From: an uncultured Methanobacteriaceae archaeon
Lineage (GTDB): Archaea > Methanobacteriota > Methanobacteria > Methanobacteriales > Methanobacteriaceae
Length of the DNA stretch: 64,000 nt
Direction of reading: 5' to 3'
Assembly (NCBI GenBank): GCA_902782945.1
Contig: CACZOU010000064.1
Span: 1-64,000, forward strand
How positions within the stretch are numbered: the first letter of the stretch is position 1; each line of letters begins with the position of its first letter. The position numbers and the translations under genes were made by a program. The notes beneath the pieces were generated by a model. The model was given only the letters and a program-made list of their open reading frames with translations. It ran no database searches and was not told where the DNA came from. Below, piece by piece: positions 1 to 64,000 of the stretch.

Positions 1-754
1 AGCTGATCCAGCAATAAGAAAAGCATTAAATGTAGGTATTAACCGTCAGGAGATTATTGATTCAGTATACAAAGGTCATGGTACACCAGAATTCAGTGGT
101 GTAGACTCATTACCATATGCAAACAATGCATCAAAAGTAACTGATAATAATGTTGACCAAGCAAAACAGATACTGTCAGAGGCAGGATGGACTGATACTG
201 ATGGTGATGGAATAGTGGAGAAAAATGGAACAAATGCAACATTCAAATTATACTACAGTTCCAAAGATCAATCAAGACAAGCACTAGCAACAGTCATATC
301 AGAACAAGCAAAACAAATAGGTATTAATGTAGAACTAGAAGGTACAGATTGGGATACAATCTACAAAAACATGTACAGTCAAGGAGTATTAATGCAGCAA
401 TCCTCTGATGACCCATACAGAAACACTTATCAGCAGTATCACAGTAAAGAAAATCTAACACGTGATGATTATATGAATCCTAACGCATATAATAATTCAC
501 AGGTAGACAGTATACTAGACCAAGCAATGAGTGCAACCAGCCAGAATCAAGCTGACCAATACTGGTCACAGGCGGCATACATTGGTGATGGCTCAGGATT
601 TGGTCCTAACGGTGATGCACCATGGTTATGGGTAGCAGATTATCATTACTGTTACTTTGTAAAAGATGGTATTAACATGGGTACGGCTCCAAAAATGGGA
701 CAGGATTACATGGCCAATATTTGTGACTGGACTCGTGATAACTCTACTAACTAG
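1..754 (+). CDS. ABC transporter substrate-binding protein, peptide/nickel family (5' end outside window)
   Basis: The reading frame is open from base 2 to the TAG at 752-754, so about 250 C-terminal residues are visible and the start lies beyond the left edge. The fragment has the family-5 solute-binding layout: an early run ADPAIRKALNVGINRQEII, then an LSEAGWTDTDGDGI segment typical of the Dpp/Opp/Nik family, and a Trp/Tyr-rich C-terminus. Such lipoproteins capture a peptide or chelated nickel outside the cell and deliver it to the permeases encoded next. A nickel substrate would suit a methanogen making F430, but no metal-binding residue can be assigned here. A hairpin with a T-tract follows before the permease gene. 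Confidence 0.85.
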   Translation, partial: ADPAIRKALNVGINRQEIIDSVYKGHGTPEFSGVDSLPYANNASKVTDNNVDQAKQILSEAGWTDTDGDGIVEKNGTNATFKLYYSSKDQSRQALATVISEQAKQIGINVELEGTDWDTIYKNMYSQGVLMQQSSDDPYRNTYQQYHSKENLTRDDYMNPNAYNNSQVDSILDQAMSATSQNQADQYWSQAAYIGDGSGFGPNGDAPWLWVADYHYCYFVKDGINMGTAPKMGQDYMANICDWTRDNSTN

Positions 755-773
755 AATAGTATAAACTATTAGG

Positions 774-818
774 GAACTGGGATTAAAACAATAAATTTCC
801 AGTTCTTTTCTTTTTTTT
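774..818 (+). terminator. Hairpin plus T-tract between binding-protein and permease genes
   Basis: A 7-bp inverted repeat (GAACTGG at 774-780, CCAGTTC at 799-805) with an 18-nt loop is followed at once by a T-rich run to about 818. It lies between the binding-protein stop and the permease Shine-Dalgarno. It could be a partial terminator that keeps binding-protein mRNA more abundant than permease mRNA, a common arrangement in ABC importers. This is inference from sequence alone. Confidence 0.5.
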
Positions 819-855
819 AATAAATAAATTTCTTATTACAATATGGGGGTATTTA

Positions 856-1848
856 ATGAATAAAAAAGCAATGCTTTTTATAAGAAATAAAACAATACAT
901 TTCATTGTTTTAATGATTGCAGTAGCAATTTTCAGTTTTATTTTACTAGATTTATCTCCTATTGACCCAGTAAATGCATATCTTCAACAAACAGCAGTGT
1001 CAGCTGCTCAAAGAGCTTCACTAGAACAGTATTGGGGTGTTGGTGAACCATTAACTACTAAAATTGGTAAATGGTTACTCATGTTATTACAAGGAAATCT
1101 TGGAACATCACTCATATACCGTATTCCAGTAGTAGATGTTATTGCACAGAAATTCGAAGCATCTATTGTATTAATGGCAATATCATGGGTTATAAGTGGG
1201 TTGCTCGGATTTGGATTAGGAATTGTTGCAGGTAAAAATAAGGGTTCATGGATAGATAAACTAGTAAAAGTATACTGTTACATATTGCAATCAGCACCAT
1301 CCTTCTGGATAGGACTATTGGTACTGATAGTATTCTCAGTATATCTGGGATGGTTCCCGATAGGATTAGGAGTTCCCATTGGAACAGTTGAATCAGATGT
1401 AACAATATGGCAGTGGATTGCAAGACTGGTACTTCCAACATTAACGTTAAGTCTTGTTGGAGTAGCACCAATAGCATTATACACACGTAATGAATTAGTT
1501 GACGTCTTATCCTCTGATTACATATTATTTGCTAAGGCAAGAGGAGAATCAGGATGGCCTTTAATTGAAAGACAAGCTATAAGAAATGTATTACTTCCTG
1601 CTCTCACATTGCAATTCATGAATTTCAGTGAATTATTTGGTGGAGCAGTACTAGTAGAACAAGTATTCCAGTATCCTGGAATCGGACAGACAGCAGTAGC
1701 AGCAGGACTTCAAAGTGATGTGCCACTACTATTAGGTATAGTGCTGATAAGTGCTATATTCGTGTTTGCAGGTAACTTATTTGCAGATATACTATACTAC
1801 TTTGTTGATCCAAGAATAAAGGAGAATGAGAATCTTGAAAAAGAATAA
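856..1848 (+). CDS. ABC transporter permease, DppB/NikB type
   Basis: A 330-residue integral membrane protein of the binding-protein-dependent transport family. An N-terminal membrane segment (about residues 15-35) is followed by five more hydrophobic segments. The cytoplasmic EAA loop is near residues 225-245 (LFAKARGESGWPLIERQAIRN). Length and order match DppB/NikB, the first half of the channel of peptide or nickel importers. ATG at 856 is preceded by a run of G's that serves as ribosome-binding site. The stop overlaps the next permease start, which implies translational coupling. The substrate cannot be read from the sequence. Confidence 0.88.
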   Translation: MNKKAMLFIRNKTIHFIVLMIAVAIFSFILLDLSPIDPVNAYLQQTAVSAAQRASLEQYWGVGEPLTTKIGKWLLMLLQGNLGTSLIYRIPVVDVIAQKFEASIVLMAISWVISGLLGFGLGIVAGKNKGSWIDKLVKVYCYILQSAPSFWIGLLVLIVFSVYLGWFPIGLGVPIGTVESDVTIWQWIARLVLPTLTLSLVGVAPIALYTRNELVDVLSSDYILFAKARGESGWPLIERQAIRNVLLPALTLQFMNFSELFGGAVLVEQVFQYPGIGQTAVAAGLQSDVPLLLGIVLISAIFVFAGNLFADILYYFVDPRIKENENLEKE

Positions 1849-2692
1849 AGAAGACAAAGGACCATGGGTTTTATATCATGCTAACCTCAGAACTAAAACA
1901 CTGGTTATAATTATTGTTGCATCTTTAATTCTTCTCAGTGTATTTCTTAGTAATTTCTTCATTGATTCTAGTAGTTTAACAACTAACTTTGCAAGTATTA
2001 ATGAAGCACCCTCCTTTGAACATATATTTGGCACTGATTGGATGGGCCGTGACATGTTCCAAAGAACACTGCTAGGATTAGGTCTTAGTATAGGAGTAGG
2101 TGCATTTGCATCTGTTGTAAGTACAATTATAGCAGTATTATTTGGTATATTATCTAGTGTTAACAGAGTAGCTGATGAATTTGTAGCAGCTGCTATTGAC
2201 CTGTTCGGTTCAATTCCGCACATATTACTAATTATACTAATATCCATATCCTGTGGAGGCGGATTCTATGGTGTAATTATGGGTGTTGGACTAACACACT
2301 GGACACCACTAGCAAGAGTACTTAGAGCAGAGATAAAACAACTTAAAACAACAGAATATGTTAAATTATCTGAAAATCTGGATAAATCAAAGCTATGGAT
2401 TGCAAGACATCATATTCTACCTAGTGTAGTGTCACAGATTATTGTAGGAGTAATCTTAATGTTCCCTCATGCAATTATGCACGAGGCAAGTATAACATTC
2501 CTCGGATTTGGTCTTTCACCACACGAACCGGCAATAGGTATAATATTATCAGAAAGTATGAGTTATCTTAGCCTTGGCTGTTGGTGGCTAGCATTCTACC
2601 CTGGATTGTCATTACTGTTTTTAGTATTGCTGTTTGATCTTATAGGGGAGAATGTCCATAAACTACTAGATCCGCAGAGTGCACAAACATAG
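1826..2692 (+). CDS. ABC transporter permease, DppC/NikC type
   Basis: A 288-residue permease, partner of the preceding DppB/NikB-type protein. An N-terminal membrane anchor (about 25-45) precedes the conserved HIFGTDWMGRDMFQRTLLG motif near 66-84 that is diagnostic of DppC/NikC. Further membrane segments and an EAA-like loop (near 171-180, EYVKLSENLDKS) follow. The ATG at 1826 lies inside the upstream gene's end and almost touches its GGAG, so TTG at 1835 (in frame) is an alternative start. It forms an importer with the permease before it and the two ATPases after it. Confidence 0.88.
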   Translation: MRILKKNKEDKGPWVLYHANLRTKTLVIIIVASLILLSVFLSNFFIDSSSLTTNFASINEAPSFEHIFGTDWMGRDMFQRTLLGLGLSIGVGAFASVVSTIIAVLFGILSSVNRVADEFVAAAIDLFGSIPHILLIILISISCGGGFYGVIMGVGLTHWTPLARVLRAEIKQLKTTEYVKLSENLDKSKLWIARHHILPSVVSQIIVGVILMFPHAIMHEASITFLGFGLSPHEPAIGIILSESMSYLSLGCWWLAFYPGLSLLFLVLLFDLIGENVHKLLDPQSAQT

Positions 2693-2703
2693 GAGGACTA
2701 AGC

Positions 2704-3660
2704 ATGGATGAGTTATTAGAAATAAAGAATCTTTCAATATCTTTCAACCAGTATTTCAAGGGACTGGAACAACGTAAACTACATGTTATATCTGATTTAA
2801 CAATGACAGTTCATAGTCATGAAATATTAGCAGTTCTTGGTTCTAGCGGGTCAGGTAAAAGCCTACTTGCACATGCCATTCTGGGTATTCTGCCATTAAA
2901 TGCAGAAGTTAATGGTAGTATAAAATATAAAGGTGAGGAACTGACACCAGAACTGCAGGAAAAGGTACGTGGTAAGAATATCAGTCTCATACCTCAATCT
3001 GTTAATTATCTTAACCCGTTAATGAAGGTTAAAGAACAAGCTATAGGATATGTGGATGAGGACCACCCTGAGATAAGAGAACAGCGTCTGAGTAAGCAGA
3101 GAAAAATATTTGAACGTTATGGTTTATCAGAGGAAGTTGATGAAATGTATCCCTTCCAGTTATCTGGAGGAATGGCACGTAAAGTATTAATATCAACAGC
3201 ACTACTAAATAATCCGGATACAATCATTGCAGATGAACCTACACCAGGTTTAGATGAGAAATCTGTTGAAGAAACAATTAATAGTCTTATTGACTTGAAA
3301 AATGATGGTGTGGGCATGATTCTGATTACCCACGATATTGATACTGCAATGAGAACCAGTGACCGTATAGCAATATTATACCTCGGTTATGTTATTGAGA
3401 TTACTGATACTGAAAACTTCAAGGGTGAGGGTGAAAACCTGTTACATCCATATACAAGATCATTGTACCGAGCATTACCTGACACGTACTTTGAATTAAC
3501 AGAGGGTCATCAGCCATCATACATGCATATACCAGAGGGATGTCCGTACCAGGATAATTGTCCATATAAGACAGAGGAGTGTATTGATAAACTTCCGGAA
3601 CTTAGAGAAATAGATGGGACAATGATCAGATGCTATCATCCATTAATTGAGGAGGATTAA
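2704..3660 (+). CDS. ABC transporter ATP-binding protein, DppD/NikD type
   Basis: A 318-residue ATPase. Walker A is GSSGSGKS near residue 46, the signature is LSGGMARKV near 152, and Walker B is TIIADEPTPGLD. The C-terminal oligopeptide-transporter extension (after about 250) includes HPYTRSLYRALPD and the Cys-containing CPYQDNCPYKTEEC segment, which in DppD-type proteins can hold an iron-sulphur cluster (family knowledge). A clear AGGAGG precedes the ATG. It energises the importer with the shorter ATPase that follows. Confidence 0.88.
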   Translation: MDELLEIKNLSISFNQYFKGLEQRKLHVISDLTMTVHSHEILAVLGSSGSGKSLLAHAILGILPLNAEVNGSIKYKGEELTPELQEKVRGKNISLIPQSVNYLNPLMKVKEQAIGYVDEDHPEIREQRLSKQRKIFERYGLSEEVDEMYPFQLSGGMARKVLISTALLNNPDTIIADEPTPGLDEKSVEETINSLIDLKNDGVGMILITHDIDTAMRTSDRIAILYLGYVIEITDTENFKGEGENLLHPYTRSLYRALPDTYFELTEGHQPSYMHIPEGCPYQDNCPYKTEECIDKLPELREIDGTMIRCYHPLIEED

Positions 3661-3661
3661 T

Positions 3662-4270
3662 ATGAATACATTGAAGGCAGAAAACATATCCTATGGATAC
3701 ACAAGTAAACATAAAGTATTGGATAATGTGAACTTTGAAATGACTAATGATAAGGTTATAGGATTATTTGGTGATAGTGGCAGTGGTAAAAGTACCTTTT
3801 GTAAGATATTAACTGGATTTATCAAGAATTATGATGGTCAGGTAACCGTTAATGGTGAACAGTTTAGCTCTGGATTCAATCCTATTCAATTAATCTATCA
3901 GCATCCTGAGAAGATTATGAATCCGCGCTGGAATATGCGTCAGGTACTTACTGAGTCTTGGATGCCACCAGAGGATGTTCTTGATACTTTTGGTATTAAG
4001 GAAGAATGGTTCAAACGTTTTCCTTCAGAGTTATCCGGTGGAGAATTACAGCGTTTTTCTATTCTCAGAGCAATGAATCCTAGAACTAAGTTTATTATTG
4101 CTGATGAGATCACGACTATGCTTGATGCTGTTACTCAGGTTCAGATTTTGGATAGTTTACTTACCATTGTCCGTGAGAGGGATGTCGGTGTTCTTCTTGT
4201 CAGTCATGATAAGCGATTATTAAATAGGGTTACTGATGATATTGTTTATCTTGATGATTTAAATAAGTAG
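3662..4270 (+). CDS. ABC transporter ATP-binding protein, DppF/NikE type (short)
   Basis: A 202-residue ATPase with Walker A GDSGSGKST, signature LSGGELQR and Walker B FIIADEIT. It lacks the C-terminal oligopeptide extension of its partner and is shorter than typical DppF (about 320 residues), in line with the compact NikE form. I chose ATG at 3662 because GGAGG (3651-3655) is well spaced from it; the frame also opens at 3647, too close to that site. It is the last gene of the importer operon, and a T-rich tract follows. Confidence 0.85.
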   Translation: MNTLKAENISYGYTSKHKVLDNVNFEMTNDKVIGLFGDSGSGKSTFCKILTGFIKNYDGQVTVNGEQFSSGFNPIQLIYQHPEKIMNPRWNMRQVLTESWMPPEDVLDTFGIKEEWFKRFPSELSGGELQRFSILRAMNPRTKFIIADEITTMLDAVTQVQILDSLLTIVRERDVGVLLVSHDKRLLNRVTDDIVYLDDLNK

Positions 4271-4493
4271 GTCTGTTATTTTAATACCCTGCTTTTATTT
4301 TTTTTAATTATTTTTCTATTGTTTTATTTATTTTTTCTTCTAATTTTAATGGTAGTTAAGTAGTAATCTTGTTTTATATTATGAATTCTTTTATTTTGAA
4401 TAAGGGTTATATTATTATTTCTTTATTTATAATTAGTTCATGTGTATGTGAAGGTATTTTTTTATTAATTTTATTTTAAAAAAAGGTATTTGA

Positions 4494-4502
4494 GGGGGGG
4501 GG
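4494..4502. repeat. Nine-G homopolymer just downstream of prf1
   Basis: A run of nine G's stands out in otherwise extremely AT-rich DNA, 15 bases beyond the prf1 stop codon on the other strand. It lies between the convergent ABC operon and prf1. No function can be assigned; long G runs are prone to slippage. Confidence 0.6.
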
Positions 4503-4517
4503 TTAATAGTGTTTTAT

Positions 4518-5753
4518 TTATTTAACTCTGTATCTTAGTATTCCTGCTATTCCACCAAATGCCTTGTCTAATTGGGTTCCTTCCTCTGTTTCGATGGATA
4601 TTATTTCTACTTTGGTGTTTACTTCTTCTGCTAGTTCTATTAGTTCTTCTGTTGTTTCTTGTGTTTTTGTTATTTTCATGATTTCATTACATTTTGGACA
4701 TCTTTTTTCCGGTGGTTCCTGGTGTTGTCTTGTTGTTATGACTTCTATTGTGTTACATGCTGGGCAGGTGTATGTTTGTCTTTTTGATTTAAGGTTTTCA
4801 GATAGCAGCAGTGTTTCTATTGCTCCCATCTGCAGGTTTCTTCTAACTTCCTCTTCACCATATGTGGATAATCCATTTTCTGATATTAATCCGTGGAGGA
4901 ATCTTTTCATAAGTTTCTTTTCTTTGATGATATCCATTTCTGCTAATGTATCCATGGATTCATCTATCACTTCTCTTATTCCGAAATCTCCAGTATATGA
5001 TGTGTCTACAATGTTGATAATCTTATCATGTATTTCATAGTGTATATAGTCTCCGTCTACAAAATCATTCTTTGTATGTCCTGGTCCACCAATTAGTACT
5101 CCTTTTAGTTCATCTTTCAGTGGTAGGAATGCTTCATCAACATGTCTTCCTATACGTTTTAAGAATTCGTGTGCTGCTAATTCAATTACTCTGTCAAACC
5201 TTCTCTGTGACTGTCCTCCTGCTTTATGTTTTCCAGGTACTCCACTAGTTAAGTGTTTGATGATATCTATTCTTTTTCCTCTTAATGTTGCTATGGTTGA
5301 TTCTTTTCTGTCTAGTACAACTACTCCATATACTTCCTTGTATTCTATAATCTGTTTTAGTGGATCTACAAAGAATTGGTTGTCACAGTGGTATATGTAG
5401 GTCTGTACTGGTTCAGGTGGTTGGAATACGTATGTTTCCATTTTCTCTGTTCCAGGTCCGCCCTTTGGAATCATACCTACAAACATTACTAATCCTTTTT
5501 CTGGTGGTTTTGGGAATAGTTTTAATCTTTGTATAATTACTTCAATAGCTGACTGTACATTTTTTCTTGTTTGTTTACTTTTAATGTTTGAACTCTGTCC
5601 GATTTCGTCAACCATCTGTTTTCTTACATCACTAATTTGCTTGTCAGGTGGTATGTATACACTTACTAGTTCAGTTCCTCTTCCTTTCTTATTTTCTAAT
5701 TCTTTTAGAGTTTTTTTAACTTCGTACATTTCTTTTGATGATACGTCACTCAT
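4518..5753 (-). CDS. prf1: Peptide chain release factor aRF1
   Basis: Archaeal class-I release factor that recognises all three stop codons and triggers peptide release. The N-terminal domain has the NIKS stop-recognition motif at residues 56-59. The central domain has the GGQ catalytic motif near 178 in [13 protein letters not shown]. The C-terminal domain carries two Cys-X2-Cys pairs (CPACN and CPKCN). Length 411 fits archaeal aRF1. I prefer ATG at 5753 (MSDVSS, the usual family start) over GTG at 5765, which would sit almost on the AAGGA. It is transcribed alone, divergent from UMP kinase. Confidence 0.96.
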
Positions 5754-6114
5754 TTTATAATTCACTTTCCTTTTTTTTTAATAATTTGATGATATTGTTT
5801 AGCGTTAATATGTGTTGTTTTTAGTAGCAGGTGACTTTCTTATTTATCATTGGATTATACTTTAATCACTCTATTGTCATGTAATCCTTAGTTCCTGTTA
5901 CTCTATTTTTTGAATATATATGTGAATAATATTCAATTTTACATTATGTTTATATTTATGTTTTATATTCTATTTTAGTTTTATGTTAGTTTTTTGCTTA
6001 TCAATTAAATATAAAAATAATAGAATAGATAAATATAAATAGTTAAAATTTAAACTTTCTATTCTATAGATTGTTTGTAGTATATTGATTAAAGTTATTA
6101 GGAGAAGAGTATTA
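5754..6114. promoter_or_regulatory. Divergent promoter region prf1 / pyrH with inverted repeat
   Basis: A gene-free AT-rich stretch between two divergent genes that must hold both promoters. A 10-bp inverted repeat (ATAGAATAGA at 6020-6029, TCTATTCTAT at 6058-6067) ends about 48 bases before the pyrH ATG. It could be an operator or a 5' leader hairpin. TATA-like AT runs are too numerous to single one out. Confidence 0.4.
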
Positions 6115-6789
6115 ATGCGTATAGTTATTACAATTGGTGGATCAATTCTACTAAAAGAATATGATAATAAGAAATTTGAAGCATATGCAGATGTAATCAG
6201 AGAACTCTACAATGAACATGAAATATTCATTGTTGTTGGTGGAGGTAGACCTGCACGTGATTATATAAGTGTTGTCAGAGATATGGGTGAAACAGAATCC
6301 ATATGTGACGAGATTGGAATACAAGTTACTAGAATTAATGCAAGATTACTTCAGCTAGCTCTTAAAGACATAGCATTCCCTGCTATTCCAGTTAACTTCC
6401 AACAAGCACTAGAATACTCTGCTACTAATAAGATTGTTGTTATGGGTGGTACAGAACCTGCTCACAGTACAGATGCTGTTGGTAGTATTCTAGCTGAATT
6501 TGTTGGAGCAGACCTAGTTATCAATGCTACTAGTGTTGACGGATTATATGATAAAGATCCAAACAAGTATGATGACGCAGTCATGTTTGATGAAGTAACA
6601 GCAGATAAATTAATGGAAATAGTATCAGGCAACGAAACAAAAGCAGGTACTTATGAATTCATTGATAAAACAGCTATAGAAATAATAAAACGTTCAGGTA
6701 TAAAAACCGTAATACTTAATGGTAACAATCCAGAGAATGTTAAAAAAGCTATCAATGAACCTATCGGTACACTCATAACTACTGATTAG
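6115..6789 (+). CDS. pyrH: UMP kinase, archaeal type
   Basis: A 225-residue amino-acid-kinase-fold enzyme that phosphorylates UMP to UDP with ATP in pyrimidine nucleotide synthesis. It opens with [12 protein letters not shown] (phosphate-binding Gly loop) and has [12 protein letters not shown] near residue 45 and the [14 protein letters not shown] segment near 145, all typical of the short archaeal PyrH. I chose ATG at 6115, preceded by AGGAGA with good spacing, over the TTG at 6085. A short zinc-ribbon membrane protein gene follows 32 bases later. Confidence 0.93.
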
Positions 6790-6821
6790 ACATTCACATG
6801 ACCTAAGGGAGGTAATATTTT

Positions 6822-7016
6822 ATGGTAGTTGAAGCTCATAGACATTGTGCTATTTGTGGTAAACCTATTCCTATGACTGAATCATTCTGCTCTGATAAAT
6901 GTCAGGAACAATATCAATTAAAACAGCAACAAGTAGCAAAACAAAGAAAAATATTATATGGTGTTGTTATATTATTCATCATAGTATGGGCTGTAATGGT
7001 ATTTAAACCGTTCTAG
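6822..7016 (+). CDS. Small zinc-ribbon membrane protein (DUF2116-like)
   Basis: A 64-residue protein with a predicted zinc site, CAICGKPIP followed by FCSDKCQEQY (Cys residues near 9, 12, 23 and 27), a basic linker and one C-terminal membrane helix (about 44-62). This matches the small DUF2116-type proteins of methanogens, whose function is unknown. The ATG has a strong GGGAGG upstream. It probably shares a transcript with pyrH. Confidence 0.82.
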   Translation: MVVEAHRHCAICGKPIPMTESFCSDKCQEQYQLKQQQVAKQRKILYGVVILFIIVWAVMVFKPF

Positions 7017-7188
7017 AATCAAAAATATTTTTTATATAAATGACGGGGGATTTTATTTCTATAATTCCCTTTTTAATACTATTTTTTTCTATAAAATAAA
7101 ATTTAATTCGTAACTGTTTCTTAAATAAATAATATAATTAGCTATTTTTTCTAAAAAAAGGAGAATGGTGAGGATTAAATAACTAGTA

Positions 7189-8373
<1,185 letters not shown>

Positions 8374-8964
8374 TATTTCTAGTAATGGATTTGGTTTCTT
8401 GTTTTTCTCTTTCTTCTTATCGTCGTTGGATTTCTCTTCTTTTTTGTTCTTTGGTGGTCTTCCTGGTTTTCTTTTGGTTGTTGTCTTAGTTTCGTCTTCT
8501 TTTTTCTTATTTTTTCTTGGTCTTCCTGGTTTTCGTTTAGGTTTTGTTTCAGTTGTTTCTTTTTTAGGTCTTCCTGGTTTTCTTTTTGTTTCTTTTCTTG
8601 GTCTTCCAGGGCCTCGTTTAACTTCTTTTTCCTGTGTTTTCTTGTTTTTACTTTTTGGTGGTCTTCCTGGTCCTCTTTTCTTTGGTGGTTCTTGTTTTTC
8701 TAGGATTGTTGTTGTATGTTTAGATTCGGTATCTGTGATTGCCTCATCTTTTTTCTTACTAGTTTTTTTGCTTTTTGGTGGTCTTCCCGGTCCTCGTTTT
8801 TTAGTTTTTGGTTTGGTTTGTGTTTTTGGTTTTGTGGTGGGTGTTGGTTTCTCAGTTGTTTCTTTTTTGGATGATTTTTTGTTTTTCTCTGATTTTCGTG
8901 TTTTGTGAGGTCTTCCGTATCTTCTTTTTCTTTTTAGTATGCCTGCCGTTGTTTCATCCTCCTT
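8374..8964 (-). other. In-frame AT-hook-like N-terminal extension of tfb without canonical start
   Basis: These 197 codons are in the tfb frame and contain no stop; the upstream TAA is at 8965-8967. They encode a Lys/Pro/Thr-rich segment with repeats of the type K-R-(G/K)-P-G-R-P-(P/R/K)-K at about 8773-8799, 8653-8679, 8596-8619, 8566-8586, 8515-8538 and 8452-8475, plus a degenerate RYGRPHK near 8908-8925. They resemble AT-hooks, which bind AT-rich minor grooves. No ATG, GTG or TTG occurs in frame. GGAGG at 8958-8962 lies 8 bases before an in-frame ACG (8947-8949). An ATA (8938-8940) overlaps the gar1 stop region. Regular repeats and codon structure indicate real coding sequence. Confidence 0.75.
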
Positions 8965-9218
8965 TTATTATTTCTTGGTGGTAAATATACTTTTTCACCG
9001 GGCTTGGCTTTTCTGTATTTTTTGCTGGTTTTTATTGATAGGTATGGTTTTTTAGTGGATCCGAAGATGTCACTTAGTTTACCTATTGGCTTGTGTTTTT
9101 TGTTTAGTATCGTTGTGCCAATCCGTGGTGTTTGTTTTGACGGTACAATTATTTTGTTTGTGCTTGTTATGTGGCTTATTGTACCTATTTCTTTAAATTT
9201 ATTATCTTTTTTCGTCAT
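8934..9218 (-). CDS. gar1: H/ACA RNP protein Gar1
   Basis: A 94-residue basic protein of the Gar1/Naf1 fold, a component of H/ACA guide RNPs that pseudouridylate rRNA. It has the six-stranded barrel pattern ([15 protein letters not shown], then [23 protein letters not shown] and PYLSIK) and a basic C-terminal tail. Archaeal gar1 is commonly next to tfb, as here. Its last codons contain a perfect GGAGG (8958-8962) and overlap the open tfb frame in a different phase, raising a frameshift or coupled start. ATG at 9218 has only a weak upstream site. Confidence 0.87.
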
Positions 9219-9669
9219 TTTCTTTAATATTTTATTTTATTCCATTATATGGAATTGGAATTAATAATTTTTTTATAATAAAATGATTGATGATTGTTAT
9301 TGGATTAATTATACTTTTTTGAAAATTAGTCTTAATTATTTCTCTTGGTTTATTGAAGGGTGGTTGTTATGTTTATTTTAGTTTTGAAGGTGATTTTCTG
9401 TTTTTTCTGAATTGTATTTTTTTATTCATTAAAAATTATTTTTTTCCTTTATATATTTTATCACATTTTTTTTATAAATGATATTATAAAGTTTACATGT
9501 CTTTATATTTATACTTTTGGATAGCTTTAAATACTATCTATTTTTTTATAAATAGGTTTACTATAGGAACAGGTTATATCACATAGTATGCATGATAAAT
9601 TTATTTTAGTTCATATTCTATTACATTGTAAAAAAAGATTAAATAAATGGGGGCGATTAATAAAAAATT
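9219..9669. other. Gene-free AT-rich region upstream of gar1
   Basis: 451 bases with no supportable ORF or tRNA. It must hold the gar1-tfb promoter on the minus strand. A box-A-like TTTAAATA (9526-9533) lies in the element GATAGCTTTAAATACTATC, a small inverted repeat. It could be a promoter for a short untranslated transcript, but nothing downstream of it is recognisable. Confidence 0.35.
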
Positions 9670-10350
9670 TTATTCTATTTTTAATATCTTATCTAATGGC
9701 TTATCTTCTTTTATTAATTCTTTAATACAACTAGATTCAAATTTTTTAATATTATTAACTTCTTCAAGTACTTCCTCTACTTTTTCTTGTGGTATAATAA
9801 CAACACCATCCATATCTCCAACAAGGATGTCTCCATCACAAATAGCCATATCGTCAAGGATTAATCTGTCTCCTATGGTACCATCATTTGTTGGTAGACC
9901 TGCACGGGATTTTATTTCCTTTGAAAATACTGTATAACCTAGTTTTATAATATCAGGAGTGTCACGTGATGCTCCATATACAACTGTTGCCTTTAATCCA
10001 TGTTTTTTAGCTGCTTGAGAAGCCATTTCACCCCAGACAGCATGTTCGGTATCTGAACATTTTATGAGTAACACATCTCCAGGTTCAGCAGCATAGATTC
10101 CTTTTATACATGTACCCCAATCATAAGAATCAGTTTCAACTGTTTTAATTTTTCCAACTACCTTATATGATGAATCTATTGGTTTAACATCGCAGAGTAA
10201 ACCTTGTTTTCCATATAAGTTTTTTATTGCATCTGACACATTATCTGTACTAGAAATATCAAGTAAATTATCTAGTGTTATTTTCTTAGGCTCTTTTTTA
10301 TTGAAATTTAAAACAGTTTTTGGTGTTATTTTTCCTGACATTTTATGCAC
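9670..10350 (-). CDS. RraA-like / dimethylmenaquinone methyltransferase-like family protein
   Basis: A 226-residue protein of the RraA-like fold. Diagnostic segments are AAEPGDVLLIK (near 90), EMASQAAKKHGLKATVVYGASRD (near 108-130) and the end of the core, AICDGDILVGDMDGVVIIP. Members include the RNase E inhibitor RraA and HMG/CHA aldolases; methanogens have homologues, sometimes fused to hexulose-phosphate synthase, of uncertain role. A divalent-metal aldolase or decarboxylase is possible. The start may be ATG 10350 or ATG 10341 (MSGKIT). It appears to be a single-gene unit. Confidence 0.82.
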   Translation of the reverse strand: MHKMSGKITPKTVLNFNKKEPKKITLDNLLDISSTDNVSDAIKNLYGKQGLLCDVKPIDSSYKVVGKIKTVETDSYDWGTCIKGIYAAEPGDVLLIKCSDTEHAVWGEMASQAAKKHGLKATVVYGASRDTPDIIKLGYTVFSKEIKSRAGLPTNDGTIGDRLILDDMAICDGDILVGDMDGVVIIPQEKVEEVLEEVNNIKKFESSCIKELIKEDKPLDKILKIE

Positions 10351-10504
10351 ATCCTATATAATAATTTATTGTATTAATGTTCTCCATATGATTAGTGTTT
10401 TATTATACATTATATTTTTATTCAAGTTTCATTATCTAAAAAAAATAATTAATAATTAAGAAATGAATGAAAGAAAAGAGGGGGTTAGTTAGATACTAGT
10501 TTAT

Positions 10505-10795
10505 TTAGTCCTGTGGTGTTGTTACTTCTTCTACAAGTCTTCTTCCTGCAACAACTTCATCGACACTATGGATTGATCCACCGTAATGTTCTACTGCTTC
10601 ACGTATTTTATCGTAATTTAAGTCATTTCCTTCCATAGTAATTTTAATGTTTTCTGTATCTTTATCTATTTCAATTAATGTTATATTTACTCCATCTACA
10701 CCTTCAAGACTACTTAAATACATAGCAAATGATGGTAGTGATGGTGAATGTGGTTTTAGTATGTCTAAAACTACTCTTATTAATGAATTTTCCAT
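10505..10795 (-). CDS. DUF211 family protein
   Basis: A 96-residue protein that matches the archaeal DUF211 family: N-terminal IRVVLDILKPHSPSLPSFA, then a ferredoxin-like beta-alpha-beta pattern, and C-terminal GGSIHSVDEVVAGRRLVEE. DUF211 proteins are small, ACT-like and probably oligomeric; function unknown. An AGGAT-type site precedes the ATG at 10795. It stands alone, divergent from dnaG. Confidence 0.88.
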   Translation of the reverse strand: MENSLIRVVLDILKPHSPSLPSFAMYLSSLEGVDGVNITLIEIDKDTENIKITMEGNDLNYDKIREAVEHYGGSIHSVDEVVAGRRLVEEVTTPQD

Positions 10796-11248
10796 TTCTA
10801 TAATATCCTCCGATTAATATAATCGCTAGTTTTTACTATATATATATATTTTTTATGTTAGATATATTCTTCTATAGTTTATCCAATAACTTAATATAAT
10901 ATATGATATAAATTATTAACTGTATATGATATAACGAAGTAGTTATAAAATATATGTATGAATTTATTACAATAATAAGCATTAATTATTGATGACAATA
11001 ATTACATGTTGTATGATAAAACATGATAAAAATAAGGCTTAAAATTCTAATGGAAGACTAAAATTACTTAGATTCTTTCATATAAGAAGAATTCTTAAGT
11101 TAATTTATTATATTATTATAAAATTTACTAAAATCATAAATAAACCGAAGTTATGGAAATTCATCATTGAATATTTCCTTAACAATAATAAATATATAGA
11201 AACAATTCCTTTCATCAATCGCTTAAAATATAAAAAAAAGGCGATTAA
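10796..11248. promoter_or_regulatory. Divergent promoter region DUF211 / dnaG
   Basis: 453 bases of very AT-rich DNA between divergent genes. It must hold the promoters of both; AT runs such as TATATATATATTTTT near 10841-10855 are TATA-like for the minus-strand gene. No ORF, tRNA or clear hairpin was found. Confidence 0.35.
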
Positions 11249-12634
11249 ATGACACATAAAAATGCCAAATACCATGATGACGAAGATTATTATTACATGG
11301 TAAAAGATGAAATTACAACAACAAAATATTTAATACATTCACAAATAAATGCAAAGGGTTTTGTAGAAAAACCGGATGTTGTAGGAGCAATATTTGGACA
11401 GACCGAAGGACTTCTAAGTGATAGTCTGGATCTACGAGAATTACAGAAAACTGGTAGAATAGGAAGAATAAAAGTAGAGATGACTAACAAATCAGGAAGA
11501 ACCCAGGGAGAAATAATAATACCATCAAGCTTAGATAGAGTAGAAACAACAATACTCGCTGCTTCATTAGAAACAATAAATAGAGTAGGTCCATGCGAAG
11601 CAAACCTAAAAATAACGAAAATTGAAGATGTAAGAGCAGTAAAAAGGCGAACAATTGTTGAAAGAGCAAAAGAATTATATCAGAACATGATGGAAGACTT
11701 CACACCTGAAAGTTCAAGAATGATAGAAGAAGTTAAAGAATCAATAAGAATGCCTGAAATTATAGAATATGGTGAAGATAACCTTCCTGCAGGTCCAAAT
11801 ACTCCAACATCAGATGCAGTTCTCATTGTTGAGGGAAGATCAGACGTACTAAACCTACTAAAATATGGAATAAAAAACACCATAGCAGTAGAAGGAGTAA
11901 ACATACCAAAAACAGTAGTAGACCTTACAAAAGATAGAACAATAACAGCATTCCTAGATGGTGACAGAGGAGGAGATCTAATACTAAAAGAATTACTCCA
12001 AATAGGTGACATAGACTATGTTACAAGAGCACCAAGAGGACAGGAAGTAGAATACCTAGATAAAGACCAAGTAATCTACGCACTAAAAAACAAAACATCA
12101 GTAGACAAAATAACAAGTCATGCAAATTACAACCATAACCAACACAAATTCCACAACAAACCAAGAACAAACAACAACCACACAGAAAACAATAAAATAC
12201 ACAGACAAACAACACAATACAACCACGAGGAAAAAAAACAGCCACAACACAAACAAGAAATAAGACACCAATATAAACAACACAGACCAGAAGACAAACC
12301 CAGACATGAAAAAGAAGAGAACACACAAAAACAGGAAACAGAAAAAAAACAACCAAAACTAAACAAATATCAAAAAATATTAAACCAACTATCAGGAACC
12401 AGCAAAGGAAAATTCTACAACGCAGATTTCAATGAAATCAAGGAAGTACCAGTAGCAAACATATACAATGAAATAAAAAACACCCAAGATGATGTAAAAA
12501 CAGTAGTCTTTGATGGAATAATAAGTCAAAGATTGGTTGATCTTGCCAGAGAAAAAAATGTTGAATGTCTAACAGCAGTAAAAATGAATGAAGTTGTAAA
12601 AAAACCTGAAACAATAAAAATAATTACAAAATAA
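11249..12634 (+). CDS. dnaG: Archaeal DnaG-type primase (Toprim)
   Basis: A 461-residue protein with a Toprim domain: the acidic motif EGRSD near residue 195 and DGDRGG near 236. Archaeal DnaG makes primers in vitro and also associates with the exosome as a poly(A)-binding subunit (family knowledge). An unusual His/Asn/Gln/Lys-rich low-complexity segment spans about 290-375, between the Toprim domain and the conserved C-terminal domain ([20 protein letters not shown]...). The ATG at 11249 follows AAAAAGGCGA. xerA starts 62 bases downstream. Confidence 0.93.
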
Positions 12635-12696
12635 TTACAACAACAATCATAAAAAAATACATTATGATAAACTTAATAGAAGAAATCGTAGAATAA

Positions 12697-13677
12697 GTGA
12701 AAATAGAGATAAGGAAGTGTATCTACTTGACATCAGAATACCTAGAAGAATTAGAATTAGAAGATCAAATCGAGGACTACATACTTGAATTAGATATTCA
12801 AAGTTACTCAACAAATACTTTGAAAACATACAAGTCAATCCTTAACAGTTTTCACAGATTTCTATTATCACAAAAAAAGCTTAATTCTCCAAAAGACATG
12901 CTACGTTCATTTAAAAGATATTTACAATACCTAAAAAGAGAAAAGGAAGTATCACAGAACTACCTTTATCTGGTAACAGTAGTGTTAAAGAAATTCTTTG
13001 AATATGCTGAAATTCCAATATATGATGAAATTAAAGCACCAAAAAGAACAAAATCACTACCAAAATCCTTGAATGAACAAGAAGTATATGATCTTATACA
13101 TGCTAGAGATGCAGATTATGATCCTAAGAAATCAAACCCACAGAATATCACACGTTTAAGAAATAAAGTAATCTTAACATTATTATACTCTACAGGATTA
13201 CGTGTATCTGAACTAGTAAATCTTAAGATAAGAGCGATTGATGAGGATGAAAGAACAATAAGAGTCAGAGGTAAAGGAGAAAAAGATAGAATTGTAATAT
13301 TTGATGATACTACATTAAATCTTATTAATGAATATCTTGATAAACGGGGAGTGGAGAATGAATATCTCTTCGTTAACCAAAAAAATAATAAACTAACCTC
13401 ACGTTACATAGAGTTAATGATTAAAGATCATGCTAAAAGAGCAGGTATTAATAAACGGGTAACTCCCCACATATTAAGACACTCATTTGCTACACACTTA
13501 CTTAAAAATGGTGTTGATATAAGATCTATTCAACAATTACTTGGACATAGTAATCTTAGTACAACACAGATTTATACAAGTGTGGATATGCATACTCTTA
13601 AAAATGTATATGATGAAGCATGGCTTAACAGAGATCATAATGTACATAAAAATCCAATAGATAGTACTACTGAATAA
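12697..13677 (+). CDS. xerA: XerA-type tyrosine recombinase
   Basis: A 326-residue integrase-family recombinase that probably resolves chromosome dimers, as archaeal XerA does at dif-like sites. The N-terminal SAM-like core-binding domain (about 30-115) precedes the catalytic domain with Arg in TGLRVSEL (near 168), [12 protein letters not shown] (near 257), LLGHSN (near 281) and the nucleophile in QIYTSV (near 293), so the R-H-R-H-Y set is complete. GTG at 12697 starts the longest frame; TTG at 12727 is possible. No mobile-element genes are nearby, which favours a housekeeping role. Confidence 0.9.
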
Positions 13678-13712
13678 CTTATAATTTTTCAGTACTATCT
13701 ATTATTTTTTTT
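13656..13712 (+). terminator. Hairpin terminator overlapping the xerA stop codon
   Basis: A 13-bp perfect inverted repeat has its left arm at 13656-13668, inside the last xerA codons, and its right arm at 13691-13703, followed by a run of T's to 13712. This is one of the clearest terminators in the window. Its left arm is coding. Confidence 0.7.
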
Positions 13713-13902
13713 TAAATTTTGAATAGAAATACTTTTTTTGTAGAATATTAAATATAACATAGACTATGATATCCTTTTTTAGTTATCATATAAACTTTTT
13801 TTTAGAAATAGTGTTTATTAAAATAAAGAGTATATTATTAAAAAAATAAGAAGTTAATGAAATAGAAAAAATAATATTCTCCATTTCACATTATTAAAGA
13901 AT

Positions 13903-14520
13903 TTAATCTTCTTTTGGTAATATTGATGTTGATATACCAGATGCAATTGCAATTTTTATAATGTCACCTACAATAAATGGTAATACACCCATTAATATTA
14001 GTTGACTAATTGATAATGCACTGCCAGTACCTAACATAAAGTTATATAATCCAATTAATCCTGGAATGTATATACAAATGAAGTTAGCTATTAACATAAC
14101 AATTACTGTTTGAACAGGTTTTCTAGAACTAGGATGATGGTCAAACATGTAACCAGTGAATGCTGCAGCGAAAACAAATCCTACAATATATCCTCCACTA
14201 GCTGATAAAATCCATGCAAGGCCGTGTTCCATTCCAGTAAACCATGGCATTCCTATAATTCCTAGTAATGCATATAATACCATACTGAATGCTCCCCATT
14301 TTTCTCCGAGGAATGCACCTGCAAGTAGTACTGCAAATGTTTGGAATGAGATTAATACTGGACTCCAAGGAGTTGCAATTGTTACTTGTGCCATTAATCC
14401 GGTGAAACATGCAACTAGAAATGATAATCCTACCATTGTAATGGTATTTGCATTATTTCTCCATGTATACCATGATGATTGCATCTCATGAAATTTATTA
14501 ATATTACTGTTTATAGGCAT
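13903..14520 (-). CDS. bioY: BioY-type biotin transporter S component
   Basis: A 205-residue membrane protein with about six hydrophobic segments. It matches BioY, the substrate-capture subunit of biotin ECF transporters: the segment with VTIATPWSPVLISFQTFAVL near 46-65, then AGAFLGEKWGAFSMVLYALLG and the GGYIVGFVFAA region near 110-120. BioY may act alone or with a shared ECF energising module; none is in this window. Two tandem palindromes lie 58-110 bases upstream of the start (separate entry) and suggest regulation. Confidence 0.9.
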   Translation of the reverse strand: MPINSNINKFHEMQSSWYTWRNNANTITMVGLSFLVACFTGLMAQVTIATPWSPVLISFQTFAVLLAGAFLGEKWGAFSMVLYALLGIIGMPWFTGMEHGLAWILSASGGYIVGFVFAAAFTGYMFDHHPSSRKPVQTVIVMLIANFICIYIPGLIGLYNFMLGTGSALSISQLILMGVLPFIVGDIIKIAIASGISTSILPKED

Positions 14521-14577
14521 ATAATTTACCTCGTATTGTTTATTTTATAATATCTTATTAAAATTATTGAAAAATAT

Positions 14578-14630
14578 ATTAGATTTTCTTTAAATCTAAT
14601 CAGTAATTATAAGATTATTTATCTTATAAT
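14578..14630 (-). promoter_or_regulatory. Two tandem palindromes upstream of bioY
   Basis: Two adjacent inverted repeats occur: ATTAGATTT (14578-14586) with AAATCTAAT (14592-14600), and ATTATAAGAT (14606-14615) with ATCTTATAAT (14621-14630). Each has a 5-nt spacer. They lie 58-110 bases before the bioY start, where an operator or leader structure would act. The 10-mer ATTATAAGAT recurs in a near-palindrome upstream of pdaD (45774-45783). They do not match the bacterial BirA operator. Confidence 0.45.
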
Positions 14631-14929
14631 AAGATATTTATTTTTCATCATTATTACATATTATGTATTCCTAATATCTATAGATACTTATAGATGAGAG
14701 TAACTTATATTAATTAGATTGAATATAAATTATATCATATTTATATTGTATCAATGTTATACAATTAATTTTTTTATAATGTGATTTAATTACTTATAAT
14801 TAGAAAGTAACGATGATTGTTCTTCAAATCAGTATAATACTGTTTAATACATGATTAATGGAAGAACAATGAATTATCTAGGATAAATCATAAAAAAATA
14901 TAAAATTTATTTATTTTCGAGGGAATTTA
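14631..14929. other. AT-rich intergenic region, bioY / eif5A divergent
   Basis: With the palindromes just before it, this completes a 409-base gene-free gap. It must contain the aIF5A promoter on the plus strand. A further small inverted repeat (ATCTATA at 14676-14682, TATAGAT at 14689-14695) is present. No ORF or RNA gene was recognised. Confidence 0.35.
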
Positions 14930-15328
14930 ATGCCAACAAAAGTAGTAGAAATTAAAACTTTAAAACAAGGAAAATACTTAGTATTAGATGGAGAAGCTTC
15001 AAAAATTACCAGTATATCAACATCATCACCTGGTAAACACGGAGCAGCAAAAGCTCGTATAGAAGCAGTAGGAATATTCGATAACCAAAAAAGAAGTCTT
15101 GTAAAACCTGTAAACGCAAAAGTAGACATACCTATCATTGATAAAAGAGCAGGTCAAGTAATTGCAATCATGGGTTCAGAAGTACAAATTATGGATTTAG
15201 AAACCTACGAAACCATCGATTTACCAATACCTGATGAATTAAAAGATCAAATCACAGAAGGTAAAGAAGTAGAATACATAGAAGCATTAGGAAACATGAA
15301 AATCATGAGAACAAAAGGAGGAAACTAA
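14930..15328 (+). CDS. eif5A: Translation factor aIF5A
   Basis: A 132-residue SH3-like plus OB-fold protein that promotes peptide-bond formation at difficult (for example polyproline) sequences. The hypusine site is the Lys in [15 protein letters not shown] (residue 38), with the characteristic flanking sequence. Length and ending fit archaeal aIF5A. ATG at 14930 follows a GAGGG ribosome-binding site. It is a single-gene unit with a T-rich tract after the stop. Confidence 0.95.
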
Positions 15329-16082
15329 TTCTTCTTTCTCATATTTTCTTATTACATATAATAAATAATAATACCTTTTTTTTTAAAATAAAATTGAATA
15401 CTTTTTCTGAATTAAAATTTCACTAATTTTCGAAATATTTATAATATCAATAGTTAAAAGTTATATATTATCTCTTAACTAGGATAATAATATTAAACAA
15501 TACTTATTTTATACAGAAAATATTATACAAAAAAATTTAATGATAATTAGTGATGAATTACCAATTTTTTATATAGGAGTATCAACATAATATATAATTA
15601 GTTAATTAGCTATTAACGAATGGTATAGTATTTAAAGTTAAATAAAAGAAAAACTCACAAAATATTAAATTTAAAAAGATATAGTATAATTTTTTCAAAA
15701 TTTTTTTAAAGATTTATGAAAAATATTTTATTAATCTTTAAATACTTTATAACATTCTTTTCAAGAGATAAATTAATAAGGAATTAATCTACACAATAAA
15801 ATCCTGAGCAATAAAATTATTAATTATAATTTATTTTTGAAAGATAATAGCTAATCAGATAGAATAAAAAAATGCTAAGTTCTATTAATTAACTACATAA
15901 CCTTTTTTTCAATATTTTTAATTATATTTTTAATTTAAACTCTATTCCTGTTATACTGGGAAATAGATTCAAATAATCAGATAATTAATCTTCTATAGAA
16001 ATAGAAATTTTTTTAGATAAACAGCTAATTCTAATTATTATAAAAAAAAGATAAAAAATAGTAAAATATTAAATAAAATGTT
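15329..16082. other. Large gene-free AT-rich region between convergent genes
   Basis: 754 bases between the 3' ends of two convergent genes, the longest gap in the window. No ORF, tRNA or long repeat was recognised. A box-A-like TTTAAATA (15737-15744), in the same CTTTAAATACT context as at 9525-9535, has no gene downstream. An untranslated RNA is possible; otherwise nothing can be supported. Confidence 0.35.
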
Positions 16083-16577
16083 TTAATCTCGTTTAGGACC
16101 CATATATATTACAGGAATTTGTATTTCAGTCATGTTTTCTTCAACAGGGCTACCCTCTTCTGCAGGGAAGTATATCTCAGTGATAGGTCCAACAATATCA
16201 TATTGATTTTTTATAGCATAATCAACTATAGCCTTAATAGTTTCATTAAAATTTTTATGAGTTCCTTTATGACGAGCAGCTAATACTGTATGTGATGTAA
16301 CTTCTTTAAGTCCAAGTTTTCCTATTCTACCAGCAGGTTTTCCATCGTTGTAGAAGTTATCAATAGGCATACCTACTTCAAACATTTGGTTATTTTCAGC
16401 ACGTTCCTCAAGATCGTTCTCATATGAACCATAAGGATAGCCAACAGCTTTAAAGTTATTTTCAGCTATAAGATCTCCTACTTCCTTGATAAATTCAGGT
16501 AATTTACTGAAACTATCTGTATGTGGAACATAAGCTACTTTTTGCTCAGGGATTCTTTTTTCAACTATTTCAACCAT
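16083..16577 (-). CDS. GyrI-like / effector-binding-domain protein
   Basis: A 164-residue protein with the GyrI-like small-molecule-binding fold (AraC effector-binding/SOUL family). It starts with VEIVEKRIPEQKVAYVPHTD, typical of the first strand, and ends with a conserved Glu/Tyr-containing strand (ITEIYFPAEE, then ITEIQIPVIYMGP-type ending). No DNA-binding domain is attached, so it is a free ligand-binding protein, perhaps for hydrophobic cations or toxins. It stands alone. Confidence 0.8.
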   Translation of the reverse strand: MVEIVEKRIPEQKVAYVPHTDSFSKLPEFIKEVGDLIAENNFKAVGYPYGSYENDLEERAENNQMFEVGMPIDNFYNDGKPAGRIGKLGLKEVTSHTVLAARHKGTHKNFNETIKAIVDYAIKNQYDIVGPITEIYFPAEEGSPVEENMTEIQIPVIYMGPKRD

Positions 16578-16764
16578 TTATTTACACTCCTATAATTTTT
16601 TTTATTAATATAAAATTGTTATATAAAAATTAATTTTGTTTTTTTATTATACGTCTGATACATTTAATTATTTATAAGTTATATCATTTATAAATAATAG
16701 ATTTGATAATAGTATTAATATATTAAAATGTTAAAAACGATTAATTTAGGATTAAAAGGTGTTA

Positions 16765-17973
16765 ATGCCCATGATTCAAACTAGAACAATAAAAAAAACA
16801 GGGGAAGAAGTCTCATTACTTGGCTTGGGTGCTATGAGATTACCGACAAGAAATGGTAGAATAGACAAACAAAAAGCTACTAAGTTAGTTAACTATGCGA
16901 TTGACCATGGTGTAAATCTTATAGATACTGCTTATCTATATCATAATGGGGAAAGTGAAACATTTCTTAGAAATATTCTTCAAGATAGAAGAAATGATGT
17001 GCAGATTTCAACAAAATTGCCTGTATGGTTTGTTAAAAAAGAAGAGGATTTAGAAGAGTATTTGGATAAACAAATGGAAAAGTTAGGCGTGGAATATATT
17101 GATTATTACTTTCTACACTCCTTAAATTATGAAACATATAAAAGACTAAAACCGTTACATGTCTTAGAATTTCTTGACAGAATAAAAAAAGAGGGAAAAG
17201 TAAAACATGTAGGATTCTCGTATCATGATAATTATGATGATTTCACAAGGATAATTGATGACTATGATTGGGATATGTGTCTACTACAATACAATTTTAT
17301 AGATGAAGAAGTTCAAGCTGGAAGAAAAGGAGTGCAATACGCATATAATCATGATGTAAGTGTATTTATTATGGAGCCATTAAAAGGTGGATTACTAGCA
17401 CATGATGTTCCTGAAAAAGTAAAAGTAACCATGGAAGAGGAAAATATAGATGAAACACCTAGTAGATGGGCATTAAAATGGCTGGCCAATCAAAAAGAGA
17501 TAACATGTATATTATCAGGAATGGGTGAAATAAAACAGCTAGATGAAAATATTGAAACGATGAATAGCACTGAATCTGATTCAATATCTGATGAAGAGTT
17601 ACAAGTCTACAATAATGTTAAAAAGGTATATGAGGAATTAATTCAGGTACCATGTACACAGTGTAGATATTGTATGCCATGTCCAGCACATGTGGATATA
17701 CCAGCATGTTTCGAAGCATATAATGCAAAATACATATTTAAAAAAGATACAAAGTATACTTTTCGAGTATCTGGGATAATGGGTGGAAAACCAGGATATG
17801 CAAGTAATTGTATAAATTGTGGTGCATGTATAATTAAATGTCCACAAAAAATTAACATACCTCAGGAATTAAAGAAAGTATCTGATGAACTAGAACCATT
17901 TGGATTAAAAACATTTATGAAACTAGTAAATGTAGTAGGAAAACCTATATTCAAATGGTATTTAAATCGTTAA
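16765..17973 (+). CDS. Aldo/keto reductase with C-terminal ferredoxin domain
   Basis: A two-part oxidoreductase of about 402 residues. The N-terminal aldo/keto reductase barrel has the catalytic Asp and Tyr in NLIDTAYLYHNGE, Lys in STKLP and His in YYFLHSL. The C-terminal part binds two [4Fe-4S] clusters: CTQCRYCMPCP (near 293) and CINCGACIIKCPQ (near 351). Such proteins are common in anaerobes; substrates are mostly unknown. AAAAGGTG upstream suits ATG at 16765 or 16771 better than GTG at 16759. The next gene begins 8 bases after the stop. Confidence 0.9.
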   Translation: MPMIQTRTIKKTGEEVSLLGLGAMRLPTRNGRIDKQKATKLVNYAIDHGVNLIDTAYLYHNGESETFLRNILQDRRNDVQISTKLPVWFVKKEEDLEEYLDKQMEKLGVEYIDYYFLHSLNYETYKRLKPLHVLEFLDRIKKEGKVKHVGFSYHDNYDDFTRIIDDYDWDMCLLQYNFIDEEVQAGRKGVQYAYNHDVSVFIMEPLKGGLLAHDVPEKVKVTMEEENIDETPSRWALKWLANQKEITCILSGMGEIKQLDENIETMNSTESDSISDEELQVYNNVKKVYEELIQVPCTQCRYCMPCPAHVDIPACFEAYNAKYIFKKDTKYTFRVSGIMGGKPGYASNCINCGACIIKCPQKINIPQELKKVSDELEPFGLKTFMKLVNVVGKPIFKWYLNR

Positions 17974-17980
17974 GGGGGGG

Positions 17981-18799
17981 ATGGTTAGACGCATGGTAGG
18001 TAAAAAATCAAAGATAATAATGATTATACTCTGTATATTTCTAACAATACTGGTAGTTGAACCTACACAACTTGACGTAAATGAAATAAAAGTACAATCT
18101 AGTGACATACCCGCGGAATTTAATGGTACACGAATAGCAGTTGTGGGTGATATACATTATGGGGAATATGTTAATGAAAACAGGGTAAGTTACATAGTAA
18201 ATCAAACAAATGAACAAAATGCTGATATAATAGTATTAGTAGGAGACTATGTGACAAATGATGAAAATGATGCTGACACCTGTATTAAAATACTAAATAA
18301 TCTTCATGCAAAATACGGAGTATACGGTATACTTGGAAATAATGATCCAAAAAATAAAACAAGTGAATTATTAGATGAATCCACTACAATAACTAACATA
18401 CGTAATGACGGGGTATGGATAGAGAAGAACGGTGCAAGAATAAGATTAGGAGGAGTAGGAGATATTTCAACAGACCTACAATATCCTCGTAGAACAACAA
18501 GCGGAACAACAGAAAATGATTTTGTGATAATGGCATACCATAACCCAAACTACTTTGACCTGATAAATCATTCACGTATAGATTTATCTCTAACAGGACA
18601 TACGCATGGTGGACAAATTAATTTCTTTGGATATGCTCCATGGGTGCAGAAATCATCAAAAGGTAACAGATATATCTCTGGATTATATGAAGAAGATGGT
18701 TCACAGTTAGTAGTAACTAATGGAATTGGTGAACGAATTGTACCCTTTAGGTTCATGGTAACACCACAGATAACAATTATAACATTAGAATCCACATAA
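17981..18799 (+). CDS. Membrane-anchored metallophosphoesterase
   Basis: A 272-residue calcineurin-like phosphoesterase. A single N-terminal membrane segment (about 10-28) anchors it. Motifs are VVGDIHYGE, VLVGDYV, GILGNND, AYHNP and LTGHTHGGQ, so the two-metal site is complete. The arrangement resembles YkuE/YaeI-type enzymes acting on phospholipid or nucleotide-lipid head groups. A run of seven G's before the ATG is the ribosome-binding site, which places it in an operon with the aldo/keto reductase. ATG at 17993 is an alternative start. Confidence 0.88.
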   Translation: MVRRMVGKKSKIIMIILCIFLTILVVEPTQLDVNEIKVQSSDIPAEFNGTRIAVVGDIHYGEYVNENRVSYIVNQTNEQNADIIVLVGDYVTNDENDADTCIKILNNLHAKYGVYGILGNNDPKNKTSELLDESTTITNIRNDGVWIEKNGARIRLGGVGDISTDLQYPRRTTSGTTENDFVIMAYHNPNYFDLINHSRIDLSLTGHTHGGQINFFGYAPWVQKSSKGNRYISGLYEEDGSQLVVTNGIGERIVPFRFMVTPQITIITLEST

Positions 18800-18938
18800 A
18801 ATATGTTTATATTTGAAAATAATTGAATGGAATAAGTTATTATTAAAAATAATCCTAAATAATCGTTTAAACTCTTTTTTTCTTTCTATTTTTTGATATC
18901 ATAAATAAGCAACTTTTAACCTTCATACAAAATAAATG

Positions 18939-19065
18939 GTAGAGGTTAAAAGAATTACCTATAAATTAATTAAACTAAACAAGACTCCAAGTATAATCAT
19001 ATTAAAACTGTCAAGTGAATAATTAATAAAAAAATATCCCCCATGATTTTTCTTTTAACCTCTAC
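18939..19065. repeat. 127-bp element with perfect 16-bp terminal inverted repeats
   Basis: GTAGAGGTTAAAAGAA (18939-18954) and TTCTTTTAACCTCTAC (19050-19065) are exact inverted copies flanking about 95 bases. The element ends 24 bases before the adhesin Shine-Dalgarno. It could fold as a long leader stem, be an operator pair, or be a small non-coding transposable element; no flanking duplication is evident. Confidence 0.6.
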
Positions 19066-19128
19066 ATTTCATAATAAGAATATAATGTGGAGGTGCAATA
19101 ATTTAACAATAATAAATTAATTACTACA

Positions 19129-22100
19129 ATGTTATTAGTAGTCTGTCTTCTACTATTAATGTATGGTTTATCAGTTAGTAATGCTGAAAATCCAGATTCT
19201 ATGACAATAGAACATATAAATGATACACAGGTTATATCAAATACAACTACAACTAACAGTCAGGTAAATACATCACATTATACTCATACAAGTTATAAAA
19301 CAGTTAATAATAAGAGTCAATCAAAAGTCCTGAAAAAAGCAAAAGAACAAGAAAATATCGAAATATCAACAGATAATGTAACTTGTCAGGTAGGTGATGT
19401 AATTGATATTAATGTATCATCAGAACCTGCAAATTTAGATGATGGAATATTAACCTATTATATTAATAAGGAGATTATTGGCGTACAAAATATATCAATA
19501 TCTCAGGAACCATTTGAATTTGACACTGACGGATACGATGCAGGTACTTATAATCTAACAATAGATTTTTCAGGAAGTTTAAAATATAAAAACACAGGAA
19601 CAAATGCAACAATAACAATAAATAAACATGATACAGATATAACAATCACTGATACAATATTTGATGAAGATAACAACTTAAATATATCCTATAACATAAT
19701 ATCAGGTCAAAAAAAGGTTAACACTGGAACATTGACACTGTATTATAAGGATACAATGATAAAAAGCATGAATATAACAGAAGATGATTCATCAATAATA
19801 ATACCTAATAAATATAACTCTGAACTAATAGACTTTGTATACACAGGTAACAATTACTATGAATCATTCAATACCTCTGAATTAATAAATGTGGATCCCC
19901 TTGATTGTGATATATACATACCTTATATTACAGGATATCATGGATTAAATGTAACAACAACAGTAACCATCTATTCAAATAAGACAGTGAATGATGGAAA
20001 ACTCGATGTATATGTTGATGATATACTCATAGATGAATATGATGTAACCAGCAGCAGCATACCTATAAATATAAACTTGGAAAATTATCTTGAAGGTAAA
20101 TATAATGTAACAATAGTTTACGGGGATAGCAATGTTTACAATGAACAATCATATAATACTACATTAACAGTAAGAAAAATAAGAACAAATGTATACACAA
20201 GTAATGTTACAGCACATAGAAATAATATTGTTAATCTAACAGCAACAATATACAACTATGTTGATGATAAAACAAATGGATTAGTGGAATTCTTTATAGA
20301 TAACGAGAGTATTGCTACAAGTATAGCTAATAATAGTCATATTAATATTACCTATCTAATACCAGATAACTTAGATTACGGCATGCATAACTTAACAGTT
20401 GTTTACTATGGTACTCAAAGATATAACGAGTCACGTGCAGAATCATTAATGAATATTACTAAATATACCAACAAGTTATATGTGAAAGATGTTACACTAG
20501 ATGAGAATGGACGTATTAATATAGATCTTAGATGTTACTCCTATGATAGAACAGTAGATGATGGGGTTATAAACATAATAATTAATGGCACACTTGTTGA
20601 CACAGTTCCTGTCACAACTAATGATACTATAATTATATTACCTAATGAATATCAAGCAGATAATGTTTATACTGCATCATTCACATATGAAAACTCCTCA
20701 TGGTACAATGATGCTAATACAAATCAAATAATAGACATTGAAAGAACAAACACAACAACACATATATCAAAATACTTATCAAATAAAAATATACTTAACA
20801 TAACAACCTATGTTTACACAACAAGTTATGATGAAATAAACAATGGAACCATGGAATATTACCTAAATAATAACTTAATAGGCACATCAAATATCAAAAA
20901 TAACACAGGAAACTTAATATATAACATGACCGGCCAGCCAATAGGAAACTACACAATAACAGCAAAATATCTGGGAACAAAAATATACAAACCATCCACA
21001 AACACAACAACAATAACAAAAACAATCCACCAAACAACAGCATATATAACAACAAACAACACAATAAGAGCAACACCTGGAGATACAATAAAAATAAATG
21101 CAACAATAAACGACTATGAAGGAAATCCAATAACCGAAACAATACCAACAACAATAATAATAAATAACAAGACAATAAACACACAATTTACTAATGGAAC
21201 ACTAAATCAAACATATAAAATACCTGAAAACACAACAGAATCAACAATAACCATAACAATAACGACAAAAAACACAACAAACACAAAACCAACAACAAGA
21301 AATGCTACATTAAAAATAACAAAATATAACACATACATAACAGGACCAAACAACATAAAACTAACAAAATTAGAACAAATACAGATAAACACGACAATAA
21401 ACTCAAATAAACACCAAGTAAATACAAAAATACCAACAATAATAAAAATAAATAACAAAACACTAGCAAACACATATTATATGAATGGATCACTAAAATA
21501 TAAACTAAATCTAGACAATAAATACACAAATAACACATATACTCTAACAATAATGACACAGGAAACATCAAAATACAGACAAACAACAAAAACAATAAAC
21601 TTAACCCTAAACAACAGGAAAACATACATTATATCTAAAAACATATACTCATCAAAAGGAAACAAGATAATATTCAATGCAACAGTAATGGACGCACTAA
21701 CAAGAAAACCAATACAAGGAACATCAAAAGCATGTATAAAACTAAACAATGTAACTGTAAACACAATACAAATAAAAAATGGTCATATAGCATACCCTTA
21801 CAGTAACAATAACAATGCTAAAACATATAACATCACAATTATCAGTGGAGAAAATAACATATATGACGCCTCACAATGGACAGGATATCTAATAAATAAA
21901 AGACAACCAATCAAAATCACATCACAAAACATAAACACAATAGTGGACAGTAATATAACAATCAAAGCAAAAATATTCTCAAATGAAAAACTGATTAACA
22001 AGACAATAAAAGCATCAATAAAGATAAACAATGTGACAATTGGAACAGTAAATGTAGTAAATGGTCAAATAATATTACCGTACAAGTTACCTGATAACAT

Positions 22101-22479
22101 GGGCTCAGGAATCTATAATTTAACAATAGTCACTGGAGATACTGGTTCGTATTATCATACAAATACTACTACCAAGTTAATAGTCTCTAAGAAGTATAAA
22201 GTAATGGATTCACCTAATATCAGTGTAAAGAAAAATGGTACAATCCATATTAAAGCAGTAATAAAAGATTCAAAAGGCAATATTGTAACCTCAAAAACAA
22301 AGGTTAATATTAAAGTTGCAGGTAAATCTATATGTAATTTAAATGTTACTAATGGAATCATAGAATATGACTATAATATTGGTAATTTAAAGAAAGGAAA
22401 GTATGATTTACTTGTACATGCTGGTGAAACATCTAAATATAGACATGCTACTACACACTCAGTACTTAGGGTGGAATAA
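19129..22479 (+). CDS. Adhesin-like surface protein with Ig-like repeats
   Basis: A secreted protein of 1116 residues from ATG 19129. A hydrophobic signal segment ends in SVSNA (about residue 19). The rest is a Thr/Asn-rich series of about ten Ig-like (Big_3-type) repeats of 90-100 residues, each ending in patterns such as YNLTIVYGD or KYRQTT. No membrane anchor is visible at the C-terminus. GGAGGTG (19089-19095) lies 33 bases before the ATG, too far away. The frame is open from 19102 (after a TAA) and adds FNNNKLITT, a plausible basic n-region, so the true start may be a non-canonical codon nearer that site. Confidence 0.85.
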   Translation: MLLVVCLLLLMYGLSVSNAENPDSMTIEHINDTQVISNTTTTNSQVNTSHYTHTSYKTVNNKSQSKVLKKAKEQENIEISTDNVTCQVGDVIDINVSSEPANLDDGILTYYINKEIIGVQNISISQEPFEFDTDGYDAGTYNLTIDFSGSLKYKNTGTNATITINKHDTDITITDTIFDEDNNLNISYNIISGQKKVNTGTLTLYYKDTMIKSMNITEDDSSIIIPNKYNSELIDFVYTGNNYYESFNTSELINVDPLDCDIYIPYITGYHGLNVTTTVTIYSNKTVNDGKLDVYVDDILIDEYDVTSSSIPININLENYLEGKYNVTIVYGDSNVYNEQSYNTTLTVRKIRTNVYTSNVTAHRNNIVNLTATIYNYVDDKTNGLVEFFIDNESIATSIANNSHINITYLIPDNLDYGMHNLTVVYYGTQRYNESRAESLMNITKYTNKLYVKDVTLDENGRINIDLRCYSYDRTVDDGVINIIINGTLVDTVPVTTNDTIIILPNEYQADNVYTASFTYENSSWYNDANTNQIIDIERTNTTTHISKYLSNKNILNITTYVYTTSYDEINNGTMEYYLNNNLIGTSNIKNNTGNLIYNMTGQPIGNYTITAKYLGTKIYKPSTNTTTITKTIHQTTAYITTNNTIRATPGDTIKINATINDYEGNPITETIPTTIIINNKTINTQFTNGTLNQTYKIPENTTESTITITITTKNTTNTKPTTRNATLKITKYNTYITGPNNIKLTKLEQIQINTTINSNKHQVNTKIPTIIKINNKTLANTYYMNGSLKYKLNLDNKYTNNTYTLTIMTQETSKYRQTTKTINLTLNNRKTYIISKNIYSSKGNKIIFNATVMDALTRKPIQGTSKACIKLNNVTVNTIQIKNGHIAYPYSNNNNAKTYNITIISGENNIYDASQWTGYLINKRQPIKITSQNINTIVDSNITIKAKIFSNEKLINKTIKASIKINNVTIGTVNVVNGQIILPYKLPDNMGSGIYNLTIVTGDTGSYYHTNTTTKLIVSKKYKVMDSPNISVKKNGTIHIKAVIKDSKGNIVTSKTKVNIKVAGKSICNLNVTNGIIEYDYNIGNLKKGKYDLLVHAGETSKYRHATTHSVLRVE

Positions 22480-22482
22480 TCT

Positions 22483-22528
22483 GGGAGAATAGGAAAGTAC
22501 ATAATATTATTCTCCTTCATTTTTTTTA
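22483..22528 (+). terminator. Hairpin terminator after the Ig-like adhesin
   Basis: GGAGAATA (22484-22491) pairs with TATTCTCC (22508-22515), followed by a T-rich tract to 22528. It starts just after the adhesin stop codon. The structure and placement are those of a terminator. Confidence 0.6.
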
Positions 22529-22702
22529 TTTTAATAACTATTTCTAGAAAAAGAGATGAAATTAACTAATAATATGCGTTATATAAAATTATAATTTTTT
22601 ATAAAGCTCAATTATTTATTTAAAAAAGGATAATATTTATTCTAAACTTCCAAAAAAGATAAAAAAAGGAAGGTTAATTAACATATTACTTGTTATGTTA
22701 TT

Positions 22703-25543
22703 TTATGATAAATTTGCTGCTGCTGTAGGATATTTAGTTATGTATCCATATCTGAATAGTGCATAACCTTGTGATCCGCCACTCATCACTGCTTTTGCAT
22801 CAGAGTTCAGCTCGGATGCAGATAATTTGTTGTATGAATTATCGTATGTTTGAAGTATGGTTACTACTTTAGAATGTGTAGCATACTTAACAACATATGC
22901 TGTTGAGTCTTTTAGCCAGTTAGTACCAGCATGGTATGAGTATTTGTATGCCATAGGCATCATTACATCAACATATTTACTTAAATTAGCATAATCTTGT
23001 CCGTAATATTTTTTAGTGTCACTTTTTTCAGCATAAACTGTCATTGATACAACTAAGTTTTTATTATAACCTTTTACAATACTGTTAACAGATTTAACGA
23101 AGTTTGTTATCACTGATGGTTGTACTATACTAGGATTTGATCCAGAGTATCTGGCATAATCAAGACATACTCCTGATAATCCATTAATCCTGATAACTTG
23201 TTTAACAAAGTTTTTTATCATATTTTGCTGTGCTGTACTTACATTAAATCCATTGCTTGTACTGAAACATACCATGTATGTATGTACATTAATATTGGTG
23301 TTCTTACATAATGATATTACTTTTTTTAGTAAAGCTGTGTTATTTGTTGAAGCTCTTGATTGAACATATACATCTGTAATTTTAGCGTTTACCCATTGTG
23401 TTACATTAGCTTTAGTTACACTACTGTCTAATTTCACATATAATGCAGTCATTTTCTTGTTCATTATGATTTTTGTGTTTGTTAAAACGTTTATGGTTTT
23501 TTTAAGTTTCTGGTTATATGAGTATGTTGTTATTGTTATATTTCCTGTGCTAGTTATTTTCTTGGATATTGTTATTGTTCCAGTGGTTGTTGTATATGTA
23601 TTACGTATTCCTCCACCAACAATAGCTTCATTTATGGTTAAGCGTGGTAATTTACTGCTAGTATTATATGCGCTTGTTTTATTTCCATTATATATGTAAT
23701 TTAATGTTGTCATGATTTTTAGTGTTGAATTTACGTAATTTGATCCGGACGTGGTCACTTTTAAGTAGATCCAATTGTTTATTGTTGTTGAATACTGTCT
23801 GCTACTTGATGGTTTTGAGTTATTACCCCACCAGTTATAGTTTGCAGTTAGTTTTCCTTTGTTATTGTATACATCTATTTTATTGTTATCGAATAATACT
23901 GAATTTTGAATAGTTGTTTTTCCTTTATAGTTATATAATGCTCCACCATTAATTGTAGCATTGTTTGCTTTAAAGAATACTTTGTTGATTACTGCACCTG
24001 CTCCATTAACATAGATAGCTCCACCAGTTGATGCATAGTTTTTGTTAAATGTTGAATTGTATACATAGTTAGTCCTTGTGGTTTTAAGGTATACTGCATT
24101 ATTATTGTTTAAAGTAAATATTGAATAGTTTATGAGTACTTTATTATCTTCATCCGCATATACTGCTCCACCTAGTTTTGCAGTGTTATTTGTGAAGGTA
24201 GAGTGGCTTATTGTAATATTCATAGGAGATAATGCTGTGGTAAATATTGCTCCACCATATGTGTTAACGTTATTGTTAGTAAATTGTGAGTATTTGACTG
24301 TTAATGTTCCATTATTGTTTATTGCTCCACCAGTAATATTTGCTTTGTTTGTTTTGAAGCTGTTCTGACTTAAATACAGTGTTCCTTTGTTATATATTGC
24401 TCCACCTTTGCTATCAGCATTATTACTTACAAATGTATTATTATACCCTGCTATTGTTCCAGTATTGTATATAGCGCCTCCATCTTTGGTTACACTATTA
24501 CTGTTAAAGTAGGTTTTATTTAAATTCAATTTTCCAACGTTATATATTGCTCCACCATTTATACCAGTGTTTTTTAGGAATATTCCTGTTTTAATAGTGG
24601 ATGTTTTATTTTCTGAACTTAGATAAATTGCTGTGTTACCATTGTATGTTACATTTGTATTGTATAATGTTACACCATTAGATGATGTTATTACACTACC
24701 AAGTTTACTTGCATTATTTTTATCAAAAGAGCATCTTGAAAAGCTTAATGAACCAAGATTATATATTGCTCCCCCATAATCTGCATTGTTATTTGAGAAT
24801 GATGTTTTAACAGCAGTTAATCTACCCTTGTTATATACTCCACCACCATTTGCTGTGGCAGTTGACATTGTTATTTTCATTGACTCTAAGTTCAATGTTC
24901 CTTTGTTGTATATTGCTCCACCATTTTCATCTTTAGCACTTGTAATTGTAAATGCTTTGAAAGTAACAGTTGTTCCAGAAGCTATGGTAAATACATGGCT
25001 TCCTCTACCGTTGATTATTGTTTTTTTAGTATTATTACCTATTATAGTTACATTCTTGTTAATAAGTATTTTATGTTGATTATAATTACCCTCTGCAAGA
25101 TAAATGGTTCCTTTATCATTCACTGCAGTAAGAGCACTTTTTATTGTTGCCTTTGCAGTAGTACTACTTGCACCGGAATTATTATCATTTCCAGATGTAC
25201 TCACATAGATTTTACTGTATCCTGTTGTATTATTCACTGTTTTAGAATCTTTTGTAGTAGTACTTGTTGTATTATCACTATCTTTTTGTGTTGTGTTTTG
25301 TTCTACTGTGGTCTGTGTATTTGTATTTTGTGTGTTCGTGTATTGTGAGTTATCATCTTTCACATTTTGATTACTAGAATCTGTTACTTGTATATTATCT
25401 GCCCCAACTCCTATACCTGCTGTAACAGTGCTATGACCTGTTTGATTTGTGTCAGCAGCTGAGACTGCACTTATACATACTAGTAATGCTATTATTACTA
25501 ATACTGGAAATAATTTTTTAAATGTTAAATTATTTCGTTTAAT
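22703..25543 (-). CDS. Adhesin-like beta-helix protein with C-terminal glycoside-hydrolase-like domain; probable ATT start
   Basis: A secreted protein of about 946 residues. The signal peptide reads (I)KRNNLTFKKLFPVLVIIA.. with a SAVSA-type cleavage site. A Thr/Ser/Gln linker follows, then a right-handed beta-helix of many GGAIYNKGTL-type coils. The last about 240 residues look like a TIM-barrel glycoside-hydrolase-like domain (GVCLDYARYSG, VSMTVYAEKSD, YVDVMMPMAYKYSYH). The first GTG (25363) is internal. The signal-peptide frame has no ATG/GTG/TTG; ATT at 25541-25543 lies 6 bases after GAGGTGA and is the best start. The target may be host or cell-wall glycans (inference). Confidence 0.82.
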   Translation of the reverse strand: MKRNNLTFKKLFPVLVIIALLVCISAVSAADTNQTGHSTVTAGIGVGADNIQVTDSSNQNVKDDNSQYTNTQNTNTQTTVEQNTTQKDSDNTTSTTTKDSKTVNNTTGYSKIYVSTSGNDNNSGASSTTAKATIKSALTAVNDKGTIYLAEGNYNQHKILINKNVTIIGNNTKKTIINGRGSHVFTIASGTTVTFKAFTITSAKDENGGAIYNKGTLNLESMKITMSTATANGGGVYNKGRLTAVKTSFSNNNADYGGAIYNLGSLSFSRCSFDKNNASKLGSVITSSNGVTLYNTNVTYNGNTAIYLSSENKTSTIKTGIFLKNTGINGGAIYNVGKLNLNKTYFNSNSVTKDGGAIYNTGTIAGYNNTFVSNNADSKGGAIYNKGTLYLSQNSFKTNKANITGGAINNNGTLTVKYSQFTNNNVNTYGGAIFTTALSPMNITISHSTFTNNTAKLGGAVYADEDNKVLINYSIFTLNNNNAVYLKTTRTNYVYNSTFNKNYASTGGAIYVNGAGAVINKVFFKANNATINGGALYNYKGKTTIQNSVLFDNNKIDVYNNKGKLTANYNWWGNNSKPSSSRQYSTTINNWIYLKVTTSGSNYVNSTLKIMTTLNYIYNGNKTSAYNTSSKLPRLTINEAIVGGGIRNTYTTTTGTITISKKITSTGNITITTYSYNQKLKKTINVLTNTKIIMNKKMTALYVKLDSSVTKANVTQWVNAKITDVYVQSRASTNNTALLKKVISLCKNTNINVHTYMVCFSTSNGFNVSTAQQNMIKNFVKQVIRINGLSGVCLDYARYSGSNPSIVQPSVITNFVKSVNSIVKGYNKNLVVSMTVYAEKSDTKKYYGQDYANLSKYVDVMMPMAYKYSYHAGTNWLKDSTAYVVKYATHSKVVTILQTYDNSYNKLSASELNSDAKAVMSGGSQGYALFRYGYITKYPTAAANLS

Positions 25544-25549
25544 AAATAA

Positions 25550-25556
25550 TCACCTC
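25550..25556 (-). promoter_or_regulatory. Ribosome-binding site supporting the ATT start
   Basis: GAGGTGA is complementary to the 3' end of 16S rRNA and is spaced 6 bases from the ATT at 25543. No ATG, GTG or TTG lies in any frame that could produce the signal peptide downstream of it. Confidence 0.6.
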
Positions 25557-25684
25557 TGATATTTATTTTATATTTTGTTATTTAAATAAATTAGTCTTTA
25601 AAAAGAAGGGCCAATGTCTTAATCTGTATTTTAAACTGTTTAAAGTTATTTTTATAAAAAAATAAGTAAGAATGGAGGTTATTT

Positions 25685-26620
25685 CTAGTTTCTTATGATG
25701 ATATAGATCATATATACAATAAATAAGGATACTAGGATGATTCCATCTTTCCTGTTGAAATCCTTTTTATCATATGCTAATATGTATGTGATAATTAATG
25801 CTAAAATCATTATAATAGTATCAATTACCATAACATTTGTTGTTGCAATAGGAGTTATTGTTGTTGTTAAACCAACAATGAATAGTATGTTAAATATACA
25901 ACTTCCAACAGCATTACCTATTGCAATTCCGGTATTCTTATTGTATGCTGCTGTTACACTAGTCATAAGCTCTGGTAGAGATGTACCTATTGATACTATT
26001 GTTAATCCTACTAATGTTTCAGACATTCCTAGGCTTAAAGCAATATCTTTTGAAGCATCTACTACTAAATCACTACCAATTAGTATGAAAGCTAAACCAA
26101 CTATTATAAATAACACAATCATTATGTTGGATAAGTGTGTAGTTCCTACAGGCATGTTCTTACTTTCTTTTTTAGATTTAACAATAAGAAGTGCAACGTA
26201 TGCTATTATACCTATTAGGAAGATTATACCTTCAATCCTACTAATCTGACTACTAGTTACAATAAATAAGAGTAATAGTATGCTACTTATTAAAAGAACA
26301 GGAAAATCCTGTTTTAGTGATACGTCATCTATATCAATCTTATAAATAATAGCAGTAATACCTACAACTACAAGTAAATTAAAAATGTTACTACCTACAA
26401 TGTTACTTATTGCTATAGCATTACTATGATTAAGGGCTGAAGTTACAGAAACAGCAGCTTCCGGTGCACTAGTACCAAAGGCTACAATAGTTAAACCAAT
26501 AATCATAGCAGGGATTTTAAGTTTAGTAGCAAGATCACTGGCACCATCAACAAACATATCAGCACCCTTAATAAGAAGTACAAAACCTATAATAAGCAAT
26601 ATAATTGTTAAGATATCCAT
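25685..26620 (-). CDS. Calcium/sodium antiporter, CaCA family
   Basis: A 311-residue membrane protein with about ten hydrophobic segments and the two inverted alpha-repeats of the family: near 20-60 (KGADMFVDGASD, then GLTIVAFGTSAPEAAVS) and near 180-225 (GSDLVVDASKD, then GLTIVSIGTSLPELMTS). The acidic and Ser/Thr residues of both GTSxPE motifs are present, so it should be active. It would expel calcium using a sodium or proton gradient. It resembles the YrbG group and stands alone. Confidence 0.92.
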   Translation of the reverse strand: MDILTIILLIIGFVLLIKGADMFVDGASDLATKLKIPAMIIGLTIVAFGTSAPEAAVSVTSALNHSNAIAISNIVGSNIFNLLVVVGITAIIYKIDIDDVSLKQDFPVLLISSILLLLFIVTSSQISRIEGIIFLIGIIAYVALLIVKSKKESKNMPVGTTHLSNIMIVLFIIVGLAFILIGSDLVVDASKDIALSLGMSETLVGLTIVSIGTSLPELMTSVTAAYNKNTGIAIGNAVGSCIFNILFIVGLTTTITPIATTNVMVIDTIIMILALIITYILAYDKKDFNRKDGIILVSLFIVYMIYIIIRN

Positions 26621-26668
26621 AAAATTATCCTCAAAATATTAAAAATAAAAGAATAAGTATTTAATAAC

Positions 26669-27892
26669 TTATTCTAGTCTGTGTAATTCATCCTCTAACA
26701 TAGGTAGGAATGAACCAATATCAGTAACAATACTTATAACCTGTGCACTACCTCTGTCAGCAAGCTTAGTTACAGAAGCATTACTAATATCTACACAAAC
26801 ACTTTTTATTCTAGCTGGAATAAGGTTACCAGTAGCAACACTGTGAAGTAATGTTGCAATCATAATAACCATGTCAACATCCTGTACTTCTTCACGCATT
26901 CTCTGCTGTGCTTCCTGTGAATCTGTTATAACATCTGGAAGTGGTCCATCATCACGAATACTACCAGCAAGAACGTATGGTGCATTCTTTTTTACACATT
27001 CATACATAATACCACTAGTTAAAACACCTTGTTCTACAGCATCACGAATACTACCTGCTTTGTTAATAGTGTTAATAGCAGATAAGTGATGTTTATGTCC
27101 ATGTTCAACTAGTTCTCCGGTCTCCATCTTTACACCAAGTGATGTTCCATATAATGCATTTTCAATATCGTGTGTAGCAAGAGCATTACCTGCAAATATT
27201 TTATCTACATATCCTTCACGTATTAAATCAGCTAGTATAGGTGCACATCCTGTGTGTATAATTGCAGGTCCACCTACAACAAGTATTTTTCCACCATTAT
27301 CCTTGATTTCTTTCATTTCAACTGCTACTTTGTGAATAATACTTCGGGTAGGTTTTTCAGCAGATGCATCACTGTTCATGAATTCAAACTGGTTTTTACC
27401 TCTAGCCTTTTCAGGTGGAGTTACTTTAACTCCTCTTCTACCAACTACTATTTTTTCTCCTTTTTTTATTGAATTTAATGGTTTACAAGTAGCTGTTTCA
27501 TTTTCAGTATCTACTGTGATAACACAGTCCATTTCTATATTATCAATATTAATCCATTGATTGTTGTATCTTATTTTAGTATTATAGTTACTAGTGGAAT
27601 AAAAATTGCTTGGTACTGTTTTATCTTTTTCTGATTCTATTAATTCAACTTCTTCTACATCTTTAATAACTTCTGCTCCGTAATCAGTTAACATGTCTAG
27701 TATTCTGTTGAATGTTTCATAATCCTCGGATTTTACTAGAAGTTTTGCAGTACTTTTATCAGTTTTTAGTTTTCCTACTTCTAAATCTTCAATTTCGTAG
27801 TCACCACCCTGTTCTAGGATAGTGTCCATTGCTTTAGGCAATATTAATGAGTCTATAATATGTCCACGTAATAATATTTGTTCTGAATACAT
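26669..27892 (-). CDS. TIGR00300 family protein, probable archaeal-type ornithine cyclodeaminase
   Basis: A 407-residue protein of the TIGR00300 (LOR/SDH bifunctional region) family. The N-terminal domain opens with LRGHIIDSLILPKAMD. The C-terminal Rossmann-like domain has KILVVGGPAIIHTGCAP near 196-212. I recall archaeal members of this family reported as NAD-dependent ornithine cyclodeaminases (ornithine to proline), and cyanobacterial ArgZ carries a related C-terminal domain; this transfer is from family knowledge, not the sequence. It is a single gene between the antiporter and gap. Confidence 0.8.
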   Translation of the reverse strand: MYSEQILLRGHIIDSLILPKAMDTILEQGGDYEIEDLEVGKLKTDKSTAKLLVKSEDYETFNRILDMLTDYGAEVIKDVEEVELIESEKDKTVPSNFYSTSNYNTKIRYNNQWINIDNIEMDCVITVDTENETATCKPLNSIKKGEKIVVGRRGVKVTPPEKARGKNQFEFMNSDASAEKPTRSIIHKVAVEMKEIKDNGGKILVVGGPAIIHTGCAPILADLIREGYVDKIFAGNALATHDIENALYGTSLGVKMETGELVEHGHKHHLSAINTINKAGSIRDAVEQGVLTSGIMYECVKKNAPYVLAGSIRDDGPLPDVITDSQEAQQRMREEVQDVDMVIMIATLLHSVATGNLIPARIKSVCVDISNASVTKLADRGSAQVISIVTDIGSFLPMLEDELHRLE

Positions 27893-28091
27893 TATTTCTA
27901 CAGTCCTTTAAAAATTTTAATATTAACATATACTATTCAATGATTTAGGTATTAATTGAATGTTATATATTTTTCTTGATTATAGTATAAACTATTTTAT
28001 CATAGTTTTGTTCGATATTTGTTAAATGTTCTGGAAATATAGTGATAAAAATAAGTTAAAAATAGAGAGGGAGAAGAATTAAAATTATACT

Positions 28092-29105
28092 CTATAGTAT
28101 ACCCATAGCTTTATTGGTTTTTATTATAGATTTTTCTCCATCATCTTCTAATTCAAGCATTGCTCTGATTGCATCAACATTTTCTGGTACAACATCAGAT
28201 TCTTGGTGAACAGCTTGCATATAGAATAATTCTCCATCTTCAACATTTACTGATTCTTCCCATACAGGTATTTCGTACATATTTCCTCTTGAGCGTCCAA
28301 GGTCTTTAGCATACTCCATTATTTCAGCAGTAGATCCTAATTTAAGGCTTTTCTGAATAGGTAGTACACGGTAAGCTTCCTTGAAAGCATCAAGCACATC
28401 ATCTGTTGTTACATTGTTCTCTAATTCAACCATTATATTATGTGTGTGCATAAGTGTGGTCGGAACCATTAAAGCCATGGTTATTACAGTAACATCAGGT
28501 ATGATTGTTTGTACATCGGGTCCGTGATGTGATGGAACTTCAGTTGTCGGAACAATAGCATTTATAGGTCCTTTTTTAGCATCATTAGGGTCTGCTGCTC
28601 TTCTTACCATTACAGCTCTAACTTTTTTAATACCTGCTAAATCATATACTGGTTTAAGTGTACGACATAATCCTGTGGTGTTACAGGAAACTACACGTAC
28701 GTAATCTTTGCCTATGTTACTTTCATAGTTTGCCTCAGCATTGAAAGATGAACCTATTGCATCATGATCTTCGCCACCCTCAAATATGGCTTTTAATCCT
28801 ATTTTTTCATAGATATCTGTTTTGTTCTGTGAACCAATACCTCCTGGTGTACAATCCACAACTAGGTCTAATTTTTCAAATAATTCATCTGCAGTACCTG
28901 ATACTTCAATACCTGCTTCTTCAAATTGACTTTCTTTTTCAGGAGCACTGAGGTATAAATCATATCCTTTTTTAACAGCCATCTGTGCCTCGAAATCAGG
29001 AGATCTTTTTGTTACTCCAACAATTTTCATGTCATCTTGAGCAGATACAGCATCTGCAACTCTTTTACCTATGGTTCCATATCCATTTATTCCAATATTT
29101 TTCAT
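28092..29105 (-). CDS. gap: Archaeal phosphorylating glyceraldehyde-3-phosphate dehydrogenase
   Basis: A 337-residue archaeal class GAPDH that reversibly converts glyceraldehyde 3-phosphate to 1,3-bisphosphoglycerate, mainly for gluconeogenesis in methanogens. The Rossmann start is [16 protein letters not shown]; the catalytic Cys140 is in SCNTTGLCR; the archaeal [10 protein letters not shown] segment appears near 220. Length matches archaeal enzymes. The ATG at 29105 has a modest upstream site. It is a single-gene unit. Confidence 0.95.
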
Positions 29106-29358
29106 AATGTAACATCCCTGTAAAAAAATATTATAATCCCTTGATATTTTAAGAGTTTATATTAGAAAGATTATCGTTTCTAAAAATTTTTTTCAGTTAT
29201 ATTACTATATAAGAATTATGATGTTTATAAATTTATTTTAAAATTTTACTGTTTTTTAGTGAATACCTCTATAAAATAGTTGAATATAATTTTTTTATAA
29301 TAGAATTCATTGAATTTAAAAAAGAGAAAAAAAGTGTGTGGAATTATAATAATATTCT

Positions 29359-29727
29359 TTATTTTTTAATATCTAATTCCTGATATACATAGTAGCCTAT
29401 TACACCACCAATGGTACCTGCTATGATGTAAAATACTAATGAGTATAATGATGAGTATAACATGTATGTGAAGTATATTGGTCCGTATGACATGTACATC
29501 ATTATTAATGAAATTACGGTAGCTACTACTGCACCAATAAGTGTACTGAGAAATGCTGCTACTGTTGATTCGGCTACTTCTTCATTTTTCATAATTCCAA
29601 CAAGTATTCCTGTAATAAATATAAATGGTAATATACTTGAACTTGAACCACTTATTAAGTAAGTGATTATGATAATTATTATTCCTAAAGGTACAGCTTT
29701 TCCTTGGGTTACTTTGTTAAAATCCAT
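29359..29727 (-). CDS. Small four-helix membrane protein (DUF5518-like)
   Basis: A 122-residue protein with four hydrophobic segments, paralogous to the next upstream gene (same length, same pattern, similar ends GVIGYYVYQELDIKK and SYIGYYVSEELGLLN). It resembles the DUF5518 group frequent in Methanobacteriales; function unknown. AGGAG-like sequence precedes the ATG. The two form a pair downstream of top6A. Confidence 0.72.
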   Translation of the reverse strand: MDFNKVTQGKAVPLGIIIIIITYLISGSSSSILPFIFITGILVGIMKNEEVAESTVAAFLSTLIGAVVATVISLIMMYMSYGPIYFTYMLYSSLYSLVFYIIAGTIGGVIGYYVYQELDIKK

Positions 29728-29813
29728 ATTTACTAACTCCTTTCTAATACTTTTTATCTTATTTTATATATAGATTCATAAGTTTTTTCATTGATAAAAG
29801 AGTGTTTTTTTAT

Positions 29814-30188
29814 TTATTTTTGATTTAATAATCCTAATTCTTCTGATACATAATATCCTATGTAGCTACCAATACATCCAATAATAATATATGTTATTAT
29901 ACTAATAAGAGAGTACTGTACAACTGCTATAGCATATAAACCACCATACGTATAATATACGGTTATTAGGGATACAATAAATGCAATTATTGATCCGATA
30001 ATAAAAGCGATAAAAGAATTAAGTAATGTTTCCTTTATGTTAACATGAAGCATTATACCAGAGATTATTCCTATGAAAAGTATTGTGGGTATTATAAAAC
30101 TATTATCATTAGTTAATAATGAACAAGCTATAATCATTAAGATAGTTAAAGCAATACTTTTTCCTTTTAGCATGTTTTTAAAACTCAT
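29814..30188 (-). CDS. Small four-helix membrane protein (DUF5518-like), paralogue
   Basis: A 124-residue membrane protein, tandem paralogue of the gene after it, with four hydrophobic segments and an acidic C-terminal GYYVSEELGL motif. Both begin with a short KGKxxxLxI segment. Gene duplication is the simplest explanation. It follows top6A by 63 bases and could be read from the same transcript. Function unknown. Confidence 0.72.
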   Translation of the reverse strand: MSFKNMLKGKSIALTILMIIACSLLTNDNSFIIPTILFIGIISGIMLHVNIKETLLNSFIAFIIGSIIAFIVSLITVYYTYGGLYAIAVVQYSLISIITYIIIGCIGSYIGYYVSEELGLLNQK

Positions 30189-30251
30189 ACTATCCTCTCC
30201 TAAAAATGATATGATTAGATAATATAACTAATCATATACCTAGTTTTAAGC

Positions 30252-31325
30252 CTATTCCAGAGGTTTTCCTTCAATAGCACTTATTTTGTTAGGGAAGTAT
30301 GTATCTACAATATATTCTAAACCATATTTGGAGAATGACTGTTGCTCTGCTTTTCGTCCTAGTTTAATCATTTTTTTGATTTCCGTCTGCCAGAATTCTC
30401 CTTTATATCTAGGGTCTGCTGCTAATTCTTTTAGACGTGTTACATCTATATCTTTTAGTTTGTCAGTTGGTAAATCGTAATTAATAATGTCTGATGCTGT
30501 TACACCTAAAAATTTTGCATCTGGTGTAGCAAGGTCATGGTTTACGTGTGCTAATTTTGCACTACCTGATATAATTACCATAGCAATGTGGAAACCCCAT
30601 GGGTCTCCGTCGTTACAAATATATACTGGGACTTGTAGCTCATCACTAGCTCTTCTGATAAATCTACGTGTTGCACGTGCAGCTTGTCCTTTTAATCCTA
30701 CAATTAATGTATTAAAACGGTCATATGCTTTTTCTTGAACCATACGGTGATACATTCCCATAGTTTCCACTGCAATAATTCTTTCAACATTAGAATCTAC
30801 AAATTCTACATCATCTATTGTTGGTGGAATAGTATATCCTGCTTTTCCTAGTCTTAATGCATTGAATTCTACGTCATCATCACGTAGTGTGATATCACCA
30901 TATACAGATGCTCCATCTTCTTCAGGGAGTAATCCTAGGTTTTCACGTGATACTCCTAATGTTACTTCTATATCTTCAGTAATGTTGTTTGATTCCTGCT
31001 GGTTATCAAATCCAACATCCCATCCTTCTGATACATAGTACATTTCCCTCATGGTAGCTGTTTTTTGTATGTTTACTAGTTCTTTACAGAAGTTTCCGAC
31101 ACACATCATTTGTGCTAATTTTTTAATTTGTTTAACATTACCTAGGGATCTAGTTCCTGTACGGTCACCTAATTCAAAGTATCGTTTATCTTCATTATAT
31201 ATAATATTTCCAGTTCCTCTTGATGGTATTTGTAAGCTAGGTACTCTTTCCTGAAGTATTTCTTCTAGTACTTCATCTCCCATTCCTCTTAGCTTGTTTA
31301 ATGCAATTTCTTTATGTTTCATCAT
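30252..31325 (-). CDS. top6A: DNA topoisomerase VI subunit A
   Basis: A 357-residue Spo11-like catalytic subunit that makes the transient double-strand break in type IIB topoisomerase. The catalytic Tyr is in [13 protein letters not shown] (near residue 94), in a winged-helix domain. The Toprim domain has the Glu in VETMGMYH and the acidic CNDGDPWG motif. It works as an A2B2 complex with the B subunit encoded 46 bases upstream. The proximity implies one operon. Confidence 0.96.
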
Positions 31326-31371
31326 ATGAATTCTTCCCTCATTATTTCATATTATTTATTCTTAAAAGAGT

Positions 31372-33036
31372 TTATTCTTCATCAAAATCTTCGTCAACTT
31401 CGGTTTTTAGACGCATTTTAGGTTCTTCTGTTTTGATTTTCATTGGTTCAATTTCTGGTTGTTTAAGGCGGTTTTTCATGTCCATGATTTTTGCTTTGTG
31501 TGTTACTTCATCCATTACATGGTCATACTCTGGAACATCTTTTTCTGCTAATAGTGCTGATTGTTTGATTACTACTGGTACAAGGTCTTCGAATATTTTT
31601 GCTCTCATTTCCTCGTTTTTAGCTGCTTTTTTGGTTCTTATGTATTTTTCTAGTTTACGTGCTATTTTCATTGTTGCTTGTCTGATTTCTCTTACTATTT
31701 CTGGTTCTGGTGCAACACTTTGTTTTCCAGTGGATAAGTATGGTACGTTTGTTGATATGATGTTTACAAATACTGTTATTGGTGCATTGTCAAGGTCTCT
31801 TATACCATATCTTCTCCAATCTATACTTTTTAGAGCTTCTGTTATTGCACAGCTTCCTTGGTCAAAGGTTAGTGGAACTCTGTTTGCAAATCTCATTATT
31901 TCTGCTTTTCTCTGATTTCCTATGAGTCTTCCTGCTTTTCCACCATAAGCAATACCTGCTTCTATGATGAATGATACTCCTCCACGGTATGCTTGTGGTT
32001 TTCTTGTTATTGCTGTTGAAAATTCTGGTAATAGTATTTCGTTAATACCTTTTTCTATTTGTTCGTTTCCTATTGGTTTAAGACCACTTGTTGGTGGAGC
32101 CATAAATTTCATTTTATCGAATTGATTAACTACTGCTTCTGCTTCTTTCCATGTTATACTTTTTGGTCTTTTATTCATGTCGATTCCAGTAGCTTCTTCG
32201 ATTTCTTTGATTTTAGCTGCTGATACACGTGATAATGAGTCCATTAATAGGTTTTTGAATCGTTTTTTGTTTGTACTTTTACAGAGGTATATTATATCGT
32301 CTGCTGTTACTCCTTTTGGGTGTGGTAGTACTTCTTTTGGTAGTGGAGGTATTTCATTTGTTGCTCTTTCAAAGGTATATTTTCTTCCGGATGGGTCTTT
32401 GAATACTATTCTTGCGTGTGGATTTCCTATTACTGTACGTCTTATGTATTCGTATGCTCCTTGTTCACTCATGGAATATGATACATCTTTAAATTCTATT
32501 TCTATTCCTGAGCCTGTACGATCAGTTTCAAATTCTTTTCTGTCTAAGATGATACCTGTATTCTTTTTAACATCAAGTTTTACGGTCATTTCTACTCCTT
32601 TAAGTTCATCACCATCTTTGTATCTTGATCTTATTTTTACAGGTTGTCCTGTTGTCATTTGTGATAGTAATACACATCCACTACATCCGAGACCTTGTTG
32701 TCCTCGTGATTGTATATTTCTGAATTTACTTCCTGCGAACATTTGACAGTATACTTTGGTTATGAATTCTTCTGGTATACCTGGTCCGTTATCTGCATGT
32801 TTAAGTAGGTAGTGGTCTTTTCCTAATCTTTTTAATTCTATTGTTATGTCAGGTAGAATTCCTGCTTCTTCACATGCATCGAGACTGTTTGTTATTAGTT
32901 CGTGGAATACTATTGTTAGTGATCTAATTTTTCCTGAGAATCCTAACATTTGTTTGTTACGTCTGAAGAATTCTGACGCGGTTAATTCTTTAAATTCTTT
33001 AAATAAATCGGATGTATCACGTTCCAAGGATTTCAT
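31372..33036 (-). CDS. top6B: DNA topoisomerase VI subunit B
   Basis: A 554-residue GHKL ATPase subunit. The ATP site has [14 protein letters not shown] (near 46), [10 protein letters not shown] and [14 protein letters not shown] helix-two-turn-helix domain and the transducer domain with the switch Lys (TGKQS near 438) follow. It opens and closes the gate for strand passage with subunit A. The charged C-terminal tail after about 520 is typical in variability. The start ATG has an AGGA-type site, and the promoter must lie in 33037-33425. Confidence 0.96.
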
Positions 33037-33425
33037 TCCTCCGTTTATATTAATATTACTTATTTAATTATAAGTATTATTTTTTATTTTTTCTACTTTT
33101 AATTTAATAATAATTGTTCTTCTCTTTTTAGATAATATGTTAAAACTTGTTGTAATTTCAATAGTTTATACATATGTATCATTTAAAAACGATTATTTTT
33201 TCTATTAATTATATATGTAAAACATACAATATAAAACCATTGTATATACCCTACTTGATAAAAATATGTTAGTTTTGGGGGGTCTTGATAAGTAATTGAT
33301 ATATAACATAAATATTATTCTAAATAAAAGTTCACAATTAAAAAATATGAATAATTTAAATAAAAAAAAATTAAGTTAGTTGGTGGTGAATATTTTACTA
33401 AAAAAATTAAAGAGAAAAAAATCAA
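33037..33425. other. AT-rich region upstream of top6B
   Basis: 389 bases with no supportable gene; it should carry the top6BA promoter on the minus strand and the end of the KH-protein transcript. A GGGGGG-TCTT patch (about 33277-33283) breaks the AT-richness. No RNA gene was recognised. Confidence 0.3.
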
Positions 33426-34130
33426 TCATAAAGTTTCAGGAACTTCTTCAAATTCATCTTCATCCTCATCTTCTTCACTAATAGCATCTTTATTATAATC
33501 CTTTTCTGCATCAGTAAAGTTTTCATCAGTATCTAAATCTTCTCTTAAAATATCCTTTCTGTCCGGTTTACCATTAACAAGTTCATCAAATTCTTGTCTT
33601 TTAAGTTTATCATGCATCTTCTCAAGATAAGCATAAACAGTTTTCTGTCTGGAACCATCAAGAATCATTTCAATAGCTTCTCTAGCCATTTGAATATTTT
33701 CAATTTTACCAATTAAGGAAACAGTTTTACCATAAATACTGATTTCAACATCAAGCATATCATGCATAATCTGTCTGGTTCTACCATTTTTACCTATAAT
33801 TCTACCTTTTTGTCTTACTAATGCTTTCTTTGATTTTCCAACATAATCTTGTAAGTTGATGATTTCTAAAATCATTTCATCATCTTCAAGAGTTAATGCG
33901 ATATCTGGATTAAATCCTCTACCTATAGCTTTAATCATATATCTAGCTTTCCATGTTGCTAATGGATCATCAGTCTCATCAGTTGAACTTATAGCAATAT
34001 CTCCTGTATCACTGTCAATTTTCAATTCTGTTTTAGTAATAATTTCTAATTGGTGTTTAATTTTACCATTTTTCCCGATTGCTACGCCAACTCTGTCTTT
34101 TGGTATTTTAAGGTACTCTGTATTAACCAT
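33426..34130 (-). CDS. KH-domain RNA-binding protein (archaeal Dim2/Krr1-like)
   Basis: A protein of 234 residues with two KH domains: VGVAIGKNGKIKHQLE near residue 14, and GRIIGKNGRTRQIMHD near 105. Both GxxG loops are intact. It corresponds to the archaeal homologue of Dim2/Pno1, a small-subunit rRNA maturation factor that works with RIO1. The C-terminal 45 residues are acidic low complexity. I chose ATG 34130 (MVNTEYLKIPKD), preceded by AAGGAG, over the hydrophobic extension from 34214. rio1 and aIF1A lie upstream on the same strand. Confidence 0.92.
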   Translation of the reverse strand: MVNTEYLKIPKDRVGVAIGKNGKIKHQLEIITKTELKIDSDTGDIAISSTDETDDPLATWKARYMIKAIGRGFNPDIALTLEDDEMILEIINLQDYVGKSKKALVRQKGRIIGKNGRTRQIMHDMLDVEISIYGKTVSLIGKIENIQMAREAIEMILDGSRQKTVYAYLEKMHDKLKRQEFDELVNGKPDRKDILREDLDTDENFTDAEKDYNKDAISEEDEDEDEFEEVPETL

Positions 34131-34519
34131 TATAAAAAAGCTCCTTTTCGTGTAATATTTTTTCTCATAAGTCGTATAATTTAAGTAATTTAATATGATT
34201 ACAATACTAATCATTATCTATTTAATAAATGATAAAAAGGTATACTGATATTATTTAACTAATCTTCATTAAATAGAAAAAAAATTTATTATTCTTTTTA
34301 TCTGATTGGGGATAGTAATACTATTGAAGTATTGTCTTGTTATTATTGTTATATAATTTAATTAATATTTATTATTTTTTATTATTTTTAAAATCAAATA
34401 TTTTAATAACATTCTTTACATCAATATTAATATTAATTCTATTATTTATCTATATTAACACTAATATAAAAAACTTGGTATAAAAAAGATATGATAGGTA
34501 TGTTGTTTAAAGTAAATAG
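34131..34519. other. AT-rich spacer between rio1 and KH-protein genes
   Basis: 389 bases, long for genes that are usually close together. It may contain a separate promoter for the KH-protein gene. No ORF with a credible product, hairpin or RNA gene is seen. Confidence 0.3.
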
Positions 34520-35299
34520 TTATTCTTCTTTAATTATTCTATGTTTAACATAATCATAATCTAAATTAACTTTAAATTTTTTACTATCATATACAATATT
34601 CTTTATATCTCTTTCAAGTAATTCTCTACTGGAAGGATGACTACGTAGTGTAGCCTGTGATAAATCTATAATATATGGATGACCATGAGATAATAAAATA
34701 TTATACTGTGAAAGATCACCATGTACAAGGTCAGCCTCATTATATGCAATATCCATAAAATTAAGAATTTCCTCGAAAACTTCCTCAGCATTATCTAACT
34801 TAATTTTACTAAGTGGTGGTGCAGCTGTAGCATCATTATCTGAATAATCTAAATATTCCATTACAAGAACATTTTCCATAGCAGTGTAAGGTTCAGGAAC
34901 ATTTAATCCTAAATTATATAATCTGCTAAGATTTTTAAACTCCTTTCTTGTCCATGTTGTAACTATTTGTCTAGTGTTATTTCCATGAGTCTTGAATCTA
35001 GGATCTCCGGCAATATATTCTTTAATCTTCTTAAAATCAAGAGTCATAACCCTATAAATCTTAACAGCAACATTATTACCATCATCATCAATACCTAGAA
35101 AAACATTAGCTTCTTTACCAGTACTGATAACACCATTTAAAGTATTAATATATCCCTGTTTTGCTAATTTATACAATACTTTCAGTGTTTTATCATCAAA
35201 AACTTCACTAGAAACTTGTTTATCTTCGGAACTTTTAATTCTCTTAGTCTCTTCTAATTTACGCATCTGATTATCTGCATCACGGTAATGTTTATTCAA
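34520..35299 (-). CDS. rio1: RIO1-family serine/threonine kinase
   Basis: A 259-residue atypical kinase/ATPase for small-subunit ribosome maturation. The P-loop region is ISTGKEANVFLG (near 61), the ATP-binding Lys is in VAVKIYR, the catalytic loop is LVHGDLSQYNIL (Asp near 197), and the metal Asp is in YIIDLSQA. Length is typical of archaeal RIO1. It lies between aIF1A and the Dim2-like KH gene, the conserved archaeal order, but a transporter gene is inserted upstream of it. Confidence 0.94.
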   Translation of the reverse strand: MNKHYRDADNQMRKLEETKRIKSSEDKQVSSEVFDDKTLKVLYKLAKQGYINTLNGVISTGKEANVFLGIDDDGNNVAVKIYRVMTLDFKKIKEYIAGDPRFKTHGNNTRQIVTTWTRKEFKNLSRLYNLGLNVPEPYTAMENVLVMEYLDYSDNDATAAPPLSKIKLDNAEEVFEEILNFMDIAYNEADLVHGDLSQYNILLSHGHPYIIDLSQATLRSHPSSRELLERDIKNIVYDSKKFKVNLDYDYVKHRIIKEE

Positions 35300-35342
35300 T
35301 TAAAAAACTCCTTTCTAATGCTATTATCTCTTTATTTATTTT

Positions 35343-36287
35343 CTAATAATTTTTACGTATTTGTAATAGTATTTTTGATACAATATACAATACTGGTAAC
35401 TCTATTAATGGCCCAATTACTAGTGCAATAGCAACTAATTGATTATCTGGAAATGAACTGATAGCTATAGCAAGTGCAAATGGTGAATTACGTGCTAAGG
35501 TAGTTAAAGTTAAACTAGCATAATCCTCATAATTAAAACCACTTCTTCTTGCTACAATATAATCTAAGATAAAGTTCATGATAAAGAATAATATCAAGGG
35601 AATAAATACAATTCCTATAATATTAATGTTATCAAAAAGATTACTTGCCTCTGTATTAAATAACCCGAATATTGCAATACATAGAAAGATTGTCTGGTAA
35701 CTGCTGAAAAATGATATAATCTCACTTTTAATGGACCTTCCCTGTAAGACATATTTAACAATTTGTGCAGTGATAAAAGGAATCACAATAAACGTTAAAA
35801 GACTATTTGCTAGACTTAATATATTTAGTGTATTGCTATTTGAGAAAAACAATAATAAATACACTGGAAGTAATACTAATTGTAGTACTAAGTTTATTGG
35901 TAGAATAGATAAGCTCAGAGGAACATCACCCTTTGCCATTTTAGTAAATAATAGATACCAGTCAGTACATGGTGTTAAAATTAACATGAAAAAGCCAAGA
36001 AGTAGATTAATATTTCCATGTAGGAATAAATCACCTAAAAAATAGCCGAATAATGGTGTCCATAAGAAGTTAATCAGGAGGCTTGTTACAGTAAATCGTC
36101 TGTTATAAAAACTGTTTTTAATATCTTCCAGAGGAACATCCAGAAATACTGCAAATAACATTAATGCTAAAAAAATATTTATTAAATAGGGGCTGATTTG
36201 ATTTAGTATTGTCACATCTTTAAATAATAAACCTAATATAATAGCTCCAAAGATGAGAACAGGCTCTAATTTTTCTACTAAATCCAT
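35343..36287 (-). CDS. BASS/ACR3-superfamily transporter (arsenite- or anion-type)
   Basis: A 314-residue membrane protein with about ten hydrophobic segments, of the bile-acid:sodium symporter/ACR3 superfamily. A characteristic early segment FLALMLFAVFLDVPLEDI and a later NSPFALAIAISSFPDN motif are visible. It resembles archaeal 'arsenic resistance protein' annotations, but lacks a nearby arsR, arsA or arsC gene, so the substrate is uncertain. It interrupts the otherwise conserved aIF1A-rio1 neighbourhood, with gaps of only 44 and 50 bases, so co-transcription is likely. Confidence 0.82.
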   Translation of the reverse strand: MDLVEKLEPVLIFGAIILGLLFKDVTILNQISPYLINIFLALMLFAVFLDVPLEDIKNSFYNRRFTVTSLLINFLWTPLFGYFLGDLFLHGNINLLLGFFMLILTPCTDWYLLFTKMAKGDVPLSLSILPINLVLQLVLLPVYLLLFFSNSNTLNILSLANSLLTFIVIPFITAQIVKYVLQGRSIKSEIISFFSSYQTIFLCIAIFGLFNTEASNLFDNINIIGIVFIPLILFFIMNFILDYIVARRSGFNYEDYASLTLTTLARNSPFALAIAISSFPDNQLVAIALVIGPLIELPVLYIVSKILLQIRKNY

Positions 36288-36337
36288 TTAAATTCCTCTT
36301 CGAACTATTATGTTTATTATTTATTTTGATATCAACA

Positions 36338-36670
36338 TTATATTTTTAAGAATCCTCTTCTTTCAAGGTAATTAGCTTCTGTACGTGTGTATCTCCAAAT
36401 AACATCTGCTTTTTCATCACTTTGGAAGTCCCATGGTTTTACAAGTACAACATCACCTTGACGAATCCAAATTCTTTTTTTCATTTTTCCAGGAATACGA
36501 CATAATCTGATCTTTTTATCGTTACATCTTACTTTGAGTTTTCCATGTCCTAGAATTTCCTCAACAACTCCAGGAATTTCACCTTTTCTTGGTGATCTTA
36601 CACGGATGTTCTCTCCGTTATTTTGGTTGTTATTATGGTTATGGTTTTTCTTATTGTTAGATTTTTTCAA
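36338..36670 (-). CDS. eif1A: Translation initiation factor aIF1A
   Basis: A 110-residue OB-fold protein that binds the ribosomal A site during initiation. The core (about 25-105) has EIPGVVEEILGHGKLKVRC, CRIPGKMKKRIWIRQGDVV and WDFQSDEKADVIWRYT, all diagnostic. The N-terminus is an Asn/His/Lys-rich tail of about 20 residues, in keeping with other low-complexity tails in this genome. It heads the aIF1A-transporter-rio1 gene series. Confidence 0.95.
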   Translation of the reverse strand: MKKSNNKKNHNHNNNQNNGENIRVRSPRKGEIPGVVEEILGHGKLKVRCNDKKIRLCRIPGKMKKRIWIRQGDVVLVKPWDFQSDEKADVIWRYTRTEANYLERRGFLKI

Positions 36671-36898
36671 ATTATATATCCTCCATTCTTTCCTAATGAG
36701 TAATTGTTAAATTAAATTTCATTGATTAAAATGTATATTAAATTTCTAAGTATATAAAATCATAATTCTATGTTATATATTATATATCGTTTTTAACTAT
36801 ATAATTTTTTTTAAATTAAACTAATTTATAGAATTTGTTAGATTTTCATGATTTAAAGCCTAAAAAAATTAAGAAAAAAATAAGAAGGGTGGTTATAT

Positions 36899-37495
36899 TT
36901 ATCCTACTTTATTTATTTTGATTAAAGATTTTACTGGTACATCCTCTAAATCATTAATACCTTTTTTGTCTACAAGAACTGTTACAGCTATTGGTTTTGC
37001 TCCATGTGTTTCACATACCCTTATTGCATCAGTTACTGTAGCTCCACTAGTTATAACATCATCAACTATAACAACATTTTTGTTTTTTATGTTAGCAAAG
37101 TTGTTACTTATTGCTCCCTGTGCTGATTCATTTTTCATATGTTTTACTGGGTGGAATACAGCTAAATCCGCATCTAATAAATCGGACATTATTGTTGCAA
37201 ATGGAACTCCGCTTACTGATATACCTACAACCGCGTCAACAACACCTTCCTCTAGTGTTAAATCAGCTAGTGCTGATGAAATGTATTGCATACGTGATGA
37301 ACTAGTTCCTATTGTTTTCCAGTTAATAGCAAAATCGTCGGGTTTTTGTTTTTGTTTATTTTTGTTTACAGGTGTTTTTTGCATTATTAACCATTGTGTA
37401 GTATCTTTTGAAATGTTTAATTCATCTGCTATTTCACCTGTGGTTAATCCTTTATTTCTAAGTTCACTAGCTTTCTCAATTAGTTTGCTATTCAT
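36899..37495 (-). CDS. Orotate phosphoribosyltransferase-like regulator (GfcR/PyrE-like)
   Basis: A protein of 198 residues. The N-terminal helix-turn-helix (about 5-35, [19 protein letters not shown]) is fused to a type-I phosphoribosyltransferase domain with the PRPP loop [13 protein letters not shown] near 136-148. This matches the PyrE-like/GfcR transcription regulators of archaea rather than free orotate PRTase. ATG at 37495 is preferred over GTG at 37504 because of AGTGA spacing. It follows the oxidoreductase gene by 15 bases, so the two are likely co-transcribed. Confidence 0.87.
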
Positions 37496-37510
37496 TTTAA
37501 TCACTTATTT

Positions 37511-38461
37511 TTATAAATATACTAATCTTTTATCTTTTGATGATTTCATAGCAGCATCAACTATTCTTAATGCTTCATATCCATCCTGACCTGTTACTTC
37601 AGGTTCTGTATCCTGCTGTACTGCATTCACAAATGATCTTAATTCTTCTTTGAGAGGTTCTTTATTTTCAACTTTCACGTTTTCAACTTGATTATTTTCC
37701 TTGTATAGTGTAACTGTTTGATCACCATAGTCAACGCTTATTATACCATCTACTCCTGTGATGTTTAATTGTCGTTTTTTGTATGGTGTTAGCCAGTTTG
37801 TTTCAAGTATGGTTAACACTCCGCTATCATATTTGGTCATTATTTCTGCATGGTCTTCAAATTCACAGTTTTTTAGTTTACTGCTCATGTTTGCATATAC
37901 TGTGTTTGCTTTACTTTCAAATAAATAGTTAAATATATCTATGTCGTGAATAGCTAAGTCTATTGCTACTCCCACGTCTCTTATTCTTGGTGGGTATGGA
38001 CCTAATCTTTTTGCGTTAGCTGTAACTACTTCACCAATTTCTCCGGCATCAAGTAATTCTTTTGCAACTCTTACTGCTGGATTAAATCTTTCTACGTGTC
38101 CTGTTGCTAAAATTACTCCAGCATCTTTTGCTGCATTAATCATTTCTTTTGCTTCTGGTAATTTTGAAGCGATTGGTTTTTCTACTAACACATTTTTGCC
38201 TGCTTCTATTGCACGCATAGCAACATCATGGTGAAATACTGTAGGTACACATATGTTTACTGCTTCAATATCATCAATCTGAAGAATATTATCATAATCA
38301 ACATATCCTACAGTATTGAATTCTTTTGATACCTTATCAAGTGTACCTCTTACCATATCAGATATTGCTACTAAATTTGCATTTTCCAATTCGGAGTATA
38401 TACGAACATGGTTGTAACCCATAGATCCTACTCCTATAACACCCACGTTTGTCTGTTTCAT
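37511..38461 (-). CDS. Gfo/Idh/MocA-family NAD(P)-dependent oxidoreductase
   Basis: A 316-residue sugar dehydrogenase. The Rossmann start is VGVIGVGSMGYNHVRIY, and the EKPIA motif (near 94) carries the catalytic Lys. The second domain has the conserved GVAIDLAIHDIDIF segment with a His near 176. Methanogen members are often UDP-N-acetylglucosamine 3-dehydrogenases for diamino-sugar synthesis; that assignment is possible but unproved. Its ATG overlaps the hemC stop (ATGA), a sign of translational coupling. Confidence 0.87.
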   Translation of the reverse strand: MKQTNVGVIGVGSMGYNHVRIYSELENANLVAISDMVRGTLDKVSKEFNTVGYVDYDNILQIDDIEAVNICVPTVFHHDVAMRAIEAGKNVLVEKPIASKLPEAKEMINAAKDAGVILATGHVERFNPAVRVAKELLDAGEIGEVVTANAKRLGPYPPRIRDVGVAIDLAIHDIDIFNYLFESKANTVYANMSSKLKNCEFEDHAEIMTKYDSGVLTILETNWLTPYKKRQLNITGVDGIISVDYGDQTVTLYKENNQVENVKVENKEPLKEELRSFVNAVQQDTEPEVTGQDGYEALRIVDAAMKSSKDKRLVYL

Positions 38462-39330
38462 AAAGTATCCTCTCTTAATTTTATTCCAATAGCTTTTGCA
38501 GTGTCTATTGCTTCATTCTTTTTAGTTGTCTCATTAACATCTGCTAAAAGTTTACCTTCTGGACTTAATAACTTACAGTGTATATTAATATTGTTTCCAT
38601 CAACTTTTGAAATTATACCAATAGGCCATTGACATCCTACACCAATGGTCTCAAGAATTGCTTTCTCGGTTAAAGCTTCTATTCTTGAATCTTCATCATT
38701 AAGTTTTGAAATAATATCATTGTATTCAGAATCTTTATTAGTCATCACTGCTAAAGCTCCTTGTCCTGCTGGAGGTACGATGTATGTTTCATCAAAAATT
38801 TCTTTAACATGATCTTGTAAGCCTAATCGATTAATACCTGCTAAAGCCATTATAGTAGCATCATATTGTCCTTCTTCAACTTTACGGATACGTGTATCAA
38901 TATTTCCACGTATAGGTTTTGTTTGAACTTTCTTTCCATGGAATTTACAGAAAGCTTCTCTTCTAACACTACTAGTACCTAATGTAGCATTTTCAGGTAG
39001 TTCATCCCAGGTATAATTAGAAATTAATACTTCATTGATAGCTTCTCTTTTAGGAATGGCTGTTATTGTAAGTTGGTCATTTAATTCACTAGGTAAATCT
39101 TTAAAACTATGTACTGCAAAATCGATGTCTCCATCTATTAGTGCAGTATCTAATTCTTTTGTAAAAATACCTTTAGCATCAATATTATATAATTGTGAAT
39201 CTTTAATTTTGTCTCCTGTTGTTTTAATTATTTTTGTTTCTATTTTTTCACCAGTAATTTCTTCAAGTGATTTTACAACAGTTTGAGTCTGAGTTGTAGC
39301 AAGCTTACTACCTCGTGTACCAACTATCAC
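38458..39330 (-). CDS. hemC: Hydroxymethylbilane synthase (porphobilinogen deaminase)
   Basis: A 290-residue enzyme that joins four porphobilinogens into hydroxymethylbilane, the precursor of sirohydrochlorin, F430 and cobamides. Key segments are GTRGSKLATTQTQTV at the start, SFKDLPSE near 73, GTSSVRREA near 120 and the dipyrromethane cofactor Cys in GVGCQWP (near 233). Complete length. It is the first gene of a three-gene unit with the oxidoreductase and PRTase regulator. Confidence 0.96.
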   Translation of the reverse strand: MIVGTRGSKLATTQTQTVVKSLEEITGEKIETKIIKTTGDKIKDSQLYNIDAKGIFTKELDTALIDGDIDFAVHSFKDLPSELNDQLTITAIPKREAINEVLISNYTWDELPENATLGTSSVRREAFCKFHGKKVQTKPIRGNIDTRIRKVEEGQYDATIMALAGINRLGLQDHVKEIFDETYIVPPAGQGALAVMTNKDSEYNDIISKLNDEDSRIEALTEKAILETIGVGCQWPIGIISKVDGNNINIHCKLLSPEGKLLADVNETTKKNEAIDTAKAIGIKLREDTL

Positions 39331-39874
39331 TAATTACGCCTCCATTATTCTAAATAACTATGATCATGAGTATTTTTTTCTTAAAATAACTAATATTAAG
39401 CTATTATCAATTATAATAATCTCAGTAACTTATTTTTTAACTCTTTATAATTATATATTTAATATATTTAATATATTTTTGTATAACTCTTCTTTATTTA
39501 TACTTCTTTTTATTATTTTTAATTATTTTAAATAGTATTTAATAGAATATTTACTCAATTATGTCTTATTTAACTAATAAGAATACATTTTAAATAAAAT
39601 AAAAGACTTCTTATAGATATCTATGAAAGAGCTACTGTTGATAGTATTAATTATTAAAAAAAAGTATAGATTAATTAAAAAATAAAAGACTTGTTAGAAT
39701 AAAATAGAATTATAAAACAGGTTTCACTCTAGTCATGTTTACTTATTTTCAGTAACTATCAGTTTCATGAATATTTTCGCTCTATTAGAATATTAAAAAA
39801 ATTCATAGAAAAAAAGTTTGAAATTATTAGTTTATAAAAATATAAATAAATGAAATACTATGTATTTTTTGTAA
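39331..39874. other. AT-rich region between cfbE end and hemC start
   Basis: 544 bases with no supportable gene. It must hold the hemC promoter on the minus strand. Three tandem copies of a 10-bp AATATATTTA-type unit occur at about 39450-39478, a region of TATA-like character. No structured RNA was recognised. Confidence 0.35.
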
Positions 39875-41221
39875 TTAGTTACATACTAACTTTCTAGTAT
39901 TGTATTCACTTCTGTATATTACATGTATTATTTCATAATTTCTATTTAATGCTTCATGGTATGCATCCTGGAGATTATCAATGTAAATTATTGGCAAACC
40001 TTGTTTTTTTAGACTATTTCCTAATTCACCAGTAAGTATCACTTTATTGGATGGTACTGTTTTTAAGTATTTTAATAGTTTATTCTCATCTATCTCTTCA
40101 CAGGTTATACCGTAATCACCACCTAATATTATTATATAATTGGATGTGTATCTTGTGGTATTGTCCACACATTTTTTTATGGAAGTAGTATTAAGACCAG
40201 AATTTATATCTTCTAATACCATCTTATTATTAACAATTTTATATGATCCTCTGCCTGGTATTATATTCATGTTTTCTATATTTGAAATAATTTCATTATT
40301 ATCTAAGCCAAGTATTAGTCCTACTCCCATAGCAAAAAGAATATTAGTAATATAGAAGTCACTCACAGCAAACATTGATAGGGATAGTTCCTCTTTATTA
40401 TACTGAACTTTAAAGTGGGTATTTTTAATATCATAATTAATCTTGCTTGTATGTATATCTGCCCTAGAATCACTAGTACTAACAGTTATCACATCTTTAT
40501 TCACATTAGAATAATATGTATTATAAGCACTCATATCACATAATACTTGTTTTGAATTAAATATTGATTTCTTAGCACTACTTGCTGTTTGATTGCCCTG
40601 AGCTATAGGATAATCCTCTAATATATTAGTTAATATTCCAATATCACAGTAACTAGTAATACCAAGTGAAACCTCAAAAACACAATAATCAATTTTATCC
40701 AGTAAATCATTTTCACATGCAATGTTAAGAGCTGTGATAATACTAGCAGGAGTAATACTAAGGGATGTTGATAATACAATATCTTCTGACGGGCTGTGAT
40801 ATGATAAGTCATGACTAGTAAGTGTGAGAACACTGTTATTTTTCAGTACAGAACTTATCAATGTAGCTGTACTAGTTTTACCTTTAACGCCAGTAACTTC
40901 TATAATCTTAAAATTCCATCCATATCTAAGTCTATGTTTATTAATTAAATATCCAGTGAATTCATGATGAGTATAATCACTACTAAAAACAGGATTCATA
41001 TGAATAGGATTTATTGTTATAAAATCAGTTCTATGTTTAATAATATAATCAAGAGATAGAAATTTAACATTATACTTATTACTTAATTCTAGTTTTTCAT
41101 CATGTGTTAACTTGTTATAAACATCATAGAAAAATAGGTTATTATCTGTATACTTGTAATATTCTTTAAGAAGAGTAATACCACCGTGATTAGCATCACT
41201 AATTAAAATATTCTTAGTCAT
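39875..41221 (-). CDS. cfbE: Coenzyme F430 synthetase-like Mur ligase
   Basis: A 448-residue Mur-ligase-family protein. The ATP-binding loop is VTGVKGKTSTATLIS (near 112). A central ligase domain with VFEVSLGIT and a C-terminal Rossmann-like domain (IILGGDYG) follow. The N-terminus differs from MurC-F, as expected for CfbE, which joins the last step of F430 synthesis (ring closure from the seco-form using ATP). It lies downstream of nadK and the IMPase gene, and hemC is 0.5 kb away, supporting a tetrapyrrole role. Another Mur-like ligase, for example of pseudomurein, is the main alternative. Confidence 0.75.
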   Translation of the reverse strand: MTKNILISDANHGGITLLKEYYKYTDNNLFFYDVYNKLTHDEKLELSNKYNVKFLSLDYIIKHRTDFITINPIHMNPVFSSDYTHHEFTGYLINKHRLRYGWNFKIIEVTGVKGKTSTATLISSVLKNNSVLTLTSHDLSYHSPSEDIVLSTSLSITPASIITALNIACENDLLDKIDYCVFEVSLGITSYCDIGILTNILEDYPIAQGNQTASSAKKSIFNSKQVLCDMSAYNTYYSNVNKDVITVSTSDSRADIHTSKINYDIKNTHFKVQYNKEELSLSMFAVSDFYITNILFAMGVGLILGLDNNEIISNIENMNIIPGRGSYKIVNNKMVLEDINSGLNTTSIKKCVDNTTRYTSNYIIILGGDYGITCEEIDENKLLKYLKTVPSNKVILTGELGNSLKKQGLPIIYIDNLQDAYHEALNRNYEIIHVIYRSEYNTRKLVCN

Positions 41222-41277
41222 AATTTATCAATCAACCCTATAAAAAAAGAAGAAGTTAAAAAAAGAATTTAATGAAC

Positions 41278-42105
41278 TTATCCTACAATTAATTTGTTAT
41301 TTACACTATTATAGAAGTTCTTTTTAAATCTAACAAAATATGCTGCATTATCAGATTTTCTGATTTTAACTTCATCCATATAATTAAAGTTCTCACGTGA
41401 AACACCATCAAGTACACCAATAGCTTGTTTACCCTCTTTTAGAAATTTAACAGTTATTGTACTTTCTGCTGGAACGATTTTTGGCCTAGTATTTAATTTA
41501 AATGGACATATAGGGATAATAATTGCTGCATCAACACGTGGATCAACAATAGGTCCACCAGCTGACATAGAATAAGCTGTAGATCCACTTGGTGTTGAAA
41601 CAATTAATCCATCAGCGCGAACTTCATCTACAACTTCTTCATCAACAGAAACTCTTAAATTTAGCATCTTTGCTGGCTGACTTGTCATGATAACTAATTC
41701 ATTTAGTACGGTTATCCATTTATCATCACATAAAACATCTAACTGTAATCTTTCTTCAATGAAGAAATCATAACTTAGCAATTTATCAAGGCATTCAAAG
41801 ATATCCTCTGGATCCACTTCAGTTAAGAATCCAACAGTACCCATATTGATACTGAGTATTGGTATCTTTTTAGGAGATAATACATGCTGAGCATTAAGAA
41901 CAGTACCATCTCCACCTACACATAAAACAATATCTGATGTCATATCTTCTATAGGAGTTTCTAGATCAGAGTATTCTTCCAGTTCCTTAGCTAAACTAGT
42001 GTCTAATTCTATTTCAACATGGTTAGCTAGTAAATATTTAACAATATTTCTATCAAGTTCTATGGCTTCCTCTTTATCTGTCCGTGAGACAATTCCAATT
42101 TTCAT
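41278..42105 (-). CDS. nadK: NAD kinase
   Basis: A 275-residue enzyme that phosphorylates NAD to NADP. The GGDGTVLNA motif is near residue 68, and NELVIMTSQPAKM, then VDEVRADGLIVSTPSGSTAY (near 160-182), match the family. In some methanogens the kinase is fused to an IMPase-type phosphatase; here the two are separate adjacent genes 15 bases apart. ATG 42105 follows directly. The gene upstream is the phosphatase and the gene downstream is cfbE. Confidence 0.94.
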   Translation of the reverse strand: MKIGIVSRTDKEEAIELDRNIVKYLLANHVEIELDTSLAKELEEYSDLETPIEDMTSDIVLCVGGDGTVLNAQHVLSPKKIPILSINMGTVGFLTEVDPEDIFECLDKLLSYDFFIEERLQLDVLCDDKWITVLNELVIMTSQPAKMLNLRVSVDEEVVDEVRADGLIVSTPSGSTAYSMSAGGPIVDPRVDAAIIIPICPFKLNTRPKIVPAESTITVKFLKEGKQAIGVLDGVSRENFNYMDEVKIRKSDNAAYFVRFKKNFYNSVNNKLIVG

Positions 42106-42120
42106 ATTATCACAAATTTA

Positions 42121-42951
42121 CTATAATAATTTTATAATATCATCATGTACTTCTTTATTAGCTGATGCTACAATGGATGTTTTTTCAAGTAAATCTAATT
42201 GACTTGCTAAAGGATTAGATTCAATATCAGTAACAACACCACCTGTTTCTTTAATTACCAGTTGAGCAGCTGCAATATCTAAAACACGAACAGCACCAAC
42301 ATCTAAAAAAGTATCATATGTTCCATCAGCAACATAACATAATTCTACAGCAATAGCACCCATTAACCGCATACGTCTAACAGATGTGCATAGTTTATCA
42401 AGCATTCCTTCTTTAGCTCTGTAGATATATGTACTAATAGTTGATTCAGATGCTTTTTTAATATTTGATAACGTCATAGGCTTACCATTTTTAGCAGAAC
42501 CTTTTCCTTTGATAGCAGTATATATATCACCAGTAGGGAAGTTTTTTATATAACCAAACTCTATATCCCCAAGTGTTACATCAGATACTCTTTCATCATT
42601 AGGGATGCTTGCCACAGCTATAGAAATACCATAACAAGGAATGTTTTTCATAGCATTACTGGTACCATCAAGAGGATCCATGATTACAAGATTTTTAGCA
42701 TCCTCTTTGCCAATTTTTATTTTTCCAATTTCTTCACTAATAAGAATCAATGATTTACCACTATTTTTTATAACTTCAATTGCTGCATTTTCTGCGTATT
42801 CGTCTATCTTGTGTGTAGGCGTTCCATCTGCACCTATTTTTGTGATTGTTGTTAACTTAGGATCATCTCTAGCATTTGTTATTGCTTCTTCTACTTTTTC
42901 AGAGATTTCCTGTGATAAATTTAACCAAAAGTTTATCTCCTTATCATTCAT
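42121..42951 (-). CDS. IMPase/FBPase family phosphatase
   Basis: A 276-residue archaeal bifunctional inositol monophosphatase/fructose-1,6-bisphosphatase. Metal-binding motifs are LISEEIG near 70, IMDPLDGTSNAM near 91 and the C-terminal GAVRVLDIAAAQLVIKETGG near 219. It would act in gluconeogenesis or as an NADP phosphatase counterpart of the adjacent NAD kinase. The gene heads the unit phosphatase-nadK-cfbE. Substrate preference cannot be read from sequence. Confidence 0.93.
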   Translation of the reverse strand: MNDKEINFWLNLSQEISEKVEEAITNARDDPKLTTITKIGADGTPTHKIDEYAENAAIEVIKNSGKSLILISEEIGKIKIGKEDAKNLVIMDPLDGTSNAMKNIPCYGISIAVASIPNDERVSDVTLGDIEFGYIKNFPTGDIYTAIKGKGSAKNGKPMTLSNIKKASESTISTYIYRAKEGMLDKLCTSVRRMRLMGAIAVELCYVADGTYDTFLDVGAVRVLDIAAAQLVIKETGGVVTDIESNPLASQLDLLEKTSIVASANKEVHDDIIKLL

Positions 42952-43136
42952 ATTTCCACTTCTATTGATTACTATTCTACTTTATGTTCTTAATATTATT
43001 TAGGAATTTATAATTAATAAAAAATAGGATTAATAGTTATGAGTTATTCTTTCTTTTAATGGAAATACTTGAAAGTAATTTGTATATAAAAAAGGGTAAG
43101 ATGAAGGGGATCATGCTGTAGTAATAAATACTTGTA

Positions 43137-45602
43137 TTATAGGCTTAACCTATTTATCTGTTCTACATTAATATCTAAATGTTCCGGCTTTGGTAATTTA
43201 ATGTTTAAAGATTCATTTAATACATCATCAACAGTTTTCATTGGTTTAAATGTTACTTCATCTTTAACTTCATCAGGTACATCGTCGAGGTCTTCCATAT
43301 TCTTTTCAGGTAATAATACGGTTTTTATTCCAGATCTATGAGCTGCAATCACTTTTTCTTTTATACCGCCAACAGGTAATACTTTTCCCTGTAATGATAT
43401 TTCACCAGTCATAGCTATTGTTGAATCAACAGGTGTGCTTGTTATTAGGGAGGCTATTGTTGTAAGAAGGGTTACCCCTGCTGAAGGTCCATCTTTTGGT
43501 ATAGCTCCTTCTGGTACGTGGATGTGTATATTTCTCTTATCAAATTCTGTGTCTTTGAGTATTGGTTGTAATCTTGATTTTATAAGACTTTGAGCTATTT
43601 GTGCAGATTCTTTCATCACATCACCTAATTGTCCAGTAAGTTCCAATTTACCCTCTCCAGGCAACAGTACAGCTTCTATGAATAGGATGTCACCACCAAC
43701 AGGTGTCCATGCAAGTCCTGTTACTACACCTGGTGGGTTCTGTGCTGGTACCATATCATAGTGTGCTTTTTCATGTCCTAATATATCATAAAGCATGTCC
43801 TCAGTTACAACATATGGCCTTTCTATGTCATCAACCACTATTTTTTCTGTTGTTTTTCGTGCTATAGCAGCTATTTGTCTTTTAAGCTCCCTTACTCCAG
43901 CTTCTCTAGTATATTTTTCAATTATCGTGTTTATTGCTTCTGGTGTTATTACAAGGTCATTTCTTGTTAATCCATGTTCTTCTAGTACTTCATCTATAAG
44001 ATGCTCTTCTGCTATATGATGTTTTTCTGTGTTAGTGTAGCTGTCTAATTCAATTATTTCTAGTCTATCTCTTAAAGGTCCTGGTATATCTTGTAATGAG
44101 TTTGCAGTTCCTATGAAGAAAACATCTGATAAGTCATATGGTACTTCTAAGTAATGGTCTGAGAATGTATTATTCTGTTCTGGGTCTAATACTTCGAGTA
44201 ATGCACTTGTTGGATTTCCATTTATTGATGCTGTTGTTTTATCAATTTCATCTAATACAAATACAGGGTTTGTTTTTCCTGCTTTTTTCATTCCATTAAT
44301 GATTCTTCCTGGTAGTGCACCAAGATATGTTCTTCTATGGCCTCTTATTTCAGATTCATCTTTTATTCCACCTAGACTTACTCTTACATATGGTCTGTCT
44401 AATGCTTTTGCAATACTTTTTCCAAGACTGGTTTTTCCTGTTCCGGGTGGTCCTACAAATAGTATTATTGAACCTTGTTTTTCATTTTTCATCTTAAGTA
44501 CAGTTAGATGTTGTATTATTCTATCTTTTACTTTCTCTAGTCCATAGTGGTCTTTATCAAGTTGTTCTCTGGCTTTAGTTATGTCAATGTCTTTTTTCTC
44601 TTCTTTATGCCATGGTAGTTGAAGTATTGTATCAAGATAGTTTCTTATTATGTTTTCTTCTGAGTTGTTTTGGCCTTGTCTTTCTAGTTTATCTACTTCT
44701 TCCAGTGCTGCTTTTTCAACTTCTTCAGGTAGTTCTGCTTCTTTTATTCGTTCTCTGTATGTTTTTCTGTCTTCTGTATCATCGGTCATGTTGAGTTCTT
44801 CTTGAATCATTTTCATTTGTTCTCGAAGAAGAGTTTGTTTATGTATTTCGCTCATGTTTTTGTTGAGTTTATTTGTTATTTCCATTTGTATGCTCATAGC
44901 ATCTCTTTGTTCTAATAGTAATTGTATTACGCGTAGTGCTCTTATTTTCACTGAGTTAAGTTCTAGTAGTTCTTGTTTTTTATTTATTGTTACACGTAGG
45001 TATGGGAATACTTCTGCTATTTTTTCTTCTGTATCTATTTTGTCTATGATTCTTCTAGCATATGGTTCGGAATTTGGTATTAATTTTGATATGCTGAGTA
45101 TTGCATCGTTGATGTCTTTGTTTATTGTTTTTGATTCTTCTGGTGTTATTGTGTTGTCTTCTTGAATGGTTTCATATTTTGCATAGAAATAACTGTTTTT
45201 TTCTTTAATACCTTTTATTTCTACTTTATCTTTTACTTTTAATTCTATACGGTATTGTTTTGCTTCTTCTTCTATGTTTTTAATTTCGAGTATTACTCCT
45301 ACATCATAGAATTCAACTCCACCGTTGTTATCTCTTGGTAACTTTTTCGGTGTTAATATTATTCCTTGGTGATCATCATTTATCGTATTTAGTATGTTTT
45401 CTGTGTGTACTTTGTCTAGAGGTATTTTTATGTCTGTGTGTGGAAGTAGGATTGTATTTGGTATTAATAATATTGGTAACTCTTTAGTATTTTCTGTATT
45501 TTCATCTTTATTTTCTATTTTAGTAGTTACATCTGTTATTATTAAACCATCTTCTCTTAATTGTTGAGTAAATGATAAGTTATCGCTACTTTCAGAGGTC
45601 AT
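43137..45602 (-). CDS. lon: ATP-dependent protease Lon, bacterial LonA type
   Basis: An 821-residue soluble Lon. The N-terminal LAN domain (about 40-230, ELPILLIPNTILLPHTDIKI) and a coiled-coil region (about 240-330) precede the AAA+ domain with Walker A GPPGTGKTSLGK near 384 and Walker B VFVLDEIDK. The protease domain has the catalytic Ser in KDGPSAGVTL (near 707) and Lys in IKEKVIAAHRSG (near 750). Archaea usually encode the membrane-bound LonB; this form lacks membrane segments and has the bacterial LAN domain, which suggests transfer. It stands alone. Confidence 0.95.
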   Translation of the reverse strand: MTSESSDNLSFTQQLREDGLIITDVTTKIENKDENTENTKELPILLIPNTILLPHTDIKIPLDKVHTENILNTINDDHQGIILTPKKLPRDNNGGVEFYDVGVILEIKNIEEEAKQYRIELKVKDKVEIKGIKEKNSYFYAKYETIQEDNTITPEESKTINKDINDAILSISKLIPNSEPYARRIIDKIDTEEKIAEVFPYLRVTINKKQELLELNSVKIRALRVIQLLLEQRDAMSIQMEITNKLNKNMSEIHKQTLLREQMKMIQEELNMTDDTEDRKTYRERIKEAELPEEVEKAALEEVDKLERQGQNNSEENIIRNYLDTILQLPWHKEEKKDIDITKAREQLDKDHYGLEKVKDRIIQHLTVLKMKNEKQGSIILFVGPPGTGKTSLGKSIAKALDRPYVRVSLGGIKDESEIRGHRRTYLGALPGRIINGMKKAGKTNPVFVLDEIDKTTASINGNPTSALLEVLDPEQNNTFSDHYLEVPYDLSDVFFIGTANSLQDIPGPLRDRLEIIELDSYTNTEKHHIAEEHLIDEVLEEHGLTRNDLVITPEAINTIIEKYTREAGVRELKRQIAAIARKTTEKIVVDDIERPYVVTEDMLYDILGHEKAHYDMVPAQNPPGVVTGLAWTPVGGDILFIEAVLLPGEGKLELTGQLGDVMKESAQIAQSLIKSRLQPILKDTEFDKRNIHIHVPEGAIPKDGPSAGVTLLTTIASLITSTPVDSTIAMTGEISLQGKVLPVGGIKEKVIAAHRSGIKTVLLPEKNMEDLDDVPDEVKDEVTFKPMKTVDDVLNESLNIKLPKPEHLDINVEQINRLSL

Positions 45603-45765
45603 TTTTTCACTCCTTTTTTTTATTTAATTATTAATTGATTATTTTTATTATGATTATAATTAGGGGATTATAGTTTTTATTTACTTTTTTTAGTTCATGT
45701 TTTTAGTTTATGCTTATAATATATATACCTTTTCTTATTTTTATAACTTATTGTTATTAAAATAA

Positions 45766-45784
45766 TATCTTATATTATAAGATA
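45766..45784 (+). promoter_or_regulatory. Near-perfect palindrome upstream of pdaD
   Basis: Arms TATCTTATA and TATAAGATA are separated by one base, 67 bases before the preferred pdaD start. It contains ATTATAAGAT, the same 10-mer found in the palindrome upstream of bioY. It may be an operator or a promoter element; AT-rich chance matches are possible. Confidence 0.4.
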
Positions 45785-45851
45785 GATATAATTAGAATTT
45801 AATTTAAAAGTATTAAATAATCAACAAGAGATTATGGGAGAAGTATATATA

Positions 45852-46307
45852 ATGAAAGTATCATTAACAAAAGGTGCATCAGAAGGACCAACAAAACTAA
45901 ACGCATTTGACAATGCTTTACTTGAAGCAGAAATAGGTAATGTAAATTTAATTCCTGTTTCAAGCATGTTACCACCAGATACTGAAGTAATACCAATGCC
46001 TAAATTACAGCCAGGGGAAATGACTAACTGTGTACTGGCACATCAATACTCTGATAATCCAGGGGATGAAATAAGTGCAGTTATAGCATTTGCACAGGCA
46101 GAAGAGATGGGGTGTGTTATAGAAACAACAGGAATTAATAAATCTATTAAAGAATTAGAAGATGAAGCAAAATTCATGGCTGAATACATGATAGAAAAAA
46201 GAGAACTTGAAATAATAGATTATAAATCCGTAATACAATCACATACTGTTATAGATAAAGCTAGTGTTGTAGCAGCATTAGTTTATCATAATCCTAAAAG
46301 ACATTAA
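45852..46307 (+). CDS. pdaD: Pyruvoyl-dependent arginine decarboxylase
   Basis: A 151-residue proenzyme that converts arginine to agmatine, the first step of archaeal polyamine synthesis. It self-cleaves at the Ser-Ser bond in PVSSMLPPDTEVIP to produce an N-terminal pyruvoyl group. The Glu/Asn/Gly set of the active site (GEMTNCVLA, SAVIAFAQAEEMG) is present. I prefer ATG 45852 (MKVSLTKGASEGP), preceded by GGGAGA at good spacing, over ATG 45834, which would place that site inside the gene. It is monocistronic and convergent with hisC. Confidence 0.93.
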   Translation: MKVSLTKGASEGPTKLNAFDNALLEAEIGNVNLIPVSSMLPPDTEVIPMPKLQPGEMTNCVLAHQYSDNPGDEISAVIAFAQAEEMGCVIETTGINKSIKELEDEAKFMAEYMIEKRELEIIDYKSVIQSHTVIDKASVVAALVYHNPKRH

Positions 46308-46359
46308 TTGTATGTAAGCTATTTTTATAAAAAGTAGATGGTAAAAAGAGGTAATATTA

Positions 46360-47463
46360 CTAATTACCTACTATTTCTTTTAATATTTTAATAAATTTCT
46401 CATTTTTAGGGTGTGTTTCAACACTAATACGTATATAATATTCATCAAGACCATAAAAACTAGTACAATCTCTTACAATAATTCCTTTTTCCATGAGTTT
46501 TGATGTTAATTCTTTTGCTGTGAATCCACTATTTCTTACGTCTATTAACAAGTAATTTGATTTTGATTTATATATGTGTAGATTATCTATTGCATTAACA
46601 CTTTCATAGAGATATTCTCGTTCAGCAATACTTTTTTTGGTAGATTCTTTAATGAATTCCTTGTCAGCTAATGTTGCAAGTACTGCTTTTTGTGAAGGTA
46701 CTGTTAAGCTGAATACTGGTTTTATTCTTGATATTTTTTCAAGTAATTCTGGATTAGATAGTCCATATCCTATTCTTAATCCTGCTAATCCCATTACTTT
46801 TGAAAATGTTCTTATTATGAATACATTATCATATTTATCGAGTAGATTTACATTGTTTACTTCTGAAAATTCCCAGTATGCTTCATCAATAACTACAAGA
46901 GCATCTGTTGATTCAATAATTTTTATGATATCTTCTTGTGGAATTAGTCCACCTGTTGGGTTATTTGGTGTACAGAGGAAAATTACCTTTGTTTTATCAG
47001 TAATATTATCTAACACTGATTGTACATCTAATTTGTTTTCTTTAACATTCCATTTTGCATACACTGCTTTAGCATTGTATTGTTTAAATGTGAATGAGTA
47101 GTACATGTATGTTGGTGGATGTACAATGAATTCATCCCCAGGGTCTATGAGTGTTTTTGCTAATATGTCTAATAATTCATCAGCTCCGTCACCTGTTACT
47201 ATTACCTGGTTTTTATTTACTCCTGCATACTCAGCTATTTTTTCTTTTAAGTATTCATGGTTTGATTCAGGATATCTGTTCATTTCTGGAATTGCATTTA
47301 GTATTGCTTCTTTTACTCCTGGTGCGGGACCCCATGGGTTTTCATTTGATCCGAGTTTTAAAATTTCATTTTCTGGGACACCATATTTTTCAGAGATTTC
47401 TTTTTTAGATTTACCTGGAACATAGGTGTCAAATTCATCAATTATTGCTCTTGTTTTTACCAT
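46360..47463 (-). CDS. hisC: Histidinol-phosphate aminotransferase
   Basis: A 367-residue PLP enzyme of class I/II that transaminates imidazole-acetol phosphate in histidine synthesis. Motifs are KLGSNENPWGPAPG near 36, the PLP-contacting CTPNNPTGG near 160, the Schiff-base Lys in RTFSKVMGLAGLRIGYG (near 226) and the C-terminal YYIRISVETHPKN with substrate Arg. Length is typical. The hexapeptide protein gene precedes it by 11 bases, so both are probably in one unit. Confidence 0.93.
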   Translation of the reverse strand: MVKTRAIIDEFDTYVPGKSKKEISEKYGVPENEILKLGSNENPWGPAPGVKEAILNAIPEMNRYPESNHEYLKEKIAEYAGVNKNQVIVTGDGADELLDILAKTLIDPGDEFIVHPPTYMYYSFTFKQYNAKAVYAKWNVKENKLDVQSVLDNITDKTKVIFLCTPNNPTGGLIPQEDIIKIIESTDALVVIDEAYWEFSEVNNVNLLDKYDNVFIIRTFSKVMGLAGLRIGYGLSNPELLEKISRIKPVFSLTVPSQKAVLATLADKEFIKESTKKSIAEREYLYESVNAIDNLHIYKSKSNYLLIDVRNSGFTAKELTSKLMEKGIIVRDCTSFYGLDEYYIRISVETHPKNEKFIKILKEIVGN

Positions 47464-47474
47464 ATAATCACGTT

Positions 47475-47939
47475 TTATTCTTTGAATGCTAATTTTACAT
47501 ATTCATCAGCATTATTTGTAATACCTTCTATTTCTTCTTTTGTTAATTGTCTGACTGCTTTAGCAGGTGAACCTATTATTAATGATCCTTCAGGGAATGT
47601 TTTATGTTCTGTCACTAGTGCTCCTGCTCCTACTAAACAATTTTTTGTAATATGTGCGCCATTTAATATTACAGATCCCATACCGATTAGCACGTTATCA
47701 TCTATTGTACAGCCGTGTACTGTGGCGTTATGTCCAATGGATACATGTTTACCTATTTTTACAGGATAATCTTTACTTACATGTATAACACAGTTATCTT
47801 GTACATTTGAATTTTCATCGATAGAGATTGGTTCAATATCTCCTCTTACTACTGCATTATACCATATGGATACGTTATCTTTTAGGTCTACGTCTCCAAT
47901 TACTTTGGCTCCTTCATAAATTTTATTTTTATCAGACAT
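47475..47939 (-). CDS. Gamma-carbonic-anhydrase-like hexapeptide-repeat protein
   Basis: A 154-residue left-handed beta-helix protein. Hexapeptide repeats run from IGDVDLKDNVSIWYNAVVRG to about residue 120, and the zinc His residues of gamma carbonic anhydrases (NCVIHV, IGHNATVHG) are present. It resembles YrdA/CaiE/PaaY-like members rather than Cam. It may hydrate CO2 or simply bind a metal. It shares a strand and a short gap with hisC, but a link in pathway is not evident. Confidence 0.88.
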   Translation of the reverse strand: MSDKNKIYEGAKVIGDVDLKDNVSIWYNAVVRGDIEPISIDENSNVQDNCVIHVSKDYPVKIGKHVSIGHNATVHGCTIDDNVLIGMGSVILNGAHITKNCLVGAGALVTEHKTFPEGSLIIGSPAKAVRQLTKEEIEGITNNADEYVKLAFKE

Positions 47940-48232
47940 GTTATCACTTTTTTTTATTTCATTTGTGTTCTATGTATTATTTTTTCTTTTTATCTAGTAT
48001 TGAATTTTATTATTCTTTTTATTATATTTTTTAGGATGTTATTTTATTTTGTTTTTTTAGTTTGTAGGACTTTTTTTTTGGATGTTTGTTTCTTATTGTT
48101 TTCTGATATCTTTTTTAGATGTGGTAATTGTTTTATGTTTTTTATTATAATATAATTCTATTTTATACGAACGATAAATTACTAATTTATTAATATTTGG
48201 AATTATAAATAACATATTTAACTAAAAAATTC
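47940..48232. promoter_or_regulatory. T-rich divergent intergenic region
   Basis: 293 bases with long T-rich tracts on the plus strand between divergent genes. It must hold promoters of the hexapeptide-hisC unit and of the radical SAM gene. No other feature is seen. Confidence 0.3.
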
Positions 48233-48958
48233 GTGATTACTGTGAATATACAACCAACTTACTCCTCATTAGATTATCCTGGAAAAATGTCCTTAGTTTT
48301 ATTTACGCCGGGATGTGACCTTAGATGTAAATATTGTCATAATCCTCAGTTATTAAAAAATGAACATCTTACAAAATGGGATATAGAAGAAATAGAAGAA
48401 GAAGTTGAAAAGAATCTGGATTTTATTGATGGTATAGTTCTTAGTGGTGGTGAACCATTATTACATCTTGATGTTATTAAAAATTTTATTAAACAAGCTA
48501 AAGATTCTAATTTGTTAGTTAAGTTAGATACTAACGGATTACATCCGGATGAAATTTCGGAAATAATAGATGATTTAGATTATGTGGCAATGGATATCAA
48601 AGCACCATTAGATAAATATTATAAAATAAGTGATATATATCCAAGTAATACTAAAGAAACTATTAATAGAACAATAGAAATTATATTAGAACATAATGTA
48701 TTTCTTGAATGTCGAACAACATACGTTCCACAACTACTAACACCACAAGACATATACGATTTAACAAAAGATCTTAAATGTGACATGTATACAATACAGC
48801 AATTTAGAAATAGGGTAACATATGATTCAAGATTAGCAGATTATGAAGAACCAAATCCTGAAGAATTATTAAAAATAATAAAAAGTCTAGATACAACAAT
48901 ACCAGAAATACATATAAAATCCAACCAATTTGGAAACCAAATCATAAAGAAAGAGTAG
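48233..48958 (+). CDS. Radical SAM activating enzyme, NrdG2/PflA-like
   Basis: A 241-residue radical SAM protein. The iron-sulphur motif is CDLRCKYCHNPQ (CxxxCxxC near 27-34), and the GGEPLLH motif near 79 binds SAM. It matches the anaerobic ribonucleotide-reductase activating protein group (NrdG2) and pyruvate formate-lyase activase relatives. No glycyl-radical enzyme lies nearby, so the target is not shown. GTG at 48233 starts the frame, with GTG 48242 as alternative, and no clear ribosome-binding site. The ASCH-TPR gene follows 6 bases later. Confidence 0.87.
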   Translation: MITVNIQPTYSSLDYPGKMSLVLFTPGCDLRCKYCHNPQLLKNEHLTKWDIEEIEEEVEKNLDFIDGIVLSGGEPLLHLDVIKNFIKQAKDSNLLVKLDTNGLHPDEISEIIDDLDYVAMDIKAPLDKYYKISDIYPSNTKETINRTIEIILEHNVFLECRTTYVPQLLTPQDIYDLTKDLKCDMYTIQQFRNRVTYDSRLADYEEPNPEELLKIIKSLDTTIPEIHIKSNQFGNQIIKKE

Positions 48959-48964
48959 AGAAAA

Positions 48965-50098
48965 ATGCCAATATTATTACTAGGAAACAAAGATATTGAT
49001 TTAATTAGTGGTAAAAGAAATATTACCATAAGAAGAAGATGGAAACAACCACTATACCCAGGAGATCACCTCTACTGCTATTGGAATATTCTGTCGAAAG
49101 AACGAGAAAAACTATTCGAAGCAGAAGTAACTCACGTAGATATATTAACCTTTGAAGACGTTATTCAAGATCATGAATTGGCGGCAAAACTAGGATACAA
49201 AAGCACAAAAGAACTAGAAAAAGACCTTAGAAAAACATATCCCAACAACACAAAAAACAAGGATGAATTCCAAGTATTTCAATTCAAAAAATTACATGTA
49301 AGCCAATGGGAAGGCTCAGCAATAAATCAAAAGAATATAATCATAAAAAAAGCAGACGTACTCTTTGAAATGGGAAAATACAAACAATCATCAATATGCT
49401 ATAAAGTAGCATTAGAATATGACCATGATGATGTTCAGTTATTAAATAGAATAGGAGATAACCTATCACGTCTGGGACAATTTGGTGATGCAATAAAACA
49501 CTATAAAAAAGCAATAAAAATAGAACCAAACAATGAATACTTATACAATAACATAGCAATAGCATATCTAAACAAACGTGAACCAGATAAAGCTCTGAAA
49601 GTAAACAACAAAGCATTACATGTTAATCCAGAAAATACAACAGTACTTTACTGGAGAGGATTAATTTATGAAATGTTAAATGATTTTGAAAAAGCATTAA
49701 TTTGCTTTAACAAGGTCTTAGAAATAGATGATACTGACCCTGATGTATGGAATGAAAAAGGAACAGTTCTTAACATGTTAGGGAAAAGTGAGGAAGCACT
49801 AGCTGCATATGATAAGTCAATAGAATTATGTTTAGATGATACAGATGATTCAAATACATGGGCAAGTAAAGGAAACACATTGCTAGGATTACAAAGATAT
49901 GATGAAGCAATAGAATGCTATAATCATGCATTAAAAGTAGATACAAACAATGCAATAATATTAAATAATAAAGGAGTAGCATACATGGAACTAGGAGATT
50001 TCAGGGATGCAATTGAATGTTTTACTAAAGTATTAGTAATGTATCCAGATAATCCTGATGCTCAGGTACTACAAGAAGTATGTCTAGAAAATCTATAA
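48965..50098 (+). CDS. ASCH-like domain fused to TPR repeats
   Basis: A 377-residue protein with two parts. Residues 1-110 look like an ASCH/PUA-like RNA-associated fold (ISGKRNITIRRRWKQPLYPGD, then ELAAKLGYKS and EFQVFQFKKLH). Residues about 125-377 contain seven tetratricopeptide repeats, with signatures such as YNNIAIAYLNKREPDKALKV and ASKGNTLLGLQRYDEAIECY. The TPR part should mediate protein contacts. The combination is unusual. It is co-directional and almost overlapping with the radical SAM gene. Confidence 0.8.
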   Translation: MPILLLGNKDIDLISGKRNITIRRRWKQPLYPGDHLYCYWNILSKEREKLFEAEVTHVDILTFEDVIQDHELAAKLGYKSTKELEKDLRKTYPNNTKNKDEFQVFQFKKLHVSQWEGSAINQKNIIIKKADVLFEMGKYKQSSICYKVALEYDHDDVQLLNRIGDNLSRLGQFGDAIKHYKKAIKIEPNNEYLYNNIAIAYLNKREPDKALKVNNKALHVNPENTTVLYWRGLIYEMLNDFEKALICFNKVLEIDDTDPDVWNEKGTVLNMLGKSEEALAAYDKSIELCLDDTDDSNTWASKGNTLLGLQRYDEAIECYNHALKVDTNNAIILNNKGVAYMELGDFRDAIECFTKVLVMYPDNPDAQVLQEVCLENL

Positions 50099-50117
50099 AA
50101 AACAATTCTCACTTTTT

Positions 50118-50858
50118 TTATTCAATTTCAAATAATTCACCAAGATAACTTTTACTACTAGTTTTAACTAATGAGGGAATATGGCCTGTTTTGCCAAGAA
50201 TTTCACCTTTAATAACCATTACTCCATCATAGTAATCATGATAATCCTCTGCATGAGTTAAAGCATTATGAACAATGTCATCATCACAATCACCTACACC
50301 ATAATTACCAATACATGTAGCAAGACTATCAGAAATACTGCTTTGTCTACTAAAAACAATTGTAGCATCAGTTTTACCAAAACTCTTGGATGGACCAGCA
50401 GATGATGACGTACAAATACCATAACCATGTGGTCTTGGCTTTATCTTAAATCCGATATTATATGAAAAACTACTATCACCAGCATAAACTCCGATAACTA
50501 CTTTCCTATTAGTTTTAAGAGCAATATCTCCGCCATTTTCAACAATTGAAAAACGACTGCCTTTACTAATAAGATAATTTAAACAAACTTCACTAATACT
50601 TCCTGCAACAGAAGACATAGGACCAGTATCAGAGATTTCACCGGCAACAGTCATTAATTTAAGTATTGTTTCATCAGAAATTATAGGAACTGGTTTATAA
50701 CCGGCAAATAGTGGATTACTATTTATGGTATTCTGTATGATTCTTCTTTCTTTCTTAATTAGTTGTGTTAAATCTATATTAATATCACTTTTTAATGAAA
50801 TATGGGTTGATTCTATATTTATATTCTTAGAATAAATTCTATTTTCCATAGTAATCAT
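50118..50858 (-). CDS. UPF0280 family protein (ApbE-related)
   Basis: A 246-residue protein of the archaeal UPF0280 family. Typical segments are TVAGEISDTGPMSSVAGSISE near 94, FSIVENGGDIAL near 122 and GICTSSSAGPSKSFGKTDA near 150. The family is related to ApbE flavin transferases and appears widely in methanogens with unknown function. The first ATG is 50858, and ATG at 50849 (MENRIYSKN) is equally possible. It stands alone between convergent and divergent neighbours. Confidence 0.87.
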   Translation of the reverse strand: MITMENRIYSKNINIESTHISLKSDINIDLTQLIKKERRIIQNTINSNPLFAGYKPVPIISDETILKLMTVAGEISDTGPMSSVAGSISEVCLNYLISKGSRFSIVENGGDIALKTNRKVVIGVYAGDSSFSYNIGFKIKPRPHGYGICTSSSAGPSKSFGKTDATIVFSRQSSISDSLATCIGNYGVGDCDDDIVHNALTHAEDYHDYYDGVMVIKGEILGKTGHIPSLVKTSSKSYLGELFEIE

Positions 50859-50995
50859 TCTTCTTTTCTCAATTAATTAATATTGTTGTTACTTATTAAC
50901 AATGAAAATAATCAGTATATTATATATAAAATTATAATATTAGTTATTAACAAATATATTTAACATATTTAAAATAAAAAGGGGGCATAATTTTC

Positions 50996-51910
50996 ATGAT
51001 GCCAAAGCCAAATAACTCTAGAACTAATAATAAAAATAACAATGATTTCCAGAGAGCAGGTTCAGAGAAAATATTACTAGAAACAAAACCAAATATTTTC
51101 TGCTATTGTGAGAATTTTATATTTAAAATAATATTACTATTTATATTAGTATTCTTATTTGCTCCAATAGTCACGATATTCTATAATATTCAAGATACAC
51201 TATTAACATCATTTCAAATGAATTTCACAAATTTAACATCAATAATGGAATTACTATTAATCTTCTGTATATTAATTGTACTTGTAAAGATATTATTAGA
51301 TATTCTTGACTGGAATTATACTAAATATGTCTTAACAAATCAGAGAATCATTATTCAAAGAGGTTTTTTCCGTAAAGAAAAAATCATGATGCCTTACAGA
51401 AAAGTACAGGATATCGAAATTTCTCAGAACATGTTAGAGAGAATTATTAATGTAGGGGATATTCTTATTTATGGTGGTCATGATAATTCTGATACAATTC
51501 TTGATGATATACCAGACCCTAAAAGTGCAGAAGAGATAATTCTTAGCCATATAAGTGATTATAATGAATATCCTCCTAATTATCCACCTAATTATAATCC
51601 TAACTATTATAATAACGGATATAACAGGAATTATGGATATGATGATAGATATGATAATAGAGAATATGATGATAGATATGATTATCATGAATATAATCGG
51701 TATGAGGAGAATAATCAAGCTCCCCCAATAGAAAATAGGAATTATTATAGGGATGATAATGATTATTCTCATGAACAAGAAAATAACTCACAGAATAATT
51801 CCTTTATTAATAAATGGAATAAAAATAAACAAAAATATAAAAAATCTAAAATGAATAAGGATGAAATTATGGAAAGACATCAAAGAATGTTCAAAAAATA
51901 TAATGAATAA
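50996..51910 (+). CDS. Membrane protein with bacterial PH-like domain and polar tail
   Basis: A 304-residue protein. Two membrane segments (about 38-62 and 80-102) are followed by a bPH2/DUF304-type domain (VLTNQRIIIQRGFFRKEKIMM, then VQDIEISQNMLERI and DILIYGGHDN). The C-terminal 120 residues are a Tyr/Asn/Asp/Arg-rich low-complexity tail with repeated YDDRYD-type units, ending in a basic stretch. Such proteins are membrane-associated and of uncertain function. GGGGGC precedes the start at 50996/50999. Confidence 0.83.
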   Translation: MMPKPNNSRTNNKNNNDFQRAGSEKILLETKPNIFCYCENFIFKIILLFILVFLFAPIVTIFYNIQDTLLTSFQMNFTNLTSIMELLLIFCILIVLVKILLDILDWNYTKYVLTNQRIIIQRGFFRKEKIMMPYRKVQDIEISQNMLERIINVGDILIYGGHDNSDTILDDIPDPKSAEEIILSHISDYNEYPPNYPPNYNPNYYNNGYNRNYGYDDRYDNREYDDRYDYHEYNRYEENNQAPPIENRNYYRDDNDYSHEQENNSQNNSFINKWNKNKQKYKKSKMNKDEIMERHQRMFKKYNE

Positions 51911-51974
51911 ACTTAATCCTTTTTATCCTTCTTTTTCTATTTATTTTTAAAAATTTTTTTAACTGGATGAAAGC

Positions 51975-53135
51975 ATGACGAATTATGATATAATTGTAGT
52001 TGGTGGTGGACCAATAGGATCTACATATGCATATAAGATGGCTAAATTAGGATATGATGTAGCTCTTTTTGATATGAAAAACAGGATAGGTCAACCATTA
52101 CAATGTGCGGGAATAGTGTCAACAAACATAAAGGATACTAAGAATTTACCTGAAGAATTCATATCAAATAAAGTTAAAGGAGCTAACTTGTTATCACCTA
52201 ATGGAACAAGTATCACAGTAGAGAAAGATGATAATTCAGCATATGTGTTAGATAGAGTGTTATATGATAAATATCTATTTAACAGAGCAGTAGATGCTGG
52301 AGCAACTGCTTTTTATGGAGAACGTGTTCTTGATGTCGATATGGATAACACAAGAATAACAACAACTAATGGAAAATATTCATCTAACATAATAGCAGTA
52401 GCATGTGGTCCAAATTCAGCGACATCAAAGAAAATGAATCCTAATTTTAAAGAAGAATCCTACACGGGTATTCAATATACATTAAAAACAGAACCATCAG
52501 ACACAGAATACGTTGATGTAAGAGTAAATACAAGTATATTGCCCGGATTTATATGGAAAATACCAGTATCTCCAACAGAACAAAGGTTAGGATTATTTAC
52601 CAATGGATCACATAAACAGGCAAATCAAATACTAACAAACATGATGGATTCAGGTAGTACTATCATTCAAAAACACTATGGGTTAATCCCAAGATTTAAC
52701 GTTAATAAGAAAATAGTTGAAAACAACACAATCCTCCTAGGTGATTCAGCAAATCAAATAAAACCAACGACTGGTGGAGGATTAGTGACAGGATTTAACT
52801 GTACAACTATAGCAGCAAAAAATTCAAATAAAATGCTGGAAGAAGACAATAATAACTATCTAAAACAATACGAAACAGAATATCATAAAAAATATGATAG
52901 TGAATTCAAAGCACAACAAAATGTACAGAAAATAATCAAAAGTATGGATGAAGATGACTTCAATTACATGTTCAAGGAATTAAAGGATAACAACGTTGAT
53001 AAAATAATATCAGAATATGGAGATATGGATAACCAAGTTCCATTACTAAAACAATTAGTGAAAACAGGAGTAATATTTAAACTATTACCAAAAATAGGTG
53101 TAAGGAGACTGAAAAATATATGGAAATCACTGTAA
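51975..53135 (+). CDS. Geranylgeranyl reductase family flavoprotein
   Basis: A 386-residue FAD enzyme. The dinucleotide motif VVGGGPIGSTYAYKMAKLG is at the start, a second FAD motif GDSANQIKPTTGGGLVTGF is near 255-275, and the conserved PLQCAGIVS segment is near 36. It belongs to the digeranylgeranylglycerophospholipid reductase group that saturates archaeal isoprenoid lipid chains, although methanogens have several paralogues with other substrates. The stop overlaps the trmG10 start by 16 bases. Confidence 0.88.
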   Translation: MTNYDIIVVGGGPIGSTYAYKMAKLGYDVALFDMKNRIGQPLQCAGIVSTNIKDTKNLPEEFISNKVKGANLLSPNGTSITVEKDDNSAYVLDRVLYDKYLFNRAVDAGATAFYGERVLDVDMDNTRITTTNGKYSSNIIAVACGPNSATSKKMNPNFKEESYTGIQYTLKTEPSDTEYVDVRVNTSILPGFIWKIPVSPTEQRLGLFTNGSHKQANQILTNMMDSGSTIIQKHYGLIPRFNVNKKIVENNTILLGDSANQIKPTTGGGLVTGFNCTTIAAKNSNKMLEEDNNNYLKQYETEYHKKYDSEFKAQQNVQKIIKSMDEDDFNYMFKELKDNNVDKIISEYGDMDNQVPLLKQLVKTGVIFKLLPKIGVRRLKNIWKSL

Positions 53136-54190
53136 TATTATCACAAGAAAATGAGACATTACCCCGAGCTGAACTTTTAGCTAGACTAGGTACACTTAAT
53201 ATTAAATATGAAATATTGAATGAATATCCAGGAATAGTAGAATTAGAGGTGGATGCTACAAAAGATGAAGTTAGTGAATTAGGTGCACATCTAGCATATA
53301 CACATGAAATTTTATATACTATAAAAAAAACAACACCAGAAAACCTTCAAACAGCAATAGAATCAATAGACTGGACAAAATATGTTAAAGATTCATTCAA
53401 AGTACGTGTAAAAAGAATGGGTAATGGTGATGTAGATAAAGATGGTATTGAAAGAAATATTGGAGGATATATTAAGAAAGAATCACAAATGCCTGTATCT
53501 TTAGATAACGCTGTTCATACAATAAAATTAGTATACACAGATCCAGAAGTAGTTACAAATGAATATAAAGAAACATCCATAACAAGTTATAATAAAGTAA
53601 TAATAACTGAATTAATAATAGAACAGAACAAGAGACATTTCTTTGATAACAAGCCACATAAACGTCCATATTTCCATCCTGGATCAATGAGTCCAAAATT
53701 AGCTTTATGTATGGTTAACTTAGCAAGAGTTCATGAAAATGACACAGTACTTGATCCTTTCTGTGGAACAGGAGGAATACTAATAGAAGCTGGTGAACTA
53801 AATACAAAATTAATCGGCTCTGATATTGAAAAACAAATGTATGAAGGAACAAAATTAAACCTAGCTGCAGAGGGATTTTCTGATTTTAAGATAATGTGGG
53901 AAGATGTACGCGATTTAAAATTAGATAAAAAAGTAGATGCAGTAGCAATGGATCCACCTTATGGTATATCAACAACACTAGGTGGTGATGATACTAAACA
54001 ATTGTATCATGAAGCATTGAATGCTATTTCATCATATCTTAAAGATGATGGATATATATGTATGGCAAGTCCTCATTACATAGATTTAAATGAAGTAATA
54101 GAAGGAACACCTCTAAAAATAAAAGAACAACATTCAATAAGAATGCATAAAAGCTTAACACGTATAATTACTGTTTTAACAAAAAAATAG
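53120..54190 (+). CDS. trmG10: tRNA (guanine-10-N2) dimethyltransferase Trm-G10
   Basis: A 356-residue methyltransferase. The N-terminal THUMP domain (about 1-160) is followed by a Rossmann-fold domain with the SAM motif LDPFCGTGGILIEAG near 212 and the catalytic MDPPYGIST near 276. It dimethylates G10 of archaeal tRNA. Its ATG lies inside the preceding gene and its stop is 9 bases before the LeuA/CimA start, so the three are likely one transcript. Confidence 0.92.
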   Translation: MEITVILSQENETLPRAELLARLGTLNIKYEILNEYPGIVELEVDATKDEVSELGAHLAYTHEILYTIKKTTPENLQTAIESIDWTKYVKDSFKVRVKRMGNGDVDKDGIERNIGGYIKKESQMPVSLDNAVHTIKLVYTDPEVVTNEYKETSITSYNKVIITELIIEQNKRHFFDNKPHKRPYFHPGSMSPKLALCMVNLARVHENDTVLDPFCGTGGILIEAGELNTKLIGSDIEKQMYEGTKLNLAAEGFSDFKIMWEDVRDLKLDKKVDAVAMDPPYGISTTLGGDDTKQLYHEALNAISSYLKDDGYICMASPHYIDLNEVIEGTPLKIKEQHSIRMHKSLTRIITVLTKK

Positions 54191-54199
54191 GTGATATTC

Positions 54200-55693
54200 A
54201 TGTTAGATAATATAAAAATATTTGATACAACATTACGTGACGGAGAACAAACACCCGGCGTATTAATAACATCTAATGAAAAGCTTAAAATAGCTCTAAA
54301 ACTGGATGAATTAGGAGTAGATGTTATAGAAGCAGGTTCTGCAATAACTTCAAAGGGTGAACAAAAAAGTATTAAAACAATAACTGAAAACAATTTAGAC
54401 GCTGAAATATGTAGTTTTGCTAGGCCTGTTAAAGTAGATATTGACACAGCACTAAACTGTGACGTGGATAGTATTCATTTAGTAATTCCATCATCTGATT
54501 TACATATACAATACAAATTAAGAAAGACAAGAGAACAAGTAGAACAGATGACAGTAAATGCTACAGAATATGCTAAAAGTCATGGTTTAATTGTAGAATT
54601 ATCAACTGAGGATGCAACAAGAACAAGTATGGATGACCTTAAAAGATTATATAATTTAGGTATAGAAGCAGGAGCAGATCGTTTATGTGCATGTGATACG
54701 GTAGGTTTATTAACTCCTGAAAAATCATATGATTTCTATAAGGAATTAGCAACATTATCCAGACCTGTAAGTGTACATTGTCATGATGATTTTGGATTAG
54801 CAGTAGCTAATACATTAATGGCATTAAATGCAGGTGCACAACAAGCACATGTTACCATAAATGGTTTAGGTGAACGAGCAGGTAATGCATCATGTGAAGA
54901 AGTAGTAATGGCATTAGAAACATTATATCATATAGACACAGGAATAAACACGAAATTATTCTATGAAATATCACACTTAGTTGAAACAATCTCTGGTGTA
55001 ACATTACAATCCAACAAGGCGATAGTAGGAGAAAACGCTTTTGCACATGAATCAGGTATACATGCAGATGGAGTACTTAAGAAATCTGAAACTTATGAAC
55101 CAATAAAGCCAGAAACAGTAGGACATCGTCGCAGATTTGTATTAGGAAAACATGTAGGAAAACACGTTATAAATGAAAAAATAAAAGAAACAAATACCCA
55201 GGTAACAGAGGATGAATTAGACAGAATATTTAAACGAGTAAAATCATTATCTGACATGGGAAAAACAGTAACAGATGTGGACTTACAAGCTATTACTGAT
55301 GATATATTACATATTAATCCAGAGGATTCATTAATACTAGAGGAATATACAACAGTATCAGGAAATAAAGTAACCCCAACAGCATCTGTAAAAGTAAACA
55401 TAAATAATAAGGAAAAAATAGAAGCAGGGGTAGGTGTCGGACCAGTAGATGCTGCAATAGAAGCAATACAGAAGAGTATTAAAGATACTGCAGATATTAC
55501 ATTAGAAGAGTATCATGTAGATGCAGTAACTGGTGGTACTGATGCATTAATTGATGTACTTGTAAAACTTAAACATGAAGATAAAGTTATAACTGCAAGA
55601 AGTACTGAGCCGGATGTAATACTAGCAAGTGTGGAAGCATACTTGAAAGGAGTAAATAAGATTCTTACGGATGATAAGAAGATGAGAAAATGA
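54200..55693 (+). CDS. 2-isopropylmalate / citramalate synthase family (LeuA/CimA)
   Basis: A 497-residue enzyme that condenses a 2-oxo acid with acetyl-CoA in leucine or isoleucine synthesis. The HMGL-like barrel begins [13 protein letters not shown], has [16 protein letters not shown] (metal His) near 192 and [10 protein letters not shown] near 220. The C-terminal LeuA dimer/regulatory domain is present (about 370-490), which distinguishes it from the shorter AksA homocitrate synthase. LeuA and CimA cannot be separated by eye. AGGTGAT precedes ATG 54200, preferred over GTG 54191. cgi121 overlaps its stop (ATGA). Confidence 0.92.
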
Positions 55694-56208
55694 ATGATTT
55701 ACAGGCGGAATTACTTGAAAATTATGATATAACCATTCATTCCTATGAAGATAATCTTATAGAAAATGTTCCTGATTTTTTAAGGAAGGTTGATGAGATC
55801 ACTTCCTTAAAGGAGGATTCAATAATTCAATTATTGGATACTGATTATATTTGTGGCGAGAAGCATATTAATCAGGCAATATCCCAGGCAATAAAAGCTT
55901 TTGAGGAGAATCAGAACTTTGCTAATGATAAAGGATTAGAAATTTGTGTAAGATTATCTGCTCAAAAACAGATTAGTGAAGCATTAAAACTTCTTGGTAT
56001 TAAAAATCAGTGTAATATTACTGTGGTTTACATTAATGTACTTGACGAACAGATAGTTAAAATGGAAGAATTATTATCTAATAGAAATGATGATTTAATT
56101 AATACTATTGATTCAGATAAGATTATGAAGTCTTATAATTTATCTAGTGATAAAAATATGGTGGATAGAATTAATGAGAAGATTGCTTTATTAGCAATCA
56201 AAAATTAA
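55690..56208 (+). CDS. cgi121: KEOPS complex subunit Cgi121
   Basis: A 172-residue protein resembling archaeal Cgi121, the tRNA-recruiting subunit of KEOPS, which makes the t6A modification. Recognisable are the [15 protein letters not shown] helix, [20 protein letters not shown] and the following strand NITVVYIN, in the order typical of the family. The C-terminal third (after about 145) is more variable. Its ATG overlaps the preceding synthase stop codon by 4 bases. Other KEOPS genes are not in this window. Confidence 0.8.
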
Positions 56209-56231
56209 CTAAATACTCTTCTCCTTTTTTT

Positions 56232-57224
56232 TTATTCTTTTGTTGCATTGATAATTATCTCTACTAGTTTATCCATGTTATCTATTGTCAAACTACTTGG
56301 ATCTAGGTTTTTTGTTTCAATACATATGCATGGCTGTTTAAGTCTATTATAATTAGGTCCTGTTGTTATAATACTCTTATTTTTGGTTATTGATAATTGT
56401 GTTCTTATATTATAGGATAATTTTTTTGCTTTACTTTTACTTTCTGCTGTGATTATTACATTTAATCCATACTCGTTTTCATGTATTATATGGTGTATTT
56501 TATCATCTTTTAGTTTGTTAATTAATTGTTTTTTAAGATATGTGTTAGCCTTCAGTGTTTTATTGTATGTTTGTTCTGCATAGTCTATATTCTCGTAGAT
56601 TCCAGCACATGTTATATTATCTGCCTTGAATGTTTTTAAAAGATGGTTATTTAGTTTTATTTTCTGAGTTATATTGTTAATGAATCCACCATTTTCTATG
56701 TTTACTATTTTTGGTGAACCTGTTGATGATACTTGTATGTCTGCATATTCTGTATTTGATAGTTTTTCGTCACCCATGGATCCAGAAATATCTAAAATAA
56801 ATATCACATCATATAGATTGCATAGTTCATATATTTCTTTCACTGGTTGTTCTGCTGTATAAGCAGATAAGCTTGTAATATATAAGGAACCTACATCATT
56901 ATTTTCAAAATACTTGGAAAGATTTTCAGTATTTATTATACCATTAGAAGTACTTATTTCTTGAACTTGTTTATTCAGTATCTTGGCAGAACGTTGTAAT
57001 CCATTCCATCCTCCTTCATCTGGTACAAGTATCGGTTCGGGTAAGGCTTCAGTAATTGTAAATATGCAACTATTAGCACTGTTAAGGATATGAACTTCCT
57101 GTGATGGAAATAATTCTTTTATCTTGTTGACAGCATAATCATAGTAGTCATAATCTGAGTCAATTGCTTTCTTCATAAACTTTCTAGTATGCTCAGGTAT
57201 TTCTTTATATTTTAATTGTAACAT
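56232..57224 (-). CDS. PLP-dependent aminotransferase-fold protein, divergent (DegT-like)
   Basis: A 330-residue protein with a fold-type-I PLP pattern: LYITSLSAYTAEQPVKEI near 114, FILDISGSMGDE (Asp that binds the pyridine nitrogen near 145), and GSPKIVNIENGGFI, where Lys172 matches the Schiff-base Lys of DegT-like enzymes. Overall similarity to known groups is low and the second domain is divergent. Substrate unknown. It follows the nre gene by 12 bases, so both are probably on one transcript. Confidence 0.68.
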   Translation of the reverse strand: MLQLKYKEIPEHTRKFMKKAIDSDYDYYDYAVNKIKELFPSQEVHILNSANSCIFTITEALPEPILVPDEGGWNGLQRSAKILNKQVQEISTSNGIINTENLSKYFENNDVGSLYITSLSAYTAEQPVKEIYELCNLYDVIFILDISGSMGDEKLSNTEYADIQVSSTGSPKIVNIENGGFINNITQKIKLNNHLLKTFKADNITCAGIYENIDYAEQTYNKTLKANTYLKKQLINKLKDDKIHHIIHENEYGLNVIITAESKSKAKKLSYNIRTQLSITKNKSIITTGPNYNRLKQPCICIETKNLDPSSLTIDNMDKLVEIIINATKE

Positions 57225-57236
57225 TATATCTTATCC

Positions 57237-58403
57237 TCAGAAGAACTGATCAAGTGTTGTCTGTCTTTCTTTTAGTACTTCATCAAGTAATTGGCTTGCG
57301 GCTCTGAAATCATCCACACTTAATTTTAATTTAGTTTCTATATAGTCTAATGATTGTCTTAGACTTTCAAATTCAAGTGGTTTACTATTCATTGCATGTC
57401 TTATATTTTCTCTAACATTAAATACACCTAACGGAATATAATCCTCATTTGCTTCTCTGAATATTATACATCCCGCCTGTTCTTTATCTCTATCTAATTG
57501 TTCTAATACGGCCATTTTAGCAGTATAATAACATCCACCTACACGTGAGTACTCTTTTTTACCCTTATTATGTTCACAATCAGTGAATATCATGCTTTTT
57601 CTTCCATTTACTTTTAAAAATGCTTCCATCCATTCATATTGCCATGGTGTTGGCATTTCAAGTATTGCATAGTAATTATTTAGACTTTCAAATTCATAAA
57701 CTTTGTATGTGTCTATTTGAGAGTAATATCTCACATTTTCCAGGAGTCTGTCTGCAATTGTTGTGTCTACCGCGGTTATTGACCATCGTGTAGGAACTAG
57801 TTTCCTTTTTTTTCCTTCACCCATTGTTCCTACTGAGAATGCTTTCTGTATTTGTGTAAATGGAACGTTTTTTTCATGTAATATTTCAACTGCATCTGCT
57901 GCTTTAAGATCTGTATCATAATATGCTTTTTCTAGTTGATGGTCCCATTTAACGTTGTCAATATCAAATTTTTTTATAATAGCACTAGGTCCATGAGGAG
58001 CGTTTTCTGCACTAAATGTCATTCCCTGTGGTTTTTTGTTAAATTCTGCTTCACTCATGATGGATTTTGATGCCATAGATATTTCTTGTAATTTTTCTAT
58101 GTAGTTATTATCTAAATCAGTTATTCCTATGGTTTGTTTTCCTCTAACAAGATTTAATCGGTAGTTAATAATATCTTTTTGTGAAGTATGTGTGGATATC
58201 CATTGTTCTGGCTGGTCCATAATTGATGAATCTTCGTAGCTAGGTGATAATAACGGTCCTGCATATACTTTAGGATAATTATAACTTCCTATGAAGACTG
58301 AGGGTGGTGTAGTACCTTCAAGTTCTTTATCTACTTTAGCTGATTTCATATTGTATAATTGTTTAGTTATTGTTTTAAGATATCTATATTTACTATCTAA
58401 CAT
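57237..58403 (-). CDS. Nre-family DNA repair protein with C-terminal PIP-box
   Basis: A 388-residue protein of the archaeal Nre family (DUF650/DUF651). Typical segments are [19 protein letters not shown] near 32, [15 protein letters not shown] near 287 and the [22 protein letters not shown] region near 170. It ends in QTTLDQFF (381-388), a canonical PCNA-interacting box, as in characterised NreA. The Cys-rich N-terminal motif of NreA is not seen, which fits the NreB-like form. It probably acts in DNA damage tolerance with PCNA (family knowledge). An AGGAGG precedes its ATG. Confidence 0.88.
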
Positions 58404-58554
58404 TTAGTTACACCTCCTCTAGTTCCTGATTCCTTTTTATTCTGACTATTTATTAGTATATGTTTTTTGTAATATTTAATATAAAGTAAGATTGGATTAT
58501 TTTTCTAGTCATTTCCTAATTTTTTATTAATTGTTAGTAACATATTGTTATATC

Positions 58555-59334
58555 ATGATTAAAGAGGATTTTTTTAAGAATAAAATAGGTGTAATTGGTG
58601 CTGGAAATATAGGCAGATCTGTTATTTTAAAATTATTAGAAAAGGGTTATCCATATGATAATATTCAGTTATCATATAATGGGTCTATATTTACATTCAG
58701 TGCATTATTTGATGATAATCTTGTGGATATGATAAGTGATAATTCTAGATTAGTAAATGATTCTTCTATTATTTTACTGTCTGTTCCTCCACAATCTTTT
58801 GAAAAAATTGGTGATTTTGGATTGGATAAAGATACTCTTGTAATTTCATTTATGGCTGGTATATCTATTGATAAAATTAAAAAACAAACAAAATCTGAAA
58901 ATGTAGTGAGGGTTATTCCAACTGGTCCTGATACCATTAAGAATTCTTGTACTATTGCAGGTACATATCCTGGTAATGCTGCAGCTGATTTCTTGTTTGA
59001 TTTACTTGATTTTGATTATTATGTTGTTGATAGTGAGGATAAAATGGATTATATGGTTATTGCTGGCTGTCTTCCAGCTGTTTATTGTCGTGTTGATCCA
59101 CATAGTAATGAGAGTGTTAGGGATATACAGAGATTTGCAGGTGATTTCGATGAATTTATTGAGATTTCAAAAAAGGCTGAAAAGTTAGTTCCAACTGATA
59201 ATATTGATGAATTTGTAAAACAAGTTTCAACGCCTGGTGGTGTTACTGAGGCTATTATTAGTAGTCTTGACCAAGGTAATTCTTTGTATGATTCATTACT
59301 GGCCGGTATTAAACGTAATAATGAATTATCTTAG
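58555..59334 (+). CDS. Pyrroline-5-carboxylate reductase-like oxidoreductase
   Basis: A protein of 259 residues with a Rossmann start IGVIGAGNIGRSVILKLL near residue 12 and the P5CR-type dimerisation end (VSTPGGVTEAIISSLDQG). It has VRVIPTGPDTIKNSCT near 121, related to the family VRxMPN motif. It may reduce pyrroline-5-carboxylate to proline, or be one of the P5CR-like NADP enzymes of other role. ATG 58555 is preferred over TTG 58531; neither has a strong ribosome-binding site. It is monocistronic. Confidence 0.83.
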   Translation: MIKEDFFKNKIGVIGAGNIGRSVILKLLEKGYPYDNIQLSYNGSIFTFSALFDDNLVDMISDNSRLVNDSSIILLSVPPQSFEKIGDFGLDKDTLVISFMAGISIDKIKKQTKSENVVRVIPTGPDTIKNSCTIAGTYPGNAAADFLFDLLDFDYYVVDSEDKMDYMVIAGCLPAVYCRVDPHSNESVRDIQRFAGDFDEFIEISKKAEKLVPTDNIDEFVKQVSTPGGVTEAIISSLDQGNSLYDSLLAGIKRNNELS

Positions 59335-59952
59335 TAATTATTTATAAAAAAAAGTATGGTTTGAAAAGAAAGAAAAAAATTTGTTTTCCTTACTCATTAG
59401 GATGTTTTGAGTGTTTTTTTAGTTTGTTTTCATTTTTTTCTTTTTTTAAGTTTTTATGTTTTTAATAAGGAGTGGTGAGTAATACAAAGATCAGTTCCTA
59501 TATCGAATTATTTTTTTATAATAGGTGATTTAATTTTTTTTTAGACTATTGTGTAGGATATTATAATAGTTTTAGTCTTTTTAGTCTTAATTCTCTATAG
59601 GCTTTTTTGTATTAATCTTTTAACATTTTTTGTTGACTAACAATTTTTAGGTTTAGGAATACCTAAATTCTTAGTCAATTAAATGTTGTACTCGATACTA
59701 TATAAAGATTTTGGCTTACCTAAAAATTTTTAAATAAATAATTAAAACAAGTATTTTTCTAAATAAATAATAAAAATACTATTAAAATACTAAGAAACTT
59801 TTTATAATTTTTTTTTTAATTTAATAAGGAATAATCAGTTTGAAATAATTTATTTATCCGATTTTAATCAAAGATAAATATCATGTTTACTATAATATTT
59901 TTATAAAAAAAAAGAAATTTATGGAGAAGAATATTTTCAGTTAATGAAATTT
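59335..59952. other. Convergent intergenic region with inverted-repeat cluster
   Basis: 618 bases between the 3' ends of the P5CR-like gene and the right-edge adhesin. It has no credible ORF. It contains the nested inverted repeats at 59633-59728 (separate entry) and a TATA-like CTATATAAAG (59698-59707) that does not precede a gene, so a small RNA is possible. Confidence 0.4.
59633..59728. repeat. Nested inverted-repeat cluster
   Basis: TTGACTAA (59633-59640) pairs with TTAGTCAA (59671-59678); inside it TTTAGGT (59646-59652) pairs with ACCTAAA (59661-59667). A further ACCTAAAAATT (59718-59728) is an exact 11-bp inverted copy of AATTTTTAGGT (59642-59652), so two alternative stems are possible. 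The element suggests a structured RNA, an operator array or the end of a degenerate mobile element. Confidence 0.55.
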
Positions 59953-62900
59953 TCAGATTGTAACTTTTGTTGAAGTATAACCTCCACGAAGACTTTTTCC
60001 TCCATAATAAACTACTGTTAATGTATGTGTTCCCTTACGAATACTTTTAGGAATAGTATATGTTATAACAACAGTACCATTTCTAATAGTAGTTTTTATA
60101 ATAGTTCCATTTGAATCCTTAACTAGTTTACCATCAATTTTATATACTACACTTCCAGCAGTAGCAGGGATTGCTGTTTTTGATCCTTTAATCTGCACAG
60201 TGAATTTTAATTTATCACTTTTTTTTGTTACACCGCTTATTTTTATAATAGATGTCTGGTTTTTCACATTCAAGGTACTGTTGAATTGATAACTGTTATA
60301 ATTAGTACTTTCATTGTACGTATAAGTTAATGTATAGTTTTTAGCAGTACAATCAGGTATTTTATATTTATATAGGAATGTACTGTTTGTGATATTTGCT
60401 TGTCCTATTACTCTTCCATTGAACTTTATTATTACAGTACCTTGCATTATATTTGTTCCGTTACTAGCTTTAACAGTTCCTTTAAGATTAACAGTTTCAC
60501 CAGCGTATATACTAACATCACTTGCATTTATTACAATATCATGTTTTAATATTGTGAAAATCTTATTTGCAGATGAAGTATTATACTGGGACGTACCATC
60601 ATAGATATAATTTAATGTATAATTATTCGCATGATATGCGGGTATAACATAATTATAACTAAATGAACCATTAGTCACTGTTACTTTTCTCACAGTTTTT
60701 CCATTAAGTTTTATAGTTACAGATCCATTTATTTTAGTTCCATTAGTTGTTGTTAATGTACCTTTAAGAATAACGGGTTCTCCAACATATCCTTTTACAT
60801 TATTTGTTGTTATCCTTGTAGTTTGCTTATTTATCTTAATTGTTTTACTTGTAGTACATCTATCGTATATGGAATTTCCTCCATATGTGTAAGTTAATGT
60901 ATAACTTTTTGCAGTTATTATTGGAATTGTATAATTATACGTGTACTTTCCATTAATTATCTTTGTTTGTCCTATTGTTGTTCCATTGATTTTTATGTTT
61001 ATTGTTCCATTGTTTATTTTGGTTCCATTAGTTGTTGTTATTGTTCCATTGAGTTTTACAGTAGTTCCTATAACTCCTAGAACGTTGTTTGTTGTTATTT
61101 TAGTAGTTATTTTTTTTATTGTAAAGGTCTTATTCAAGGTACTTCCATCGTATATGGAATTTCCTCCATAGGTGTATGTTAATATATAATTTTTTGCACT
61201 GAATACTGGAACTGTATAGGTGTATGTGAATTTTCCCTTTGTTACATTGGTTTTTCCCATGGTTTTTCCATTAAGTTTTATGTTTATTATTCCATCATTA
61301 ACTAATGTGCCATTATTTGTTGTTACTGTTCCATTAAAGTTTATAATAGTTCCTATAACTCCTACAACATCGGGTGCTGTTATTTTAGTCTTGTATTTTA
61401 ATATTGTGAAGTTTTTGGATACTGTTGATGAATTGCACTGGGAATTTCCATCATAGGTGTATGTTATGATGTTATTGGTTGTGGTTGTTATTGGAATTGT
61501 ATATTTGTATGTGTACTTTCCGTTGATTACTTTTGTTTCTCCTATTGTTTTTTCATTAAGTTTTATGGTTATTGTTCCATTAGCAACTGGTGTTCCATTG
61601 GTTGTTGTCACTGTTCCATTAAGTATTGTCGTGTTTTTAACATATGTTTTTACATTGTTTGTTGTTATCTTAGTGTCTTGTTTTAGTATGGTTAATGTTT
61701 TTGTTATAATTGAATTATCATAAGGGTATTCACCGATATAATTGTAAGTTAGTTTATATTTATCTGCATCATATGATGGAATAGTATACTCATAAGTGTA
61801 TCTTCCATTAATTACACTTGTCTGAGCAACAGTATTATCATCGATTCTTATTATTACAGTTCCATTATTAACTAATGTGCCATTACTTGTTTTTACACTT
61901 CCATTTATTATTACTTTTTCACCAATAGTCCTAGTTATATCGGAACCTATTATATTTGTCTTTATCGTAGTAATATTCTCATTATTTAAAGTTAAAATAA
62001 TTTTCTGATGATCTAAGAGTATATCTAATTTTTTAACACCAATTATGTCAATATTTTCTGATATATATAATGGTAATGTGTATGTAACATTATCATTCTT
62101 TGTTATTTCAATATTCACCGTTTTTAGGAAATCATCCGTATAACTATAATCAAGTGTTAGTTTATCTTGTTTTGTAACCACAGAATATATGAATACTGTT
62201 ATTTCAGAGATATCGCCTGATTTTATGGTAATTGTTTTATTTAACCAGTCCTGAGGTAGGATATTATCTTCAGATATTTGTAATAGATAATTTTTTGTTA
62301 TGTTGAAATTATGTGCGGCTGTTAGAGGAACATTGTTTTGTCCGAACCATGTCCAATTTATCCAGTTATCATTGTATTGTGAATCATATGGTTTTTCTGA
62401 ATATACTTGATATATTCCTCCGTTATCTACCAATATACTTGTTTTTAATTGGATTGTTGAAGGAAAGACTCCATAATTTACACTATTATTCTGATATATT
62501 GCTCCACCAGTGACAGCTGTGTTATTTTTAATTAATGATTTAATAATACTAAGGTACAGGGAAGACTGAACAGATATAGCTCCACCATAAGTACTTGCAG
62601 TATTATTAACAAGTGTTGTATTAGACATGGTTATTGTTGCATATTTTCCTATGTATATTGCTCCCCCTTCACCTCTTGGAGAGTTAATAGCTTTATTGTT
62701 AGTAAATTCAGTGTCAGTTATAAGTGAAGTAATAAATAATCCATTATATACTATTGATCCTCCATTATTATTTGCATTATTATTATTAAATGCAGAGTTA
62801 GCTATTCTGATATTAAGACCAACACCCTCACTGTATATTGCTCCACCATATTGTGCATCATTATTTTTAAATACTGTGTTATTTATGTTAATGTTTTTAG

Positions 62901-64000
62901 CATCATCCTTTGAATATATGGCTCCACCATAATATGCACTGTTATTGTTAAATGTACAATTATCGATATTGAATGTTATGGCAGGTCCGGAAATACTTAT
63001 TGCTCCTCCTTGAGGGACATCTGTGGATGTATCCGTGGTTATTCTAATACTGTTGTCTGTGAAAGTACTGTTTATGATATTCACATTTTTATTACCTTTA
63101 TCTAAAATAGCACCACCTCTATTTGATCCCCAGTTTTTAATAAATTTACAATTAACAACATTTAAGTCACCATAATTATAAATGGCTCCTCCAAGGGTAC
63201 GTGCTTTATTAGAATAGAATACGCATGATGTGATATTTGCTTCTTCACCACTATTTATACTAATAGCAGCACCATAACTTGCATTATTATATGCAAAGTA
63301 ACAATTAGTAATGTTTCCAATACCACTGGCAATAGTTACGGTACCACGAGTGTTTATATGTTGATTATTACTTGCATTGTTGTATGTGAAATTACTGTTA
63401 GTTAGATATAATTGTGCATGTGAACCACTAAAAATACATGTTCCATTAACTGCAGTGTTATTTATGAAATTACATAAATCAACATATGTTACTCCATAAG
63501 TTCCAGAGTATATAGCTCCACCAACACGTCTAAATGTAACATTATCAACATTTGGATCACATGAATTATTAATAAAAGAACAATTATGTATTAAAGTTGT
63601 AGTATGTTCGCCACCTACTTGTAATGCTCCTCCCTGGCTATCTGCACTGTTATTTCTAAATAAACTATTAGTTATAGTAATATTATTATAATCTAGGGAT
63701 GTGAATAGTACTCCTCCAACAACAGCATCATTATTTGTAAATATACAATCATCTGCATTAAATGATACATTAGATTCGATTGTGAATACTCCACCTTGAC
63801 CAGAATGACTTGCATTAGTTAATGTTAACTTCTGAATATTTATTGTAACATTATTTAATATGAAACCCTTATGCTGGTTTAAGTTAATAATAGTATTATC
63901 CTTATCTTCACCAACTATTGTAAGAGTAGTACAATTAGCTATTTTTCTTGTTTTACTGAGGCTGTATGTTCCATGGCTAATGTGAATAATGGAGTCATTT
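59953..64000 (-). CDS. Giant adhesin-like protein, beta-helix plus Ig-like repeats (5' end outside window)
   Basis: The frame is open from the TGA at 59953 to the right edge; about 1349 C-terminal residues are visible, and the GTG at 63084 is internal. The upstream half is a right-handed beta-helix of many NNSAYYGGAIYSKD-type coils. After about 61990 there are six Ig-like (Big_3-type) repeats of about 95 residues, each opening with a TKITTNNV-like strand and containing NGTxTTTNGT and NGKYTYxYTIP, then a final related domain ending in KVTI. No membrane anchor is seen. It is a secreted or wall-bound surface protein; the ligand is unknown. Confidence 0.88.
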   Translation of the reverse strand, partial: NDSIIHISHGTYSLSKTRKIANCTTLTIVGEDKDNTIINLNQHKGFILNNVTINIQKLTLTNASHSGQGGVFTIESNVSFNADDCIFTNNDAVVGGVLFTSLDYNNITITNSLFRNNSADSQGGALQVGGEHTTTLIHNCSFINNSCDPNVDNVTFRRVGGAIYSGTYGVTYVDLCNFINNTAVNGTCIFSGSHAQLYLTNSNFTYNNASNNQHINTRGTVTIASGIGNITNCYFAYNNASYGAAISINSGEEANITSCVFYSNKARTLGGAIYNYGDLNVVNCKFIKNWGSNRGGAILDKGNKNVNIINSTFTDNSIRITTDTSTDVPQGGAISISGPAITFNIDNCTFNNNSAYYGGAIYSKDDAKNININNTVFKNNDAQYGGAIYSEGVGLNIRIANSAFNNNNANNNGGSIVYNGLFITSLITDTEFTNNKAINSPRGEGGAIYIGKYATITMSNTTLVNNTASTYGGAISVQSSLYLSIIKSLIKNNTAVTGGAIYQNNSVNYGVFPSTIQLKTSILVDNGGIYQVYSEKPYDSQYNDNWINWTWFGQNNVPLTAAHNFNITKNYLLQISEDNILPQDWLNKTITIKSGDISEITVFIYSVVTKQDKLTLDYSYTDDFLKTVNIEITKNDNVTYTLPLYISENIDIIGVKKLDILLDHQKIILTLNNENITTIKTNIIGSDITRTIGEKVIINGSVKTSNGTLVNNGTVIIRIDDNTVAQTSVINGRYTYEYTIPSYDADKYKLTYNYIGEYPYDNSIITKTLTILKQDTKITTNNVKTYVKNTTILNGTVTTTNGTPVANGTITIKLNEKTIGETKVINGKYTYKYTIPITTTTNNIITYTYDGNSQCNSSTVSKNFTILKYKTKITAPDVVGVIGTIINFNGTVTTNNGTLVNDGIINIKLNGKTMGKTNVTKGKFTYTYTVPVFSAKNYILTYTYGGNSIYDGSTLNKTFTIKKITTKITTNNVLGVIGTTVKLNGTITTTNGTKINNGTINIKINGTTIGQTKIINGKYTYNYTIPIITAKSYTLTYTYGGNSIYDRCTTSKTIKINKQTTRITTNNVKGYVGEPVILKGTLTTTNGTKINGSVTIKLNGKTVRKVTVTNGSFSYNYVIPAYHANNYTLNYIYDGTSQYNTSSANKIFTILKHDIVINASDVSIYAGETVNLKGTVKASNGTNIMQGTVIIKFNGRVIGQANITNSTFLYKYKIPDCTAKNYTLTYTYNESTNYNSYQFNSTLNVKNQTSIIKISGVTKKSDKLKFTVQIKGSKTAIPATAGSVVYKIDGKLVKDSNGTIIKTTIRNGTVVITYTIPKSIRKGTHTLTVVYYGGKSLRGGYTSTKVTI

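Follow-up and report, generated by a model that had tools for sequence, protein, structure and literature searches.

Our analyses indicate that tfb, which encodes the general transcription factor TFB and is located in a 64,000-nucleotide stretch of DNA from an uncultured gut archaeon of the family Methanobacteriaceae (the window), very probably begins at an ACG codon (positions 8949-8947), and that a rare translation start appears to govern a core transcription factor across an order of methanogenic archaea. The tfb frame is open for 197 codons upstream of its first ATG (8373) and contains no ATG, GTG or TTG in that part, as a preliminary description of this DNA had claimed. That description also placed a GGAGG 8 bases before an in-frame ACG at the end of gar1, and the sequence confirms this arrangement (GGAGG at 8962-8958, ACG at 8949-8947, gar1 stop codon at 8936-8934). 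Among the options that it offered for the missing start (a non-canonical start codon, coupled reinitiation, or a frameshift out of gar1), the first, in the form of the ACG, is strongly supported by the alignment of this codon with an ATG in sister species and by its conservation across genera. On the evidence of the aligned sequences, the position and the conservation of the ACG and the coding of the frame that it would start are demonstrated. The coordinates of the features discussed here are collected in Table 1.

Table 1. Features of the tfb-gar1 region of the window
Feature	Positions	Strand	Characteristics
tfb open frame	7189-8964	-	591 codons
tfb as read from the ACG	7189..8949	-	586 aa, 66.6 kDa; NCBIfam NF001658, 541.9 bits
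ACG, proposed tfb start codon	8947..8949	-	Aligned with ATG of 7 Methanosphaera species; ACG in 121/134 genomes
Shine-Dalgarno (SD) sequence GGAGG of tfb	8958..8962	-	Register relative to the start codon conserved in the 118 scored ACG loci
First in-frame ATG	8371..8373	-	Alternative start without SD; product 394 aa, 44 kDa
ATG in gar1 frame	8955..8957	-	Directly adjoins the SD; distance too short for a start
gar1 (H/ACA RNP component)	8934..9218	-	Pfam PF04410, E 7.7e-13; 3' end and tfb start share 16 nt
TFB core: zinc ribbon and two TFIIB cyclin repeats	7192..8082	-	Pfam PF08271, PF00382; PDB TFIIB/TFB matches 1d3u, 1ais, 1pft
N-terminal RYGRPHK, first GRP element	8902..8922	-	G12, R13 and P14 invariant in 15 aligned species
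Six AT-hook-like repeats, K-R-(G/K)-P-G-R-P-(P/R/K)	8449..8802	-	GRP cores invariant in alignment
Acidic linker	8095..8394	-	Charge about -28; conserved stretch; short predicted helices

The tfb start in the window

The product of the tfb frame has the domains of an archaeal TFB, viz. a zinc ribbon (PF08271, 71.9 bits) and two stretches matching the cyclin repeats (PF00382, 162.7 bits). The product of the upstream gene is matched by the NCBIfam Gar1 models below their cut-off. Translation of TFB would begin at the ACG, which is well spaced behind a strong SD, and the initiator tRNA most likely decodes this codon as Met with the middle base mismatched. A further ATG, lying beside the SD in the gar1 frame, is present in all ACG-type Methanosphaera and missing from those of the ATG type.

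TFB could instead begin at ATG 8373, the earliest canonical start in frame, with the upstream frame untranslated or a remnant. We consider this very unlikely, because the part upstream of this ATG is under purifying selection as protein, sister species have a far N-terminal ATG with its own SD, and some genomes of the group lack any canonical start before the zinc ribbon (see below). The window sequence also has no SD before ATG 8373, in agreement with the earlier statement that this codon lacks a ribosome-binding site.

The start codon within Methanosphaera

At the start of tfb, seven Methanosphaera species share the arrangement GGAGG-7 nt-ATG-GCA-GG(A/T)-ATT-CTA, and the corresponding sequence of the window species and the remaining relatives is GGAGG-8 nt-ACG-(G/T)C..., with the ACG aligned to the ATG. 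From this codon onward, the aligned N-terminal peptide reads (M/T)AGILKRK+R(Y/L)GRP in most of the species. A base error that created or removed a normal start, which the preliminary description had named as a way in which its reading could fail, is not the source of the ACG: the window species has been assembled a second time (G002, 2 contigs) with an identical sequence, the ACG is likewise present in the single-contig relative G016, and many species agree. The single-contig genome of 1,767,403 bp that carries the ACG is presumably that of M. stadtmanae DSM 3091. Read from the ACG, TFB of M. stadtmanae would have 579 aa; two proteome papers on this species make no mention of TFB in their main text, and a proteome study of it (PMC7776873) used the NCBI annotation as its database. 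In a tree computed from TFB-core DNA, in which all outgroup genera have ACG, ATG was derived one or two times inside Methanosphaera; on this sequence comparison, ACG is ancestral and ATG is derived.

The start codon across the Methanobacteriales

The 5' regions of tfb from 134 Methanobacteriales-type genomes in 19 genera were scanned for ten near-cognate codons in frame, which were ranked by the strength of the SD at 6-9 nt. ACG was the winning codon in 118 of the 134 regions and ATG in 11, the remainder giving ATT or a spurious codon. The codon located 7-8 nt past the tfb SD is ACG in 121/134 (the 118 scored loci and three assigned by eye, viz. L008 and L022, whose frames are broken, and L043, where a chance SD scored higher), ATG in 11/134, ATT in 2/134, and GTG or TTG in 0/134. 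All bases of the ACG are invariant in the 118 loci while the neighbouring bases vary, an invariance that follows from the selection of the set, so that the real test is the contrast with the ten alternative codons. Because genomes of the same genus are not independent, the 134 genomes do not amount to 134 independent tests, and the argument rests on the spread at the genus level and on the three gar1 settings described below.

Within 36 of the 118 ACG genomes, no ATG, GTG or TTG is present in frame upstream of the zinc ribbon; these include a 2,937,203-bp contig (L045), which we take to be the genome of M. ruminantium M1. The ACG is also found at the tfb start of a 1,853,160-bp genome (L081), presumably that of M. 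smithii. The natural replacement of this codon at identical spacing by ATG (G117) and by ATT (G058) identifies this site as the start. ACG makes up 2.0% of the Thr codons in the genome of the window species, and since this codon is rare and a plain Thr would drift to ACA or ACT, its predominance at this site is not that of an ordinary conserved Thr. Support from the Methanobacterium- and Methanothermobacter-like genera is weak, because the ACG, 8 nt past a GGGGG, is followed there by an ATG 4-7 codons on, and gar1 overlaps. No earlier report of an ACG start for tfb was found in the open-access literature.

Several genomes of genus g10 contain tfb paralogues that have ATA (L239, L240) or ATC (L241, L242, L248) at the position 8 nt past the SD. 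Two of these paralogues (L240 and L248) have no ATG, GTG or TTG before the zinc ribbon, and the SD of L248 is weaker, of the GGAG type. Overall, copies of tfb appear from their sequences to use ACG, ATT, ATA, ATC or ATG, and neither GTG nor TTG was seen as a tfb start among the copies compared.

These replacements also bear on the suggestion that the ACG is turned into AUG by C-to-U editing of the mRNA, a process that makes start codons from ACG in plant chloroplasts (PMC9845219). A C-to-T change at the ACG would yield exactly the ATG of the sister species, but ATT, ATA and ATC stand for ACG in other tfb copies, for which editing of a C would not account, and editing is therefore highly unlikely. 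Counting further against it, we know of no C-to-U editing of mRNA in archaea. A special initiator tRNA with the anticodon CGU was sought in 1.2 Mb of G002, where none was found; the tRNA-Thr genes there have the anticodons TGT and GGT, and CAT tRNAs of the ordinary kind occur as well.

Within the same 1.2 Mb, which comprises 670 ORFs with 100 codons or more, ACG stands at the start position behind a strong SD in tfb alone, and two other genes have likely non-canonical starts, ATT and ATA. One is an adhesin-like ORF of 1147 codons with a signal peptide (L181 about 6182, minus strand; G002:C1:86182), whose apparent ATT start lies 7 nt past a GGAGG. The second is a radical-SAM-like ORF (ITKTKSLCPECLK...; L227 about 8770, minus strand; G002:C1:1008770) with an apparent ATA or other non-NTG start after GGAGGGGG, its next canonical start being located 87 codons downstream.

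Relation of the ACG to gar1

In most genera the 3' end of gar1 and the start of tfb share 16 nt, and the C and G of the ACG are bases 1-2 of an Arg codon of gar1, whose stop codon follows 13-16 nt later. The ACG could consequently be no more than the shadow of an Arg codon that is conserved at the end of gar1, the true start being another codon, e.g. an ATA. However, the ACG is kept where gar1 overlaps in another frame (g6, g11, and L025) and where no overlapping ORF is present (L018, most of g8, and all ACG members of g9); in those g8 and g9 loci for which more of the flank was read, gar1 ends 80-320 nt upstream of tfb. Because it is kept under two overlap frames and without overlap, the ACG is not a by-product of gar1. 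The ATA near the gar1 stop (8940-8938), to which the preliminary description had pointed, is not conserved among relatives. The shadow reading is thus largely refuted and we regard it as exceedingly unlikely. As a control for the SD scan, ACG was the best start of gar1 in 0/110 loci, a weak control since gar1 is mostly without a strong SD.

The different gar1 settings are equally relevant to a programmed frameshift out of gar1, which would give a Gar1-TFB fusion and for which the 16-nt overlap and a GGAGG able to stimulate frameshifting could speak. Instead of keeping one frame throughout, gar1 changes its frame relative to tfb from lineage to lineage, with the ACG constant, and in two genera it ends upstream of tfb without overlap. 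In addition, tfb has its own ATG in seven relatives, ATG stands in place of ACG in 11 genomes, and no slippery heptamer was seen by eye in the overlap. The fusion that had been proposed is consequently extremely improbable.

Coupled reinitiation, the remaining option, may contribute to expression in the genomes with overlapping genes, but it need not be invoked. Gene pairs expressed by termination-reinitiation share with gar1/tfb the overlap of the two genes, and typical coupled pairs overlap by 1 or 4 nt and have NTG starts (PMC10666635); unlike in such pairs, the gar1/tfb overlap is dispensable, having been lost in g8 and g9, and would in most genera couple the two genes only optionally. Around the tfb start, the two largest genera (g10 and g1) showed no conserved RNA structure that would aid initiation, and in g9, a set of low divergence, a 6-pair structure signal is present near the start.

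Significance of a rare start codon in tfb

The ACG start of tfb would be an ancestral trait that is kept by selection in the Methanobacteriales. The strong SD would partly offset the poor codon, leaving an output that is low and that may vary with the stringency of initiation. By analogy with bacterial infC (see below), we judge the chances to be about even that the weak start limits TFB synthesis or makes it sensitive to this stringency. The archaeal factor aIF1 disfavours non-canonical starts (PMC8211752), and a more tentative proposal, which we put at somewhat less than an even chance, is that tfb in this order has been selected against AUG, GUG and UUG, its starts being held in the set ACG, AUU, AUA, and AUC, so that TFB synthesis is tied to stringency through the level or activity of aIF1. 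If so, there would be feedback from the fidelity of translation to global transcription, an archaeal counterpart of the AUU control of infC.

The bacterial gene infC, which encodes IF3 and starts with AUU, resembles tfb in that a rare near-cognate start is kept in a core gene-expression factor. The features of infC-like genes with a conserved non-AUG start, viz. a near-cognate codon, its distance from the SD, conservation across species, and alignment with AUG in some relatives, are all found in tfb. According to work cited in PMC9845219, the AUU of Escherichia coli infC limits expression and its change to AUG abolishes autocontrol. The two cases differ in that the infC product is itself the initiation factor that discriminates start codons, whereas TFB is a transcription factor, archaeal, with mostly ACG as its start. 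ACG start codons are also found in eukaryotes, their viruses, and chloroplasts; those starts use scanning or RNA editing, whereas that of tfb has a strong SD 7-8 nt upstream and is conserved order-wide in archaea.

If the ACG is the start, TFB would be translated, across an order that includes common gut methanogens, from a conserved codon deemed too weak for ordinary starts, and start-codon choice in archaea would become testable. Gene callers restricted to ATG, GTG, and TTG would truncate TFB in these organisms, with loss of the zinc ribbon in some genomes.

The N-terminal arm and linker of Methanosphaera TFB

The first ~190 codons of the tfb frame are rich in Lys and Arg and encode six K-R-(G/K)-P-G-R-P repeats, in forms including KRGPGRPP (twice) and KRKPGRPP, together with an N-terminal YGRPHK. 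The array of six AT-hook-like repeats that had been described is thus real, but the GRP cores number seven when the N-terminal element is counted. The repeated GRP cores with basic flanks (six to seven in the window TFB) are those of an AT-hook, and since the repeats score 7.5-7.7 bits against the Pfam AT_hook model, whose cut-off is 17.4, the arm is here named AT-hook-like and not filed as a member of that family. Over the 1.2 Mb scanned from the window species, tfb is the only ORF with more than one GRP-type motif.

All 20 Methanosphaera genomes (the genus name being taken from most collection records) have the long tfb frame, either open or in fragments, and every one has 3-7 GRP repeats; of the conservation to be looked for in this genus, that of the repeats holds, but that of the missing start does not, seven species having a normal ATG. 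In one genome (L008, G003) a frameshift lies between the ACG and the AT-hook region, and in another (L022, G004) this part contains Ns; both are probably assembly faults. The coding nature of the extension, earlier argued from its repeats and codon bias, is supported by dN/dS values of 0.05-0.31 before the zinc ribbon in species pairs, as against 0.05 or less in the core, and by differences at the three codon positions of 12448/10548/18701, third positions being the most variable.

The charge layout of the Methanosphaera protein is +54 in the arm and -28 in the linker, followed by the TFB core. In an AlphaFold model of the full TFB the extension is disordered (mean pLDDT 57), with short helices in the linker only, and the predicted disorder of the arm suits AT-hooks. 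That the arm binds AT-rich DNA, as its motif leads one to expect, is in our view somewhat more probable than the contrary. A near-invariant stretch of the acidic linker of Methanosphaera, upstream of the zinc ribbon, is a possible short interaction motif.

The zinc ribbon and two cyclin repeats are common to the window TFB, other archaeal TFBs, and eukaryotic TFIIB, but only Methanosphaera TFB has about 285 added N-terminal residues, made up of the AT-hook-like array and the acidic linker. Repeated basic GRP cores are shared with AT-hook proteins of the HMGA type, and the TFB of one species (L020) carries KRGRGRPK repeats; in contrast to these proteins, the arm usually has PGRP in place of RGRP and is joined to a general transcription factor. 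No earlier report of AT-hooks on an archaeal TFB was found in the open-access literature.

Because the ACG is found order-wide and the AT-hook tail only in Methanosphaera, the comparison indicates that the start is older than the tail and is not tied to it, the tail being a later addition limited to this genus. Methanosphaera would be a lineage of 70% AT genome whose general transcription factor acquired an arm of AT-hook-like repeats, the same start now standing ahead of a young arm, with its acidic linker, that probably tethers TFB to AT-rich DNA. One Methanosphaera genome (G007) has four TFB copies (L017, L023, L026, and L027), and the one paralogue checked (L023) has an ATG start and is without the AT-hook arm. 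Other genera mostly have some 18-75 open codons upstream of the zinc ribbon, except for g11 (L040 and L041), where a long N-terminal extension unrelated to the AT-hook tail, consisting of Lys/Thr repeats in L040 and acidic in L041, is also located behind an ACG.
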